Of a stretch of DNA of 64,000 bases, positions 1 to 64,000 are shown in pieces. Numbering within the stretch: the first letter of the stretch is position 1; the number at the start of each line of letters is the position of its first letter. The stretch comes from Hyaloraphidium curvatum. Its lineage: Eukaryota; Monoblepharomycota; Hyaloraphidiomycetes; Hyaloraphidiales; Hyaloraphidiaceae. The DNA lies in NCBI GenBank assembly GCA_025558095.1, contig JAIVFI010000010.1, positions 682,001-746,000 of the forward strand, written 5' to 3'. The notes beneath the pieces are model-generated. The model searched no databases, had not been told where the DNA came from, and saw only the letters and a list, made by a program, of their open reading frames with translations. The position numbers and the translations under genes were made by a program.

Positions 1-1209
1 CTCATCGACGCGTCCCCGGACCCCCTCGCCGCCCTCCGCGCGCACCTGGCCCTCCGCCCCGCACCCACCCTCCCCTCGCTCACCGCCCCCTCGGCCCTCC
101 CCGCGCACTCGCCGGCCTCCAAGACCCTCTCCGTGCTGCACGCCGCATCGGCGGTCCCCGCCCTCCCCGACGCCCCGCTGCTCGCCACCGCGCTGCATGC
201 CTTCTTCCTGCGCCCCCTCCCGCGCCTCGCCTCGGCCGCCGTCGACGTGTTCTCCTCCGACTTCAACGTGCGCCCGGGGCCCGGCGTCTGGGCGCAGTTG
301 CTGCACCGCGCCTCCCGCACGGGCGAGCTGGACGCCGCCGGCCGCGCGCTGGACGGCCTGTCGGCGGCGTCGGACGCGCCCCCCGACGCGCGCGCCGCGA
401 CCATGGTGCTCGCGGCGTTGGTGATGGCCGGCAGGTTCCGCGAGGCCGCGGGGGTCTGGGGCGGGCTGGTGGATGCGCGCGGGGGGAGGGTGGCGGCGGA
501 GACGGTGGGCGCGTACCTGGGTGCCGTGCTGGCGACCGGCGGGGACGCGGGGGCGTGGCTGGCCGAGGTTGCGGGGAAGGGCGGGGAGGTGACGGCGGGG
601 CACTACAACAAGGCCGTGCACCGGCTGATCGGGATGGGCAGGGCGGAGGAGGCGCGGGCGGTGTTTGAGGGGATGCGGGTACCCGCGAACGGGACGACGG
701 CGGCGACGGTTGCCAAGCTGGCGGGGGTGATGAAGGACGCGTGGCTCCTGGACACCGCGCTGCGGTGCGTTCCGGCACCGATGCTGGGCGCGGATGCGTG
801 GGCGGCGGCGGGCAAGGCGCTTTCGGTGATGGGGCGGCCCGGGGAGGGCGGGGAGCTGCTGCTCGCGTGCCTGCAGGGGCGGGAGGCCGATCGGGCCCGG
901 CTCCCGGACGGGTTCCCGTTGGCGGGTGTGCAGCCCCCCCGGCCGCACGTGGGCGTCGCCGCGGCCGCGCTGCAGATCGCCGAGCGCGTGCCGGGGGAGC
1001 CGAGCGAGGAGCTGGTCCGCGCCTGCCGGGCGTTCTTCGAGGCCGCGGGGGAGCCGGGGGCCGGGGGGATGGGGATCGAGGGGCTGCTGAGGCTGGCGGG
1101 GATGGAGCCGTGGGTTGACAGGCCGAGGGAGCAGCGGGTGGAAGGGGGGAAGGGGGGGGAGAGGCCGGCCAGGGAGCAGCGCGGGCGGTTGCACGGGAGG
1201 GGGGTTTGA
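1..1209 (+). CDS. PPR-like protein, 5' end outside window
   Basis: Frame 1 is open from the first base of the window to a TGA at 1207-1209, so the start lies upstream; internal GTG/ATG codons are not credible starts. The visible ~402 residues are Ala/Gly-rich and consist of paired helices of about 35 residues with PPR-like phrases such as HYNKAVHRLIGMGRAEEARA and a preceding unit with MVLAALVMAGRFREAAGVW. PPR proteins bind RNA, usually in mitochondria, where they act in transcript processing, stability or translation. The C-terminal 60 residues are low-complexity Arg/Gly. A second PPR-like gene lies at 50964-53133. The family call rests on helical-repeat appearance only, so a generic helical-repeat protein is possible. 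Confidence 0.6.
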   Translation, partial: LIDASPDPLAALRAHLALRPAPTLPSLTAPSALPAHSPASKTLSVLHAASAVPALPDAPLLATALHAFFLRPLPRLASAAVDVFSSDFNVRPGPGVWAQLLHRASRTGELDAAGRALDGLSAASDAPPDARAATMVLAALVMAGRFREAAGVWGGLVDARGGRVAAETVGAYLGAVLATGGDAGAWLAEVAGKGGEVTAGHYNKAVHRLIGMGRAEEARAVFEGMRVPANGTTAATVAKLAGVMKDAWLLDTALRCVPAPMLGADAWAAAGKALSVMGRPGEGGELLLACLQGREADRARLPDGFPLAGVQPPRPHVGVAAAALQIAERVPGEPSEELVRACRAFFEAAGEPGAGGMGIEGLLRLAGMEPWVDRPREQRVEGGKGGERPAREQRGRLHGRGV

Positions 1210-2091
1210 GGCGCCGCCCTGAATCGATGCGGCATCCGGCGAACAAGATTTCGAAAGCCGTGCCGGCGGTGCCGCTCCCTCAATCCTGCCGCCGCGGTGA
1301 GCCGCGCCGGTGAGACAGTTCCCCGATCCGATTCCCCGATTCGCGCGGCCGCATGACGCAACGCGGAAAATCGGCCCCACCATTGACGTCGCCTGCGGCG
1401 CGTCGCTTCCATCCAACGCCCCTCCCTTCCCGTCGCCGTGCATCGAACGACCCTGCTTGTCATCGGCGGATTCGGATCCCGCCGCCCGGTCGGCGGCACG
1501 GCCGCGCCGGCCGAGCGCACGGAACCCGCGGGCGGTGGGATTTCCCCACCGGCCCACCCCGCGATCGCGCGGCGACGGAGCGCCGTCGGCAGCCGCCCGC
1601 TCCTGCGGATCAGGGCCGCCGGTGCGGACCCCGTGATGGCGATGCGTGGGGTGCGGCCTTGGATTTTGGGGTGGTCCGCGGGAGCCTAAACTGTGGCGGC
1701 GTGGCGTGCGGGTGCGGGGCCCGATCGGTGACCAGTGGTGGCGGGACCCGGGCCATCGGTGGGCGAGGAGGAAGGCGCTGCGTCAAGAGAAAGTCAGGGG
1801 CAGCGGCGAGGCGGCGGTGGTTCGGTGGCGTCGGGGAACTCGCGGCGGCACGCGGTCGGCAGCCGTCCGCGGGCCCCGCGTGCCCTGATGCCCCGAGTGT
1901 GGATGCAGCCACGCGCCCGGTGCCGGATGGATAAAATCCGGAGGGCCGAGGCTCGACCGCCGCATAGTTATCGGCGGGGCGCTTTTTCAGAGGCACGAAC
2001 CGCTGCGGGCGGGTGGCTGAAGGCGCACTCCACACCCACACCCAGCGGCCTCCAACCGAACCGGGCGGGCCGAGCTTCCCGGGCGACGGCG
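1210..2091. other. Intergenic, upstream region of a C2H2 gene
   Basis: Nothing recognised as a gene. The stretch is very GC-rich; an open frame continues upstream of the 2092 ATG (back to 1735) but its sequence is compositionally random. An AT-richer patch with GGATAAAATCC near 1928 is the only TATA-like element seen, about 165 bp before the chosen start. Confidence 0.4.
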
Positions 2092-4115
2092 ATGTCGTGG
2101 GACCGGGCGGCCGCGGACGGCGGCGGCGGGGCGGCGGACTTTGCGGGGGCGTTGGCGGCCTCGCTGGCGCAGTCGCAGAGCGCGCGGGCGTTCCCGGCGG
2201 GCGGTGCGGCGGGCGGCGCCGCGGCGGGCGCCCCTCAGCAGGCGGCGGCGACGTGGCCGCAGCAGGCGGCGGCGTGGGCCGGCGGCGGGATGGGCGGCGG
2301 CGGCGGCGCGGGAGGCCTGCCGGCCGGGTGGGGCGGGCTGGCCCCGCAGCAGGCCGCGTTCGCCTTCTCGGCCGTGCAGCAGTCGGCGGCATACGGCGGC
2401 ACGCCCCATTTGTCCGGCACGCCGCAGCTCGCCTTCGTGGCAAACAGCTCGCCGCCGCTGCCGGTCGCCGGCTCCTTCGGCTTCCGGCCCGCGCAGATGG
2501 CCCCGTCGGCGCTCGGCACGCCGGTCGTGCACGCCTCGCACTCGTCGCACGGCTTGCTGGGCGTGCAGCGCCCGTCGGGCACGCCGCTGGACACGCTGGA
2601 CCCGCTCGACCCGTCGGACTACGCCGCGCTGAGGATGGCCGGCTCCCAGGGCTCGCTGGCCGCGCCCGTGCCGCAGCACGCCTTTGTGCGCCCATCGCAG
2701 CAGCTATCGGCGCAGCAGCTCCCCGCCGGCGCCCTCTCGCCCGGCTCGGCGCTCGCCTCGCAGCTGTACGGCATCGACCTCGGCGGCTCCCTTGACCCCG
2801 CCGCCCTCGCCCGTTTCCCCGTCGCCAATTCCACGTTCCCCTTCGGCAGCAACGCCGGCTTCGCGGACCAGGCCGCCGCCATCCTCGGCGCCCAGCCCGG
2901 GATGCGCATCTCGGCCGACGACGCCGCCATCGACGCCCTGCTCTCCTCCGTCCTCTTCGAACAGGCGCAGCAGCAGGCCGCCGCGGCGCAGAGCGGCTCC
3001 CCGTCCGCCTACTCGGGCGGCGTCGGGTCCCCCGCCGGCTCGGCGGGCACCCCCGCCCCGTCGGACCTCCTCGCCCCCCCGCAGCCCCCGGCCTCCTCCC
3101 GCCGCACGCACACCTTCCCCCGCGCAGCCGTCGGCGGCCGCGCCCCCGCGTGGCCCGCGGCCCTCGCCGACCCGGGCTCGTCGGCCTACTCCCTCGCCGC
3201 GGGCGCGCGCACCGCCGAGTTCTCCTTCCCCGGCCTCGCACCGCAGCTCCTCTCCAAAACCCGCTCCGAGACGCTGCTCCGCTCCCCCGCGCAGCCCACC
3301 CTGCCTCGCGCATCGGCATCCGCCGCCGCACCCCTGTTCCAGAGCCCGATCGTGATGCCGTCGCAGCTCTCCGCCGCCGCGCCATTCGCCAGCCCGCCCG
3401 GCAACCCGCAGATCGGCAGCCCGGACCCGCCGCCCGGCAGCGCGCCGGTGGGCTACTCCCCGCTCGTCTTCCAGGCCGCGCCCCCGGGGGACGACGCGGG
3501 GGCCGCGCTGTTCCGCACCTTCCCGTTCGAGGACGCCGGGGTGCTCTGGGACTCGACCCTCGAGCCGGGCGCGGTGATGCCGCCGCCTTCCGGCGGCGAC
3601 GAGGAGCACGGCGAGTTCGAGGAGGGCGACGAGCACGGCGAGCAGTTTGGGCACGAGGCCTCCCCGCACGGCAGCCTGAGCCGCAAGGAGCGGGAAAAGG
3701 GGGAGGGGGTGGTGCGGCGGCGGAGCAGCGTCAAGAAGGAGCGGACGCACGTGTGTCCGCAGTGCGGAAAGGGGTTCCTGACGGCCGGGCACGTGAGCAG
3801 GCACGCTTATTCGCACCTCAAGGAGGAGGACAGGCCGCACGGTGGGTCGCCTCTGCTGCCGGACGCGGGGACGGCGCGCTGACCGGACCGGACGGGAACC
3901 CAGCCTGCCCCTACCCGGGCTGCACCAAGAAGTTTGCCCGCAGCGACAACATGAAGACGCACCTGCAGACGCACTTCCGGCCCGGCGGGCGCAACGCCGA
4001 GCACCCCCCCGCGGCGGGGGCGGCGCCGGGCAACTCGACGTGGCCGGTCGCGGGGGCGCAGGGCGAGGGGTGGGACGCGGCGCTGGAGGGGATGCTGGGC
4101 GAGGGGGGCATGTGA
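2092..4115 (+). CDS. Two-finger C2H2 zinc-finger protein
   Basis: Two exons, 2092..3841 and 3904..4115, giving 653 residues. The first ~540 residues are low-complexity Ala/Ser/Pro/Gly/Gln, typical of activation regions. Finger 1 (HVCPQCGKGFLTAGHVSRH) ends in exon 1. Intron 3842-3903 (GTGGGT...CTGAC...CAG) joins the linker so that DRPHACPYPGC is restored, a TGERP-type linker, followed by finger 2 (KKFARSDNMKTHLQTH). Unspliced, the frame stops at 3882 inside the intron. The product is probably a nuclear sequence-specific DNA-binding regulator. An acidic patch rich in Glu and Gly lies just before the fingers. ATG 2092 is preferred because upstream in-frame sequence is not protein-like. A second two-finger gene follows 923 bp downstream on the same strand. 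Confidence 0.88.
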
Positions 4116-5038
4116 TGCCGGATCGGGGAGTGGGATGCGGTGCGGTGGAGGCTGCGGATGCCGGCGCGGGTGGGACGACGCGGGTGGGGGTTTGGAGGTG
4201 CCTGCAGGGATGCGGTCGCGCGTGTATTGCTCTGTCTGCCTATTGGGAGGTTCCGAACGGGAGGGTGGTTCGCGGTGGTCCGTTGGGCGGATCCCGAAGC
4301 CTGCGGGCGGGGTCGGTGGGTGGGTCGAAGGCCGCACGCCGGAGGGATCGGATCGGACGGGCTCGGCACGGCCGGATCGGCCGGTCCCGTGCGGTCCGGG
4401 CGGCATCGTGCGGCCGGCCGGTGCGGAGGCCGCAGCGCAGCCAGTTGGGAAAGGGCGCGCTCGGAAAAACGGAGGCCGGCGGGCGCTGTCGGAATGCACG
4501 GATCGCGGGCCGGAGGGCGCCGGTTGGTTCCGGGGGTGGTTGGCCGTAGCTCCTTTGTGGGCTTCGGGGATGGGGCGCGGGGGTTGGAAAGGGACGGGCG
4601 CCGCGGTGGCGGGGACTAGGTGGCCGCGTCCGATTCTGTTCTGGCGATGCCGCCGAGGGCTGTGGCGAACGGCGGCTCGGAACGGGCGCGGCAGGCGCGG
4701 CGGGCCGGTGCGGAAGCGCTTTCGCCGGTTCGGGAGTCGGCCGGCGAGAAACGGGCGGCGCGGTGGGTCTGCGGTTTGGAGCGGCATCTTGCGGTCGGGT
4801 TTCGAAGGTGGGTAGGGGTTGCCGGAGGGACGGCCGGCGGGCTCCCCGGCGAGGGAAAGGGCCGATCGGGGCCGGAAGCAGCTGGATCGGGGGGCGTCAG
4901 AGCTGCGGGCGCGGTTGCGGTGCGCGGAATGCGAGCGATCGGTCCGGTGGGGACCGGCCACCGTCCTCGGGTGGGGTCAGGGATACCGATGACCTGGATC
5001 TCCAAATTACCCGCAACCACCACGACATCCTCCTCGAC
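4116..5038. other. Intergenic between two C2H2 genes
   Basis: No gene recognised. The sequence is G-rich with many scattered CGGATCGG/GGATCGG words around 4335-4385. It probably holds the terminator of the upstream gene and the promoter of the 5039 gene. The frame of the downstream gene stays open to 4763, so an earlier exon or start cannot be excluded. Confidence 0.4.
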
Positions 5039-6095
5039 ATGACGCCGCTGCAGAGCGCGTACGTGTCGCTTGCCGGCCCGGGCTCGCCGGCGGCGCTGCT
5101 CGGGCCGTTCCCGGTCGGCGGCGGCGGCGCGGGGACGCCAAACTCCCTGCCGCGCAACGCCGCAGGTGCGGCCACCGCCGGACCCCGCTCCGCCCGCGTC
5201 TCGCGCCCCGCCGGCGCCGCCGCGCACCGTGCGGAAGCCGCGGCCGTCGCGATGGCGGCGGCGCAGGGCGGGCCGCCGCCGCCGGGCTTCCCCGCATGGC
5301 AGCCCCCGCCCCGCGCGCCGATGCCGCAGCGCACCCCGTACGGCCCGTACACGAACGTGCCGGGGGCCGCCCGCCGCAGCCCGCACGGCCCCGCCGTCCC
5401 CGCCGGGCAGCCAGCCACGCTCCCGCTCGCCTTCTTCCTGCCGTCCCTCGCCGCGCCGCCGCAGGACCCGTCGGACTGCTACTGGACGTCCCGCGCTTAC
5501 CTGGACCTGGTGGCGCCGCTGCTGGCCCGCGCACACGCAGACGCCCCCCAGCTCCAGCCGAACACGCCCCACCCGCCCTCGGCCTGCCCCTCGGCGGGCA
5601 CCCTGCACCCCTCCCCCGCACGCCGCACCGCATCCTCCTCCGGCTCGGACACCTTTGTCCTCCCCGGCGCAGAGCCCGGCGACGAGGACGGCGAGTTCGA
5701 CCCGGACCCGATGTACCCGGGCCCCGGGGACCCGTCAGCCCAGCCGGCCCTGCCGAGCACCCCCGACCCGGCGTCGGACAGCGACGCGCACACCGAGCCC
5801 GCATCGGACGACGGCAAGGTGCACGCATGCGGGGAATGCGGGCGCGCGTTCAAATCCTTCGGCCACCTGAACCGGTGCGTCCCCCACCCGTCTCCGCGTC
5901 ACCCCCGCCGATCGCTCACCCGTTCCCCTTCCCACCGACAGCCACGCCAAATCCCACCTCCCCGAGGCCCTCCGCCCGCACGCGTGCGAGTACGGCTGCG
6001 GGCGGCGCTTCGCGCGCACGGACAACCTGCGGATGCACCACGCCACGCACGACCGCTCCGGACGGGGGAGGAGGAGGCGGCAGAGACGGGACTGA
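5039..6095 (+). CDS. Two-finger C2H2 zinc-finger protein
   Basis: Exons 5039..5874 and 5942..6095, 329 residues. The N-terminal ~250 residues are Pro/Ala-rich and disordered-looking. Finger 1 is CGECGRAFKSFGHLNR joined by splicing to HAKSH; intron 5875-5941 (GTGCGT...ACAG) falls inside the finger helix and must be removed to supply both histidines. Finger 2 is CEYGCGRRFARTDNLRMHHATH, with a Cys-x3-Cys spacing. A basic Arg-rich tail ends at TGA 6093-6095. Likely a nuclear transcription regulator. It resembles the 2092 gene in layout (long disordered N-terminus, two C-terminal fingers with RSDN/RTDN contact residues), which suggests an old duplication, but the intron position differs. Confidence 0.86.
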
Positions 6096-6807
6096 GCGTG
6101 CGGGCTGCGCGGTGGATGGAATGGATGGGCGGATCGGAGGACGTACGGCGCGGGTCCGGATCCGGATCGGGGGCGGGGAGCGGAAGCCGCCTCCGCCTCG
6201 GGGTGCCGGCCGCGCACTTCCCGCGCCCCGCGCGGCATCTCCGGACGCACAAGGGGATATCCCGGGCTATGTAGCAGGCTCTCTTTACACACGATGCTGT
6301 AGCGCGACTGGCGCCGAAGACTGCGGCGGCGGCTGTGCTCGATGGGGGTCAGCCGCCCCCGAGGGCGTGCGGGCTTCCGCGCGCCCTCGGCGCTCGGCTT
6401 CCTCCCGAATCATCGGCGACGTCGCGGCATATGTTTGCTCGCCGGTTCGGCGGTGGACGGACGGTAGATCGGGGTCCGGAGTGCGTTCGCCACCGGCCGG
6501 GCCGGACATCGGAGATCCCCGAGTGAGCCTGTCCACCATTGGCAGCGGTTAGGGATCCGTCGACCCCGCCCGCGCGATCGTGGCATGCGGGTCGAGCGGG
6601 CTGGGTGTTGGCGTGCACGTTGGAAGCCCGGTGTTGTCTCCAATGCGCCGCATGCACGCCAGCACGGGCGATTCGGAGGGTCACCCTTCACCAGCAGCCC
6701 TCTTCTTCCAGGTCTCCGCAGCCAATCGCATCCGCCCCTTGCAATGCTCCCGGATCCCGCCGAAAGCGGCACATCTAGCACCAGCGGTGCAGCCACGCAC
6801 CCGATCC
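6096..6807. other. Intergenic between convergent genes
   Basis: 712 bp between the stop of a C2H2 gene (+) and the stop of a P450 gene (-). No open frame here has protein-like composition. It should contain both 3' ends; nothing else was recognised. Confidence 0.4.
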
Positions 6808-8542
6808 CTACTCCGCCCCGACGTACTTGAGCCACACGTTCCGCGGCCGCAGGATCCCGCCCGTGCTCGTCATCTCCGCGCGGTCCGTCACCCCGCCCGC
6901 GCACTCGTCCGGCGCCGGCAGCGCGAACGTGCGGTCCCGGAGCAGCGCCACCAGCGCGGTCTTCATCTCGTGCAGGGCAAACAGGCGGCCGAGGCTGTCC
7001 GACAGCAAAGCGTCAGCACGGACGCACGCCGCCCCGCACAGGCGACAACCCACCACATCCTCGGCCCCAGCGCGAACCCCCCGAACGCGGCGGAATTCCA
7101 CTCCCTCCTCGGGTTGTACTCGAGCGCGTCCTTCCCCCACACGTCCTCGCGGTGGTGCAGGTTGATCCACGCGACGTTGATCGTCGTCCCGCCCGGCACC
7201 ACGATCTCGGGGCGGCTGGGGAGGGGAAAGTCCTCCGGGGAAGAGCGGGCGGCGGCCATGATGGGCGGGCGGAGCCGGAGGGATTCCTCGAGGCAGCGCT
7301 CGGCAAAGGGCATCCCGCGGAGCACGGCGTCGGGATCGGAGAGGGAGTCCGGGGTGGGGAAGGCGGCGCGGATCTCGTCGCGCGCTTCGGCGAGGAACTT
7401 GGGGTTGGCGGCGAGCAGGTGGGTGGTCCACGCGAGGCAGGTCGAGGTGGTCTCGTACCCCGCGATGGCGAGGGTGAGCAGCTGGTCGCGGATCTCGTCG
7501 TCCGTGAGCTTCTTCTCCCCGCCGATGTCGACCTCGATCAGGATGTCGAGCATGTCCTTGCGGCCTTCCTTTGCCCCGCCGCCCGGCGCCGCGCGCCGTT
7601 CGCGGATCAGCCCGTACAGCACCCGGTCCACGATGCGCCTGGAGGAGCGATACACGACGTTGCCGAGGATCCAGCCGCCGCCGGGGAACAGGAACAGCGG
7701 GTTGCCCGTGCCCAGGATGAGGTTCCTCAGCGCGCGGACGAACCCGTCCACGTCGGTGCCGAACCTCGCCAACGCCGCGCCGTCGCCGTCCATCCGCACG
7801 GAAAAGGCGATGTCGACGAACACCGAGAGGCTGAAGCGGTCAAAGAGCGGCATCAGGTCCGTCGGTTTCCCGCCCGTGGATTCGAGGCGGTCCCGGAGGA
7901 GCCGCGCGTGCCGCACGAAGATGGGGTGGTACGCGTCGCGCACGGCGCCCAGGCGGAGGGCGACGGCGAGCGCGGAGGCCTGGCGGCGGTGGTGCGGGCC
8001 GTTCTTGAGGATGATGATGGAGTTGGGCCTGGGGCGGCACGGCGGGGGTGAGCACGGCGTCGGAATCGGTGCCGCAGCGGGGCGGGCACCCACCCCCAGT
8101 ACGACACCAGCTCCCTGTACATCGGGCCCTTGTCCAGGTTGGCCTGCTGGCACACCACCCGCGCGTCGACCGGCTCGCTGGTGTCGATGTTGGGCAGCCA
8201 CAGCATCGTCCGCAGGTACGCCGGCCCGAGCTTCCGCCAGTCGAAGTAGTCCTCGTGCGGCTCGCGCGGGACGAACGGGCCGAGAACGGGGCGCGTGGGC
8301 GGGAGCGGCAGCTTCACGCGGGGGAAGATCCGGCGCGCGTTGACGTAGTCGTTCTGGTAGGCGAGGAAGGCGACGGCGCCGAGGAGGGCGAGGAGGGGGA
8401 GCGCGAGGGCGGTGGAGGCGAGGGCGATGGCGGCGCGGAAGAGCGGGGCGGTCGCCCAGGCGGGGAGGAGCGCGTGGGCGAGGAGCGCGAGGCCGGCGGC
8501 GCCGGCGGCCAGCAGGAGAGGGGACGGGCGGGTGGGCGCCAT
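6808..8542 (-). CDS. Cytochrome P450 (membrane-anchored)
   Basis: Three exons on the minus strand: 8094..8542, 7054..8028, 6808..6994 (536 residues). The N-terminus has two hydrophobic segments (residues ~8-60), as in ER-anchored P450s. The I-helix motif AGYETT, the K-helix E-S-L-R in CLEESLRLRPP and the haem loop FALGPRMCLG are all present. The last intron (6995-7053, GTGGGT...CTGAC...ACAG) splits the haem-ligand Cys codon (TG|C), so only the spliced frame gives a complete haem loop. Intron 8029-8093 restores SYWGPNSIIILKNGPHHRRQ, a normal B-C region. P450s are haem monooxygenases fed by P450 reductase; the substrate cannot be told from sequence. It is unlike the tandem P450 pair at 56-60 kb and belongs to another family. 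Confidence 0.93.
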
Positions 8543-9033
8543 TTCTGGGAGATCGGAGTTGCCTTAGGCCCCCGAAGACGGCTTTCGGGAAGAGAGAGGG
8601 TGCTGCTCTACGAGGTTGGCGGCTCTGGCCGAGGTCCCGCCTAAATCGCGACTGACTCTATCGACAGCTGAAGCGCGAGACTTCTCCCATCAAGTTGGGC
8701 TGCTGGAGCGGGACGCAGCCCTCAGTCTAGCTCTTCTTGCTACTTTCCGGTGGCTTCACGGCTTCAACGCTCGGATTCAAGTTGCCGTTGCCAACCATCT
8801 TGTCGGGTCCTGCAAAGAACGCCGCGAATGACGGGCCATCCTATCGATCGCACTCCAATTGAAACGCTGATGGCAATCTGAAGCTTGTATTGCGTTCTAA
8901 GCATGCCTCCAATGGCCCATTATTTGCTTGGCGGCGGCCCGACCGACCCCGGTCCGTGCGCGGTGCCGTTGCGGCGCCGCAGCCGATTCGCAATTCCGAC
9001 CGCCCCGCAAACCCCGCTGCGTACCCGCGGCGC
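8543..9033. other. Divergent intergenic region
   Basis: About 490 bp between a P450 start (minus strand) and the start of a secreted Cys-rich gene (plus strand). It probably carries both promoters. GC is lower than in the flanking coding DNA. No gene or clear motif was recognised. Confidence 0.4.
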
Positions 9034-9988
9034 GATGCGGAGGATTGCATTCGTGCTACTAGTCGTTGCGGTGCTCGCCGCGGTAGCAGCATGCGCAGCG
9101 GAGGGGTTGGAGCGGAGGCAGGCGGGCGCGGTGCGGGTGGGTCCTCGCCAGGGTGCGGAGATGAATGCATTCTGATCAACGCCCGCCGCCCCGACAAAGA
9201 CGGTGTTGAGGGCACGGCCGACGAGGAGCCCGAGGCCCAGACCGAGCAGGACGAGGGCGACGGCGGGGTGGACGACGAGCACGGGGACCCGGACGCCGAG
9301 CACGAGCACGCGGACCACGAGTTCGACGACGCAAACGAGGACCACGGTGGCTCCTGTGCGGCCTCCTTCGCCTCCTCCCCCGCCAAATTCGCCTCCTCCT
9401 GCGCCTCCGCCGCCCCCTCCGCCCCCTCCCACCATCCCTTCCGACACTCTCCTCACCAACCGCACCGGGGACAACTCCTGCCGCCAGCGCGCCCCCGGCA
9501 CCGGCCGCCTCCGCCCCGGGGACAACCCGGCCCTCGTCCGCTTCGCCACCTACAACCCCCCCGCCCCCGACGCCCCCGGGTGGTGCGGCGGCTCCGGCGT
9601 CTACGGCAACCCGCACGGCAGCCTCGCCTACTCCCTGTACAACCAGTGCTGCCGGTGCGGCACCCGCGCGGGGCACGACTCGTGCGCGTCGGGGTGCTGC
9701 TTCGACGGGGAGTGCAAGCCGCGGTTCTACTGCCGCGACAACGGCGCGAGGATGTGGCTGGAGGACAACTCGTACTGGCGCGTGCCGTCGTGGGGGCCGC
9801 AGGGGTTCAACCACGGCGCGAGGTGCGACAGGGAGGGGTTCTCGGCCATGTGCTTCTCGGGGTGCTGCAGGGGAGGGAGGTGCGCGCACATCGGGGAGTG
9901 CCCGGGGTACAACCCGCCGGCGAGCTGGAGCGCGTGCTGGACGTACGGCGGAGGAGAAGTCTGCATCAGGAGCAAGGACAGGGGTTGA
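9034..9988 (+). CDS. Secreted cysteine-rich protein
   Basis: Exon 1 starts at ATG 9034 and encodes a clear signal peptide (MRRIAFVLLVVAVLAAVAAC). The downstream frame, open to TGA 9988, has a Thr/Ser stretch, then a run of prolines, then a ~160-residue domain with about 20 cysteines. The domain contains two related units, CASGCCFDGECKPR and CFSGCCRGGRCAH, a CC-centred pattern seen in knottin-like or chitin-binding-like folds. Exon 1 runs into TGA at 9173, so a splice is required. The best-fitting intron is 9153-9210 (58 nt, GTGCGG...CTGAT...GAG), with 9153-9240 equally in frame. The protein is expected to be extracellular or cell-wall associated via its mucin/proline-like linker. Function unknown. 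Confidence 0.65.
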
Positions 9989-10249
9989 TGCGGAGCATGT
10001 GAGGCGTCGCCGCTGAGTAGTTCAGTTGGTTGATTGTCTGTACGTGATTTGGTTTCAACTTTGTCGAGCTCGACATCTTCCACTGGTGCGGGAGCGGTCG
10101 CAGAGAAGCATTATGGAACTACAACATCCCCGAACGCTGGGGGGCTGGGCCCTGTCTCCCACGCCCAATCGAACTGGCCAGAACTTCCACGGAAACCCGA
10201 CCTCACTCCCGATTCAAAGCCCCTTCCGGCGCCGCAAAGTAACGTCAAG

Positions 10250-11841
10250 ATGGCACCCATGGGCCCCGAGAAGAGGGTGAGCCAGAAGGCCGTCGAATGT
10301 GGGTGCATCGCGCTGGTGGCGCCGGGTGAGACGGCGGGGGGCACGGAACATGGTTCCCTGCCCCCGTGAGGGCGCCAACGCCCTCGCCGACGCTTCTGGA
10401 AGCATGGAAACGCCACGGACACTGTTGCTGACGCGCATCGGCCGCAGGGAACCAGCCGCTGCAGCGCATCGAGGAGCCCGCCCCGGAGCCCCAGGGAACC
10501 GAGGTGCTGATTCGCATCACGAGCTCCGGCCTGTGCCACAGTGACCGTGGGTCATCAATGCTTCATTGCAGCTGATTTGGCGCTGATTTGCCTCCCCGCC
10601 GCCGCGCCGACTCCTGCCCGTTCCGTGATCAGTGCACCTGATCGAGGGCCACATGGACCTCGGCGGAGGCAACAAGCTTCCCGTTGAGGCTCTCGGCGGC
10701 AAGAGGCCCCTCGTCCCCGGGTACTGGCATCATACGAGCTCCGTCTCCCAATTTGACTGACTCCTCTGGACAGCCACGAGATGGTCGGCGAGGTCGCCAA
10801 GCTCGGCCCGGACGCCAAGGGCGTCGAAGTCGGACGCAAATACATTGTGTACCCCTGGCTGGGGTGCGGGCAGGACTCGTGCGCCAGGTGCTCCACCGGG
10901 GCCGAGCAGCTCTGCACCAACGGGTCGAGGTGGCACTCGGTCCAGCTCGACGGCGGCTTCAGCACCCACGTGGTCTCGCCGCACCCCAAGTACCTCGTGC
11001 CCTTCGAGAACGTCAGCGAGGAGTTCGCCTCGACGCTGGCGTGCTCGGGCCTCACGGCCTACGGGGCGATCCAGAAGAGCCTGGTCGACCTTCCCGATGG
11101 GTTCACGGAGAAGGACAAGCTTCTGATCAACGGAGCAGGTGAGCGTCCGAATTCGCGTCGCGCGATTCAGAAGTTCATCTGGACCGTTCGCAATTCCAGG
11201 CGGTCTCGGCACCCAGGCCATCAAGATCGTCCGCGCGCTCTTCCCCAACTACAAGCCCTCGGTCGCCGACATCGACCCCAAGAAGCGCGAGGCCGCACTG
11301 GCGGCCGGCGCGGGGGAGGCCATCGACCCCAACGACCCGGCCCAGGTCGGCGCGATCGCCGGGGCCGCGGCGAGTGGGTGCTTCCGCGCTCGATGCGGTG
11401 ATATCGTGCCTGACGAGCGATCCACGACAGCCGGCCAGGGAGGCTATGCCCGCATCATCGACTTTGTCGGCGCCGGCAAGTCCGTCGAGACACTCGTACC
11501 GATGCTGCGCCGCATCGGGTCCACCCTCACCGTCGTCGGCCTGTTCGGCGGCGCTGCCACGCTGCCTGTTCCCATGTTTGTCATGCAGGTGGGTTGTATG
11601 GAGCGCTTCCTGCGGGGATAGCGCCTGATCTTGCACGGTGTCGCAGAACTGGCGCCTCCAGGGCCACCTAGTCGGCTCCCTCCCGGAGCTCAAGGAGCTC
11701 GTCAAGCTGGCCGATGCCGGCAAGGTCGACGAGATCCCGATCGTCAAGCGCAAGCTCTCTGAGGCCAACCAGACGATTGAGGACCTGAAGGCCGGCAAGA
11801 TCATCGGGCGCGCCGTGTTCAAGCCCCAGGAAGGCGCCTAA
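10250..11841 (+). CDS. Zinc-dependent alcohol dehydrogenase
   Basis: Seven exons: 10250..10298, 10448..10546, 10633..10720, 10774..11138, 11200..11373, 11431..11588, 11647..11841; 375 residues, the normal length of medium-chain ADHs. Catalytic zinc residues sit in GLCHSDLH and GHEMVG. A structural-zinc cysteine cluster follows (GCGQDSCARCSTGAEQLC, with slightly altered spacing). The Rossmann turn is GAGGLGTQA, with an Asp in VADIDPKK suggesting NAD rather than NADP. It should interconvert primary or secondary alcohols and aldehydes/ketones in the cytosol. Four of six introns use GTGGGT donors; intron 1 (149 nt) is the longest placed in this window. The short first exon is supported by the phase and by the continuous QKAVEWNQPLQRIEE N-terminus after splicing. 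Confidence 0.93.
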
Positions 11842-12341
11842 GGTGTCGGGGGTGGGAAAAATCGCGTTTCTTGGCAGCAGTTGGAGTTTCGTCTGCACTT
11901 TGGGAGAACAAGCTGTGGAAGAGTGTACCTATGGACATAGCAACACGCTTCCCGAACCGAAGCTTGCGTAGTGGGTTCCGGTGGTACCACCAGCGGAGAC
12001 TTCCGCCAGCGGAAACTCTGGGCATATTGGGGGAAGCCGACGGGTCCACTTTGGATGGGCGTGCGACTAGTTCGATCCCCATTCGAACAACGGAGCGCTT
12101 CGGAACATGGCGCTCGAGATATGCATGCGGAAAGCTCGATCCGCAATCAGGGCAGCTGCCTCGTCTGTTTCCAGTCGGGACCTCCTGCCATGATTTTCGG
12201 GTAGAAGGTGGCCGGCCCCCCGCAACGGAGGGAGGGGGACGGCCAAGCCCGGCTGGTGAGGAGGACTCGATTGGTCCCTCAAAAGTGTCCCCACCTCCCC
12301 CCGCGGCGCTCCGAGGCTCCCCACTGCGCCCTTGATTCAGA
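11842..12341. other. Intergenic region
   Basis: 500 bp between the ADH stop and the start of secreted repeat protein A, both on the plus strand. It is AT-richer than its surroundings up to about 12180, then C/G-rich just before the next ATG. No gene recognised. Confidence 0.4.
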
Positions 12342-13311
12342 ATGCGTTGCCTACTCGTTATCCTCTGCGCCGCCGCCATGGCGGCGACGGCATCTGGCGC
12401 GTGGGTGCCAGCGGAAGTTGCACCGCCAGCGCACTGCTTGACGACTTGACGTGCCCTCACTGCCGCGCAGGCCGACCGCCGAAGCGTGAGATCCCTTCCA
12501 TGATCGTGACGCGACGTGGCGCTGATCCTCAGCCCCCTCGCAGGCCCCTCGGCAACCCCGACGCGCCGGCGGAGCTCGCCTACTTCCGGCGCGCCTGCTG
12601 CGAGTGCCCCGTCGAGTCCACGTACTGGTGCGTCCGGTGCCTCCTCGCCGAGCCCGCCACCTGTACTGATCGGTGTGCCCATCTCTCGTCCTGCCCGCTT
12701 CCTGCTTCGGCGCGCGGTGCCCGGCCAACGCACCCTGTCAATGTTAGCGAGCTCGGCTACCCCGACACCCCTCCCGACCGCGTGGCCTGTGTGCTCTACA
12801 CCGAGGAGAACAAGCTCTACAAGCGGTACCTGCCAAGCTGTCTTCTTCGTAGCCCCGCCGCTCACCCTCGCCGACTTCCAGGTACCAGGCGCCCGTCTCC
12901 TGCTGCGCGGCCGACGGCTCCATCGACGGCTCGCAGATCACCGGCACCCTCGTCTCCGCCACCATCCCCGCATCCCGCGTGACCGGCACCCTCTCCTCCG
13001 CCACGATCCCTGCAGCGCAGGTCACGGGCAGCCTGGAAAACGCCGTCGTCCCGGGTGCCAACATCGACAACCCCATCGCCATCTTCCACGCTCTGGGCCT
13101 GACGGACGCCACCGTCCAGGTCCTGAACGACAAGTTCGGGGGCGTGCTCCAGTGCCCCGGCAATACGGCGCGCATCGGGGCCTGTCCGGCCGTGCCCAAC
13201 GTCGGCGGCACATCCTGCCAGCTCGACTCTTCGGATTCGTCTTCGTGCAGCTACATTTCTACCGCGCTTCCGTCGGGGGACTGCCCGGAGTTCAAGATCT
13301 TGTGCGCCTGA
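12342..13311 (+). CDS. Secreted repeat protein A (paralogue of 22944-23972)
   Basis: Five exons: 12342..12400, 12471..12485, 12544..12627, 12748..12825, 12882..13311; 221 residues. Exon 1 is a signal peptide (MRCLLVILCAAAMAATASG). Exon 2 is a 15-nt microexon (gccgaccgccgaagc) that keeps the frame and could be skipped. Exons 3-4 encode a Cys-rich segment ([11 protein letters not shown], then [17 protein letters not shown]). Exon 5 carries tandem ~12-residue units, [14 protein letters not shown] / [14 protein letters not shown] / VTGSLENAVVPGAN, then a C-terminal domain with eight cysteines ending ILCA. The repeats recall beta-helical units of extracellular and phage tail proteins, but no named family was recognised. 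The paralogue at 22944-23972 has the same first four exon sizes (59, 15, 84, 78), which strongly supports the model. Likely extracellular; function unknown. Confidence 0.82.
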
Positions 13312-13647
13312 GCAGGCGGCATGGTGCGTGACGTCCGCCCGGGACTACACCGACGGGCCGTAGTGTGTCGCACTGTGTTGTGTCTTTCACTTGTGTCTGG
13401 TGCTTGCACGATGTATGCTTCCGCGAGAAGAGATGTGGTGCCGAATCGCATGGACGCGGAGCGGTGGCGGCGGATGCGGAGAGGCTAACAGCACTTCCGT
13501 CGAACCGACAAAGGCCCCTCCTAAATCCAAGGCAGCAATGGGGTCTGTTGGTCGCGCATCGCATCTTCTGTGATGCTTGATGCTGCAATGCATATTCAGG
13601 CGAGTTCTTCGGATACCAGAGCCCAGCTCCCGAGGGTCGAGTCCGCG
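13312..13647. other. Intergenic region
   Basis: 336 bp between secreted repeat protein A and the APH-like kinase. No gene recognised; contains the AT-richer stretch expected of a terminator and promoter. Confidence 0.35.
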
Positions 13648-15042
13648 ATGAGGCACGTCGAGCAGCCGCGGCGCACAGCCGGGCCGACAGCTCTTCCGCA
13701 ACACCGCGTTCCCACGCGTCCTTCGCGATGCCGGACTCCAACCCATCTCCGTACAATGGCACGTCCTGCCTCTCTCCGCGCCGCGTCCCGCCGGGCGCTA
13801 ACCGGCACCCCTTTCCCCTCCAGAGGCCGGCCAGTCGACGTCCCCCACGGTGCGCTTCCCGTTCCCCGTCGACGCGCTCGAGCGGTACCTCCTCGACCGC
13901 AAACTGCCGGGCTTTGTACCGCCGCTCTCCGTGTCCTCCTTCGCCATGGGCCAGTCGAACCCGACGGTGATGCTGACGGGCGGCGACGGCGCGCGCTTCG
14001 TGATGCGCCGCAAGCCGCCGGGCAAGCTGGTCTCGGCCACGGCGCACCAGATCGAGCGCGAGTTCAGGATCCTGAGGGCGCTCAACGCCAACGCGCCCGG
14101 GTTCCCGGTGCCCACCGCGTACCTGATCGAGGAGGGCGAGGAGGCAATCGGGCAGGCGTTCTACGTCATGAGCTTCGTGCAGGGGAGGATATTCGCGGAC
14201 CCGAGGCTGTGGAGCGTGCAGAGCGCAAAGGACAAGGAGGAGCTCTGGGTGGACGCGGCGAGGACGCTGGCGAGGCTGCACCGCCTGAAGCCAAAGGACC
14301 TCGGCCTGGACAACCTGTCGGCGCCGGGGTCGGGATTTTACCCGCGGCAGCTGAAGTCCTTCGCGCGGCTGTCGGAGCAGCAGGCCAAGGCGATCAAGGA
14401 GGGTGGCGGGGCGCGGGGGGTACCGGGGACGGGGGACCTGCCTCGGTTCGGGGAGATGGTGGCGTGGCTCGAGGCCCACGTCGGGGACGTGCCCGCGACG
14501 GAGGGGGTGCTGATGCACGGGGACTTCAAGTTCGACAACATCGTGTTCCACCCCACGGAGAACCGCGTCGTCGCCGTGCTCGACTGGGAGGTCCGTCGTC
14601 ATCGGCGCCCCCTCTCCCTGCCCCGTGCTGACGACCAACCCGACAGCTCTCCACCCTCGGCCACCCCCTCGCCGACCTCGCCCACTTCACCCAGGTCTTC
14701 CACCTCCCCCACCCCCACGGCGTCGTCCACCCCCCGCCCGGCTCCCCCGACCCGCACATCCCCCCGCTGCCGCGCGTCCTGGCCGCCTACGCCGCCGAGG
14801 CCGGCACCTCCATCCCGTACCCGATCCCGGGGTGGCGGTTCGCGGTGGCGTTCGGGATGTACAGGCGGTCGGTGATCAGCCAGGGGATCGAGGCGCGGAG
14901 GGTCAGGGGGCAGGCCAACTCGGAGGTGGCCGAGGCGAGGGGGTGGGGGATGGCCGAGGTGTGGAGCACGGCGGGGTGGGACGTGGTGGAGGGGAGGACG
15001 GACGTGGAGAGGGTCGAGGGGGAGGGCAAGGGGAAGCTGTGA
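13648..15042 (+). CDS. APH-family kinase, ACAD10/11-like
   Basis: Exons 13824..14590 and 14647..15042 are secure; exon 1 13648..13750 is tentative (421 residues in total). Aminoglycoside-phosphotransferase-fold kinase: N-lobe with FVMRRKPPGKL, catalytic loop HGDFKFDNIVF and metal-binding LDWE, joined by intron 14591-14646 to LSTLGHPLADLAHF, the usual LDWE-x-GDPLADL block. This branch matches the kinase domain of ACAD10/11 proteins, which phosphorylate 4-hydroxy acyl-CoAs; here there is no fused acyl-CoA dehydrogenase. The strong acceptor at 13823 (CTAAC...CTCCAG) shows that an upstream exon exists. The best-phased ATG, 13648, gives an Arg-rich leader that could be a mitochondrial presequence. 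The C-terminus GKL weakly resembles a peroxisomal signal. The downstream C2H2 gene converges 110 bp away. Confidence 0.85.
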
Positions 15043-15152
15043 ATGGCGTCTGCGGACCGGCAAGAGGTTGCGGGGAAACCGCGTTCTCCGTTGATCCTGT
15101 ACAACGTCAAGAGCGAAAAACCCCCAGGGCACGCCGCGACACCCTCAATCAG

Positions 15153-16544
15153 TCACGTGTGCCCCGTCTTCTTCTGGTGCCTCTGCATCGCGTCCGGCCT
15201 CGTGTAGCCCTTTCCGCACGTGCCGCACTCGTACGCCCGCTCCTTGGTGTGCACTGGCTGGTGCCGCACCAGGTCGTGCTCCCGCCAGAACCGCAGGTCG
15301 CAGTGCGGGCAGTGGAAGTCCTTGGCGCGGTTGGCGTCGTGCGTCAGTATGTGCATCTTGAGGTTGAAGGAGCGGGAGAAGTCCTTGCCGCAGATGGGGC
15401 ACGCGTGCGGGCCGCCGCGGCGCTTGCGGCCGCCGCCGCCTGCGCCGGAGGACGAGGGGGCGGGCCGCTTGCGCGGGTTCGACGGGGCCGGGCGGGCGGA
15501 GGAGGGCGAGCCGGCGGTGTGGTCGGACCAGTCGTCGTCGCCCTCGCCGTCCGCGTCCGACAGGCCGTAGTCCGAGCTCGCGTACGAGCTCCCTGCGTAG
15601 GAGCTGCCCGCGTACGAGCTGCCGTCGTACGGGCCTTCGATGTCCCCCGGCGGCGCGGCGGCGGTGTTGCCGGAAGCCCAGCCGAACAGGCTCGTGCTGA
15701 GCACGTTCATGATGTTCTCGCCGAGCGACTGCAGCGCGCCCCCCACGGGGCCCCAAGCGGGTTGCGCGGAGGCGTGGAACGAGGCGGCGTCGATGTCCGG
15801 GGTGCCGACGGACGCGCTGGCGACGATGGCGGAGCCGAGCTCGTGCGGGAGGCCGGTGCCCCTCAGCAGGCCTTCGACGAGCGCGTTGCTGTCGAGGTCG
15901 CCGCTGCCGGTGCGGGGGACGGCGTCCGGGAACAGGTCCCCGAGGTTGTCGGGCAGCGGCGAGTTTGCGTAGTCGCCGAGGAGTGACAGCACGTCGTCCA
16001 CGTCGTGGTACTCGGAGCCGCCAAACTCGGAGCCCGCGTAGTCCGAAAGGAAGTCGGGCGCGGCGCCGGCGGCGTCCGCGGGGGCGACGGCCGCCAGCAG
16101 GTCGGCCGGCAGCGCCAATCGCACGTCGAGGGTCGTGTTCTGCTCCACCTGCTCCACCTGCTCCGGGCTGCCCGTGTCGTCGTCGGGGGCGGTCAGCGAG
16201 GTGTCGAGGTAGTTCTGGAAGTCGTCGGCGTTGAAGTCGCTGAACAGCGACGACGTGTCGGAGAAGTGGTCGTCTGCGGGCGCGGGCGAGCCGACGGCGG
16301 TGCCGAACGAGTCGGAGCTGTCGGCGGACGAGGCGACCGAGGCGGCGCTGGCGACGCTGGCGGCGGAGGTGCGTCGCCGCCGCGGGTGCTCCAGCTTGCT
16401 GCGCGTCGCCTCCTCCGCGCGCGTGACGAACGACAGCAGCGACGCCGCGTCGCCGCCGAACCCGCCGAGCATCGACAGCAGCGCGGGGTCGGCGAGCAGG
16501 GAGGGGACGCCGTCCTCGGGGTCGTCGGGGGCCCCGCGCGCCAT
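15153..16544 (-). CDS. Three-finger C2H2 zinc-finger protein
   Basis: Single exon, 463 residues, ATG at 16542-16544. About 370 residues of acidic, Ser/Asp-rich low complexity (including a repeated YAGSS motif near residues 300-320) precede a basic NPRKRPAPSSS / GGRKRRG patch, a likely nuclear localisation signal. Three C-terminal fingers follow: CPICGKDFSRSFNLKMHILTH, then CPHCDLRFWREHDLVRHQPVH, then CGTCGKGYTRPDAMQRHQKK. Linkers are DANRAKDFH and TKERAYE. The layout is typical of fungal C2H2 regulators such as the Crz1/Seb1-like group, though no orthologue is claimed. Acts in the nucleus; targets unknown. Confidence 0.9.
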   Translation of the reverse strand: MARGAPDDPEDGVPSLLADPALLSMLGGFGGDAASLLSFVTRAEEATRSKLEHPRRRRTSAASVASAASVASSADSSDSFGTAVGSPAPADDHFSDTSSLFSDFNADDFQNYLDTSLTAPDDDTGSPEQVEQVEQNTTLDVRLALPADLLAAVAPADAAGAAPDFLSDYAGSEFGGSEYHDVDDVLSLLGDYANSPLPDNLGDLFPDAVPRTGSGDLDSNALVEGLLRGTGLPHELGSAIVASASVGTPDIDAASFHASAQPAWGPVGGALQSLGENIMNVLSTSLFGWASGNTAAAPPGDIEGPYDGSSYAGSSYAGSSYASSDYGLSDADGEGDDDWSDHTAGSPSSARPAPSNPRKRPAPSSSGAGGGGRKRRGGPHACPICGKDFSRSFNLKMHILTHDANRAKDFHCPHCDLRFWREHDLVRHQPVHTKERAYECGTCGKGYTRPDAMQRHQKKTGHT

Positions 16545-16862
16545 GGCGGGGGCGGAAAGCCGGGAATTCGCTAAGCGGGCTAACTGAGTCTCCTTAGGGC
16601 GGGATTCGCGCCGCGGCGGCCGGAGCAGAGGGATCCAGGCGCTGGGGGTGGTGGAGAAGCCGTGCGGGTGAATAGAGACTCAGCCCGCCGCGCCGCTGTG
16701 CTTCCACGACCTCCCAAGCTGCAGGCTGAATAAGCGCGGATTATCCTGGGTTACCAAGAGACGTACATCCAGCTCGACTGCACTTGGACTGCTTTTGTCC
16801 GGACGTCCGATGTCGGGACGGTTCGGCTGAGCTGAGGGCCCCCTGGCCGCCGGTCCTCATCC
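16545..16862. other. Intergenic region
   Basis: About 320 bp upstream of a C2H2 gene and downstream of an F-box/LRR gene, both on the minus strand. It should hold the C2H2 promoter. Nothing specific was recognised. Confidence 0.35.
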
Positions 16863-18265
16863 TCACGACTCGAGCACCTTCAGGCGCGGATGGTTCGTCC
16901 TCATCCACTCCGCCACGGCCGGGGCCCGCACAAACACCTCGGCGAGCGACGGCAGGACGGCCAGAGCCGCTCCGAGGATCGCCTCCGCGTCCCAAATGGC
17001 CAGCCCTCGAAGCCCATCCGCAGCTCCCGGACCGCCGGGAACGTGAGCGGATCGCAGCCGGAAAAGAAGGCGACCATCCAGGGATCCCAATCATCCTCGA
17101 CGGGGTAGACTTCGAGGAAGGTGAGCGAAGGGAAGGCCGCTCTCTGGCGCGCCTCCAGCTTCACGAACTGGAGCCGCATCTCGTGCAGAATGCCGCTGCA
17201 GCGCCGCAGCAAATCGAGGTGGAACGTAGACGGACCTGCCCGCATCAGGTCGATGCCCCTGAGCTCGAGGCTGCGCAGGGACGCCATGCCCGCAAGGTCG
17301 ACCATCAGGGCGTCGTCGAGATCCGCGACCAGGCGGAGATGCTCGAGCCCGGTCTGCGACTCCAGGACGCGCATCTGACGGAGCCCCTGCGTCGCCAAGA
17401 CCTCGAGCTCCAGGCGCTTCAGCTTCGGCAGGGCCGCGAGGATCTGGGCCCACGAAGCCTGCGGGGAATCGTTGCGGCAGGAAACGAAGCTCGCCGATTC
17501 GAGCCTCGGGAGGAATGACCGCGGTTCGGGAACCCCATCCGTCCGGATGGCGGTGCGTTCCAGCTTCAGCTCCCGCAGCCGGGGTCCCAGGCCCGCGAGC
17601 GCGGACATGCCCATGGACATGGCCCGGAATCTCGATCCGTCCGCCGGGGAAAAGGCAGCGGCGAAGGACCGCAGCCCCAGCTCCATGCCGCCCAGCATGG
17701 CGGTGATTTCCTCCGCGACGTGCTGCGCGCAGACGGCCATCGAAAAGTCTCGCAGATGCTCGAAGAGGCGCACCAGGTTGCCGACGCCTCCGGCGCAAGA
17801 GACGTCGAACAGCGAGATCCGGACGATCTGGCAGAGGACCTGCGGTGCCGCGCCCAGGGCCTTGGCCCAGAGCGCGGCGGCCCCGTCCTTGCCGAGGGAC
17901 ATCCCCAGGGAGGCGAGCCGCCCGCCGGCGCAGTTCCGCAGCACCCCGGCAACCTCGACAACGCGCGGCCGGGACATGGCGACCAGCACCTCGAGCCTCC
18001 TGACCAGCGGCGCGTACTCCGTTCCCCCGGCCGCACCGTCGCCGCCCGCCGTCCTCCGGAGCGCCTTCCACAGCCCTTTTGCGCGGCCCGAAACCGACGG
18101 AACCACGACGCGCTCCCAGAGCAGCGATGCCGCGGAGACGTGCAGCGCGCGGATCCGCACGCACGCGAGGAGGGCGCGGCGGTCGAGCAGCACGGCGATG
18201 TGGTCGAGCACCTCGCGGGGGAGGGAGTGCAGGCCGGGGGGAGGAGGCACGGAGATCTCCGACAT
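16863..18265 (-). CDS. F-box/LRR-like protein with probable frameshift
   Basis: Begins MSEISVPPPPGLHSLPREVL, with an F-box (LPREVLDHIAVLLDRRALLA, then VSAASLLWERVVV), followed by ~350 residues of leucine-rich units (for example LPKLKRLELEVLATQGLRQM and MASLRSLELRGIDL). F-box proteins recruit substrates to SCF ubiquitin ligases. The frame from the start runs to a stop at 16901 but turns into Arg/Ser/Cys nonsense after MGFEG. The next frame continues naturally (LAIWDAEAILGAALAVLPSL ... RLKVLES) to a stop at 16863. One base seems to be missing in the GGG run at 17004-17006 (CCC on the plus strand), with no intron able to bridge it. It could be an assembly error or a recent pseudogene; start and F-box are intact. 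Confidence 0.72.
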
Positions 18266-18443
18266 CGTCTTTCTCCGTACGCGTCACGCGGGCGGATTCG
18301 GGTTGGATGTGGGACCGAGACGGATTCTCTTCCTGGTGTGACGCCGGCCCCAGCATGCGTTGGCTCTTGCAAATCGCTAGAGGGGTACGCTACACAAGAC
18401 GAAGAGGTACATCATCAACCCGACTACATCTCCGGCACCCGCA

Positions 18444-21055
18444 TCACGCCCTGCTCCGCTGCAGCTCCGCAATCTTGGCGTTGGCCTCGTCCAGCTTCCC
18501 CGAAAGCTCCCTCACCGTCCCCGCCAGCGCCTCCAGCAGCGCCACCACCCTGCCGTCCCCCTCCGAGGGGCCCGACACCGACTTGCGGGGGGACCGCGCG
18601 GCCGGCTGCCCCTCCCCCGCCGGCGCCGCCCCGAGCCCTTCGAGCCGTGTGATCCCCCTCCTCTCGCCGTCCACGACCTCCACCAGCTCCCGCCCCATCT
18701 TCTCCCTCCCTTTGCCCGGCGGTGTTGCGCCCTCCCTGATCACCCGCATCGGGCCCTCGGGGTGCGCGAAAGCCCCCAACGCGGCCTCGGCGACCTCCAG
18801 AAGCCAGACGAGGACCAGGAGGGGCCAGCACAGGGCGTAGAAGGCCGCGCGCTCCAGGGGGCGGTAGGCCGCGCGGGGGAGGACGAGGCGGAAGGGGTAG
18901 AGGAGGATCTGGATGAGGTTGAAAGGGGGGAGGAAGGGGTGCTCGTCCTGCCAGAGGGTCGACTCGAGCACTCGGTCTGCAAAACGGGGGAGAAATGCGT
19001 TCAGATCGCGCGCGCGGTGGCAACTCGAGTGACCAACAAGTGAGGTCGAACTCGTACTCGGCGTCGGCGCGCTCGACGATCCTCAAGAACGAGTTGGTGA
19101 CAATGGCTGTGGGTTGGAATCGGCAGACACGACGCAGTGAGTGAAACCCATTGCGCACCGCCCAGGCAACCCACCGATCAGGAACGGCGTCAGCAGGATG
19201 TTAACCACGCCGATGAACAGCACGATGTAGAAGAGCGAGTAGCCGGGAAACCCCTGGTCCACCGCGGCGTCGTACACGTTCCAGTACAGCCTGCCGAAAG
19301 CCGTCAGCCCCGACCGACATCCGGCTGATATCGGGCGGATCACCCACCCCGTGAACACCTGCGCCATGTCGCCCATGATCTTGAAGTACGATATCTCGGC
19401 AAAGTACCTCGCGTACCCCTGCACCACCGAGTAGAGCGCCGACGTGAAGCCCATGAGGACGAACACGCAGGGGATGATGAAGAAGAGCGAGTCGAGGAGC
19501 ATCTCCCTGCACACGATGGTGAAGATGCCGAAGATCTGGATGCGGTCGAGGGACGAGAGGAAGCGCGGCCAGACCAGGCAGGAGGCGAAGCCCAGCACGG
19601 TGAACTCGACACCCTGCACGACGGGGGGATAGAACCCTTGGGAGGGGTCGTCGGGGTCCACGGGGACGGGGGGCTCGGGGGCGGGAGGGTAGTAGAGGTT
19701 CAGGGCGCGAAGGACGTAGAAGGCTACGAGGAAGGCGATGATCATGAGATCGAGCCAGGTCCAGAGGTCGGAGAGGTAGAAGCGGATCCCTGGGAAGGCC
19801 TGGAGTATCAGGTTTGCGGCAGGATGGCGGCGGGGCAAGCGGCCCACCGAGGTCCGAGATCTGGTCGAGCTCGTCCAGCACGTACGACGCCGAGATGACG
19901 TAGAAGACGACCTCGTACCACGTCACGGTGTAGCTCCGCACGTGCAGCACCAGGGAAAAGAACAGCAGGAAGCTGGCAAAGTGGATCACGCGCACCCAGT
20001 ATCCCCACTTGGGCACCCGCGGCCGCGAGGCGTCGAAAGCCGAGAGCGGGTTCAGCAGCTGGGCCAGCGTCGGCTCCGGGTTCTCGGAGATGGCCACCAG
20101 CTCGGGCGGGCTGTCGTCGGGGAGCGGGGGGGCGTCCTCGTCGCGGACAAAGAGGATGCGGCCGTTCCAGACCTCGTTGACGAGCTCGACGACCCACGGG
20201 TGCGAGGTGAACCGCAGGCACCTCGCGTCCACCGCCACTGTGCCGCCGTCAGCCCACATCCTCTTATCCCGCGGCAAATGCGAGCCACCCACCAGCCAGC
20301 GCGCTCTCCTTTGCGTCCGCGTTCTTTCCCCCGACCTCCTCGTTCTGGCCCCACAGCGCCGACGTGCCCTCCGCCACGCTCCTGCTGTCGTCCGCCGCCG
20401 TCTCCCCGTCCCCTTCTTCCTCCTCGTTCTCCTCGAGCACCTCCAGGCCGTAGGGCTCGTACTCGTCGTCCGAGTCGATCAGCTCGAGGTCCTCGGCGCG
20501 CTTGGAGAGCATGTCCATGAGCTCTTCCTCTGGCGCGGGGGAGGAGACGGGCTCCGGCGGGGGGGTGGGGGTGCGGGGCACGGAGAGGGGCTGCGGGGCA
20601 CGCGGGGCGGGCGGTGCCGTTGCGGCGCGGTGGGCGGCAGGAGGCGGGACGGCCGGCGCCGGGCTCGCGGGCACGGGCGTGGGGGCAAACTTGCTCGGCA
20701 GCGGCAGGGTTCCCGCCTGCTTGGCGCTGAACTCGCCAAAGACCACCGTGAGGAGCTCCTGGTCGCTGAGCCACTTGAGGATGCGCGTGGCGACGATCTC
20801 GCAGATGTCGGCGCGGGTCCGCCAGAGCTCCTTGGCGCCCGAGTCCTCCACGGCCTGCTCCTTGAAGAGACGGCAGAGATAGAGAAGGCAGTAGACCACC
20901 GAGGGGTTCTCGAGCTCCCGCACGTGCTGGATCAGGGGCCGCAGGACCTCGATGTTGAGCTCCGAGCTGCCGTCGATCTCCTTGGCGACCACGGCGAAGT
21001 CGATCTTCCTGACCACCAGCGACTTGAGGTGCTTGATGATCGGCGTCACGGGCAC
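18444..21055 (-). CDS. YVC1: TRP-type vacuolar cation channel, YVC1-like
   Basis: Six exons (minus): 20293..21055, 19848..20237, 19348..19789, 19175..19290, 19038..19106, 18444..18976; 770 residues. The N-terminal ~250 residues contain the helical linker typical of fungal TRPY channels (VVYCLLYLCRLF region) and an acidic, Pro-rich insert. Six or so hydrophobic segments follow, including VIHFASFLLFFSLVLHV, WTWLDLMIIAFLVAFYVLRA, LFFIIPCVFVLMGFTSALY and the last, LFYIVLFIGVVNILLTPF, spliced directly to LIAIVTNSFLRIV. The C-terminus ends in a coiled coil (LLEALAGTVRELSGKLDEAN). In yeast, Yvc1 releases vacuolar Ca2+ under osmotic or mechanical stress. Intron 19291-19347 (57 nt) has no stop and keeps the frame if retained, removing or adding 19 residues next to the pore. 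The start lies 804 bp from VMA16, head to head. Confidence 0.9.
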
Positions 21056-21859
21056 TGGCGAACAGGCGAATGGGTGTTCAGATAGTGTCCAGACGTGACC
21101 ACTGTCGGAGACGCGTGGAGCCCACCGTTGAAGAGCTGGGCGCGCGAAAGGAGCCGCCTATTGGCCACCACCGTGGGGCTCCGTCCCGTGGACGCCATTC
21201 CGGACGCGTCTCGGACACGGCAGGCCCTCGCGGCCGACTCCTTGCGAGGGAACGCACGCGGTGATTCGTTAGGCGATTTCTCTAAGGACCCGACGCCTCG
21301 CCGGATTTTGGCTTATCGCCCGCTAAGCGCATCACGTCCCATCTCCATCTCCTCGCGGCCCCCTCGCAGGCCCGTCCGCCCCGTGCCGGTCGCGCCGTCT
21401 CCGCGCGGCCGCACTCCCGCCGCGGCGCCGCCCCCGCCGCCCGCGCAGCGCCCCGCGTGCCCGCCGGCCGCGGACGGTCGCGGCATTCAGGTGCGCTGCC
21501 CGGCCGCCCCCGCGAGCGCCTGCTGACGCCCGCCGCCCCTCTGCGCCGCCTAATTGCGTTCATTATTGCCGCGTGCCGCCGCTGCCGCCGTGCGGCCGCC
21601 CTCTGGCCCCCGGATCGCCCGCCGCTGCCCCGACGCCACCCCGCCCCGCACACACGCGCACGCCCCATCACCTGCCTGCACCCCTCCCGGACCCCTCTGG
21701 ACGGATTTATCGGACTGCTGCGTGTTCTATCGCCCGCCCTTCCGGCCCCCGGAACGCGCGGCCGCCCCGCCGGCGCACACCCGGCCTATCGCATCGCAGC
21801 CCGGTCCGCGCCGGCTGTAGAGCCCCCTCTCCCCGCATACCCCGATCCCCGTCGCCACA
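21056..21859. promoter_or_regulatory. Divergent promoter region, YVC1/VMA16
   Basis: 804 bp between the starts of YVC1 (minus) and VMA16 (plus). The half next to VMA16 is strongly C-rich (polypyrimidine-like on the plus strand, 21330-21850), a common feature of highly expressed fungal genes. No TATA box was seen. Two vacuolar membrane proteins sharing one promoter region suggests co-regulation, but that is inference. Confidence 0.5.
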
Positions 21860-22736
21860 ATGGGCGCCATCAGCAATGTCGCCTCCTACTTCATCTACAC
21901 CCTCTTTGCGGTGTTCTTCTTCGTGGTCTTCCTCAACATGCTCTTCACCAACCAGGGGGAGCAGTTCAACGTGGGGAGGTACCTGGTCCAGGTGTCGCCG
22001 TACATGTGGTCGCAATTGGGGAGCTCGCTGTGCGTCGGGCTCAGCGTCGTCGGCGCAGCATGGTGCGTGGATCCTGGGGGCGAGCAACTGCGGAGCTCAC
22101 CACCGTGACCGAACGCGCAGGGGTATCTTCCTGACGGGCGCATCGATCATCGGTGCCGGCATGAAGACGCCGCGCATCATCGCCAAGAACCTCATTAGGT
22201 TTGTTTGACGGCAGGGCCGCTCGTGACCACGGCCTAACGCGCCCACCCAGCATTATCTTCTGCGAAGTCGTGGCCATCTACGGCATCATCATCGCCATCG
22301 TCTTCTCGGGCCGCGTCTCGTTCGTCTTCACCAACGCCGGATACTCGCGGGCGGACTACTTTGGCGGTGCGCTCCCTGCATCGCCCCATCCCTCTTTGCG
22401 CTCACCCCCTCCCCCATCCAGCCTACGCCCTGTTCTGGGGCGGCATCACCGTCGGCTTCTGCAACCTCGTCTGCGGCATCGCCGTGGGCATCACCGGCTC
22501 TGGCGCCGCCATCGCCGACGCGCACGACTCGACCCTCTTCGTCAAGATCCTCGTCGTCGAGATCTTCGGCTCCGTCATCGGGCTGTTCGGCCTGATCGTC
22601 GGGCTGCTGCAGAGCGGGAAGGTGCAGAACTTTGTGGGGGTTTCCAACGGCGCGGGTGGGTGCGGTGCGGGCGCGATCAGTCGGGCTGAGGCTGATCTTC
22701 CCCTTCCATACCACAGACACGATCGGCTACCCGTAG
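21860..22736 (+). CDS. VMA16: V-ATPase proteolipid subunit c''
   Basis: Five exons: 21860..22062, 22121..22198, 22251..22366, 22422..22655, 22717..22736; 216 residues, close to yeast Vma16 (213). Spliced protein carries the c'' signature [37 protein letters not shown], with the proton-carrying Glu in FCEVVAIYG and the second Glu in [14 protein letters not shown]. Five hydrophobic helices. It is a component of the rotating membrane ring of the vacuolar/Golgi H+-ATPase, which acidifies organelles. Intron 1 lies between AAW and GIFL; the last exon is only 20 nt (DTIGYP then TAG). All intron boundaries fall inside family-conserved text, so the model is firm. Confidence 0.96.
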
Positions 22737-22943
22737 GAGGGGCGTTTGTTGGTTCGGACGATAGACTTGGACCGGTGCCACGGGAATATTATCGGCATCT
22801 CTCTGCATCCGCGGCCTCGGCTTCTCGTCCAAATCCAATGCGGCGTCGCATCTTTCGCGCCGAACAATACATGACAGCGACAAAAATCGAGAGCACAACA
22901 GAGCGCCATCCGCTTCTTGCCGGCCAGACCCGCAACCCCCTGC

Positions 22944-23972
22944 TCAAGCGCACAACATGGACATGTCCGGGCAACTTCCCCCGAAGACGGTGACCTGGTA
23001 ATCGCAGGTCGACGCGTCGGAGCTGGCAAGCTGGCAAGCTCCCGTGACGGGCGGGCAGCTCCCGATGCGGACCGTCCCGGGGTTGCACTGGAGCACAACC
23101 CCCGCGGAACTGCCGGGAGCGGCCTGCGTGTTGGCGCCCGTCATGCCCAGGGCGATGAGGATGTTGATGGGATCCCCGATGCTGGCGGCCGCGACCTGGA
23201 CGCCGGTCGGCAGTGCCCCGCTGAGCAGCGCGGCGTCGACCGTTCCCGTGAGCTGTGACCCGGGCAGGGCGGCGTTGGAGAGAATGCCGGTGACCTGCGC
23301 CGCGGGGATGGTGGCGGAGGAGAGAGTGCCCGTCACTCGGGCGGCGGGGACGGTGGCAGAGACGAGGGTGCCCGTGATCTGCGAGCCGTCGATGGAGCCG
23401 TCGGCCGCGCAGCACGAAACGGGCGCCTGGTACCTGGAAGGCGAATAGCGGGATGAGCAGCGGGGCGACGAAGGGGTGCAACCATGCAAGTACCGCTCGT
23501 AAAGCTTGTTTTCCTCGGTGTAAAGGACGCAGGCCACGCGATCGGGCGGGGTGTCGGGGTAGCCGAGCTCGCTGGGTTTGACAGGCAGCATTGCCGGGGT
23601 TCAGTGCGCCGAAACAGACAGCGGGCCGCAGACAGCGGAGAGATGAGCCAATGCGCGAGCACGTCGGTGTCGCCGCCGCAGGTTCTAACGCACCAGTACG
23701 TGGACTCGACGGGGCACTCGCAACATGCTTTGCGGAAGTAGGCGAGCTCCGCCGGCGCGTCGGGGTTGCCGATGGGCCTGTCCGCGGGCGAGGATCAGCG
23801 CAACGCTCCGCTCAGATTATGGGTGAGATCCCACGCTTCGGCCGTCGGCCTGCGCGGCGGGGAGGGCACGTCAAACACGGCGCAGCGGCGGCGGGATTCG
23901 CGCGGGGACCCACGCGGCGGAGGCCAGCGCCGCCACGGTGGCGGCGCAGAGCGCAAAGAGGAGGCGGCGCAT
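22944..23972 (-). CDS. Secreted repeat protein B (paralogue of 12342-13311)
   Basis: Five exons (minus): 23914..23972, 23835..23849, 23694..23777, 23494..23571, 22944..23433; 241 residues. Same plan as protein A: signal peptide ([19 protein letters not shown]), 15-nt microexon (gccgacggccgaagc), Cys-rich exons with [11 protein letters not shown] and [17 protein letters not shown], then tandem units [14 protein letters not shown] / [14 protein letters not shown] / [14 protein letters not shown] / [14 protein letters not shown] and a Cys-rich end with stop after MLCA. It has about one more repeat than A. Exons 1-4 are identical in length to A, intron lengths are similar (64, 57, 122, 60 nt against 70, 58, 120, 56), and the donors match. 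Predicted extracellular, function unknown. VMA16 converges on it with a 207-bp gap. Confidence 0.83.
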
Positions 23973-24258
23973 GGTGTCGGGAGGCGCAGGGAGCCGCGGA
24001 GTGTGGGAACGAATAAGGGGGACTTAGCCGCAATGATTCTCGGCGGCCCTCGCTCCCACCAGCCTAGCCGATGCTGGCTGTGCCATTGCCTAGGACGGCC
24101 AAACGGCCATCCACACACGCCTCTTCGCGTTACGGGCAGGACAAGTCGCAATGGAAGCAGAACAGGCCGCTTCGGCTAGAACCAGGCTGGGTTTCACGTC
24201 TTCGATTCAAGAATGCCATGTTCCGCTACGCAACGCCAACAAGTCAAAAGGGGACGCA

Positions 24259-25365
24259 CTAACGCGCAGAGCCACCGGGGAACGGTATGACGTCTCCCTC
24301 CCCTTCAAAGTACCCGCTGTCCTTGGGCGTCTCCAATTCTTCAGAAATGTCAGCGGACTGTGGCTGCGCGAGCCTCAGCTCTCCGTCCTCGAAGCAGACG
24401 ATCCATCCGGAGCTGTCGGCCCGCGACAAGTCGTCACCGGAAGGGGATTCGTGGGTATGCGGTTGGGTATCCAGGGCGAGCCAGGGGTGTGCGAGCGCGG
24501 CGGCTGCGGCGGCCCTGCCGGCCGGGTCGCGCTCGAGGAGGCAAGAGAGGAAGGAGCGCAGCGGTTCGTCCATGCAACTTGGGAATTCAGGATCAGTTGT
24601 TGCGATGGATGTATAGAGCTCCTCGAATGTCCGGGAAGACTGGAAGGGCGTCTCGCCGGTCAGCACCTGCCAGACGAGGCAGCCCAGCGCCCAGATGTCG
24701 ACGCCGGAGTCGTATGCCTCGCCCCGAACAAGCTCCGGGGCGAGGTAGTAGGGCGTCCCAGCAATCGTCGTCATCCCATCGGTCGTGATCTTGAGGACAG
24801 GGGAGTCCTCCGGGCTGCTGCCGGCCACGTCGCCCACGTGTGCCGAGCCAAAGTCGGCCAGGCACAGCGACTCTGCGACGAACGCGGGGTCGCGTACGAG
24901 CACGTTGGCAGGCTTGACATCGCGGTGTACTGTCCCGGCAGCATGCAGCTCCGCCAGCGCCTGCAGAATCGACCGGGCGATTCCCCGGGCCAGCGGCACC
25001 GGCAGCGGCCCGCGCTCCCCGAGGAAACACTGCAGGTCCGGCCCGCGGACGAGCTCCTCGACGATGTAGCCCTTGCCGCCGGCCGAGAACGCCTCGAGCA
25101 TGCGCACGAAGTGGGGGTGGCCGCGGTGGCGGTACAGTACGGCGGCCTCGCGGCGGAAGGCGCGACCGAAAGTGTCGAGGCGGTAGGCCTTGACAGCCAC
25201 GCGGGTCCCGTCGGGGCGCTCTGCCTCTCGAACCGAGGCCTGCGTGCCGGAGCCGATGTGTCGCAGCATCTTGAGCTCGGCGCGGCGGGCGCGGCCGGCG
25301 GGGCCGGAGGGGGGCGGCCAAATGGGGGGTGGCAAGGTGGGCGGCGCGTCGGAGAGTGCCGCCAT
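24259..25365 (-). CDS. Serine/threonine protein kinase
   Basis: Single exon, 368 residues, ATG at 25363-25365. Complete kinase domain, residues ~30-290: glycine loop GSGTQASV, VAVK lysine, catalytic HRDVKPAN, DFG in LADFGSAHVG, activation segment ending GTPYYLAPEL, then DIWALGCLVWQVLTGETPF. The domain closes at AHPWLAL and is followed by a short acidic tail with no known domain. It resembles the AGC/CAMK-like group near PDK1 (threonine-containing activation loop, LGCLVWQ-type DIWALGC), but there is no PH domain, so PDK1 is not claimed. Phosphorylates Ser/Thr of unknown substrates, probably cytosolic. Confidence 0.93.
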   Translation of the reverse strand: MAALSDAPPTLPPPIWPPPSGPAGRARRAELKMLRHIGSGTQASVREAERPDGTRVAVKAYRLDTFGRAFRREAAVLYRHRGHPHFVRMLEAFSAGGKGYIVEELVRGPDLQCFLGERGPLPVPLARGIARSILQALAELHAAGTVHRDVKPANVLVRDPAFVAESLCLADFGSAHVGDVAGSSPEDSPVLKITTDGMTTIAGTPYYLAPELVRGEAYDSGVDIWALGCLVWQVLTGETPFQSSRTFEELYTSIATTDPEFPSCMDEPLRSFLSCLLERDPAGRAAAAAALAHPWLALDTQPHTHESPSGDDLSRADSSGWIVCFEDGELRLAQPQSADISEELETPKDSGYFEGEGDVIPFPGGSAR

Positions 25366-26555
25366 GCGGAGATATCGCTGTGCGAGCGAGACGAGGTTGT
25401 TTCACGGCGGCAGAATGCTCGCCTGCCAGCGAGGGGTGAGGCGAAAAGGTCAGCGCTGCGTTTGGAAACCAGCGCCGCGGTGGCGGCCGCGTCACCGGAA
25501 ACGGGCGTCCTGTGCCCGGATGACGCTGGCAGCTTGACCCACCCGGTGTACGGTCGAGCTTGTTCGCCCGCTGCGGGCAAGATGGGGCGGCCGCACTGGG
25601 AGGTCGGATCTGTGTGTCAATGCTTTGGGTTGCGGCCAGCCGCACTGGGCCGCCAGTCCCTGTGAAACCTAAATGGCGAAGCGGCCGTTCCTGGCCGCGA
25701 GCATTTCATCCACTCGCCCCATTCAATCTCGGACTTTGCATCAATGCTCGCAAATCTGCTGTCCGGGACCTCGAAGGGCATGCAACGGTTGCGAGAATGG
25801 ACCGCCTTCGCGCTGGGAAGGTACAGCCAACCGAGCCTCGGGACCCCCGCTCGTTGGAGCCTGCAAGCGCACGGCAACCCCGCGGTCCCCGCCGCGCGCC
25901 ATGCCTACTCATCCGGCTCTTTAATGGTGCATTGTCGCCGCGCTGGAGCAGCTTCCACTTCGGAGACCCGACCGACCGCCGACTTCCGGGCGGAAACCGC
26001 ACCGCCGGGACCCGCATTGCCGACGACCATGCAGCACACTCGAGCCGTCCGCTGGTCTACGGATCGGGTGTAGGAAGACGGCCCAATGCTTTCCACGCCG
26101 CGGAGAGAGCCGTGGAGGGAAGGGAGCCGGCCGGCTGCACGCACATCGGGCGGGTTCGGGGGCCGTCGCAGAGCTCCGGATCGCTGCGAATATCAAGCGA
26201 GCGAAAACGACAACGGCCAATGAGATACCTCTCATTGGTTCCCGGGAACCGCCGTGATCTCCGGCAATGCCGCCGTCAGGATGGGTGGTTGCCCCTTCCG
26301 ACGAGCAGTCCCGCTGACGTCAGAGACGAAGCCAAACGCAGGTTAATGACCAACCTTCGCCGGGCCTCGGTTCGGGCCGACGGCCAACCTGCCGGACTGC
26401 ACATCAACGCACGCCGCGTGAAATGTGGATTGATCCAGCTAATCTCCTACGATGCCGCTTTTCGAGCGATTCGCATCCGCGCCTCCAGCAAGAAAGGAAC
26501 GTACATTCGAAAAGCAAGCATCCATATGCAAAGCATAAGCCTAGCCTCCGCTGCT
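25366..26555. other. Long intergenic region
   Basis: About 1.2 kb upstream of the Ser/Thr kinase and downstream of an F-box gene, lower in GC than the coding DNA. No coding frame is convincing on either strand. A perfect 14-bp palindrome (ggttcccgggaacc) lies at 26237-26250 and a CRE-like TGACGTCA at 26315-26322. Whether either regulates a neighbour is unknown. Confidence 0.45.
26237..26250. repeat. 14-bp perfect palindrome
   Basis: The sequence ggttcccgggaacc equals its own reverse complement. It lies in a 1.2-kb gene-free stretch about 65 bp from a CRE-like octamer. It could be a dimeric transcription-factor site, or chance in GC-rich DNA. Confidence 0.5.
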
Positions 26556-28175
26556 TTAGCGCGAGCACCAACGGCGGCACCGGCACACGGGCTTCCAACC
26601 CGCGTAGGCACCCGGCCTTGGAGGGCCCACGGGGAGCAGGTCCGCGGGGCCGGGTCCTCCGTCGAACGGTGCCGGGGCCTGTTGCGCTTCGCCCTGCCCC
26701 GCCACGTCCAATGCTGCATCATCCTGCACTGTCGCATCCTGCGCTGGCGCCTCCGGCTGGGCCCCTTCCTCCTCCTGGCCCTGCGCGGCCGGCTGTCCCT
26801 CGTCGGGCTGCAGCACCCGTTCCCAGTCCTCCACTCGCCTCCGCTTCCCCTTCCCCTCGACAGGCACCTCCTCGTACCCGCAACCGTTATGCGCGGCGCA
26901 CCTCGGGCAGTACGCCTCCCCGTCCCTCGGACACCTCGCCCACCCCGCCTCTCTCCACACCCTCCAAACCGCCTCCTCCCTCCCGTGTTCCCCTCCGAAC
27001 GACCGCCCGCAGACGTGGCACAGATACCCAGGGCATCCGTGCGTAGCGCACCGCAGGCCGCAGGAGGTCCACGCAGGGTCGGAAGTGCGGGGAGCTTGGT
27101 TGCCGCACGCGGGGCCGACGAAGGCACACCTCGTGCACATGGCTTTGACCAGCCTAGCGGCGTCCTCGCGCCGGGCTGCCCATGGCGGGAGAGGGGTGTG
27201 AGGGCGGCCGCCCCAATCCGGCCCGCAGCGCCGGCCGCAGCATGGCAGCAAGAACGGCGCCAGGAACCCGCCCGGCAAGGCGTCGGGGTAATCCAGGGGG
27301 TACGCGTCGGCGGTACAGCCCGAAATGCAGAGGGTCAGGAGCCGGCGAGCGGGGTGCAAGGGAAGGAGAGGGGCGGGGCGGAGGAGGCGGAAGTGCCAGG
27401 GGTCGTCGTCGTCGGCGTCGGAGGGGGCTGGGGAGGGGGCACGGGAGGGGGGGCCGGTGCCATCCGAGCGCGGTTCGGCGTCGCGGGGGTCCCACACGGA
27501 GAAGGCGTCGGAAGCAGGGCCCGAAGCGCGGCCCGCGGCCGAGCTCGGGCCTTCTTCCGCGTCGGAGGACCCGCTCCTGCCCACGCCGAGCATCCAGGGC
27601 CTCGCCCATTCCACGAGGTCGTCCAACGAGGCCCACGCGACCCCCTTGCACCCCACGGCAGACAAATGCTCGAGGTTCCTGTTGCCGCACGCGGCCAGCG
27701 CGGTGTGCAGCCCGCGCCGCGAGATGCCGGTCCAGTCCAGCCGCACCGTGCGCACAGAGTCCAGAGCGGCGGGCGCGAGGTTGCGGAACAGGCTGACAAC
27801 GGTGGCGTCGAATACAATCGTGGGGCATGCGCCCCCTGCGGACCGCATCGAGCCGCGAGAAACGGGGACGCCCGGGGTCTGCGCACCGGCAAAGTCGATT
27901 GTGCGCCACGCCCCGTGCGCGGCGGTTTCGAATCCCTGCAGAAAAACAAGCCGCCGCAGCGCACGGCACGTTGACCCGAGGAGGAGGAGAGACGGGAGCG
28001 GCAGGGTGGCGACGAGGAGCCCGAGCACGTCGACCGGAAGGGCGAGCAGGGGAGCGTCCGTGTCCTCCGCCAGTGGGGTCGAACCCGAAGCGGGCGCCCG
28101 ATTTCCGGCATTCGGGAGGTCGGCAACGTTGGCAGGGGCTGCATCGGCCGGAGGCGCTTCCGAAGCGGGCTCCAT
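26556..28175 (-). CDS. F-box protein with Cys-rich C-terminal domain
   Basis: Single exon, 539 residues, ATG 28173-28175. F-box at residues ~43-80 (LLALPVDVLGLLVATLPLPS, then STCRALRRLVF), followed by an LRR-like stretch (VRTVRLDWTGISRRGLHTAL) and low-complexity Ser/Pro. Residues ~330-450 hold about 18 cysteines in CxxC-type pairs (CTRCAFVGPACG, LCHVCGRSFGG, CPRCAAHNGC), likely zinc-binding. The last 80 residues are Glu/Gln/Ala-rich. Such F-box plus zinc-ribbon proteins occur in fungi as putative SCF substrate receptors. The intact frame of 1.6 kb and strong third-position GC support a real gene. Function unknown beyond the F-box. Confidence 0.8.
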   Translation of the reverse strand: MEPASEAPPADAAPANVADLPNAGNRAPASGSTPLAEDTDAPLLALPVDVLGLLVATLPLPSLLLLGSTCRALRRLVFLQGFETAAHGAWRTIDFAGAQTPGVPVSRGSMRSAGGACPTIVFDATVVSLFRNLAPAALDSVRTVRLDWTGISRRGLHTALAACGNRNLEHLSAVGCKGVAWASLDDLVEWARPWMLGVGRSGSSDAEEGPSSAAGRASGPASDAFSVWDPRDAEPRSDGTGPPSRAPSPAPSDADDDDPWHFRLLRPAPLLPLHPARRLLTLCISGCTADAYPLDYPDALPGGFLAPFLLPCCGRRCGPDWGGRPHTPLPPWAARREDAARLVKAMCTRCAFVGPACGNQAPRTSDPAWTSCGLRCATHGCPGYLCHVCGRSFGGEHGREEAVWRVWREAGWARCPRDGEAYCPRCAAHNGCGYEEVPVEGKGKRRRVEDWERVLQPDEGQPAAQGQEEEGAQPEAPAQDATVQDDAALDVAGQGEAQQAPAPFDGGPGPADLLPVGPPRPGAYAGWKPVCRCRRWCSR

Positions 28176-28646
28176 GGCGGCAGAAGTAGGTGGTGTCTGC
28201 GCAGCGCGGGCGTCTCAAATGACCTCGCTCATACTTCTCAAACCAATCTCTCACGGCCGATCAGACTGTTAACCAGTTCCAGGAGCCCATCGCTGGATCG
28301 ATACACCATCCTGTAATAGAGTGCCCAATTCGGGTGTTTCGCCAGGCCGACAGAGGAAAGGGCCGCAGAAGGTTTCGCCGAGGTATCGATCGCTCATGCG
28401 AGGGAATCCTCGGATGGAATCGCGAAGTTCCATCAATGTGGAAGTCCACCGTATCACTTATTCGCAACGCGAGGGAAGTGTTGCGGGGTGGGTCCCGTGT
28501 GAGCCAGGGGCACGTGAGCCTGTGACGCCTGCGCGCCGCTCGCAAGTTCGTCAGTCATTTTCTTTATTCCCCCGACGGCCGACAGCCTCCCACTTTCGCT
28601 ACCGTACTCTCCTGCACCCGTCCTCCGCTGGCTACATCTCCAGCCC
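28176..28646. other. Intergenic region
   Basis: 471 bp between two minus-strand genes (F-box upstream, beta-lactamase-fold downstream). AT-richer around 28200-28480. No gene recognised; it should contain the F-box promoter. Confidence 0.4.
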
Positions 28647-29852
28647 TCACGGCATCCACACCGGCAGCCCCAGCGCCTCGGCGACCTTGACGAACGCGGG
28701 CGTCGCCTGGTGCGCCTCCTGGTCCGACGCCGGCGACACGGTGTTGAAGATGACCACCGTCGCGTCCCCCTGTTCGTGCCTCCCCACGGCGCCCCTGAGG
28801 CCCTGCAGCGACGGGTTGGTGAAGGTCCAGTTGGACCACACGCCGGTGCCCATGCCGTAGTACTTCTGCGGGTTCGGCCCGAAACCGAACCCGGGGTAGG
28901 AGAGCAGGGTCTTGAGCGAGGCGGGGGAGAGCACGCGGCCGCCGTTGAGCGCCTCCATCCACGTCCTGACGTCGTCCTGCTGGCATATCAGGTGGCCCGG
29001 GAACGAGATCCACTGCGGGTTCCAGAAGGTGGCTTCCTCGTACACGCCGCGCTCGGAGGTGTACGAGTGCAGGACGGGGTCGGGGATCGAGGGGTTCCAG
29101 GGCATGTAGGAGGAGGTCATGTTCAGCGGGCGGAGCCAGCGCGCCGTGATGAGGTCCTGGACCTTCTGGCCCGTCGCGCTTTCGATGCACAGGCCCTGTA
29201 CGCGAGCGCGTCGATCAGCAGATCCCACAAAGTGCTCTCCGGGGGCAACACGTACCAGGATCACCAGGTTCGTGTCGGAAAAGTGCCAATTCGTCCCAGG
29301 CTCGAAAAGCAGCGGCACACTGATTCCGTAGCCGACCAACTCCCTAGGATCCCATGTCCTGAAGGGGTTTTGGTAGAAGGCCTTCTGGAAGCTGTCCATG
29401 CCGGGAAAGTGCTCGATGCCCGACGTGCCGCTCGCCAGCATCCTCAGCGTGATCTTGTCGGCCTTGGGAATGCCCAGAGAGGGGACGAATTTCGCGACGG
29501 GGTCGTCGATGCCCAGCACGCCCTCCTCGGCGAGCTTGAGGTACAGCGCCGTGAGCAGGCTCGAGCCCACGTTGCCGCAGATGTGCCGCATGTCCGGGTT
29601 GGCGGGCAGGCCGGGGAGCGAGTCGCCCAGCCCGCCGACGGCCACGGGCTGCCCCTTGTGCCACACGCCGGCGACGAGCGCGGCGAGGGAGCCGCCGAAG
29701 AAGGTCTCGCGCAGGGCCGCGGCGACGTTCTGTGCGGCGGGGTGCGCGGGGGACACGCAGAGCCCGCGGTCGAACGCGGTGCCGGCCGGGCAGCTGAACG
29801 CCGCGGCGGCGCCGACGAACGAGAGGACGGCGAGGGTGAGCGAGAAACGCAT
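28647..29852 (-). CDS. Secreted beta-lactamase-fold protein, catalytic residues lost
   Basis: Exons 29256..29852 and 28647..29195, 381 residues, with a signal peptide (MRFSLTLAVLSFVGAAAAF). The fold is the class C beta-lactamase/DD-peptidase family (AEEGVLGIDDPVAKFVPSLG, ITLRMLASGTSGIEH, FEPGTNWHFSDTN). Active members have S-x-x-K, Y-x-N and a late K/H-x-G motif. Here the S-x-x-K position reads N-V-G-S, the Y-S-N position reads F-S-D, and HEQG is at the third. The product is therefore predicted to be an extracellular pseudo-enzyme, perhaps a binding protein. Intron 29196-29255 (60 nt, GTACGT...ACAG) has no stop; removal gives LVILGLCIESATGQKVQDLI, which matches the family, so it is probably spliced. 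Confidence 0.87.
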   Translation of the reverse strand: MRFSLTLAVLSFVGAAAAFSCPAGTAFDRGLCVSPAHPAAQNVAAALRETFFGGSLAALVAGVWHKGQPVAVGGLGDSLPGLPANPDMRHICGNVGSSLLTALYLKLAEEGVLGIDDPVAKFVPSLGIPKADKITLRMLASGTSGIEHFPGMDSFQKAFYQNPFRTWDPRELVGYGISVPLLFEPGTNWHFSDTNLVILVRVAPGEHFVGSADRRARVQGLCIESATGQKVQDLITARWLRPLNMTSSYMPWNPSIPDPVLHSYTSERGVYEEATFWNPQWISFPGHLICQQDDVRTWMEALNGGRVLSPASLKTLLSYPGFGFGPNPQKYYGMGTGVWSNWTFTNPSLQGLRGAVGRHEQGDATVVIFNTVSPASDQEAHQATPAFVKVAEALGLPVWMP

Positions 29853-30260
29853 TGTCGAGGCCGTGATGGGCGGGCGGCGGGATGGTGGCCGGCGTGCTGC
29901 GCCGCGCGAATCTTCTACGCGGGCGGCTGACGCTGCGGCGGGCGGGGATTCGCCGGGTCCACCAGCTGTCGCGCCCCCTCACTCCAAGGCCGACCGATGA
30001 TGCGGGCCGGATGTGATTCGGCCGGATGGATGGCCCGATAAGCCAGCGGGGCCGACCCGCGCTGGCGTCTAAGGACGCTCTGGTCGGTCATGGTCGGTCA
30101 TTGGGTTGGGGGGCTTTGCTCAATGCGGGGCGCAGCGGCCGGCCAAGCCCATGGCGACGAACGCGCACCAGTACTTTCGGGGCTGAGCTTCTGGATATGA
30201 TACCACCTTAGTGCAGATGCTTCCTGTGGACTGCAATGTTGCCGGTGTGTTCAGGAGGAG
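29853..30260. other. Divergent intergenic region
   Basis: 408 bp between starts of the beta-lactamase-fold gene (minus) and the SET gene (plus). Contains a tandem decamer tggtcggtca twice at 30081-30100. No other motif or gene recognised. Confidence 0.45.
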
Positions 30261-31172
30261 ATGGGCCGCCGAGCGACGCGAACCCGCGAGGCCGGAAAAT
30301 GGGAGACCCGCATGACCCCGAAAAAGGAGCAGAAAGGCCCGCCGATCCAGCCGGACATTTCGAACGGCACGGAACGCGTGCCCGTGCCGGGGGAACTCCC
30401 GCAACCGCTGGACTTTGCCTACATCGCGCGTTCCGTGCTCGACCGACGCGATGAACCCGGACGCGCCGCCCGCCCGCCGATCCCGTTCTACCCCGGCTGC
30501 AGCTGCGGGCCGGGCCCGTGCGACCCGGAGGACTGCTCCTGCGCCGCGGAACACGGGTTCCTCTACTCGTCCGACGGGGTGCTGCTGCTCCTTGGCGACC
30601 GCGGCCAACAGCGGCCCCTGTACGAATGCAACTCGGCCTGCGGATGCTCGGCGGACTGCCGCAACCGCCTCGTGCAGCACGGCGTCTCGCGCAGGCTCGC
30701 GGTGCGGCCCGCGGACGGCAAGGGGCTGGGCGTGTTCGCCGTCGACCAGGTCCCCCGTGGCGGCTTCGTCTGCGAGTACGCCGGGGAGCTCGTCGCCCTT
30801 TCCGAGGCCCGATCTCGGCTCGCCGAGCATCCCGAGAACCACATCCTGGTGATCAGGGAGCACGCGGCCAACCCGGACGGCAACGGTTCGCGGTCCTTCG
30901 CGACGTGCGTCGACCCAACAAAGCAGGCCAACGTCGGGCGGATCCTCAACCACTCGTGCGATCCGAACCTGGCGGTGGTGCTGGTGCGCATAGACGGGCT
31001 CGCGCCCACGGTCGCCTTCTTTGCCTCGCGCGACATCGCGGAGGGCGAGGAGCTGTGCTGGGACTACGGCGCCGCCGCGGCGGGAGGTTCGCTCCCGGGC
31101 GCCCGGCCGTGCCTCTGCGGGACTGCAAAATGCCGCGGCAGGCTGCCGAGCCTGAACCCTTTCACGGACTAG
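30261..31172 (+). CDS. SET-domain lysine methyltransferase, SETMAR/SUV39-like
   Basis: Single exon, 303 residues from ATG 30261 (a second in-frame ATG at 30312 is possible). Pre-SET cysteine cluster (GCSCGPGPCDPEDCSCA, then CNSACGCSADC), SET core with GLGVFA, FVCEYAGE, NHSCDPN and ELCWDYG, and post-SET CLCGTAKC. All zinc and SAM-binding elements are intact. The order and spacing, and phrases such as REH and DPT near the SET insert, match the SET part of SETMAR and SUV39-clade enzymes, which methylate histone H3 (K9 for SUV39; K36 proposed for SETMAR). There is no chromodomain and no transposase. Expected nuclear chromatin modifier. Converges on the Sel1-like gene with a 61-bp gap. Confidence 0.92.
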   Translation: MGRRATRTREAGKWETRMTPKKEQKGPPIQPDISNGTERVPVPGELPQPLDFAYIARSVLDRRDEPGRAARPPIPFYPGCSCGPGPCDPEDCSCAAEHGFLYSSDGVLLLLGDRGQQRPLYECNSACGCSADCRNRLVQHGVSRRLAVRPADGKGLGVFAVDQVPRGGFVCEYAGELVALSEARSRLAEHPENHILVIREHAANPDGNGSRSFATCVDPTKQANVGRILNHSCDPNLAVVLVRIDGLAPTVAFFASRDIAEGEELCWDYGAAAAGGSLPGARPCLCGTAKCRGRLPSLNPFTD

Positions 31173-31233
31173 CCCGCACTGCCCGTCCGAGCGATTTCCC
31201 TTGTATCTCGGGCCTCTGCCAATACATAACCGC

Positions 31234-34200
31234 TCACGCCCTGATCAAATTCTCGGGAAAGTCCACCACGGGCCAGGCAACGTTCCTCAAGATCTGCCCC
31301 GCGGCGCCGGCCTCCTTGTCCTTCCCCGCCGGGCGCGCCTTTCCCTCCGCCCCCGCCTCCCCGCTTGCCGCCGGGCCGGACGAAGGCTTGCCCGCCGCCG
31401 AGCCCTCGTAGAACTTGAGCTCGGCGGAGAGGATGTTTTTGAGGTGCGCGTTCTGGATCGGGGGCCACGTGGGGGGGCGCTTGGGCTCCGCGAGCTGCGC
31501 GGCGCGGAAGAAGGTGAGGAAGCCCTTGGGGTCGCGGTCGTGGACCAGGCGGTGGTAGGCGAGCAGGTACAGGGCATCGACACCATTCTGCACAGGAGTT
31601 GCTCGAGTCATTGGTGCTGCGATTATTGGCCCGCAATAGATCCCACCTTTGCGTCGGGTCCGGCTTCGCGGACGTAAGCCTCCAGGTCCTGCGTCGCCTG
31701 GTACCAGTACTGCTGATGCTCCTTGTTCCTCGCCTTCTGATCCTTCTTGAGCGGCGATCCCAGCGGCGGGTGCTCGCTGAGGTTCGACCCGCCCGGAGGC
31801 ACCCGCAGCTCGCCGCCCGGCTCGCCGGCGCCCACGAGCTGCAGGCCGCAAACACCGCGCAGGAACAGCGCCTCGTAGCGGGGCAGTAGCCGCCTCTCCC
31901 TCTCCACCAGCCTGTCCACCTCGGCCAGCGGCAAACCGTTGGCCTTGCCCTTGCCCGCCGGCACCAGCGCCCCGTCCGCCCCAGTCCCGGTCTCGCCCGC
32001 CACCGCCGCCCCCCTCGCAATCACGTTCCCCAGTTCTCCGTACGCCCGGCGGAACTTTTCCCATCCCCCCAGCTTCATCAGCAGCGAGCACGCAAACACC
32101 GCCTCCGCATCCGCTCTCGCCGGGTCCCGCAGCAGCTCCAGCGCCGGCGACGCCGCGGCCCCCTTCGCGGGCCCCTCGACCCGCCCGCGCGACTCCCACT
32201 TCCACAGCGTGTACTCGGCCGGCCACCCCGCGCACGTCTCCATGAGGTAGCACAGCACGGTCTCGGCCATGCGTCCGACCTCGGAGCCGTAGTACGGCTT
32301 GCGCTCCCCGCCGGCCAGCGGGGCAGCGGTGCCGCCCGCGGAGGGGTTGCCGCCCTTCCTGCTCCGCGCGCCGTCGCCCGAGGCCACCTCGGCGTGCAGC
32401 GGGGCCGAGGAGTAGACCGAGGCGTAGTAGCACACGACGGCGCAGACGAGGCACTCCGCGATGCCGGCGTTGCGGAAGGCCGAGGGGTCCGTGGTGAAGC
32501 CGCGGTAGTAGCACTGCAGGCTGCGCACGGGATCCTCGAACGAGAGGGCGATCCGGTGCGCCTCGAGGAACTCGTTGCGCGCCGCGGCAAAGGTGAGGAT
32601 GGTCTTGGTGCGCTGCTGCTGCGAGTTGAGGACCAGCGAGGAGAGCTGCGCCGGGAGCGCGCGGAGCAGCGGCGCGGGGAGCTGCGCCGACAGATCGAGC
32701 GGGGAGGAGAGGTTGGGCGGAGCGGTGGAGTAGTGCGTCGAAAAGGCGAGCGACGATAGGAGGTGCAGCGCCGACTGCAGATGCGGGTTTGCCGCCGCCG
32801 GCCCGCTCCCGGGCGTCGTGGCGGTCCAGCTCCCCGTCGCCGCCGACGACGCCGACCCGATCCCCCCCGGGGGCTGTGAAGGCGACTGGCCCCCGCCCGC
32901 TGCCGAGCCCGAATCCGAGTCCTTGAACCTCGACATGAGGCTGCGCTTGCCAAGCACCTGCTTGCCCTTTGCAGGCCTCTTGGCCCTCCTCGCCGCCCCG
33001 TCCGCGTCGTCCTCGCTCGACTCGGACGCCCGCCGCGACTGGCTGGGCGACCGGTACAGCTTCGTCTTCTTCTTGGTCCCCTCCTCGTCCGACGCCGCCG
33101 ACGGCGCCGCGGGCGTCAGTGGCGCCGCGACGGGCGCGGGCGCGACGCCGCTCCGCGGCGTCCCCGCGCTCCCGGGGAGCAGAGGCGGTTTGAGCGCGTT
33201 CGGGTTCCCCTTGGGCGTCTCCACCGCCTCCACCTTGCCCTCCCCCTCCTCGGGCGTCCCCGCCCGCGCCGCCTGCGGGAGCGGCAGCGGCGTCGGCGGC
33301 GCCGGCGCCAGCGTCCCCTTGCGTATCGGGCTCGGCGACACCACCCCGCCCTTCCTCGCCCTCCTCTCTCCCCCCTCCTCCCCCTTCTCCTGCCCCGCGG
33401 CCCCGATCCCGCCCCACCCCCACACCAACCCGCCCAACCACTCGGCCCCGCGCCCGCCCGCCCCGCCCCGCGCGCGCCCGCGGCCGACCTCGACGCTCTG
33501 CACCCCCGTGCCGAGCCATTCGGCGTGCATCGCCGCCGGGGCGGCCGAGGGGAACGGAACGAGGTAGCTGCCGATGTCGCCCGGGTCCAGCGGCAGGTGG
33601 CGGATCCACCGGCGGCCGGCGGGGTCCCATACCCCGGGCAGCGTGCCGGGCCCGGGGACGGAGAAGGCGAGCTGGTCCGCCTGCGGGGTCGCGGCGGAAG
33701 AGAAAGCCGAGAGGGAGAGGGAGGTGGGCGACAGCGGGGAGAAGGCGTAGGTGGATGGGAGGAGGAGGTCGTGCAGGGATTGAGGAGGGGTGGTGGGCAC
33801 GGGGGGAGGGGGTGCGGCGGCGGAGTACGGCCATGCGTAGGCGGGCTTGGCGGGGCCCGAGGGCGGGGAGACGGGGGATGTCGCTGCCGGCGCTTGCGCG
33901 GGTGCCGCTGCAGGCGCGCTGCTCGCGGGCGCCTGCGCGGCCTTGCTCGCCTCGGCCGCCGCGGCACCGGGCAACCCTGCCATCCCCATCCCCATCCCCA
34001 TCCCCGGATCCACCACGAACCCGTTCACCCACGCCGCCGACATCAGCCTGTCCGCCTGCCCCCTCTCCCCGTTCTTGGGCGCCGGCGGCCGCGCCAGCTC
34101 CGTGCTCTTGAGCAGGCACCCCAGCTTGGCCAAACCCCACGGATTCCCGGCCAGCGCCGACCTCGCGAACCACTCCCTTTCCTTGCCCGGTCCCGCAGCC

Positions 34201-35816
34201 GACTCCTCCGCCACCCTCCCCAGGATGTACGCCGCCCTCCCGTTCCCCATCTCCGCGCTCCTCGCCAGCCACGGCACCGCATCCTCCACCCCCTCGCCCC
34301 CCGGCCCGGCACCGTTGAGCAGCGCCAGCGCGTAGAACAGCGGCACCCTCCCCGTCGTCCACGCGCCCCCGGCCAGCATCGCCTCGAGCTCCGCCGGCCT
34401 CCCGGGGATCGTGCGCCGGTCAAGGGCACGGCACGCGAGGCGGACGAGGGAGGGGAAGAAGTGGCCCAGCGAGGAGAGCGAGTACAGCACGTCCGTGGGC
34501 ACCAGGTGGGCGCGAATCCCGCCGCAGGGAGACTGCGACAGCGCGGGGTCGGGGCGGGAGGGGTGCAGACGCATGGAAAAGGCGCGGGCCCATGAGAGCG
34601 CGTCGTACTCGACCTCGGCGCCGTAGACCTCCTGCGAGCGGGCGAGGAGGTAGCATGCCAGGGGGTTGTCGGGGAGGAGGAGGGAGAGGAGGCGCGAGGA
34701 GAGGGGGAGCGAGGGGGGGCAGCCGATGCCGTGGTGCGCGAGGTGGGACAACGTCAAGATTGCTGGAAAGGACAGAGGGTGAGGGACGAAAGGTGAGGAG
34801 AGGCCGCCCGGCTCACCTTCATCGCCGCGCCAGCCCCATTCGCCGTCCTCGGGCCGCACGATCCCGAAGCGGCGCACGCCCTCGGCCATCCAGCGCACGG
34901 CGAGGGCGTAGTCGACCTCGCGGCCGAAGCTGCCGTTGAGGTACCACAGCGCGACGCAGAAGAACATCTCCGACAGGAACTCTGCCGACGCGGCGTCGGG
35001 CGGCTCGTCGCCGTACGAGTCGTCCGAGCACGACGACGCGCCGTCCTCGGGGGCAGCGAGGTGCGGCGGCGCGACAAAGTACGTGTCGGGGAGGAACGGC
35101 GGCGGGTCGTAGAATGCCTCGATCAGCGCGTCTTCGACCTCGTCCGAGGCCAGCTTTGCGCGTGCCTGCGAGCCGGGGTCGACGAACAGCGTGCGCGTGG
35201 CGGCGGCCAGCGCCTCGAGCACCTCGGCGAGCGCGGGGCGCGAGCGCAGTGCGGAGGGGCCGTCGTCGCCGGGCGGGTCGGCGCCGGGGAAGCGGTCGAA
35301 CACGCGCGAGAAGAGGTGGCGCACGAGCGGGTTGGCGAGCAGCGTCGAGTTGAGGTCGAGCGAGACGGAGTAGGACTGCTGGGGGGCGGTGGAGGGAGTC
35401 GGGATGGCGGGCGGCGGTGCCCCGTTGGGCGCGCCCTGGGCGGCGTCCTTCGCGTCCTCCGACCCCGCATCCGCGTCCTCCATTTCTTTAGGCGAGTCCT
35501 TAGCGTCCCCATCGGCGGATTTAGGCTGATTGGCGTCCGCGGCGGCGGCGGCGGCGTGATTCGCCTCTGCGTCCGCGTCGGCCTTTGCCGCGACCGCCGG
35601 CTCCGGCAGCCCCCCGCCGCCCGTCACCGCGTCATTGATCGAAGTGATCGGCGTCGGCACGACGACCAGCGCGCCCATGAACGGCCACGAGCCCTGCAGC
35701 ACCGCGCCCAGCGTGAGCGACGGCGGCGGCGGCGCGGCTGCCGGGGCCGCCGCGGAGCCGCCCGCCGCCCCGCCCGCGCCCGCGGCCCCGCCGCCCTTGG
35801 CCTTCTTGCCGCCCAT
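31234..35816 (-). CDS. Large Sel1-repeat-like protein
   Basis: Exons (minus) 34817..35816, 31647..34762, 31234..31587; 1489 residues. N-terminus is Ala/Gly/Pro low complexity with a MGGKKAKGG lead. Residues ~180-640 contain alpha-helical Sel1-like units (DAVPWLARSAEMGNGRAAYI, EREWFARSALAGNPWGLAKL). The middle is Pro/Ala/Ser-rich. The C-terminal ~400 residues are helical (LSSLVLNSQQQRTKTILTFA, LFLRGVCGLQLVG) and unassigned. Intron 34763-34816 (54 nt, GTGAGC...CCAG) lacks a stop; splicing yields GDEAILTLSHLAHHGIG. Intron 31588-31646 joins PDAK to NGVDALYLLAYHRL, replacing a premature stop. Sel1-repeat proteins often scaffold ER or signalling complexes. Further introns inside the long exon cannot be excluded. 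Confidence 0.75.
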
Positions 35817-35948
35817 CGGCGGGCGCTGTGGCCGCTGCCGGCCGAATCCGCGGTTGAAAACGCGCGTCGCGTCTGATCACAACAACGCGCGAATTGACCG
35901 CGAAGCAGGCACAAACCGGTCCCCCATCTTCGGATCTAGAGCGATTAA
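35817..35948. promoter_or_regulatory. Short divergent promoter
   Basis: Only 132 bp separate the starts of the Sel1-like gene (minus) and the methyltransferase gene (plus), so both promoters must share or overlap this stretch. AT-richer near 35930-35948 (GCGATTAAATGG at the plus-strand start). Confidence 0.5.
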
Positions 35949-37112
35949 ATGGCGTCTGCAAGTTCGAGTGACGCCTTGAGAGATTCGGAAGCCGCGAGGG
36001 CCATGGTCGCCGCGTTCGTCGAACTTGCGGGCGAGGCAGACCCCGCGACCCTGGACCTCCTCTCGACGGCCCTCGGGCTGACACAGGCAGAGAAAGAACC
36101 ACCTACACCCTCTGGTAGCAACAAATCATCCGATGACCAAAGGATCCGCGTGAGGGACGCGCTGGAAACCCTCCAACGCGCCCTGGACTCCCCCGACCCC
36201 GCCCCTTCCGACACCCTCGCATCTCTCCTCCGTGCCACCTTCCACAACCCCTCCTGGCTCTTCTCCTCCGGCCTTGCCTTCCTACACGCCGGCGACAACG
36301 CCGCCCCCGCCGACGCGCACCACAACCTCGTCGCCCTCTGGACCAAGAACTGCATCCTCGCCCTCGGCATGCTGCCCGACCCCGCTCCGTACCGCCTGCT
36401 CACCCACATGCTCCCCCCCGGCCGCGCGAGGAGGTTCGTCTCACCCCCCTTGGTCGACCCGCTCTTCGGCCCCGGCACCCGCGCCGCCGGCCGTCCCACC
36501 GCCGAGCGCATGGCGTTCGTCACCGCGCGGCTCGAGCAGGCCCTAGGGACGATGCCCCCCGGCCCGCGGCAGATCGCCGTCGTGGGCGGCGGGTTCGAGG
36601 TGATCCCCCTCCGCGCGGCGGAGATGTCCCCCGGGATCAGGGGTTTCGAGCTGGACCTGCCCCACGTCGTCAGGGCGAAGGCGCTCGCGCTCCGCCGGCT
36701 CGCCGAGGAACTCTCCCTCGACCCCGGTTCCATGCCGGTGCTGATCGGCGCTGACCTGCTCGAGCACACGCCCGCGGAAGCCCTCCTCCTTCCCCCCTTC
36801 GTCGCGCCCGTCTTCCCGGGCTCCCGGCAGCACGTATGGGACCCCCGCGTGCCGACCCTGTTCCTCGTCGAGGCCGTGCTCATGTACCTCCCGCCCCCCC
36901 GCGGCGCCGAGATCCTGCGCTCGCTCGCCTCCGCCGTCGCAGCGGCGCCCGGGTCGGCGCTGATCATGTGGGACCACATCGCGACCGATGCGAAGGAGGG
37001 CGAGGGGATGGTGGAGGCGGCGAGGAGGGCGATCGAGGGGTTGGGGCTGAGGGCGGTGCACGTGGAGGCGGGGATGGAGGGGTTCGCGGCGGCACTGGCG
37101 GTGGCGCCCTGA
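35949..37112 (+). CDS. Leucine carboxyl methyltransferase-family protein
   Basis: Single exon, 387 residues. The SAM-dependent LCM/PPM family pattern is present: N-terminal segment with AAGRPTAERMAFVTARLEQA, motif I as VVGGGFEVIPLRA (a variant of the usual LGAGxDTR), FELDLPHVVRAKALALRRL, LIGADLLE, and the LFLVEAVLMYL motif with a Glu, followed by a glycine-poor C-terminus with WDHI. Relatives include the PP2A C-subunit methyltransferase PPM1/LCMT1, the tRNA enzyme PPM2/TYW4 and O-methyltransferases of small molecules. The altered motif I (GGFEV in place of GxDTR) argues against a straightforward PPM1 orthologue. Cytosolic; substrate undetermined. Confidence 0.82.
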   Translation: MASASSSDALRDSEAARAMVAAFVELAGEADPATLDLLSTALGLTQAEKEPPTPSGSNKSSDDQRIRVRDALETLQRALDSPDPAPSDTLASLLRATFHNPSWLFSSGLAFLHAGDNAAPADAHHNLVALWTKNCILALGMLPDPAPYRLLTHMLPPGRARRFVSPPLVDPLFGPGTRAAGRPTAERMAFVTARLEQALGTMPPGPRQIAVVGGGFEVIPLRAAEMSPGIRGFELDLPHVVRAKALALRRLAEELSLDPGSMPVLIGADLLEHTPAEALLLPPFVAPVFPGSRQHVWDPRVPTLFLVEAVLMYLPPPRGAEILRSLASAVAAAPGSALIMWDHIATDAKEGEGMVEAARRAIEGLGLRAVHVEAGMEGFAAALAVAP

Positions 37113-37745
37113 AGGGCGGTTCCTCCTTCGCGCGACGGAAGAGCGAGCCATGTGTGGCTTGCTGTTGCGGTTGGACGGGCGGATCCGTGTCGTCTATGGC
37201 GGTCTGTGTAGGCGGATTTGGCAAGCGATACCGAGATCGCCCGCCGGGGAGAAAAGCCGCACCGGTCGCCGCTATTCACCGGCATGGCTTCCCACGACGG
37301 ATTCTCCTTCGGGATCCACGGAGTTCGCTTTGTTTGATGTCCTCGAAGATTTCGAAAGTCAGTCAGTCAGTCAGTCAGTCAGTCAGTCAAGGGGGGGATC
37401 GGTGCGTTAGTCACGTCCCCGGAGGACATCGTCCGTGCGGCCGTACTACTCGGGGGAGCTGCCGCCGGCCTGCTTGCTGCGCCGGTGCGTTTCCTTGTCG
37501 CGGGGGGGAGCACGGTGCCCGGCGTAATAGTGGAGCTGACGCCAACCCTCCCGCCGCGGAAGCGCAGCCGCCCGTCAGCCCGTGCGACTCGGGGCCGCGG
37601 CTCGCGAAAGGACGGCGCGGCGTACACTCCCCGTTGAAGACAAGGTGGGCCGCGGTTGCCCGCCGTACGTCCGTCCGGCGGAGCATTGCTGACGTTCCGC
37701 CCCACCCCCCACCCCCCAGCCGCGACCAGCAACACCACCGCAGCG
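37113..37745. other. Intergenic region with AGTC microsatellite
   Basis: 633 bp between the methyltransferase-like gene and a small membrane protein. Holds the (AGTC)8 repeat at 37357-37389 and otherwise nothing recognised. Confidence 0.4.
37357..37389. repeat. (AGTC)8 microsatellite
   Basis: Eight uninterrupted AGTC tetramers plus one base. Simple repeat in intergenic DNA, likely length-variable between strains. Confidence 0.95.
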
Positions 37746-38072
37746 ATGGTATCCCAGGACTGCCACATCACCCTCTCCGTCTTCGGCGTCGTCGCCGTGA
37801 TGATCGGCGGCCTCCTGTACGGCCTCGTTCCCCCGACCAACGGCGCCGCGCGCGGTGTGGGGCTGACGCTGCTGGTCCTGGGGTCAGGGGTGACGGCGGT
37901 GTACCTGCTCGCGTGCCTGTGCGGGGGATGCGGGGACGGCAAGGGGGAGGGGAAGGCGGCGGAGGAGGGAAGGGCGGGGGCGGGGGAGGGGGCGAAGATC
38001 AGGAAGGGGCAGGTGTTGGGGGCCGCCGAGATCGGGCTCAACGTCGGGACGCTGGTCCAGGCGCTGGCCTGA
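37746..38072 (+). CDS. Small two-helix membrane protein
   Basis: 108 residues from ATG 37746. Two hydrophobic segments, ITLSVFGVVAVMIGGLLYGL and GVGLTLLVLGSGVTAVYLLA, then CLCGGCG and a charged Lys/Glu-rich tail ending in an amphipathic stretch. The frame is open upstream to 37656 but that part is not protein-like. No family recognised. The hydrophobic hairpin with a short loop and cysteines just after helix 2 suggests a small integral membrane protein with a cytosolic C-terminus. Third-position GC matches neighbouring genes, supporting expression, but no homologue is visible here. Confidence 0.6.
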   Translation: MVSQDCHITLSVFGVVAVMIGGLLYGLVPPTNGAARGVGLTLLVLGSGVTAVYLLACLCGGCGDGKGEGKAAEEGRAGAGEGAKIRKGQVLGAAEIGLNVGTLVQALA

Positions 38073-38108
38073 GGGCGGAGGCCTCCTTCCGAGGGGGGTT
38101 GCATGCCC

Positions 38109-38131
38109 GGGGGGGGGGGGGGGGGGGGGGG
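38109..38131. repeat. Poly-G tract, 23 bases
   Basis: Uninterrupted run of 23 G just after the stop of the small membrane protein, followed by two CTTTTCTTTCGCGG-like pieces within 70 bp. Such tracts are prone to sequencing length error, and can form G-quadruplexes. Confidence 0.9.
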
Positions 38132-38386
38132 CTTTTCTTTCGCGGCTCGGGGAGACTGGTTTTCTTTCGCGGCGCGGATGGTGTCGGGTCTTGTGCCTCA
38201 CTACACACGTGCCATTTATTGCCGCAACAATATCGCCGGCGGAGCCTTTCCGGCCTAAGAACGAAAGTGCTCCGCGATGTGGCGCTTCAATTCTTCGGTC
38301 GTTCCCCGGCGAGCACGACCCCGTCGGTGACTTGACGTACGCCACGGTGCGGCTCGACGCGTCAGCGACCGGCCGCGACGTCTTCA

Positions 38387-38863
38387 GTGCGGCTGCCCCG
38401 GATTCCGCGTGCGTCGGAGCCCGCTTGCGCCGAATTCTGGGCCCGGGACCGCCCTACCACCTTTCTTGAAGCTCGGCAAGTTCTCGGCAACAATCTCGCA
38501 TTGGACAGCACACTGGATCTGGCTGGCGTGCGGGACGGGTACTTTTTTGTCGCGCACCATGCACCGCTGGGTGTCGGAGCAGCACTTGGAGGTCGGAGCA
38601 ATCGCAGCTCATCAGCGGCCGCAAACTCACTGTCGCTTGAATGCCCAGGAAGCCACGTTCCTCCCGTTCAGCGCCGGAAGCAGTGGCCCCCGAAGGTGAC
38701 CTTTGAGTTCTGGCTGGGTGCCGGTTTGGGCACTACCGGGACACTTTTCATGGTCGCGGTGGCTAGCTTGCGCGAAGTCGCCTTCGCCATGGGAGGAGCG
38801 GCCCTAACCGTCGGGCTGTCCTTTGTGTCGGACGCGGTTATCAAGCTTCTTTTCGCCCCGTAG
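38387..38863 (+). CDS. Doubtful ORF with a C-terminal membrane segment
   Basis: The ~966 bp between 38073 and 39038 holds no secure gene. An open frame, 38387-38863, has a plausible ending with two hydrophobic stretches (FWLGAGLGTTGTLFMVAVAS and FAMGGAALTVGLSFVSDAVI) and a folded-looking part (DSTLDLAGVRDGYFFVAH), but its first codon is GTG and there is no ATG before the membrane part. The neighbouring frame upstream (DLTYATVRLDASATGRDVF) could be a preceding exon. It may be the remnant or 3' exon of a membrane protein gene. Low confidence. Confidence 0.3.
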   Translation: MRLPRIPRASEPACAEFWARDRPTTFLEARQVLGNNLALDSTLDLAGVRDGYFFVAHHAPLGVGAALGGRSNRSSSAAANSLSLECPGSHVPPVQRRKQWPPKVTFEFWLGAGLGTTGTLFMVAVASLREVAFAMGGAALTVGLSFVSDAVIKLLFAP

Positions 38864-39038
38864 AACCGGAGGAAAGAAGGTCCTAAGACATCTTCATCCC
38901 CTTGAAAACACTACAACCACGCGGGAAGGGCATCCGTTGCTGGGCACCATCATCCATCCGGGGTCGAGCGGTTCAGACTGTAGCGGGTGCACGCGGTTGC
39001 TTCGATCGCTTTTGTCCGGGCGGAGGGCGACAGCAACC

Positions 39039-40316
39039 ATGCTCCCGCGGCTTCCCCGGACGGCGGGGGCGGCGACGGACGGCGGCGCGGAGGACGAGGA
39101 CGTGGAGGCCGGGGACGCGGAGGCCGGGGCCGCGGAGGCCCGCAAGCGGCCTGCGGGGCCCGCCCTCTTCGCGCTCGTGGGGATCCCCGAGCGGACGCCG
39201 CTCTTCCTCCCCGTCCCGCTGGACCGGCTCGGCCCCACGCAGCGGTTCTACACCGTCATTTGGGATGTTGCAGCCGCTTTCGGACTGTCGCCGCTGGAGG
39301 CCGCGTGCCTGCGGCTGTACGACGCCGGCCCGCGCGAGCCGGACCCGGCCGAGGCCGCGGCGCTGCTGCGCGACCCCGAGGCGCGGCGCATCGACGGATG
39401 GGAGGTCGATCTCGGGCGCTACGCGGGGCGGTTCCTGGTGGGCAGGATCGCGGAGCCCGCCGGGGGGATGCGGTACATGGCCCGGCAGGAGGCGGTGTTC
39501 CAAGCCGAGGCCGACTGGACGCGGAACGGACCGATGGGCGCCGCGGCGTTGCACATGTTCAGGGCCCCAGCAAGGGTGATGTCGATGCTTGGCGTGCACG
39601 ACAAGCGGGACTGACGCCGGTGGGCCTTTCTCGTCACCGCCGCCCTGTCGGACCTGCTTGACCGGCTGCATGCCGAGGCGGAGCTGCCAGCCGATCGCCC
39701 CAACGCAAGATCTCCCGACCCGGACCCGTACATGCACCTCCACGCGGCCCTGGTCGGTGCATGGACAACCCGGTTCGAGGGGCTGTACGGCATCACCCGC
39801 GCCAACCTCCTCCTCGTGCTGCCGGCCATTGTTGCGGCGTTCGTCCTGAACGCCGCAGCGGGCTCCTGCGTCGCGGCATGGCAGCTGGCCTGGCTCGCGT
39901 TCCTGCTCGCCTTTGGCGCGTCGGATCTCGCCACCTGCGCCACGGCCAACGCGGAGATCGCGGCCGTGCTCGCGCTGAACGGGGGCGCGCGGGGCGAGCT
40001 GCGGACCATGGCGGCGAGGGCGGATGCCGCGCGTCCGGCGCTGCAATCTCGGCTGGCTGCGCACGACCGCGTGCTCGAGTGGTACACCGGAGAGGCGGAG
40101 GCCGCGAGGGCCAGGATCCTCGGGTTTCTGATCACGGGCGGCGTCATACGCACTCTCATCGTGACGCTGTTTACGATCGGGGTCGGCCTGTGGACCGTAC
40201 TGAGAGGCAGCGGCATCTTCCTGACTATGGAGACGTGGTACTGCGATGAGCAGCTGACCGGAACGGGAACATGTTTGTCCACATCTGCCCGTGCTGGAAC
40301 CTGTACGCTACCATGA
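39039..40316 (+). CDS. Polytopic membrane family member 1, in-frame stop
   Basis: ATG 39039 opens a frame encoding an acidic leader and a ~170-residue domain (PLDRLGPTQRFYTVIWDVAA, WEVDLGRYAGRFLVGRI). At 39612-39614 that frame meets TGA. The same frame then continues, without any usable splice acceptor, into AALSDLLDRL and a membrane region (NLLLVLPAIVAAFVLNAAA, AWLAFLLAFGASDLA, VTLFTIGVGLWTVLRGSGIF) ending LTMETWYC plus a short tail. AALSDLLDRL and WTVLRGSGIFLTM match IALSDLVDRL and YSVLRGSGVVLTM of the 60981 gene, so coding on both sides of the TGA is likely. Either a pseudogene, a sequence error, or two separate products (second start at ATG 39732). Its N-terminal domain is unlike that of the other members. 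Unknown family. Confidence 0.6.
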
Positions 40317-40594
40317 CGACGAGCTCGATCATGTCCGCGCTGCTTTGCGCGGCATGCAGAAACTGAGGATCATCGAGCTCCACGGGGAGGCCAGCGGCGA
40401 CGTTTTGCGCGAGCGGATCTTCTGGAACTCCCTGGAAGATTCCAGACGTGCGAGCGCCAGCAGCCGAGACAGTGTAACGGACTAGACGGGATGGAGCACG
40501 GGAGGCGAACAATCCACTCCAGATAGCACACGGAATGCATGGGTGACTCAGACGCCCCTTGCCCTTTCTTTCCATCGTCCCGATCTCGCTCTTC

Positions 40595-41824
40595 TCAAGA
40601 TATGCGTGCCCCAACCAGAATGAAGGTCGACTTGTCCTCCCAGCTCCCCTCGCATGCCCCAATGTGCCGCAGCTCGTCTCGCAGAGCTGCGGAAAGCTTG
40701 ATGTTAGGGCGCCCGATCGCGTGCTCCCAGAAAGCCACCTCCGAAACGACCCTCCAGCTCGAGCTGTGAGCTGCGGCGGCACGGTCGGGCAGGTCCAGCT
40801 GGCCGACCGTAATGCCCAGATGGGGATGTGAGTCCTCCAGGGACTGCGTAAGGTTGTGCAGCCTGTCGAGGTCGTGGGTATCTAGAACAAGGCGTCCAAC
40901 GTGGACCTCGCGGAGGTTCGGGGGGAAGGGGAGCCCGATGAGCACTGATGACCAAAGCTCCGCGGCTGAAAGGCAAGCTCCGCGGGAAGAAGTGGAAGGC
41001 AGCTGCTCTCCGATCACTCGCAAGTCGGTAGTCGTGAGCGTTCCGTTCCTTTTTGCGATCCGTTGGGGCTTGAAGGTCGGAGGCACAGTGTAGATCCGAG
41101 CCAGAGACAGATCGTCGAACTGCACGTTCCACGCTGTCACTTTGTGTAGAACCTGCTCATTGCGATTTATCCACGAAGCCGAAAAGAGTTCACGTCCGAC
41201 CTCTTCCAGTCCGAGCTCGAAATAGTCCAGCAAAGGGGCTCCGGAAACGATCTGAGCGATCGGGAAAGATGCCCCTCGTTTCCCTACTCCCATAATTTTG
41301 AGCCGTCGAAGGGAGGGGAAGCTGAACGGCGGTTCCAGTCCCGCTCAGTTCGGGTTGGCCAAGGCGCCAGGATCGTTGCAACCGTGCCTGACGTCCAGAT
41401 CCGTGACGGACGGGGGCATGAAGCGAAGGAGCTCGAGCAGGGGCTCGAACGCACCACTCGACTCGAGAGTGAAGGATTCCAGCGCCGGAGTGGCCCGCAA
41501 CAGGCGCTTCGCGGGCGTGTGCGGGCAGAGCTGCAGCGACACGGTGCGCACGTATCGGAGCCAACCGCGGCGGTGCCAGGTGTCGACGCGATCTCCGAGA
41601 GCGGACAAGAGGTGCACATTGTTGCGGAAGTGGCGGGGCCCGTGCTGGAAACGCCAAAAGACCAACGGGGCCAGGGGCGCGAGGGCGTCCCGCGAGGCGC
41701 AGGCGAACCTGACCCGGGAGCGGTGCGGGAGGAACACCGCAATGCGGTAGATGAGTTCAGGTAGGAGCGCGGGAGCATGTCCGAACGAGGCGAGTTTGTG
41801 CGGAGTTTGGGCGTTGGGTGACAT
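40595..41824 (-). CDS. F-box/LRR-like protein
   Basis: Exons (minus) 41412..41824 and 40595..41321; 379 residues. F-box at residues ~18-60 (LLPELIYRIAVFLPHRSRVR, then VFWRFQH), followed by leucine-rich segments (VRTVSLQLCPHTPAKRLLRA). Unspliced, the frame stops at TGA 41345-41347. Intron 41322-41411 (90 nt, GTCCGT...ACTGA...TCAG) removes that stop and gives RFMPPFPSLRRLKIMGVG, a natural LRR step. Probable SCF substrate adaptor, cytosolic or nuclear. The stop of the receptor kinase lies 82 bp upstream of its start, both genes on the minus strand. Same broad type as the 16863 gene but not a close copy. Confidence 0.75.
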
Positions 41825-41905
41825 GAGTCATCACTCGATCAGTGCCGCCCCGACATGCGGGGATCTGGCACGGCATCTTTGTCGAGCGTATATTGTATCG
41901 ATAAT

Positions 41906-44900
41906 TTACAGCATGAGTTTGGCCGTCTCCTTCTCCAGCTCTACAAAGTCTGGGCGCGACTGCGGGTCCTGCGCCCACGCGCACTCCATCATTGCCCACA
42001 TGGCGTCCTGGACGCCGTCGGGCCTCTCGGGCCTGAGCTGCTCGACCGCGACCTTGTACACGATCTGCAAAAGCTCGATCAGATGCGATCCACGGCGATC
42101 GCCGGGAATCCCAACGCACCGCGGCAATGCTGTTAAGGTCGTCGAAAGGATACCGTCCCTTGCTGACCACCTCGTAGCACAGCATCGCGAAGGCGTACAC
42201 GTCTCCCGCCGGCTTAAGCGGGCCGCCGGCGAGCATCTCGGGGGCAACGAAGCCGGGCGTGCCCTGCATCCCGTTGCCGGTGCGCGCGCTCGACTTGCTG
42301 ACCTCGAGTCGGACGCGTGAGAGGCCGAAGTCGGTGATGACGGCGCGGGAGCCGTCGACGAGCACGTTGAGGCTAGACGGAGAGGCTGGTCAGATCCTGA
42401 AAGGATGGGCCGCGACCGGCACGCACCTCTTGAGATCCCCGTGCAGGATCCCGGACGCATGGAGGTAGGCCATGCCGGCGGTGACGTCGTGCAGGAAGCG
42501 CCGCCCCAGGGCCTGATCCCATCCGAGCGAGCCGAGGTACTTGCGCAGGTTGCCCTCCTCGATGAGGTCCATCACCATCATGGGCGGGGAGATGCAGAAT
42601 GCCATCAGCGGGAGGACTGGGTGCGAGGATGTGCGGTCAGCCAAGTCCGAGAGGGCGTGCGTCCCGCGCCGAGCCCACCGTTCCGCTGCACGAGACCCTC
42701 CCAGTTCGCCACCTCCTTGACGAACGCCGCCATGGTCCGCTCGTCCAGGTCGCCCTTGATCGTTTTGACCGCCACCTTCGTCGACCCGCGGAGCGTGCCC
42801 ACGTACACGACGCCGAACCCGCCCTCGCCCAGGCGCTGCGCCCTGTCGATGGCGATCTCGTCCTCGGTCACAAGGAGCTTGGATGCCGAGGGCGAGATGG
42901 CGATGGCGACCCCGCCGGCGCCGCTACCGCCGGACGGCCGGGCGGCGTTGCCTGGAGTGCCTGGTTTTGATCCCGCGCTGGATGGGGCAGCGCTCTGCAA
43001 ACGCCCCGACGGTGACACGAGGGCGCCGGAGCCGGCGACTGATGCCGTCTTGGAGCCCGCGCTATCCGGCGTAACACCTTTTGCAGGCAGCAAGGCGGGG
43101 GTGGGGAGCTCTGAAGTCGTCTCGGATCCGACTGGGCCGAGCTCCGGCTCGGATAGCTTTGCAGGCTGCGGCCGAGCCGCCCCAACGGCTTGAGCAATGG
43201 GAACAGTGTCGACGACGGCCGTTTGCGCCATCTCGGGGCGAGTCGCCAAGGGCTGCGCCTCGTTATGCTTCTCCTTGTGGTGATCCGAGCTGTCGTCCGC
43301 CAAGGTGGAGACCGAATCATCCGTGGCTGGCGATCCGTTGCGCCGCTCCTTCTCCGCCTCGACGTCCGTCGCCGCTGGCCGGGCCTTCTTCCGCTTCACG
43401 TACACGGCGATGCCGCCGGCTGCCGCGATGACGACGATACCGCCGACGACGCCGCCGACGATGGCGGGAATGTTGCTCGACGAGGACGACGAGGTCGCAG
43501 ATCCGGTGGTAGATCCGGGCGCGTTCCACTGCGCAGCCGCGGCACTCGAGCAGGAGCCGAGCGAGACGCTGCTTCCCGAGGAGGCTTGCAAGCAGCCAGA
43601 CGACGCATCCATGTTGGCGTTGAGGATCATGAGCGAGCCCGACGACGAGTTGAAGAGTGCCCAGTACGGGAAAAGCTGCCCTCCGGCCTGCCGGTGCAGG
43701 AGCCTTGCCGGCGAGGTCGGGCAGCTCCCATCCGAGACGACCAAAGAGACGCCCGACTGCCGCGCTTGGAGACACGACGATCCGCGCTGCAGCCTGATGA
43801 CGGGGGAGCCAGCGACGCCCGCAACGGCGTACTCGCCGGACGATCCATCGGCGAGCACGCAGTCGGAATCGCACGACAATCCCCTCGATCCCACTGTCAG
43901 AGAGATACGCGAGCCGGCAGACAGGGACATCGGGGTTGCGCCAGAGAGGGCAGGCACCGCGGTCGGAGCGGTGGCAAAGACGAGTGTCGCGGTCGTTGTC
44001 GAGGCCGAAGTGGAGGACGATGTGGTCGCTGATGTCGTTTTCGTAGTGGTCACAGACGAGGAAGTCGTCGTGGTGGTAGCTGGGGGCGGGGAAGGAGACG
44101 GGGAAGGAGCGACAGGAATCTGGCAGACGCCGTTCGCGCAGCCCGTCGCCCCCGATCCGCAGGCATTATTGCACCTCCCGCAGTGGTTGATGTCGGAGCT
44201 TGTGGCAACGCAGGCCGAGCCGCACGCCGTGAACCCGCTCAAGGATCCACAGGTCCCAGAGGAGCACTGTATCGCGACCATGTTCTTGTCAGATTCAGTG
44301 CCTCGGAACGGCCAGATCAACTCACGATCTGCCCGCTCGGGCATAAGGATCCGCATTTTCCGCAGTTGCGAATATCCGAGTCGAGGGTGACGCAGTTCAG
44401 CGAGCTCGCGGTGCCGCAGTTGGTCTGACCGGTGCCGCACGTGGGCCGGAACTGGCAGGTTCCCGAGGAGCAGCCCATCGAGTCCGCGGGGCACGAAGTC
44501 CCGCATTGGCCGCAATGATTCCTGTCCGAGTCGACGGCAACGCAGAATCCGTTGCAGTTCGTGAGGCCAGTGGGGCACAAGCAGCGTCGGGAAGAGCATG
44601 ACTGTCCGTCGGGGCAGGAAGTGCCGCAAGCGCCGCAGTTGCGCGAGTCTGAATCGAGGGAGACGCAGCTCCCGCCGCATGAGGTGAGACCGGAAGCGCA
44701 GGCGCAGGCACCGTTGGAGCACTGGGGAAGGGACGATCCGGTTAGATTCCAAAATTGCACGTACGAGGCAGGACCCACAACTTGGCCAGAAGGGCAGGTC
44801 ACGCCGCGGCACGGGTCGACGGGAACGCAGGCCCTTCCGTTACCGGACGGCGAAGTGTAGCCGGGATTGCAGGAGCAGGTCCCCCCCGAGCACGACGAGA

Positions 44901-46138
44901 AGTCGCCGCAATTTATGCCAGCGCACGGGTCTATGGCGCGGCAGTTCTTTCCGTCGCCGGTCGAGGAACTGTAGCCGGGATTGCAGGTGCAGGTTCCGCC
45001 CGAGCACGAAGAGAAGTCGCCGCAGTTCACGCCCGCGCACCGATCGATCAGCTGACAGTTTCGCCCGTCTCCAGAAGGGGAAGAGTAGCCAGAATTACAG
45101 GAGCAGCGACCAGCCGAGCAAGACGAGAAGGGTCCGCAGTTGATGCCGGCGCAGGGATCGATCAGCTGGCAATTCCGCCCATCGCCGGACGGTGAGGAGT
45201 AGCCCGAGTTGCAGGAGCACCGGCCCCCCGAGCACGACGAAAATGATCCACAATTGATGCCGGCACACGGATCAGTGGAGCGGCAGACGCCGTTGGTGCA
45301 CTATTGAGCAATTGGTCATTTAGTAGGTCGTGTGATGATGGGCTTAATCAAGATTACCATCGTCGAGAAAGGACAGGCGTTTCCGCAGGAGCCGCACTGT
45401 GTTGTTGTCAGCATATGGGGCGCTTGCAGTCGAAAACCGGCCTTACGTTTCGGTTATCGGTGTTGCGATTGACGCAGTTATGTTGACCGACTTCGGTGGA
45501 AGAGCCGCAATTGTACAGAAGCGTGTTTTCACAAGGCCGCTGGTCCAGAGCACCCCACATAAAGTGAATAACGAAATCACACAGTCGCAATCTGTAACTT
45601 ACGCAGAAGGCGCATGGATTCTGGCGGCCGTAAGCCAATATTTCCCCAGGATCGCAAGTTGGAATGACACAGCGGGACTGACACTCCCCTGTTAGGTGTG
45701 CTGGTCAGCGACGCAGCGAGCGTAAGCCAAGAAAATCCCTGCCTCCAGAGCACCATATCTGTTGATTGGGGTAAGGGACCTGCAGGCATTCGTTGGCGCA
45801 GGATCCACAGTGGTTTGCCGAAGTCTGTAGATTGACGCAGCTCCCTCCGCAGCTCGTCTGCCCGGAAGGGCAACGCGTCTGCCGGTCCCACAATCGAGTA
45901 GAAGCATTGAGAGAGAATCCAGTTCCAAGAAACACCAGCGCCGGAGCGGCGTCAGTCACGGTGCAGCACACGGAGAGCCAAAGCAGTGCCAGCGCTAGTG
46001 CAGCATAATAGAGGGTGAACGGGAGCCGGGCGGATATGCGGTGGTGCTTTCGGCTGGCGTGTCGGCCTGCCGCTTCCGCGTTTCATTAGCTCGCCGGGCA
46101 GCGAAAACGATGGCCTCACCCATGTCAGTGATTTCCAT
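41906..46138 (-). CDS. Receptor-like kinase with EGF-like and Cys-rich ectodomain
   Basis: Eleven exons (minus): 46120..46138, 45743..46066, 45603..45688, 45447..45539, 45358..45396, 44779..45300, 44326..44721, 42679..44266, 42427..42616, 42120..42372, 41906..42064; 1222 residues. Signal/anchor FTLYYAALALALLWLSVCC; Cys repeats of the type CGGSCVNLQTSANHCGSCANEC; four EGF-like units (DPCAGINCGDFSSCSGGTC type) in exon 6; three more Cys repeats; Thr/Ser-rich stalk; transmembrane helix PAIVGGVVGGIVVIAAAGG plus KRKK stop-transfer; ~180-residue disordered juxtamembrane; kinase GEGGFGVVY, VAVK, HGDLKSLN, DFGLSR, GTPGFVAPE. The HRD Arg is Gly. TKL-like. Intron 45689-45742 is GC-AG; 44722-44778 is stop-free and in frame. 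An in-frame start farther up (46519) is possible. Confidence 0.85.
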
Positions 46139-46639
46139 GGGCTTCCTCTCGGCTGCGTCGTAGACCACCGATGCGGTGGCGCGAGGGCTCCCCGCTGCGG
46201 CGAACTTGCCGCAGGGCATGTTCGCGGGGGTCCGAAACGCGGGCACGGCGTTGTTGCCGCGCCGTCGATTGCTGCCACGCATCGTCAGTCGGTTTCCTTG
46301 GGGCTTCGACGCCCAACGCTGCGCTGCCGCAGCACTCAACCCACGTCCCAGACGCAGCTTACCCGTCCGACACTTGGGCAACAACGGAGGTGTTCCGGCA
46401 GCGGCCGCTGTGGGCTCTGTGCCTTTCGGACGAGACGGCGGGGCGATTCCGGGAACCTGAGCGGCTGGTGCGAGCAGTTGCCCCGCCGATCTGAAGGGAT
46501 CTGCGCGCAAGTCGTGCACGCCGCGGAGATCGACAACGACCCTTAGAGCTAGATGTCATGAGGCGAAGAAGCGGTAAAGTTCCGTCCTAAGCGAGACAGG
46601 CCCATCTCCCCGCGCACACAAGCTCCAAGGCGGCTCCCT
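46139..46639. other. Intergenic or 5' extension of the receptor kinase
   Basis: 500 bp between the receptor kinase start and the ankyrin-RING stop, both minus strand. A frame continuous with kinase exon 1 stays open to ATG 46519 (about 127 extra residues, no recognisable domain), so it may be 5' coding or simply promoter. No other feature seen. Confidence 0.4.
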
Positions 46640-48181
46640 CTACAAGTATATCCTGTGGAGGCTCTGCACCGTCTTCCTGCAAAGCGGGCAAGCCTGCCTC
46701 GTCCTGACCGCCCTCGCCTCCATGCACGCGAGGCACAGGATCACGTGGCCGCACGGCAGCGCGACGACGGAGGGGGCCTCGCCCAGACAGATCACGCACT
46801 GCTTCTCGCCCTCGTCGGGCTCGTCGTGGGTGGGGCCGTGTGGTGGCGTCGGTTGGCGAGAGGGAGGGTGAGACGGGGTGCGCCGTGGCGGGGTAGGCGG
46901 GGGAGCGTTGGAGGGGCCGGCTTCGGCGGCCCGCGAGGATTCCATCTGGTCCAGCACCGTCTCGATCGAGATCTCCGGCTGCGACGGGTCCAGCGACATC
47001 GCCCTGATCGTCTCGGCGATGCGGTCCAGGTCGGTGAGCTCCATCGCGATGGCCTGCTCGATGATCATGGCGTGCTCCTCGAGGAGCTCGCCGTCGGCCA
47101 TAGAGGGTTCCGAGGCCGGTCTCGGCGGCGTTGGGGGCCGCGGCGGGTCGGCAAAGGAGACCTGAAAAGACGACTCCTCGTCGACGGATTCCCACTCGTC
47201 CTCCTCGTCCTCATCGTCCTGTGGCGTTGGCGACGGAGCCGATCCTGCTTCCGCTGTTCCATAGCTCTCGTCGCCGTCGTCCAGGACCCCGGTTTCCCAC
47301 AGGTCGCGCCCGGGCAGCTCCCCGAAATCCAGGCCGCCCCTTCGGCAAATCAACCTCTGCATTCGCACACAGGTTTTGAGCTCAGGATCGTCGGGCGCGT
47401 CCCAGAAGGGAAGCAGCGCGTCCGTCGTCCAGCTTCTGGTCTTCATGGAAAGTATCTTCTCCCCAGCGGTCTCGCGCCCGCCACCGTCCCTCCGCGCCGA
47501 AACATCCGCCCCCGCGCGCAGGAGAAGCAGCGCGGAATGCGGGCGCCGGTGGTGCACCGCGACGAGCAGCGGGGTCCGCCCTTCGTTGTCCCTCTCTGCG
47601 AGCTGCGCGCGGTTGGCCTCCTTGCCCTCCGACAGCAGGATCCGCACCAAAGTGCGCATTGCTGGTGGGTCGGCGAACCTGGGCCGCGGCAGCACCCCGT
47701 TGGGCGGGCTGCCGCCCGGGAACGGCCGCTGGAACTTTTCGACATCGGCCTCCGCAGGGAACGCGTCCAGCAGCAGGCTCAGCGGTGTCCGGCCCCGCGC
47801 GTCGCGCGCCCGCAGCAGCTCCGGGTACCGCTCGACGAGCAGGAGGGCGCAGCCGGCCGCGTTCCTGTGGGCCGCCCGATGCAGTAGCGTCCACTGCTCG
47901 CCGTTGGCCGCGGCCCGCACGTCGCCGCGCGACTCGGTGGACACGATCAGGCGGAGGATCGATGGTCGATCATAAATCACCGCGATGTCGGCCGCAGAGT
48001 GGCCCTGGAGCGGCTCATCGAAGAGGAGGCGCCGTCGGAGGTCCGCGGTGGTCCACCCCGCCGTCTCGGTGCCGCCAGAGTCCAGCGCCGATTGCAGCAC
48101 GTCTGGGTGCAATAATGACGAGAGCTCCTCTGCGTTGCCGGTGGCGCAGGCCTCCCATATCTGGGGCGCGAGGAACTTCAT
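46640..48181 (-). CDS. Ankyrin-repeat RING-finger E3 ubiquitin ligase
   Basis: Single exon, 513 residues from ATG 48179-48181 (the frame opens at a GTG 24 bases earlier, less likely as start). Ankyrin units in residues ~60-260: WTLLHRAAHRNAAGCALLL, GRTPLSLLLDAFPA, GRTPLLVAVHHRRPHSALLL. Acidic linker (QDDEDEEDEWES) and Pro-rich segment, then a C-terminal C3HC4 RING, CVICLGEAPSVVALPCGHVI, LCLACMEA, CPLCRK, ending RIYL. RING proteins of this layout transfer ubiquitin from an E2 to substrates bound by the ankyrin repeats. All eight zinc ligands are present. Cytosolic; substrate unknown. Confidence 0.9.
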   Translation of the reverse strand: MKFLAPQIWEACATGNAEELSSLLHPDVLQSALDSGGTETAGWTTADLRRRLLFDEPLQGHSAADIAVIYDRPSILRLIVSTESRGDVRAAANGEQWTLLHRAAHRNAAGCALLLVERYPELLRARDARGRTPLSLLLDAFPAEADVEKFQRPFPGGSPPNGVLPRPRFADPPAMRTLVRILLSEGKEANRAQLAERDNEGRTPLLVAVHHRRPHSALLLLRAGADVSARRDGGGRETAGEKILSMKTRSWTTDALLPFWDAPDDPELKTCVRMQRLICRRGGLDFGELPGRDLWETGVLDDGDESYGTAEAGSAPSPTPQDDEDEEDEWESVDEESSFQVSFADPPRPPTPPRPASEPSMADGELLEEHAMIIEQAIAMELTDLDRIAETIRAMSLDPSQPEISIETVLDQMESSRAAEAGPSNAPPPTPPRRTPSHPPSRQPTPPHGPTHDEPDEGEKQCVICLGEAPSVVALPCGHVILCLACMEARAVRTRQACPLCRKTVQSLHRIYL

Positions 48182-48715
48182 GGACGCGTTTGTTGTCTCG
48201 TCCACTGAGTGACGCGCTCGTGGACGGCAGGATGGGCGGATGCGAGCTCATTTGGCCAGGCATACATAACCATTAGCATGCTTTTAACATCGACGCTTGC
48301 CAAAGAGACCATTTCCGGGGGATTGGCGCGGAGACGGCCATCCATACCAGGTCAAGGCGCGGGGAGGCTTCCGCTCAAAGCATCCCGATCCGGGCTCGAT
48401 GGTGAACAAAGCGGTAGGTGACTCAAGCAACTTCATCATGTTCTTCAAGTTTCTCTTGATGGAAATGGCCGATCTATGTTCTTTGGGCGTAAGGCCTGAC
48501 GACGCCACGCCGCCACGGGAGGTGGCAAAAGTGCACTACCGTCTCCCGTCCGACTCGCTCCCGACACCGCTTTCTCCACCCCTCTAGCAGTCGCAGCGGC
48601 CTCCCCTTGCGCTCTGCGTAGGGCCAGTCTCCTCGTTCTTCCTCCCCTGCACTCCGGCGCTCGGCCAAGCCGTCAAACTTGTGCCCCAACGGAACCTGCA
48701 CTCCCGAAGTTTGAA
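48182..48715. other. Divergent intergenic region
   Basis: 534 bp between the ankyrin-RING start (minus) and the amidohydrolase start (plus). The 200 bp before 48716 are pyrimidine-rich, as at VMA16. No gene recognised. Confidence 0.4.
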
Positions 48716-50707
48716 ATGGCCTCCCCCGACCTCGTCATCCGCGGCGGCACCGTCGTGGACGGCACCGGCGCCAAGCCGTTCGTCGCCGACGTCGCCGTTA
48801 CCGGCGGCCGCATCTCGGCCGTCGGCCCGAACCTCCCCAAGGGAGCCAAGGAGATCGACGCCCGCGGCAAGCTCGTTACCCCGGGCTTCGTCGACATCCA
48901 CACCCACTGTACGTACCTCCTGACTTCAAGTTGCGATCGCTAACGCCCCGTAGACGACGGCCAGGTTATCTGGGACAACCGGCTCGCCCCCTCGTCGCTC
49001 CACGGCGTGACGACCTGCCTCATGGGCAACTGCGGCGTCGGCTTCGCCCCCGTCCGCAAGGAACAGGTCGGCAAGCTCGTCGAGCTAATGGAGGGGGTCG
49101 AAGATATCCCAGAGGCAGTTCTTACCAACGGGCTGGACTTCTCGTGGGAGTCTTTCCCCGAGTACCTCAACAAGATTTCGGAGAAGAAGCACGACGTCGA
49201 CATCTGCGTGCTCATCCCGCACGCCGCCGTCAGGGTCTACGTCATGGGCGAGCGCGCGGTGAAGCTCGAGGACGCGGAGCCCCGCGACATCGAGCAAATG
49301 CGGCGCATCGTCTCCGAGGCCGTCAAGGCCGGCGCCTTCGGCTTTTCCACCTCGCGCACGCTCAACCACCGCACCGTCAAGGGCGAGCCCACGCCGACCC
49401 TGCGCGCGCAGGAGGCCGAGCTCGAAGGGATCGCCGCCGGGCTGCGCGACGCCGGCGCCGGGCTGATCGGGGTCAACTCGGACTTTGTCGACCCCGCCCA
49501 TGAGTTCGGCCTGCTCCGCCGCGTCTCGGAGCAGTCTGGCAGGCCCCTTCTCTTCCTCCTGGCCGAGGCGCACGACGATCCCAAGCAGAAGTGGCGCCAC
49601 CTGCTCTCGATGGCGGACCAAGCCGCCGCCGAGGGCGTCGCCGTCCGCCCCGTGTTCCCGCCCCGCCCGATCGGCGTCCTCCTCGGCCTCCTCGGCACCC
49701 AAACCCCCTTCACCGCCTGCCCGACCTTCAAGTCGATCGCCCACCTGCCCCTCGAGGAGCGCGTCGCCAGGATGCGCGACCCGGTGGTGCGCAAGGCCAT
49801 CCTCGCCGAGAGGGAAATCACCCCCGGCGTGCTGCGCATGCCGTTCACGCGGATGTGGCTGCTCGGCAACCCGCCCAACTACACGCAGCCCAAGGAGACC
49901 AGCATCGCTGCGATTGCGGAGCGCAAAGGCGTTACGCCCGAGGAGGTCGCTTACGACATGCTTCTCGAGGACGACGGTCGCGCCTTCCTCTATGCTCCTT
50001 TTGCGGGTTACAGTAACTACACGCTCGATGCCGGTACGTCGTTTCACCTTGCACGCGGAACTTTGCCTAAATCGCTCACCGCAGCCGCCGAGATGTTCAA
50101 GCACCCCAACGCCCTCGTCGGCCTCTCGGACGGCGGCGCCCACGTGGGGATGATCATGGACGGAGTACGTGATCGGAGTCTCCTTTTTCGGGGTACCGTA
50201 GCTCACTCCACTCCGCGTTCTGCGCCGACCTGAACTGAACTCTTCAGAGTTTCCCGACCTTCCTCCTCACGCACTGGGGCAAGGAAGTCGGGATGCCGGT
50301 CGAGGAGCTCGTGCGGAGGCAGACCAGCCACACGGCGCACGCCGTGGGGCTCATGGACAGGGGCGTGATCAAGGAGGGGATGAAGGCGGACATCAACGTT
50401 ATCGACTGGTGGGTTGCGTGCATTACGGCGGCTTCCTGCGCGGCTGACGGGGTTCGATAGGGACGCGTTGGCCCTCGAGGCGCCCTGCATCCAGTTCGAC
50501 CTCCCGGCGGGCGGCAAGCGGCTGATGCAGTACGCCAAGGGCTACGAGGCCACGATCGTCTCGGGCGTCGTGACGTACCGCAACGGGCAGCCGACGGGGG
50601 AGCTGCCGGGGACGCTGGTCCGCTGCGAAGGTGGGTTGATGCCGGGAGCGGTCTGGCCAGCTGAACGTTGACGGGCCGTTGCAGTGCCGAGCAAGCCGAT
50701 GATGTAA
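48716..50707 (+). CDS. N-acyl-D-amino-acid deacylase-type amidohydrolase
   Basis: Six exons: 48716..48908, 48954..50033, 50085..50164, 50248..50408, 50461..50630, 50685..50707; 568 residues. D-aminoacylase branch of the metal-dependent amidohydrolases: LVIRGGTVVDGTG start, metal site DIHTHYDGQ (completed by splicing intron 48909-48953), MGNCGVGFAP, GFSTSRTLNH, and DGGAHVG near the C-terminus. Hydrolyses N-acylated D-amino acids or related amides, probably cytosolic. Intron 1 is only 45 nt, the shortest placed here. Intron 50034-50084 (51 nt) is in frame without a stop; spliced, it gives TLDAAAEMFKHPN. The 3' exon adds VPSKPMM. Such genes in fungi are often acquired from bacteria, but the six-exon structure shows long residence. 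Confidence 0.92.
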
Positions 50708-50963
50708 AAAGGTGTCTCACTGGATTGAGTGGAATGGAATGGAGTCCGAGCAATGGATTTTGGAATGCAAGATGTGCCACAGTCGGCAATACATCGTTGG
50801 AAGTGCTCTCGGTGGGGGTGCTCGTGTAACTGGGGCAGCCGATTGCCCCTCTCGTCGAGAGTAATGTCGTGCATGGTGACCGGGAAGCGGGTTTTGGCAG
50901 CTTGCCCAGTACGGAAGTCAAGAGGTTGAGTCGCGGACAAACAAGTACACTTCGCCAGCCAGA

Positions 50964-53133
50964 ATGCTCCCCGGAGCCCTTGTCGGGCCGTCTGTGCGGT
51001 CTTTACGATGGCACGTTGCTCACTGGACCCCGCTTGTGGTCGCCGGGTCCCGCTCGCCGCGACCGGCGCCCCGGTCTTGGCCCCAACGGCGAGCGCAGTC
51101 CTCGACAGTTCCCGCGCGTTCGGCCACGCCGCAGGCCGAATCCGCGGCCGTCATGGACCTCTATCAGGCCTTTGCCAGCGGCCGATTGTCGCCGCAATAC
51201 GGTCGGACGGCGGACACGGTGTGGAACCTCTACCGCAAGGTGGCCTCGGTTGGATCGGCGCTGGCAAAGGTGGACCCAGGCGCGCTCGAGGAAGTGGCAC
51301 GTTTCCTTTCCGAGGCGGCGCTGGAGAAGCAGAAGCGGCTGAAGGATGCGCCCAAGGGGGACCGTATCAGGGAACGGGACGTTGCCGCGCAGGAACTGGA
51401 CCTGGCGGCCGGCAGGCTGAAGCAGCTCGTGGAGGACGCCAGCCGGGCCGGAGTCGCCGTGTCGCCCAAGATTGTGACGCGTTTCTTGAAGGCGGTGGAG
51501 CCCTCCTTGACGTGAGTAGTCTGCCGTCACGGTTCCGTGGTCAATCGTTCGCTCACTTCGGAGCAGAACATACCAAAGGTGCTGGGATGCCGCGACTTTT
51601 CTGGATGATCTTGGGATCGAGCTCAATGCTTATCACCTGGCGTCGTTGCTCCATGTGGTTGCCCAGTCCGGCAACTACACCGCCTTCCTGGCGCTGCTGC
51701 ACGAGCTGGGCGCCGACGAAGGCCGAATCGTGCCGGACGCGCCCCTCGTCAACCTTTTCCTGGGCGCGATCACGCAGGGACGGCCGGGCAGGGCCGAGAA
51801 CTTGGAGGACTACCCGACGGGGCCGTCGTTCGTGGCCGATCTGCGGATTCCCAAGTGGATCTGGATGCTCGATCGGGGCCGGTACGGAGACGTCAAGCTC
51901 GGCGACGGGGAGAAGTTGCCCATCGAGGATGCCAAGGATCCCGCGGAGGCGCTCTCGGCCTATCTGGAGGAGGCTCCGACGTTGTCTATCGCGGACCTGT
52001 GCGCTCCGCCGACCGAGCTGGGCAGCGTGACGTCGGTCGAGAAGGCATTGCAGCTTCTCCGGCTGGTCCTTGCTTCTCACCAGAACGGAAACGCCGAGGT
52101 GCTTACGAGCTACGTGCTGACCAGCTTCGTCGAGGTGTTTCTTCGGGGTCTCCATCCGCGGCTGGCCGGCGCGACCGTGAAGCTTCTGGCCGAAGAGCCT
52201 TACAACGTTCGACCCACGAATGCGATGTTCCTCCTCCTGATCGACGACGCCGGCAAGCGGGGCGACGCCGCGGTCTTGACCTCCCTGTTGGACTTTGTCG
52301 CCGAGCTCGGCGTCGAGCAGGACATCCAGCTCGTGACGGCCACCATGGCGGCGTTTGCCAGGATGGGCAAGACGCGCGAGGCCGCGGCACTCTGGCGTTC
52401 CCTGCCCCGGCTCAACCTCGTCCCGAACGCGATGACCATCTCGGCCTACATCGACATCCGGTTCGGCCCTGCGGCGGGGCAGGTGCCCGACCCGATCGGC
52501 TTTCTCGACGAGCTGCGGTACCTGGGGTACTCGCTCACCGTGCACAACTACACGAAGCTGCTGGCGTTCTTTGCCAAGCGTGGGGACGTCCGGGCCGCGG
52601 ACGCGATCTGGAACCACATGCTGGATGCCGGCGTCGAGCCCGATGGAGTGGCGTTGGCCGCGGTGCTGAACGTCTATTCGAAGCTTCCGCAGGTCGGGCG
52701 TATGATGGAGATTGCGGGGTCGGTTCCGAAGGAGGCCCTCTCGAGCTCCTCCGTTTGGGCCTTCATGGTCCAGGGCCTGGTGCGGACGCACAAGACGCTT
52801 CGGATTCCCGCGAGTGCCAGGGCTGCGGAGGCTCTTTGCGAGGCCGTCGTCCGCGGCCGGACGCTGTCTGCTTCGGATCTGCCGGAGCAGTATCGCGCCA
52901 TGCCCCTGGTCGGCATCGCGCCGCCCCTGCCGGACACCGTCTTCTTCGTCGCCGTTCACATGTTTCTGAGGACGGTGCCGGCGGGGAACGCGATGCTGTT
53001 GGGAGCTTTGCGCGCTTTCCTGGTGGGGAGCGGCGTCAGCGCTGCCAAGGACGCGAGCCTGAACGAGCTCCACGATCTTCTGGTCGTGGATACCAGACGG
53101 ACCAGGAAGAGAAGGGATCGAGAAAGATCGTAG
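50964..53133 (+). CDS. PPR protein, likely mitochondrial
   Basis: Exons 50964..51511 and 51579..53133, 700 residues. The N-terminus is Arg/Ser-rich without acids (MLPGALVGPSVRSLRWHVAH), a mitochondrial presequence pattern. Several PPR-like units follow, the clearest YTKLLAFFAKRGDVRAADAI with WNHMLDAGVEPDGVALAAVL, and VTATMAAFARMGKTREAAAL. Intron 51512-51578 (GTGAGT...CAAAG) joins EPSLT to CWDAATFLDDLGI; without it the frame stops at 51515. A role in mitochondrial RNA processing or translation is expected from the family. Lys/Arg-rich C-termin­us (TRRTRKRRDRERS). Confidence 0.82.
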
Positions 53134-53243
53134 CTGTAGCTCGCTCGTTGATGAACGGATGAGACTGTCACGAAGCAGTTCGCAAGAGCGGCCGCCTCCG
53201 CCTCCAACGCGTCCTCTGAGCCCGCCGAAAACTTTCCAACGCG

Positions 53244-54680
53244 ATGGCGGACGCGAACGCTCCTCCGCCGCCAAAGTACCGTCCTCCGCCGAGGGCGCCT
53301 ACAGCCGAGGAGCTAAAGGCCGCGAACCCGTTCGCCGCGCCGCCGGGCCCTCCTCCGGGCGCTGCGACTGCCAACGTTTCCTCGCCGCCTCCGCCGCGGC
53401 CCGCGGCCCCTCCCGCGGCGAATCCCGCGCCTGCCCCCGCGTATAGGCCGCCGCCGGGTCCGCCGCCATCGCAGGCGCGCCCGCCGACCACGTATGCGCC
53501 CCCGCCGAGACCGCCGCCCGCTGTGCCCTTCGCGGCACCTCCAGGGCCCCTTCCCGCCCTTGCCGCTGCCCCTCCCGCGGCACCTGCCGTCTATGGATCG
53601 TATCCTTCGCCTTACACCGTCGCAGTCCCGCACCCGTACGCGGCAGTGGCCCCTGGACCGGTGGCGCGCACGCCGATTCCTCCGCTGGAGCAGAACCCCT
53701 ACATCTACCGATCGATGCAGCTCCGCGGGCCCGTGTCTGGCGCTCGCCCGCCCCGGAAAGTGTGCCTGTACATCGGCATCTGCTACTTCAACGGTCGGAG
53801 GCCCCTCAAGGGCTGCATCAACGACGTTTCGGCCATGAGGACCTTCCTGTCCCAGACGTACGGCTTCCCGGCGACGGAGCCCGACTGCCTCTTCCTTGCC
53901 GACTCGGCTCCGGATCCAATGTACCAGCCGACGCGCACCAACATCCTCTGGGCGATGCAGTGGCTCATACACGGTTCCCAAAAGGGCGATTCGCTGATTC
54001 TTCACTTCTCCGGGCACGGTGGCCGGCAAAAGACCGAGGACTACGCCGACGAGCCCGACGGCTACGACGAGACCATCCTCCCTGTCGACCACCTGGTCTC
54101 GGGCGAGATCCTGGACAACGAAATGAACGAGCTGCTCGTCCAGGCCGCTCCGGCCGGCGTCAAGCTCACGGCCATCTTCGACGCCTGCCACTCGGGGTCC
54201 ATACTGGACCTCATGTACGTCCACGACTTTGACGCCGCCGCGGACGAACAGCGCGCGGTCGGGGCCGCGGCAGTCAACACCGCGATCGGGGACCAGATCA
54301 AGGACTCGGCGCCGTACCGGCCGCCTCCCGCTCCGGGATCGACGGCTCCTGCCCAAACTGGCGGCAACGGCGTGCCCCACGTGACGGCCACCCTGGCTTC
54401 CTTCTCCAACAAGGCCCCAGCCTCGCCGACCACCTCCATCACCTGCTTCTCAGCCTCGACGGACTACCAGGAATCGGCCGACACCTGGCTCATCGGCATC
54501 CCCAGCGGTGCCCTGAGCCTGGCCTTCATCTCGGTGCTGGTCGAGGACCCGAGGGGAATGACCTACGCGGAGCTGTTCTGGAGGATCAGGAACTGGCTGG
54601 CCGAAAGGGGTAAGCAGCAGACGGCCATGATCAGCACGTCGGGTTGGAGGGACTTGAACGCGGAGATCTTCAGCCTCTAG
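53244..54680 (+). CDS. MCA1: Type I metacaspase
   Basis: Single exon, 478 residues. N-terminal ~165 residues are Pro/Ala-rich (prodomain typical of fungal metacaspases, with repeated PPPxxP), then the caspase-like p20 region starting KVCLYIGICYF, with CINDVSAMRTFL, catalytic His in LHFSGHGGRQ and catalytic Cys in FDACHSGSILDL. The p10 part ends GWRDLNAEIFSL. Metacaspases cut after Arg/Lys, need Ca2+ and act in protein quality control and stress-linked cell death. No truncation seen. The ADGF-like gene follows 101 bp downstream on the same strand. Confidence 0.96.
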   Translation: MADANAPPPPKYRPPPRAPTAEELKAANPFAAPPGPPPGAATANVSSPPPPRPAAPPAANPAPAPAYRPPPGPPPSQARPPTTYAPPPRPPPAVPFAAPPGPLPALAAAPPAAPAVYGSYPSPYTVAVPHPYAAVAPGPVARTPIPPLEQNPYIYRSMQLRGPVSGARPPRKVCLYIGICYFNGRRPLKGCINDVSAMRTFLSQTYGFPATEPDCLFLADSAPDPMYQPTRTNILWAMQWLIHGSQKGDSLILHFSGHGGRQKTEDYADEPDGYDETILPVDHLVSGEILDNEMNELLVQAAPAGVKLTAIFDACHSGSILDLMYVHDFDAAADEQRAVGAAAVNTAIGDQIKDSAPYRPPPAPGSTAPAQTGGNGVPHVTATLASFSNKAPASPTTSITCFSASTDYQESADTWLIGIPSGALSLAFISVLVEDPRGMTYAELFWRIRNWLAERGKQQTAMISTSGWRDLNAEIFSL

Positions 54681-54781
54681 ATTGTAGCGGAGATGGGAAC
54701 TATTTGCTGCCCGGGCCGAGCTTCGTGTTGAGCGGTCGATCTCGCCCCTCGCCACCGGAACCTCCTAATCTCGGAGCGCCA

Positions 54782-56257
54782 ATGACGCCCGTAGAACAGA
54801 AAGCCCACGCGATCCTGTCGAATCTCCGCAGCCTCGACCTCGCCCACCTCCTCGATGGCGGCTCGGGCGCGCTCCCGCCCCACGCCGCCCTCCTCCCGTG
54901 CGCCGCGTCCTCCCCTCTCCTCCGCCTCCTCCGCGCGATGCCGAAAGGAGCGGTGCTCCACGCCCACGGGGATTCCGTGCTTCCCGCCGACTGGGTCGTG
55001 AGGGAAGCGACGTACGACGAGCGGTGCCATTGGCGGTGGACGGAAGCGCTGGCGGGCGGCAAGAGGCCCGAGTTTCGGTTCCTCGCGGGGCCGGTGGAGG
55101 GGTGGGAGCGTGTCCAGGACGCGCGGAGGCGCTGCGAGCGAGGCGCCGACGCGTTCGATGCCGAGCTGGGGGAGCACTTGGTCCTGCCGGGGGATGCGGA
55201 GGAGCTCGCGGTGCTGCGCGGATCCGGGGAGCTCTGGCCCAGGTTCTCCGACTGCTTCCTCATCATGGACGGGCTCTTTTCCCACCTGCCGTTCTTTCGA
55301 CGCTACTTACGGAAGCTGTTTGAGGAGTTTTACGCGGAGGGAGCAAGGCACGTCGAGCTGCGGCTTGTTCCGTTCGTACCGTACGACGTCGACGACCTTG
55401 CCGGATCCCCGCCGTGGACGTTTCGCGATGCCTTGGATGCGGTCGCGGACGTCGAGCTAGACTTCCGAGCGTCGCTGCCTGCCGGATCGCACTTCTCGGC
55501 GAGGGTCATCTACTGCTGCTTGCGGCATTTCACACCCAGTCAAATGCGCAATCATCTGGAAACGGCGCACGAGCTGTCTTCCGCGCGCCTCGGATTGGTC
55601 GGGTTCGACATCATCGGAACTGAACTTCCAGCTCCGGGCCGTCACTCCTCGCTCCGCGACTATCTGCCAGCGCTCGAATCCGGCTTCCCGGCCGGCACAT
55701 CAGCTCTGCAACCGATGCTGCATGTTGGGCAGGCTCTGCCCCCATATCTGCCTGATGAGGCCTCGGAAAACATCTCGCTCGCCCTCCGGCTCGTTCCCCG
55801 CGGATTGGGCCGCCTTTCCCACTGCACCGCTCTTCCCTTCCACAAGGATCTGCCCTCCTTGCTATCCAGCTTCTCGGATTCCGGCATCGCCGTCGAGGTC
55901 CAACCCGTCTCGAACCACGTGCTCCTCGGGGCGCCCCTCGTCCCGGGCGCGGGCCACCTGCCGCTCCTCCTCCGCAGGGGTGTACCCGTGGTTCTCGGGC
56001 CCGACGATCCGGCGATCTGGCGCGTACCGTTCGGGGTGCTGGCCACGTGGGACTGGTTCGTCGCCGTGCTGCTCCAATGGGAATCGATCGGCCTCGATGG
56101 CCTGAAGAGGATGGTGATGGATTCGGTCCGATTCGCCTGCGTGACCGAGGAGGAAAGAGCAACTTTGGGTGGTTCGGTCGAGGAAGAGTGGGCTGCGTGG
56201 GTGCACATGGTCGCCAAACTTGACGATGCGGACGACGAATCGCAGCAGACAAAGTGA
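54782..56257 (+). CDS. ADGF/ADA2-like adenosine deaminase family, altered active site
   Basis: Single exon, 491 residues from ATG 54782. Matches the adenosine-deaminase-related growth factor (CECR1/ADA2) family: AMPKGAVLHAHGDS (metal HxH), long N-terminal domain with DCFLIMDGLFSHLPFFRRYL, GFDIIGTE, VEVQPVSNHVLL and VLGPDDPAIW. Expected HAGE reads HVGQ in MLHVGQALP, replacing the catalytic Glu with Gln. The RIGHG site reads GRLSHC, keeping the His, and the metal-binding Asp of the usual SSDDP is kept as GPDDP. It may therefore be weak or inactive. Unlike secreted ADGFs, no signal peptide is evident. Converges on a P450 gene 55 bp away. Confidence 0.85.
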   Translation: MTPVEQKAHAILSNLRSLDLAHLLDGGSGALPPHAALLPCAASSPLLRLLRAMPKGAVLHAHGDSVLPADWVVREATYDERCHWRWTEALAGGKRPEFRFLAGPVEGWERVQDARRRCERGADAFDAELGEHLVLPGDAEELAVLRGSGELWPRFSDCFLIMDGLFSHLPFFRRYLRKLFEEFYAEGARHVELRLVPFVPYDVDDLAGSPPWTFRDALDAVADVELDFRASLPAGSHFSARVIYCCLRHFTPSQMRNHLETAHELSSARLGLVGFDIIGTELPAPGRHSSLRDYLPALESGFPAGTSALQPMLHVGQALPPYLPDEASENISLALRLVPRGLGRLSHCTALPFHKDLPSLLSSFSDSGIAVEVQPVSNHVLLGAPLVPGAGHLPLLLRRGVPVVLGPDDPAIWRVPFGVLATWDWFVAVLLQWESIGLDGLKRMVMDSVRFACVTEEERATLGGSVEEEWAAWVHMVAKLDDADDESQQTK

Positions 56258-56312
56258 ATGCCAAGATTCATTCCAAAATGAGGCAACTGTACATTCTATA
56301 GACAAAGCATGC

Positions 56313-58329
56313 TCACGCCTTCACTTTGTTCACGCGGAAGTCCATGCTTTCCCGCACGCAAAGCGTCAGCGCGAACCCGTACCGGCCTTCCCGCTTCGCC
56401 GGGTCGGCGTCGAACTTGCCCCACTTCTCGGGCTGGTCCTCGTTGACCAGCTGGAGAGAGAAACGCCGGATGATCTGGGCCATGAAGGTCATGGCCTCCT
56501 GCGTCGCCATGTTCATCCCCAGGCAGATCCGCGGGCCGGCCTTGAACACGGGCCACTTGTACTGGTTCTCCTTCTTCAGGTTGCCGAACTGGTCGATCCA
56601 GCGCTCCGGCTTGAACTCCTCCGCGTCGGGGCCCCAGATGTTCTTCAGGCGGCCCATGACCCAGGGCGAGTACTGGATGCGGTCGCCGGCGTAGACCTTG
56701 ATGCCGGAGCCACTGAGGACGGCGTCTTTGGTGGCGGTGAGGAGGTTGCCGGGGACGTTCTGCGCGGACCGAGTCAGATCACGAAGCAAAGGATCCCGTT
56801 CGAGAAGAACTCACAGCGTAGAGGCGCAGAGTCTCGTTGAACACAGCGTTGGTGTATTTGAGCTCCTTCAAAGTCTCGTAGGTCGGCTCCTTGTCGCCAA
56901 GCACCGAGACCAGCTCCTCGCGGACCTTGCGCTCGACCTCGGGGTGGTTCGCGAGGCAGTAGAAGAGCCAGGTGAGAGTCTGCGCGGTGGTGTCGCGGCC
57001 GGCAATGACGATGTTGGCGACGAAGTCACGGAGCTCGTCGTCCGGGGGAAGACCGCCCTCGAAGTTCTTGGTGACCATGAAGTAGTCCTGCGTACGGAGC
57101 GGGAGCGAAATCGTGAGCGACTGCCCCACTCGACAGATCTCCGAACGGCCGGAACGCACCAGCATGTCCTTCTGCTTGTGCTCGCCCTTTGCGATAGCGG
57201 CCTTCTTCTGTGCGATGATGCCGTCGGCGACACGGCGCATAACCTCCTGGGACTTTCGGAGCTTGGCGTTCTCGCCCGAAAGACGCTCGGTAACCGGCCA
57301 GAAGGGGTTCACGGTGCGCTTGGACACGAGCATGTTCTGCAGTCGCGCGATCAGGCCTTGTGGGACCGACAGCGTTGATCCAACTCACGACGAAGTCGAA
57401 GCTCTCCATGTACTCAACATCGGGGAGTGAGTACTTGCCGTTCTTGATCACGGGCTCCTGCGAGATGCAGCCAAAGTCCGTCCCCATGGCCAGACGTCCG
57501 AACGAATCCAGGGTGCAGCGGAGCAGCAGGTCCTGGAGATCGACCGTGGCGTTGGCGTCGGAGGCCTTCTGGAGGTGGTCGCAGAGGTGGTTGACCTCCT
57601 CGATGAAGTCGCCGCTGAAGACATCGCGGAAGTTCTTGACGTTGAACACGTGCGAGGCCGTCTTGCGCTGCGCGTGCCACCGTTCACCGTCCTGGTGCGC
57701 ACGATCACGGTCAGCAGGGCGATTGGCCGTTCGGCATGCTGAGACCCACAGAGTTGAAAATGCCCCGGCCAAGGAAGTCTCCGAGGTTGTGAATGAAGAG
57801 GTCGCCCTTGATGAAGGCGTACGGGTCCCTGGAACGTCGTGTGAGCACGCGCCGCGCTCGGGAAAAGTGATCAAGGTTACCTCAGAACATCCTCGACATC
57901 TGAACGGCGGGGAGCGAAAATGAGCGTCTTGCTTCTCTTCAAAGAGCAGCTCAATCCCACCTTTCGGGTCCGAGACGGTGATGATGTCCAGCGGGCCGAG
58001 CACGGGGTTCCACAGGGTCTGGCGGAACGGCTTGCCCTCGCCGGCGGCGCGGGTCTTGCGCAGGAACTCCTCCAGGCGGTAGGGCTGCGATTTGCCCATG
58101 GCGAACATGTCGCCGACAAGCGGCTTCGCCTCGGAGGACGAAGGGAGGTCGGGGCGGGCGCGGGTCCCGTAGGCTTTGGCGCAGGAGTCAGACGTCGGCC
58201 CTTTGTCGGCGGGGCGGGAAGCTCACCGCGGTCGCTGTACTTGAAGAAGATGTAGGCGACATAGCCGCCGAGAGCGAGGAGAGCGAGGACGGGGAGCGGG
58301 AGCCCGAGAACCGCGTCGATGAGTCCCAT
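56313..58329 (-). CDS. Cytochrome P450, tandem copy 1
   Basis: Eight exons (minus): 58227..58329, 57961..58173, 57881..57899, 57750..57828, 57389..57691, 57160..57336, 56815..57087, 56313..56759; 537 residues. N-terminal membrane anchor (VLGLPLPVLALLALGGYVAY), I-helix AGRDTTA, K-helix ETLR, WGPDAEEFKPERW, haem loop FKAGPRICLG. The sequence type (GRLKNIWGPDAEEFKPERW) resembles fatty-acid or alkane hydroxylases of the CYP52/CYP86-like clan; substrate not proven. Exon 3 is a 19-nt microexon (atgtcgaggatgttctgag) flanked by two introns that copy 2 lacks; the sum of its three exons, 311 nt, equals the single exon of copy 2. Intron 57088-57159 (72 nt) is stop-free and in frame. ER membrane; needs P450 reductase. 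Confidence 0.93.
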
Positions 58330-58656
58330 GACGGCGCAACCGAATCGGGGCTCAGGGACACGTCGGAGGAGCGGCGGAAGAGCAGAGCCGCCGGAAGATG
58401 GAGAGAGAGCTGCTCGAAACGGTGGCCGCGGCCGCTTTAAACCAAAGTGCCGGTGGAAAGCTCCGAACGAAGTGCAGGGTGTTTCACGTTTCTCCGCGCC
58501 TCGGCGGGATTGGCTCACTCACTCGGGGTCCCTTTGACTCAACCGTCTCCCGCTTGCGAAGCAGACCCAGCACACGGCAAAATCGCGCGATCTATAGAGT
58601 CAATCACTCTGCCAACTACACATCCATGATGAAGCCGCCCCGCTCGCCGCGCTCGT
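58330..58656. other. Intergenic region between tandem P450 genes
   Basis: 327 bp between the two P450 copies. It includes the copy 1 promoter (TTTAAA at 58436-58441) and the copy 2 terminator. Otherwise nothing recognised. Confidence 0.45.
58436..58441 (-). promoter_or_regulatory. TATA-like element of P450 copy 1
   Basis: TTTAAA about 107 bp upstream of the copy 1 ATG on the minus strand, flanked by GC-rich DNA. The spacing matches the TATAAA of copy 2 (60715-60720), which argues for a shared, real core promoter. Confidence 0.5.
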
Positions 58657-60609
58657 TCAAGCCTTGGCCTGGTTCACGCGGAAGTCCATGCTGTCCCTGA
58701 CGCACAGCTGGATGGAAGCGGATCAGAATGGTTCCGGTCCAACACGGCAAGCTACCCACCGTCAGCGCGAACCCGTACCGCCCCTCCCGCTTGGCCGGGT
58801 CGACATCAAACTTGCCCCACTTCTCAGGCCGGTCCTCGTTCACGAGCTCCAGCGAGAAGCGCCGCACGATCTGGGCCAAAAAAGTCATGGCTTCCTGCGT
58901 CGCCATGTTCATCCCGAGGCAGATCCGCGGGCCGGCCTTGAACACCGGCCACTTGTACTGGTTCTCCTTGCGCAGGTTGCCCGCCGCGTCGAACCACCGC
59001 TCCGGCTTGAACTCCTCCGCGTCGGGGCCCCAGATGCTCTTGAGCCGGCCCATGATCCAGGGCGAGTACTGCACGCGGTCACCGGCGTAGATCTTGGTGC
59101 CCGAGCCCGACAGGACCGTGTCCCTTGTCGCGGTCATGATGTTGTTGGGCACGTTCTGGATTGGGCGGGTTAGGACGCTAGGGCAAGGAGCCGTCGACGG
59201 AGAGGCTCACGGCGTGGAGTCGGAGGGCCTCGTTGAACACGGCGTTGGTGTACTTGAGCTCCTTCAGGCTCTCGTAGGTGGGCTCCTTGTCGCCCAGCAC
59301 GGTGACCAGTTCCTCACGCAGCTTGCGCTCGACCTCGGGGTGGTTGGCGAGGCAGTAGAACACCCATGTCAGGGTCTGCGCGGTCGTGTCGCGGCCGGCA
59401 ATGACGATGTTGGCGACAAAGTCACGGAGCTCGTCGTCCGGGGGAAGGCCGCCCTCGAAGTTCTTGGTGGCCATGAAGTAGTCCTGCGTACGGAGCGGGA
59501 TGGTGAGCGACTGCCCCACACGACAGATAAACCAAACGGCCGGAACGTACCAGCATGTCCTTCTGCTTGTGCTCGCCCTTGGCGATCGCGGCCTTCTTCT
59601 GCGCGATGATCCCGTCGGCAACCTTCCGCATGACCTCCTGCGACTTGCGGAGCTTGGCGCTCTCGCCCGACAGGCGCTCGGTGACGGGCCACAGGGGGTT
59701 CGAGACGCGCCTCGACACGAGCATGTTCTGCAAAGGGGCTTAGCACTGCTCGTGCTGCGGCGCCGGGCTGAACTCACGACAAAGTCGAAGCTCTCCATGT
59801 ACTCGACGTTGGGGAGCGAGTACCTGCCGTCCTTGATCACGGGCTCCTGGGCGATGCAGCCAAAGTCCGTCCCCATAGCGAGCCGTCCGAACGAGTCCAG
59901 GGTGCAGCGGAGCAGAAGGTCCTGCAGGTCCACCAGCGCACCGGCTTCCGAGGCCCGGTTGAGGTGGTCACACAGCTTCTCGACCTCCTCGATGAAGTCG
60001 CCCGAGAAGACGTCGCGGAAGTTCTTGACGTTGAAGACGTGCGAGGCAGTCTTTCGCTGCGCGTGCCAACGCTCGCCGTCCTGGGAACCGAATGGATAAG
60101 GACAAAGGGTCGGGAAGGCGGATCAGGGAAACTCACGGAGTTGAAGATGCCGTTGCCGAGGAAGTCGCCGAGGTTGTGGAAAAACAGCTCCCCCTTGATG
60201 AAGAGGTACGGGTCCCTCAGCACATCCTCGATGTCCTTGGGGTCCGACACGTTGATGATGTCGAGCGGGCCGAGCGAGGGGTGCGGCACCGTCTGCCTAA
60301 ACACCTTGCCCTCGCCTGCGGCGCGGGTCTTGCGCAGCATCTCCTCGAGACGGTAGGGCTGCATCTTTCCGACCGAAAGCATGTCGCCGAGCAGGGGGAC
60401 GGCAGTGGGGGACGGGGGGAGGTCCGGGCGGGCGCGGGTGCCGATGGCTTGGTTGAGAAGCGCGTCAGTGTCTTGCGTCGCTGTAGTTCGGAGGAAGCGG
60501 GCCTACCCCTGTCACGGTACTTGACGAGCAGGTAGACGAAGTAGCCGCCCATGACGAGCAGGGCGAGGACGGGGAGCGGGAGAGCGAGGACGCTTCCGAG
60601 GAGGCCCAT
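58657..60609 (-). CDS. Cytochrome P450, tandem copy 2
   Basis: Seven exons (minus): 60507..60609, 60137..60447, 59778..60080, 59551..59727, 59211..59483, 58760..59155, 58657..58707; 537 residues, same as copy 1. Same motifs: I-helix AGRDTTA, EALR in the K-helix, PDAEEFKPERW, haem loop FKAGPRICLG. Five introns coincide with copy 1. Copy 2 lacks the two introns flanking the copy 1 microexon, and has one of its own (58708-58759, GTGGGT...CCAG) between GFALT and LCVRDSMDF where copy 1 is uninterrupted. Very high identity indicates recent tandem duplication. Likely fatty-acid or alkane hydroxylase, ER membrane. The C-terminus reads RVNQAKA. Confidence 0.93.
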
Positions 60610-60980
60610 GGTTGAAGCGAAGGGGAGGGCGGGCTGCAGTAGAACGGGGTTGCCAAAGAGGCTCGTCGAGGCGATGTCGAAGTGCGCGGAGCAGTGCCGG
60701 AGCCATGACGGAGCTTTATAGCAAGAATCGGGGGTCGGGGCTTGGAGTCGGGCATTCCGTGGGGGACGTTCGGTTTTCCCGCGGGCCAATCCCTACGGCT
60801 CACTCACTCGCCAACGCCACGGATAGGGGGCGGCCAGCAACTAGCAAGCACGTGAATTCAAGAGAAACGAATAGAAGACGCTTTCGCGCTTTCTAGTGTC
60901 CTCACAGACGGGCACCTCAACACGTGACACAATAGAATGTTCGATCTTCCCACTGCCTCTATCACGCCCGCCCACGCGCC
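60610..60980. other. Divergent intergenic region
   Basis: 371 bp between P450 copy 2 (minus) and member 2 of the polytopic family (plus). Contains TATAAA at 60715-60720 (minus). Nothing else recognised. Confidence 0.45.
60715..60720 (-). promoter_or_regulatory. TATA box of P450 copy 2
   Basis: GCTATAAAGC on the minus strand, with TATAAA about 106-111 bp upstream of the ATG, at the same distance as the TTTAAA of copy 1. Confidence 0.6.
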
Positions 60981-62504
60981 ATGTCCTCGCCGGCCGCATC
61001 CCCGCCGTTCGCGGAGCTCTTTTCCTCGGCCGAGCTGCTCGCGATTTTCCCCGCCGCGCCGCCCGTGGAGTCGCCGCTGAGCGCCCGCACGCCGTCCGGG
61101 GACGACCCCGCGGCCCCGTTGAGGGCAGCCAACCCGCTGACTCGCGCCGCGCTCGAGAAGGAGCTGGAAATCTCGTCGGTCCTGCACACCGCAGCTCGGT
61201 TGCAGCTCACTTTTGCGCCCTTTGCTCGGGCCATTTTCGCGCGCAACCTGCTCCTGGTCTTCACTCCCGAAGCGCTTGCGGCCGCACCGGTCTGGGTGTT
61301 CGGCCGCGGTCTCTTCGGCACGCAGCAGCTGATCGTCGGATCGGTTTGCATTGTTCTTTTCGTCTGGCTCGTGCCCATGTTCCTCGCTCTGCCTTCCGCT
61401 GCGGGGCGCAACTTGGGCACCAAGAGCGACGTATTGGACCACCACAGCCTATCGGGGATCGCGCGTTGGCTTCAGCTAATCCGCGATACGTGCGGTGAGG
61501 CGTCAATCGACGTCAGTCCCGTGACTAAGGAGGCCGCATCTCCAACTCTAACCAGTTCGGAGCTGATCCGGCACCGCGCGGATGACCCCCAGTGCTCCTG
61601 CCCCGCTGCCTCCTGCGCCGGCGCCCTCCTGCACAGAGCAGGCATGACCCGACTCATCGAAGTCGCCGGGCGCGCCGCGCTGTGGTGCTTCACTTGCCTG
61701 GCGTCGGTCTGGACCGCAACCGTCACCCTCGGCCCCCAGCTATGGACCTCCGGATGGGCCGCGGTCGGAGTCTGGGCCATCGGCGGCGGACTGGTTGTCC
61801 ACACGCTTGCTAACGCGGGCCGGCACTTCACAAACGTCCCGCTTCTGGACCACACCCTGCGCGTCCACCGGCGTGCGATGGACATTGCTCTTTCCGACCT
61901 CGTCGACCGCCTGCGCCGGGATCTGGTTCCCGACGGCCTGCCGGAGCCCCCTAAGCGCGAGATCGCGGGGCAGGAGCCATTCCTGTGGCTCCACACCCGC
62001 CTAACGGCCCTCTGGCGGCATCGCTTCTCACTGGTGCAGTCGGGTTGGCCCATGATCCTCTTTGTCGCCCTGCCCTGGACTCTCTACGGCATCGCCAGCG
62101 TCGCCGTCGGCAACTGCCTCCCCGCCTTCGTGCTCATTGGCCTGAGCCTCATCGCCGTCAATGTCGTCGCGGACCTCGTCAACTTCGCCTCGGGAAACGC
62201 GCAGATCGGCTCCGTCCTGGAGCTGTACCGCGCCGCCTCCTTCGAGATCCGCCGGCTCGTCGCCCGCGCGCGGGAACCAGGCTCCCTTGCCTCCGACCGC
62301 GCCGTTTTGCGCGCCGAGGCCGCGGACAGGCTGCTCGAGTCGTGCCTGGCCGCGGAAAGGTTCGAGGCCAAACTGTTCGGCGCCGCGGTCGATACCGCCG
62401 GGGTGAGGAGGTTCGCGGCGGGGCTGGTGACCGTCGCGCTGGGGTTCTACTCCGTGCTCAGGGGGAGCGGGGTGGTGCTGACCATGGACAACTACTGCCG
62501 GTGA
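60981..62504 (+). CDS. Polytopic membrane protein, family member 2
   Basis: Single exon, 507 residues, start ATG 60981. Cytosolic-looking N-terminus with NPLTRAALEKEL, then hydrophobic segments VWVFGRGLFGTQQL / IVGSVCIVLFVWLVPMFLAL, a loop with DDPQCSCPAASCAG, further helices (AALWCFTCLASVWTATVTL, AAVGVWAIGGGLVVHTLANA), a second loop with IALSDLVDRLRRDL, helices MILFVALPWTLYGIASVAV and CLPAFVLIGLSLIAVNVVAD, and a last hydrophobic segment FAAGLVTVALGFYSVLRGSG ending VLTMDNYCR. About seven transmembrane segments in all. No known family recognised. Shares blocks with members at 39039-40316 and 63138-64000. Confidence 0.75.
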   Translation: MSSPAASPPFAELFSSAELLAIFPAAPPVESPLSARTPSGDDPAAPLRAANPLTRAALEKELEISSVLHTAARLQLTFAPFARAIFARNLLLVFTPEALAAAPVWVFGRGLFGTQQLIVGSVCIVLFVWLVPMFLALPSAAGRNLGTKSDVLDHHSLSGIARWLQLIRDTCGEASIDVSPVTKEAASPTLTSSELIRHRADDPQCSCPAASCAGALLHRAGMTRLIEVAGRAALWCFTCLASVWTATVTLGPQLWTSGWAAVGVWAIGGGLVVHTLANAGRHFTNVPLLDHTLRVHRRAMDIALSDLVDRLRRDLVPDGLPEPPKREIAGQEPFLWLHTRLTALWRHRFSLVQSGWPMILFVALPWTLYGIASVAVGNCLPAFVLIGLSLIAVNVVADLVNFASGNAQIGSVLELYRAASFEIRRLVARAREPGSLASDRAVLRAEAADRLLESCLAAERFEAKLFGAAVDTAGVRRFAAGLVTVALGFYSVLRGSGVVLTMDNYCR

Positions 62505-63137
62505 ATGTAAACGGGAGCGTCCCATTTTTCGGCACCCTGGTCTCCTCGAGGAGGGTGATGGACAGCAGCAGCAGAATGCATCCTGCGAGTTGCGCCCTCC
62601 ACCGCTTCGTGTTGGCCCCTGGACTCATCCTGTACCCAGCCGCTGGCTCCATACACCTCACCGGGAGGGCGCGGCCGCCATGGTCCCGTCCTGAAGCAAT
62701 CCCGATCCCGAAATTGATCCACCTGCAACTTCCCGCATCCGGCACCTACCGCCGCTACGCGCTGCTGCGGGTAGTGGGGCCGTAGGCGAGGGACGAGCCG
62801 TAGGACCATCCCTCTCTACCCGCACTACCCGCAGCTGCTGCCGCACTCGCTCGCCCGTGGCTATACGACACACTTCCCAGCACGGCTGCTGCTGCCCGTC
62901 GGTTACGAGACTCAGCTGTCCCCAAACTCTCCCGCACCAGCAAAGATCGCCTAGCTACAGCTCCGCCCCCCCAGAGTCGAAAGCATTAGACTTTCCGTTC
63001 CGTCGCATGGAGCGAAAACATCGTTTGAGCCGAAAGTGTGGTTAATTGACGGCGGAAGAGGCGAGCACGGACTGGCTGCACACGCACGCTTCCATCGAGG
63101 ACTTCGACGAAGCTAGGAACAGGCCGAACATGACACG
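62505..63137. other. Intergenic region and missing 5' exon of member 3
   Basis: 633 bp after the stop of member 2. No coding frame is convincing. The first exon of member 3 must lie here or use a different start, because its frame has a TAG at about 63114 and no ATG before the conserved part. Candidate acceptors are CTAG near 63116 and ACAG near 63122. Confidence 0.4.
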
Positions 63138-64000
63138 GTCGGGCTTGCCCCGGCGGAGTGGCTCGTGCTTTTCCCCGCCCCGCCGGCTGAGCCCCGGAGT
63201 GCCACGTGGATCCTTGCGCCCGACGAGCGGCTGGCGGATCCCGCCGCGGCGGCGCGGGCCGCGTCGCCGCTGACGCGCGCGGCGCTGCTCGCCGGGCTGT
63301 GCGGGCGGCCGCTCCTGCGCGGCATTGTGTTGCTGCAGTTCGCGGCCGCGCCGCTGGGCGCCCACTCGCGGGCCCGCGCCGCCGCGTTCGCCGCGGGCTC
63401 GGCCGCGCTCGTCGGCCCCGTGTGGGCGCTGAACGACGGGCGCTTCGCGCGGCGGCAGCTCGTCGGGGGCTCCGCCGCCGTCGCCGCGTTCCTCGCCATC
63501 CTGGTCGGCACCGTGGCCGCCACCGGCAGCTGGCGGGGCCGCTTCGCAACGGCCGCGCCCGGGCAGCCGCCGGCAGACGTGAGCTCGCACGCGCTGGCGT
63601 CGCTGGTGCGGTGGAGGCAGCTGGTGGATATGGCCCCCGATCGCGCCGCGAAGCCCGAGTCGCAGGGGGAGGCGGGCGTCGGATCCGGGGTGCCGCACAG
63701 GAGCGTGCTGCTCGACCACGAGCCCAACGACCCCTTCTGCCCGTGCCCGGCTGACGGGTGTGCGGGCCGTCTGGTTGCTTCCGTCGGTTACGTCAAGCTC
63801 CTGGACGGGACCCTGAGGATGTTGGCGGCCGCGATCGGGACCTTTTACGTGCAGCAGTGGACGGCTTTCGTCACCTTCGGACCGGCCTTCTGGACCACGT
63901 GGTGGTGCGTCGTCCTGGGGCTGCTAGTGAAGTGGGTCCCCGGCTCCCGATTGCTCGCCCGCTTCCCGCTCAGCATACCGTTTCCCCGCAGTCGCCGGAA
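63138..64000 (+). CDS. Polytopic membrane protein, family member 3, partial
   Basis: Reading frame open from after a TAG near 63114 to the right edge of the window; the conserved part starts at about 63138 and the 3' end lies beyond 64000. Visible ~287 residues match member 2: SPLTRAALLAGLCGR for NPLTRAALEKEL, FARRQLVGGSAAVAAFLAIL for the GTQQLIVGS helix, HALASLVRWRQLVD for HSLSGIARWLQLI, and NDPFCPCPADGCAGRLV for DDPQCSCPAASCAGALL, then helices including FGPAFWTTWWCVVLGLLVKW. 5' exon unresolved. Head-to-tail with member 2, 633 bp apart, so a tandem duplicate. Function unknown. Confidence 0.7.

What the first reader, a model, noticed from the sequence alone, without database searches (positions are those of the whole stretch)
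41906..46138. Receptor-like TKL kinase with EGF-like and Cys-rich ectodomain in a fungal-looking genome
Eleven exons join in one frame to give signal sequence, Cys repeats, four EGF-like units, stalk, transmembrane helix, and a TKL-like kinase with HGDLKSLN in place of HRD. Receptor kinases of this layout are known from animals, plants, oomycetes and amoebozoa but are rare in fungi. It could be a sensor of surfaces, hosts or cell wall in an early-diverging fungus.
Basis: partly seen in the sequence, partly recalled or inferred. Interest (0 to 1): 0.75.

Follow-up and report, generated by a model that had tools for sequence, protein, structure and literature searches.

The report
Receptor kinase family in a fungus
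This gene in the aquatic fungus Hyaloraphidium curvatum is predicted to encode a cell-surface receptor with a protein kinase inside the cell, one of a whole family in that genome, although published surveys have reported that fungi lack receptors of this design.

Summary
A paralogue shares nine of the ten introns in position and phase; exon 1 and the start codon are unsupported. The genome is Hyaloraphidium curvatum, a monoblepharomycote fungus. HGD instead of HRD is usual: 36 of 40 other fungal hits have it.

The gene belongs to a family: I saw 17 H. curvatum kinases with a transmembrane segment before the kinase, seven with Cys-rich ectodomains (five with EGF units), six with RCC1 repeats, four undefined. 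Soluble ankyrin and Sel1 kinases share its clade (100/100), apart from the plant, animal and amoebal receptor kinases in the tree. None of 40 other named fungal hits has that topology. A 2019 survey reported no receptor-kinase architectures in fungi (PMC6733946, passages). Best reading: an independently evolved fungal receptor-like kinase family. Ligand, localisation and activity are inferred.

The parts
41906..46138 (-). whole gene, 11 exons: 46138-46120, 46066-45743, 45688-45603, 45539-45447, 45396-45358, 45300-44779, 44721-44326, 44266-42679, 42616-42427, 42372-42120, 42064-41906 (stop included)
   Evidence: nine of ten introns shared with paralogue L001
46120..46138 (-). proposed exon 1 with start codon (weakest part of the model)
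   Evidence: not supported by paralogue L001, which has no intron here
45957..46013 (-). hydrophobic N-terminal segment, residues 25-43, signal-peptide-like
   Evidence: hydropathy 2.02, coordinates; no signal-peptide predictor was run
45681..45872 (-). STIG1-like Cys repeat 1, residues 72-117, across the GC-AG intron 45742-45689
   Evidence: by eye and alignment
45283..45512 (-). STIG1-like Cys repeat 2, residues 153-193
   Evidence: by eye and alignment
44818..45273 (-). four EGF-like units, residues 197-234, 235-272, 273-310, 311-348, six Cys each
   Evidence: Pfam cEGF, four stretches
44123..44706 (-). STIG1-like Cys repeats 3-6, residues 367-541
   Evidence: Pfam Stig1, NCBIfam NF041328 best stretch 353-451
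43991..44116 (-). Ser/Thr/Pro-rich stalk, residues 544-585
   Evidence: sequence
43511..43990 (-). membrane-proximal beta-trefoil, residues 586-745
43397..43468 (-). transmembrane helix PAIVGGVVGGIVVIAAAGGIAVYV, residues 760-783, with GxxxG pairs and basic KRKK after it
   Evidence: hydropathy 2.31
42881..43396 (-). low-complexity juxtamembrane region, residues 784-955
41909..42880 (-). TKL kinase domain, residues 956-1222, three introns inside: GEGGFG, VAVK, HGDLKSLN, DFG, APE present
   Evidence: Pfam PF07714; motifs in 61 kinases

Best explanation
The gene encodes a single-pass receptor-like Ser/Thr kinase of the fungal TKL group. Shown by sequence: ectodomain, stalk, trefoil, TM segment and a kinase with intact catalytic residues in one gene with conserved introns. 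Inferred: the Cys-rich/EGF array and the membrane-proximal beta-trefoil bind a ligand outside the cell, perhaps a glycan or glycoprotein; the Ser/Thr stalk spans the cell wall; the Gly-rich TM helix supports dimerisation; and the cytoplasmic kinase, a non-RD (HGD) enzyme, then phosphorylates itself and downstream proteins on Ser/Thr. It belongs to a family in H. curvatum in which one kinase type is joined to exchangeable input modules: Cys-rich (with or without EGF), RCC1 or unknown ectodomains outside, ankyrin or Sel1 repeats inside. Some relatives have an SH3-like domain between TM and kinase, and trefoil-TM-SH3 proteins without a kinase exist in the same genome, so the receptor kinases probably arose inside this fungal lineage by joining a TKL kinase to such a surface protein.
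For: Gene model and domains. Paralogue with nine shared intron positions; the introns after 1022 and 1170 recur in all six kinase-bearing paralogues. Purifying selection. Trefoil. Catalytic motifs. Family: seven Cys-rich receptor kinases; 7 of 12 further close kinase loci have a TM segment before the kinase, three with RCC1; P0122 with RCC1 plus TM; L034 and L040 with RCC1 plus TM in a random sample of 16. Environmental relatives with the topology: P0003, P0004, P0124, P0130, P0134. Tree: 19 Hyaloraphidium and environmental kinases form one clade, 100/100, among fungal TKLs. SH3-like variants.
Against: No transcript, localisation or activity data. TM and signal calls rest on hydropathy alone. 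Start codon unsupported. The Gly-rich TM motif is, as I recall, common in other fungal stalked surface proteins, so dimerisation is weakly inferred. A trefoil fold does not show sugar binding, and Foldseek gave no match at E 0.001 or better. SH3 scores of P0002 and P0003 are under the curated cut-offs. The order SH3 protein first, kinase later was not tested, and the tree does not show one origin of the receptor topology: two changes are needed between receptor and soluble forms. One receptor kinase of the random sample, L040, reads HRD and was not placed in the tree. Most other kinases sampled are not receptor-like: 14 of 16.
Confidence: 0.85

Rival explanations
1. Two neighbouring genes, a secreted Cys-rich protein and a soluble TKL kinase, joined by a wrong gene model.
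For: Eukaryotic gene models without RNA data can fuse neighbours; no transcript was available here.
Against: Exon 8 is one open stretch that holds Cys repeats, stalk, trefoil, TM and kinase N-lobe. The order recurs in six other H. curvatum loci and in the public models P0001 and P0002.
Confidence: 0.03
2. The receptor kinase was taken over from plants, oomycetes, amoebae or animals by horizontal transfer.
For: The layout resembles receptor kinases of those groups. The Cys-rich repeats match a bacterial family, MXAN_6577-like, so the ectodomain repeats could have come from outside.
Against: The kinase groups with soluble H. curvatum kinases and with 17 of 18 other fungal TKLs (99/93; one long-branch oomycete row is also inside, one Entomortierella row outside) and apart from plant, animal, Pelomyxa and Entamoeba receptor kinases.
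Confidence: 0.05
3. It is a surface protein whose kinase domain no longer signals (decoy or scaffold).
For: HGD lacks the Arg of HRD; C47 has a relative with Cys repeats, trefoil and TM but no aligned kinase.
Against: Lys994, Asp1083, Asn1088, DFG and APE are present, and the kinase has the lowest dN of the domains compared with the C16 paralogue.
Confidence: 0.07

Closest known systems
Plant receptor-like kinases with EGF units (WAK family) and with RCC1 ectodomain (CRINKLY4)
   Same: single pass, EGF or RCC1_2 repeats outside, kinase inside. CR4 layout from passages of PMC12487043; WAK layout recalled.
   Different: four plant receptor kinases form a separate clade, 100/100 (no CR4 or WAK was in the tree); trefoil and STIG1-like repeats are not features of these two families as far as I recall
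Animal receptor tyrosine kinases
   Same: modular ectodomain, single TM, kinase inside. Best PDB sequence match of the kinase is an EGFR chain with two kinase copies (5.4e-29); best single-copy match is ABL1 (2.4e-28), with CTR1 close behind.
   Different: catalytic loop HGDLKSLN and GTPGFVAPE, not the tyrosine-kinase form HRDLAARN; outside the animal clade
Amoebal receptor kinases (Pelomyxa P0133, Entamoeba P0042)
   Same: TM segment before a TKL-like kinase
   Different: HRD catalytic loop; outside the fungal set
Soluble fungal TKL kinases, including H. curvatum P0121, P0123, P0125, P0126 (ankyrin) and P0128 (Sel1)
   Same: H. curvatum ones are in the same kinase clade; HGD motif
   Different: no TM segment before the kinase in these five nor in 40 of 40 other named fungal hits
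MXAN_6577-like cysteine-rich proteins (bacterial family model)
   Same: STIG1-like Cys repeats, E 4.3e-41
   Different: a bacterial family; no link to kinases was looked for there

Membership tests
TKL protein kinases | PK_Tyr_Ser-Thr kinase domain above curated cut-off | tested here: met
   158.6 bits against a cut-off of 23.1
TKL protein kinases | Ser/Thr-type catalytic loop (DLKxxN) and intact catalytic residues | tested here: met
   HGDLKSLN, VAVK, DFG, APE
TKL protein kinases | places among fungal TKLs in a tree | tested here: met
   fungal set 99/93, Hyaloraphidium clade 100/100; one oomycete row falls inside, one of 18 other fungal rows outside
Receptor-like kinases (architecture) | ectodomain, one TM, cytoplasmic kinase in one polypeptide | tested here: met
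   one open exon 8, paralogues; topology predicted from hydropathy, not shown experimentally
Receptor-like kinases (architecture) | plasma-membrane localisation and ligand-dependent signalling | not testable with these tools
   needs experiments
Animal receptor tyrosine kinases | tyrosine-kinase catalytic loop and membership of the TK clade | tested here: not met
   HGDLKSLN; outside the animal clade, 100/99
Plant RLK/Pelle kinases | kinase inside the plant RLK clade | tested here: not met
   four plant RLKs form their own clade, 100/100
FslK, the fungal kinases described as sister to TKs (PMC3937382) | placement with FslK sequences | not tested
   no sequence labelled FslK was in my set; passages read only
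Beta-trefoil (ricin-type lectin) domains | beta-trefoil fold of the membrane-proximal domain | tested here: met
Beta-trefoil (ricin-type lectin) domains | sugar-binding site | not tested
   no Pfam lectin match; binding residues not examined

The most novel reading that the evidence does not exclude
A fungal lineage evolved its own receptor-kinase repertoire, analogous to plant RLKs and animal RTKs. In Hyaloraphidium and environmental relatives one fungal TKL kinase type was joined to surface proteins with a membrane-proximal trefoil, TM and SH3, and then spread across exchangeable Cys-rich/EGF, RCC1 and unknown ectodomains, some of them built from repeats of bacterial type.
Probability: 0.65. 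Interest if true: 0.82.

Novelty: new variant of a known kind. Interest (0 to 1): 0.73.

Why it matters
Fungi are the large eukaryotic group said to lack receptor kinases. [quoted passage not shown] A family with stalk, trefoil and kinase in an early-diverging fungus makes that question testable. It also offers a case of convergent origin of receptor kinases, with possible intermediates (trefoil-TM-SH3 without kinase, with SH3 plus kinase, with kinase alone) in one genome.

Tried and rejected
Two-gene model: rejected because exon 8 spans the junction.

Plain GT-AG introns in the second exon either broke the first Cys repeat or lost its end. The GC-AG intron after residue 114 restores it and is matched by a GT-AG intron in L001.

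Transfer from plants, oomycetes or amoebae: not supported by the kinase tree. Weak points of that tree: 12 long end branches, 28 of 58 inner branches drawn open for low support, and an Entomortierella row outside the fungal set.

HGD as a sign of a dead kinase: rejected. 36 of 40 other fungal hits have it; of the four that my pattern did not match, P0203 reads HHD and P0045 HGE. HGD is not confined to fungi: two green-algal, one diatom and one oomycete row also have it.

Search for the trefoil-TM-SH3 part outside H. curvatum: 4 hits at E 0.001 or better among 7995 candidates, with 3-6% of the query covered where given; two carry only a TM annotation. I do not count them, so the spread of that domain outside this group is unknown.

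A profile of the nine trefoils found the domain in P0001, P0002, P0003 and, in part, P0130, among 238 fetched proteins. It did not report P0124 at E 1, where I see it by eye only.

My automatic spliced alignments of the more distant paralogues (L002-L007) are unreliable in parts of the N-terminal half (introns of hundreds of bases, some meaningless exons). I use their trefoil, TM and kinase parts. L004 has no aligned kinase.

Von Willebrand A-like domain of L027, seen by eye: Pfam does not support it.

Literature on fungal receptor kinases; I saw the rows listed, at most 20 each. Five exact phrases gave 0 papers. Hyaloraphidium plus kinase gave 3 papers, seen as listings only. Passages were read in seven papers. 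One of them, on gut-fungus membrane proteins (PMC5168858), mentions receptor tyrosine kinases in general when it discusses its catalytic class; the passages do not say that any were found in the fungi, but I did not read the rest. Only open-licence PMC papers are in the library and supplements were not read.

Sampling limits: searches list only part of their matches, so the 160 merged kinase places are a partial set. They include kinases that look non-TKL (L036, L042, L043, by eye) and pairs with identical scores on small contigs (C48, C51, C52), which may be duplicate assembly. The 12 loci were chosen among those closest to the window kinase; the 16 were drawn at random from the other 141. 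Only about 2.7-2.9 kb before each kinase was read, and a TM segment was counted only in the kinase's own open frame; hydrophobic segments in other upstream frames (L026, L035, L043) were not counted.
Full report
What was checked. The finding lies on the minus strand. I rebuilt the gene from the raw sequence: eleven exons, 3669 nt of coding sequence with the stop, 1222 aa, ten introns of 50-63 nt. Nine are GT-AG and one (45742-45689) is GC-AG. The joined protein has Pfam matches to PK_Tyr_Ser-Thr (969-1215, E 2.4e-46), Stig1 (1.1e-9, four stretches) and cEGF (4.8e-8, four stretches); residues 1-791 match the NCBIfam model of MXAN_6577-like cysteine-rich proteins (4.3e-41, three stretches). Two hydrophobic segments stand out, residues 25-43 and 762-780.

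Why the model is believed. Exon 8 (44266-42679) is one open stretch that runs from the last Cys repeat through stalk, trefoil, membrane helix and juxtamembrane part into the kinase N-lobe, so two separate genes are excluded unless that frame is split. A spliced alignment of the protein to the paralogue on contig C16 (L001) found nine of my ten introns at the same residue and phase (after 114, 143, 174, 187, 361, 493, 1022, 1085 and 1170), plus one extra intron after residue 70 that I take for an artefact. The counterpart of the GC-AG intron is GT-AG there. The introns after 1022 and 1170 recur in all six kinase-bearing paralogues. Between window and C16 the dN/dS is about 0.12 in the kinase, 0.21 in the trefoil, 0.11 in the EGF units, 0.16 in Cys repeats 3-6, 0.38 in the stalk and 0.43 in the TM plus juxtamembrane part; for the first two Cys repeats the synonymous changes are saturated. 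The first exon with the start codon is the weak point: C16 has no intron there and stays open upstream with in-frame ATGs.

Which organism. The window is part of a 31.9 Mb assembly of 55 contigs. Proteins P0001 and P0002, named Hyaloraphidium curvatum in NCBI, lie on contigs of 1154631 and 516611 bases, the lengths of C3 and C38 here. NCBI taxonomy places the species in Fungi, Monoblepharomycota, PMC8371127 says it was reclassified there from the algae (passages), and the assembly holds chitin synthase domains. No public protein of 672-2138 aa identical to my model was listed, so the public annotation of this locus may differ.

A family, not a single gene. The Cys-rich ectodomain, the trefoil-TM part and the kinase recur in order at C16, C6, C38, C3, C24 and C8, so seven receptor kinases of this type are seen with the window's; five of them have EGF-like hits, C3 and C8 do not. 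C47 has ectodomain, trefoil and TM but no aligned kinase. Of 12 further loci with close kinases, 7 have a TM segment before the kinase (L017, L019, L021-L025), three of them (L019, L021, L022) with RCC1 repeats by Pfam. The other five have none in the kinase's frame: two ankyrin and one Sel1 by Pfam, one coiled coil and one unclear, by eye. P0122, an annotated H. curvatum protein, is a fourth RCC1 case. Of 16 loci drawn at random from the other 141 kinase places, two (L034, L040) are receptor-like with RCC1 repeats by Pfam and 14 are not. That makes 17 receptor-like kinases seen directly: seven Cys-rich, six RCC1 and four with undefined ectodomain (L017, L023, L024, L025). L040 reads HRD, not HGD, and the kinases of L017-L025, L034 and L040 are not in the tree.

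Relatives elsewhere. Five environmental proteins without organism names have the same topology: P0003, P0124, P0130, P0004 and P0134. The last two have RCC1 repeats (precomputed Pfam). The trefoil profile finds P0003 (3.8e-31) and part of it in P0130 (2.8e-18); in P0124 I see it and STIG1-like repeats by eye only. Their kinases are 51-67% identical to the nearest of the 13 H. curvatum kinases compared, and no stretch over 40 aa exceeds 85% identity to the loci fetched. The whole genome was not compared, so other species are likely but not proven. Among the 40 other named fungal hits in the listed rows, none has a hydrophobic segment before the kinase: 38 have none at all over the threshold and 2 have one after it. 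The same test flags 3 of 8 annotated H. curvatum proteins and 5 of 6 environmental ones. Of ten receptor-type controls nine were flagged; the tenth (P0209) has the segment but not my catalytic pattern. Two soluble controls were negative. The listed rows were the best 120 of 194 and of 735 hits, with length limits, so rarer cases in other fungi are not excluded.

Where the kinase belongs. In a tree of 61 kinase domains, 13 receptor and 6 soluble kinases of Hyaloraphidium and environmental origin form one clade (100/100). It lies in a set (99/93) with 17 of the 18 other fungal TKLs and one long-branch oomycete row. Plant RLKs, animal tyrosine kinases and the Pelomyxa and Entamoeba receptor kinases lie outside. 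The soluble ones form a clade of their own (96/93); the receptor ones need two changes, so one origin of the topology is neither shown nor excluded. Twelve rows have long branches and 28 of 58 inner branches are weak, so only strong nodes are used. HGD is shared by 36 of 40 other fungal hits and also by two green-algal, one diatom and one oomycete row. It is the usual form in this group of kinases rather than a sign of a dead enzyme.

How it may have arisen. Four further loci (L028-L031) encode a trefoil or part of one, a TM segment and an SH3-like domain, and no kinase was seen in the 4.2-5.5 kb read. P0002, P0003 and P0130 have an SH3-like domain between TM and kinase. The SH3 scores are below the curated cut-offs except in P0130 and, just, in L031. 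The simplest reading is that a TKL kinase was joined to a trefoil-TM-SH3 surface protein and that the window's branch lost the SH3. The order of events was not tested. A search for the trefoil-TM-SH3 part outside this group found nothing convincing.

Mechanism. Shown: layout, catalytic residues present (Lys994, Asp1083, Asn1088, DFG, APE), conservation. Inferred from family knowledge: ligand binding by the Cys-rich/EGF array and trefoil; dimerisation through the GxxxG-containing helix; Ser/Thr phosphorylation by a non-RD kinase. Ligand, partners and output are unknown. A glycan or cell-surface ligand is my best guess, at about one in three.

Known or new. [quoted passage not shown] Hyaloraphidium occurs 0 times in its text. 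PMC2939053 (passages) reports no LRR receptor kinases in its 49 fungi. [quoted passage not shown] None of the rows listed by ten searches of open-licence papers was recognisably a report of fungal receptor-like kinases; one gut-fungus paper mentions receptor tyrosine kinases in general (PMC5168858, passages). The kind, a receptor-like kinase, is well known elsewhere; the fungal family with its trefoil and kinase clade looks undescribed. I call it a new variant of a known kind.

I left the odds as they were.

Noticed in passing
L028 (C39:415000-420500), L029 (C20:88500-93500), L030 (C18:12300-16500), L031 (C31:378500-383300): Surface proteins with trefoil (or part of it), TM segment and SH3-like domain; no kinase seen in the stretch read. 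L029 has an LRR-like N-terminal part by eye (Pfam gave nothing).
   Followed up: partly
L004 (C47:1-9900), about 4190-5621: EGF/STIG1 ectodomain, trefoil and TM without an aligned kinase: a receptor-like protein or truncated copy.
   Followed up: partly
L019, L021, L022, L034, L040 and P0122: RCC1 ectodomain plus TM segment plus kinase in a fungus, a layout like plant CRINKLY4.
   Followed up: partly
whole genome G000: 160 merged kinase places from the listed part of two searches, several with ankyrin or Sel1 repeats. Pairs with identical scores on small contigs (C48, C51, C52) may be duplicate assembly. No comparison with other fungi was made.
   Followed up: partly
window protein, best stretch residues 353-451: The Cys repeats match a bacterial (MXAN_6577-like) family at 4.3e-41; possible gene transfer from bacteria was not tested.
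   Followed up: no
L026:1-1542: An open frame with a signal-like start and several hydrophobic segments that looked by eye like a ligand-gated ion channel; Pfam found no family.
   Followed up: partly
window 46640-48244 (-): Neighbouring ankyrin-repeat plus RING-finger protein, upstream of the receptor kinase gene on the same strand.
   Followed up: partly
window 24262-25401 (-): Another protein kinase (Pkinase, E 2.3e-49) with no TM segment found in its frame: looks like an ordinary soluble Ser/Thr kinase.
   Followed up: yes
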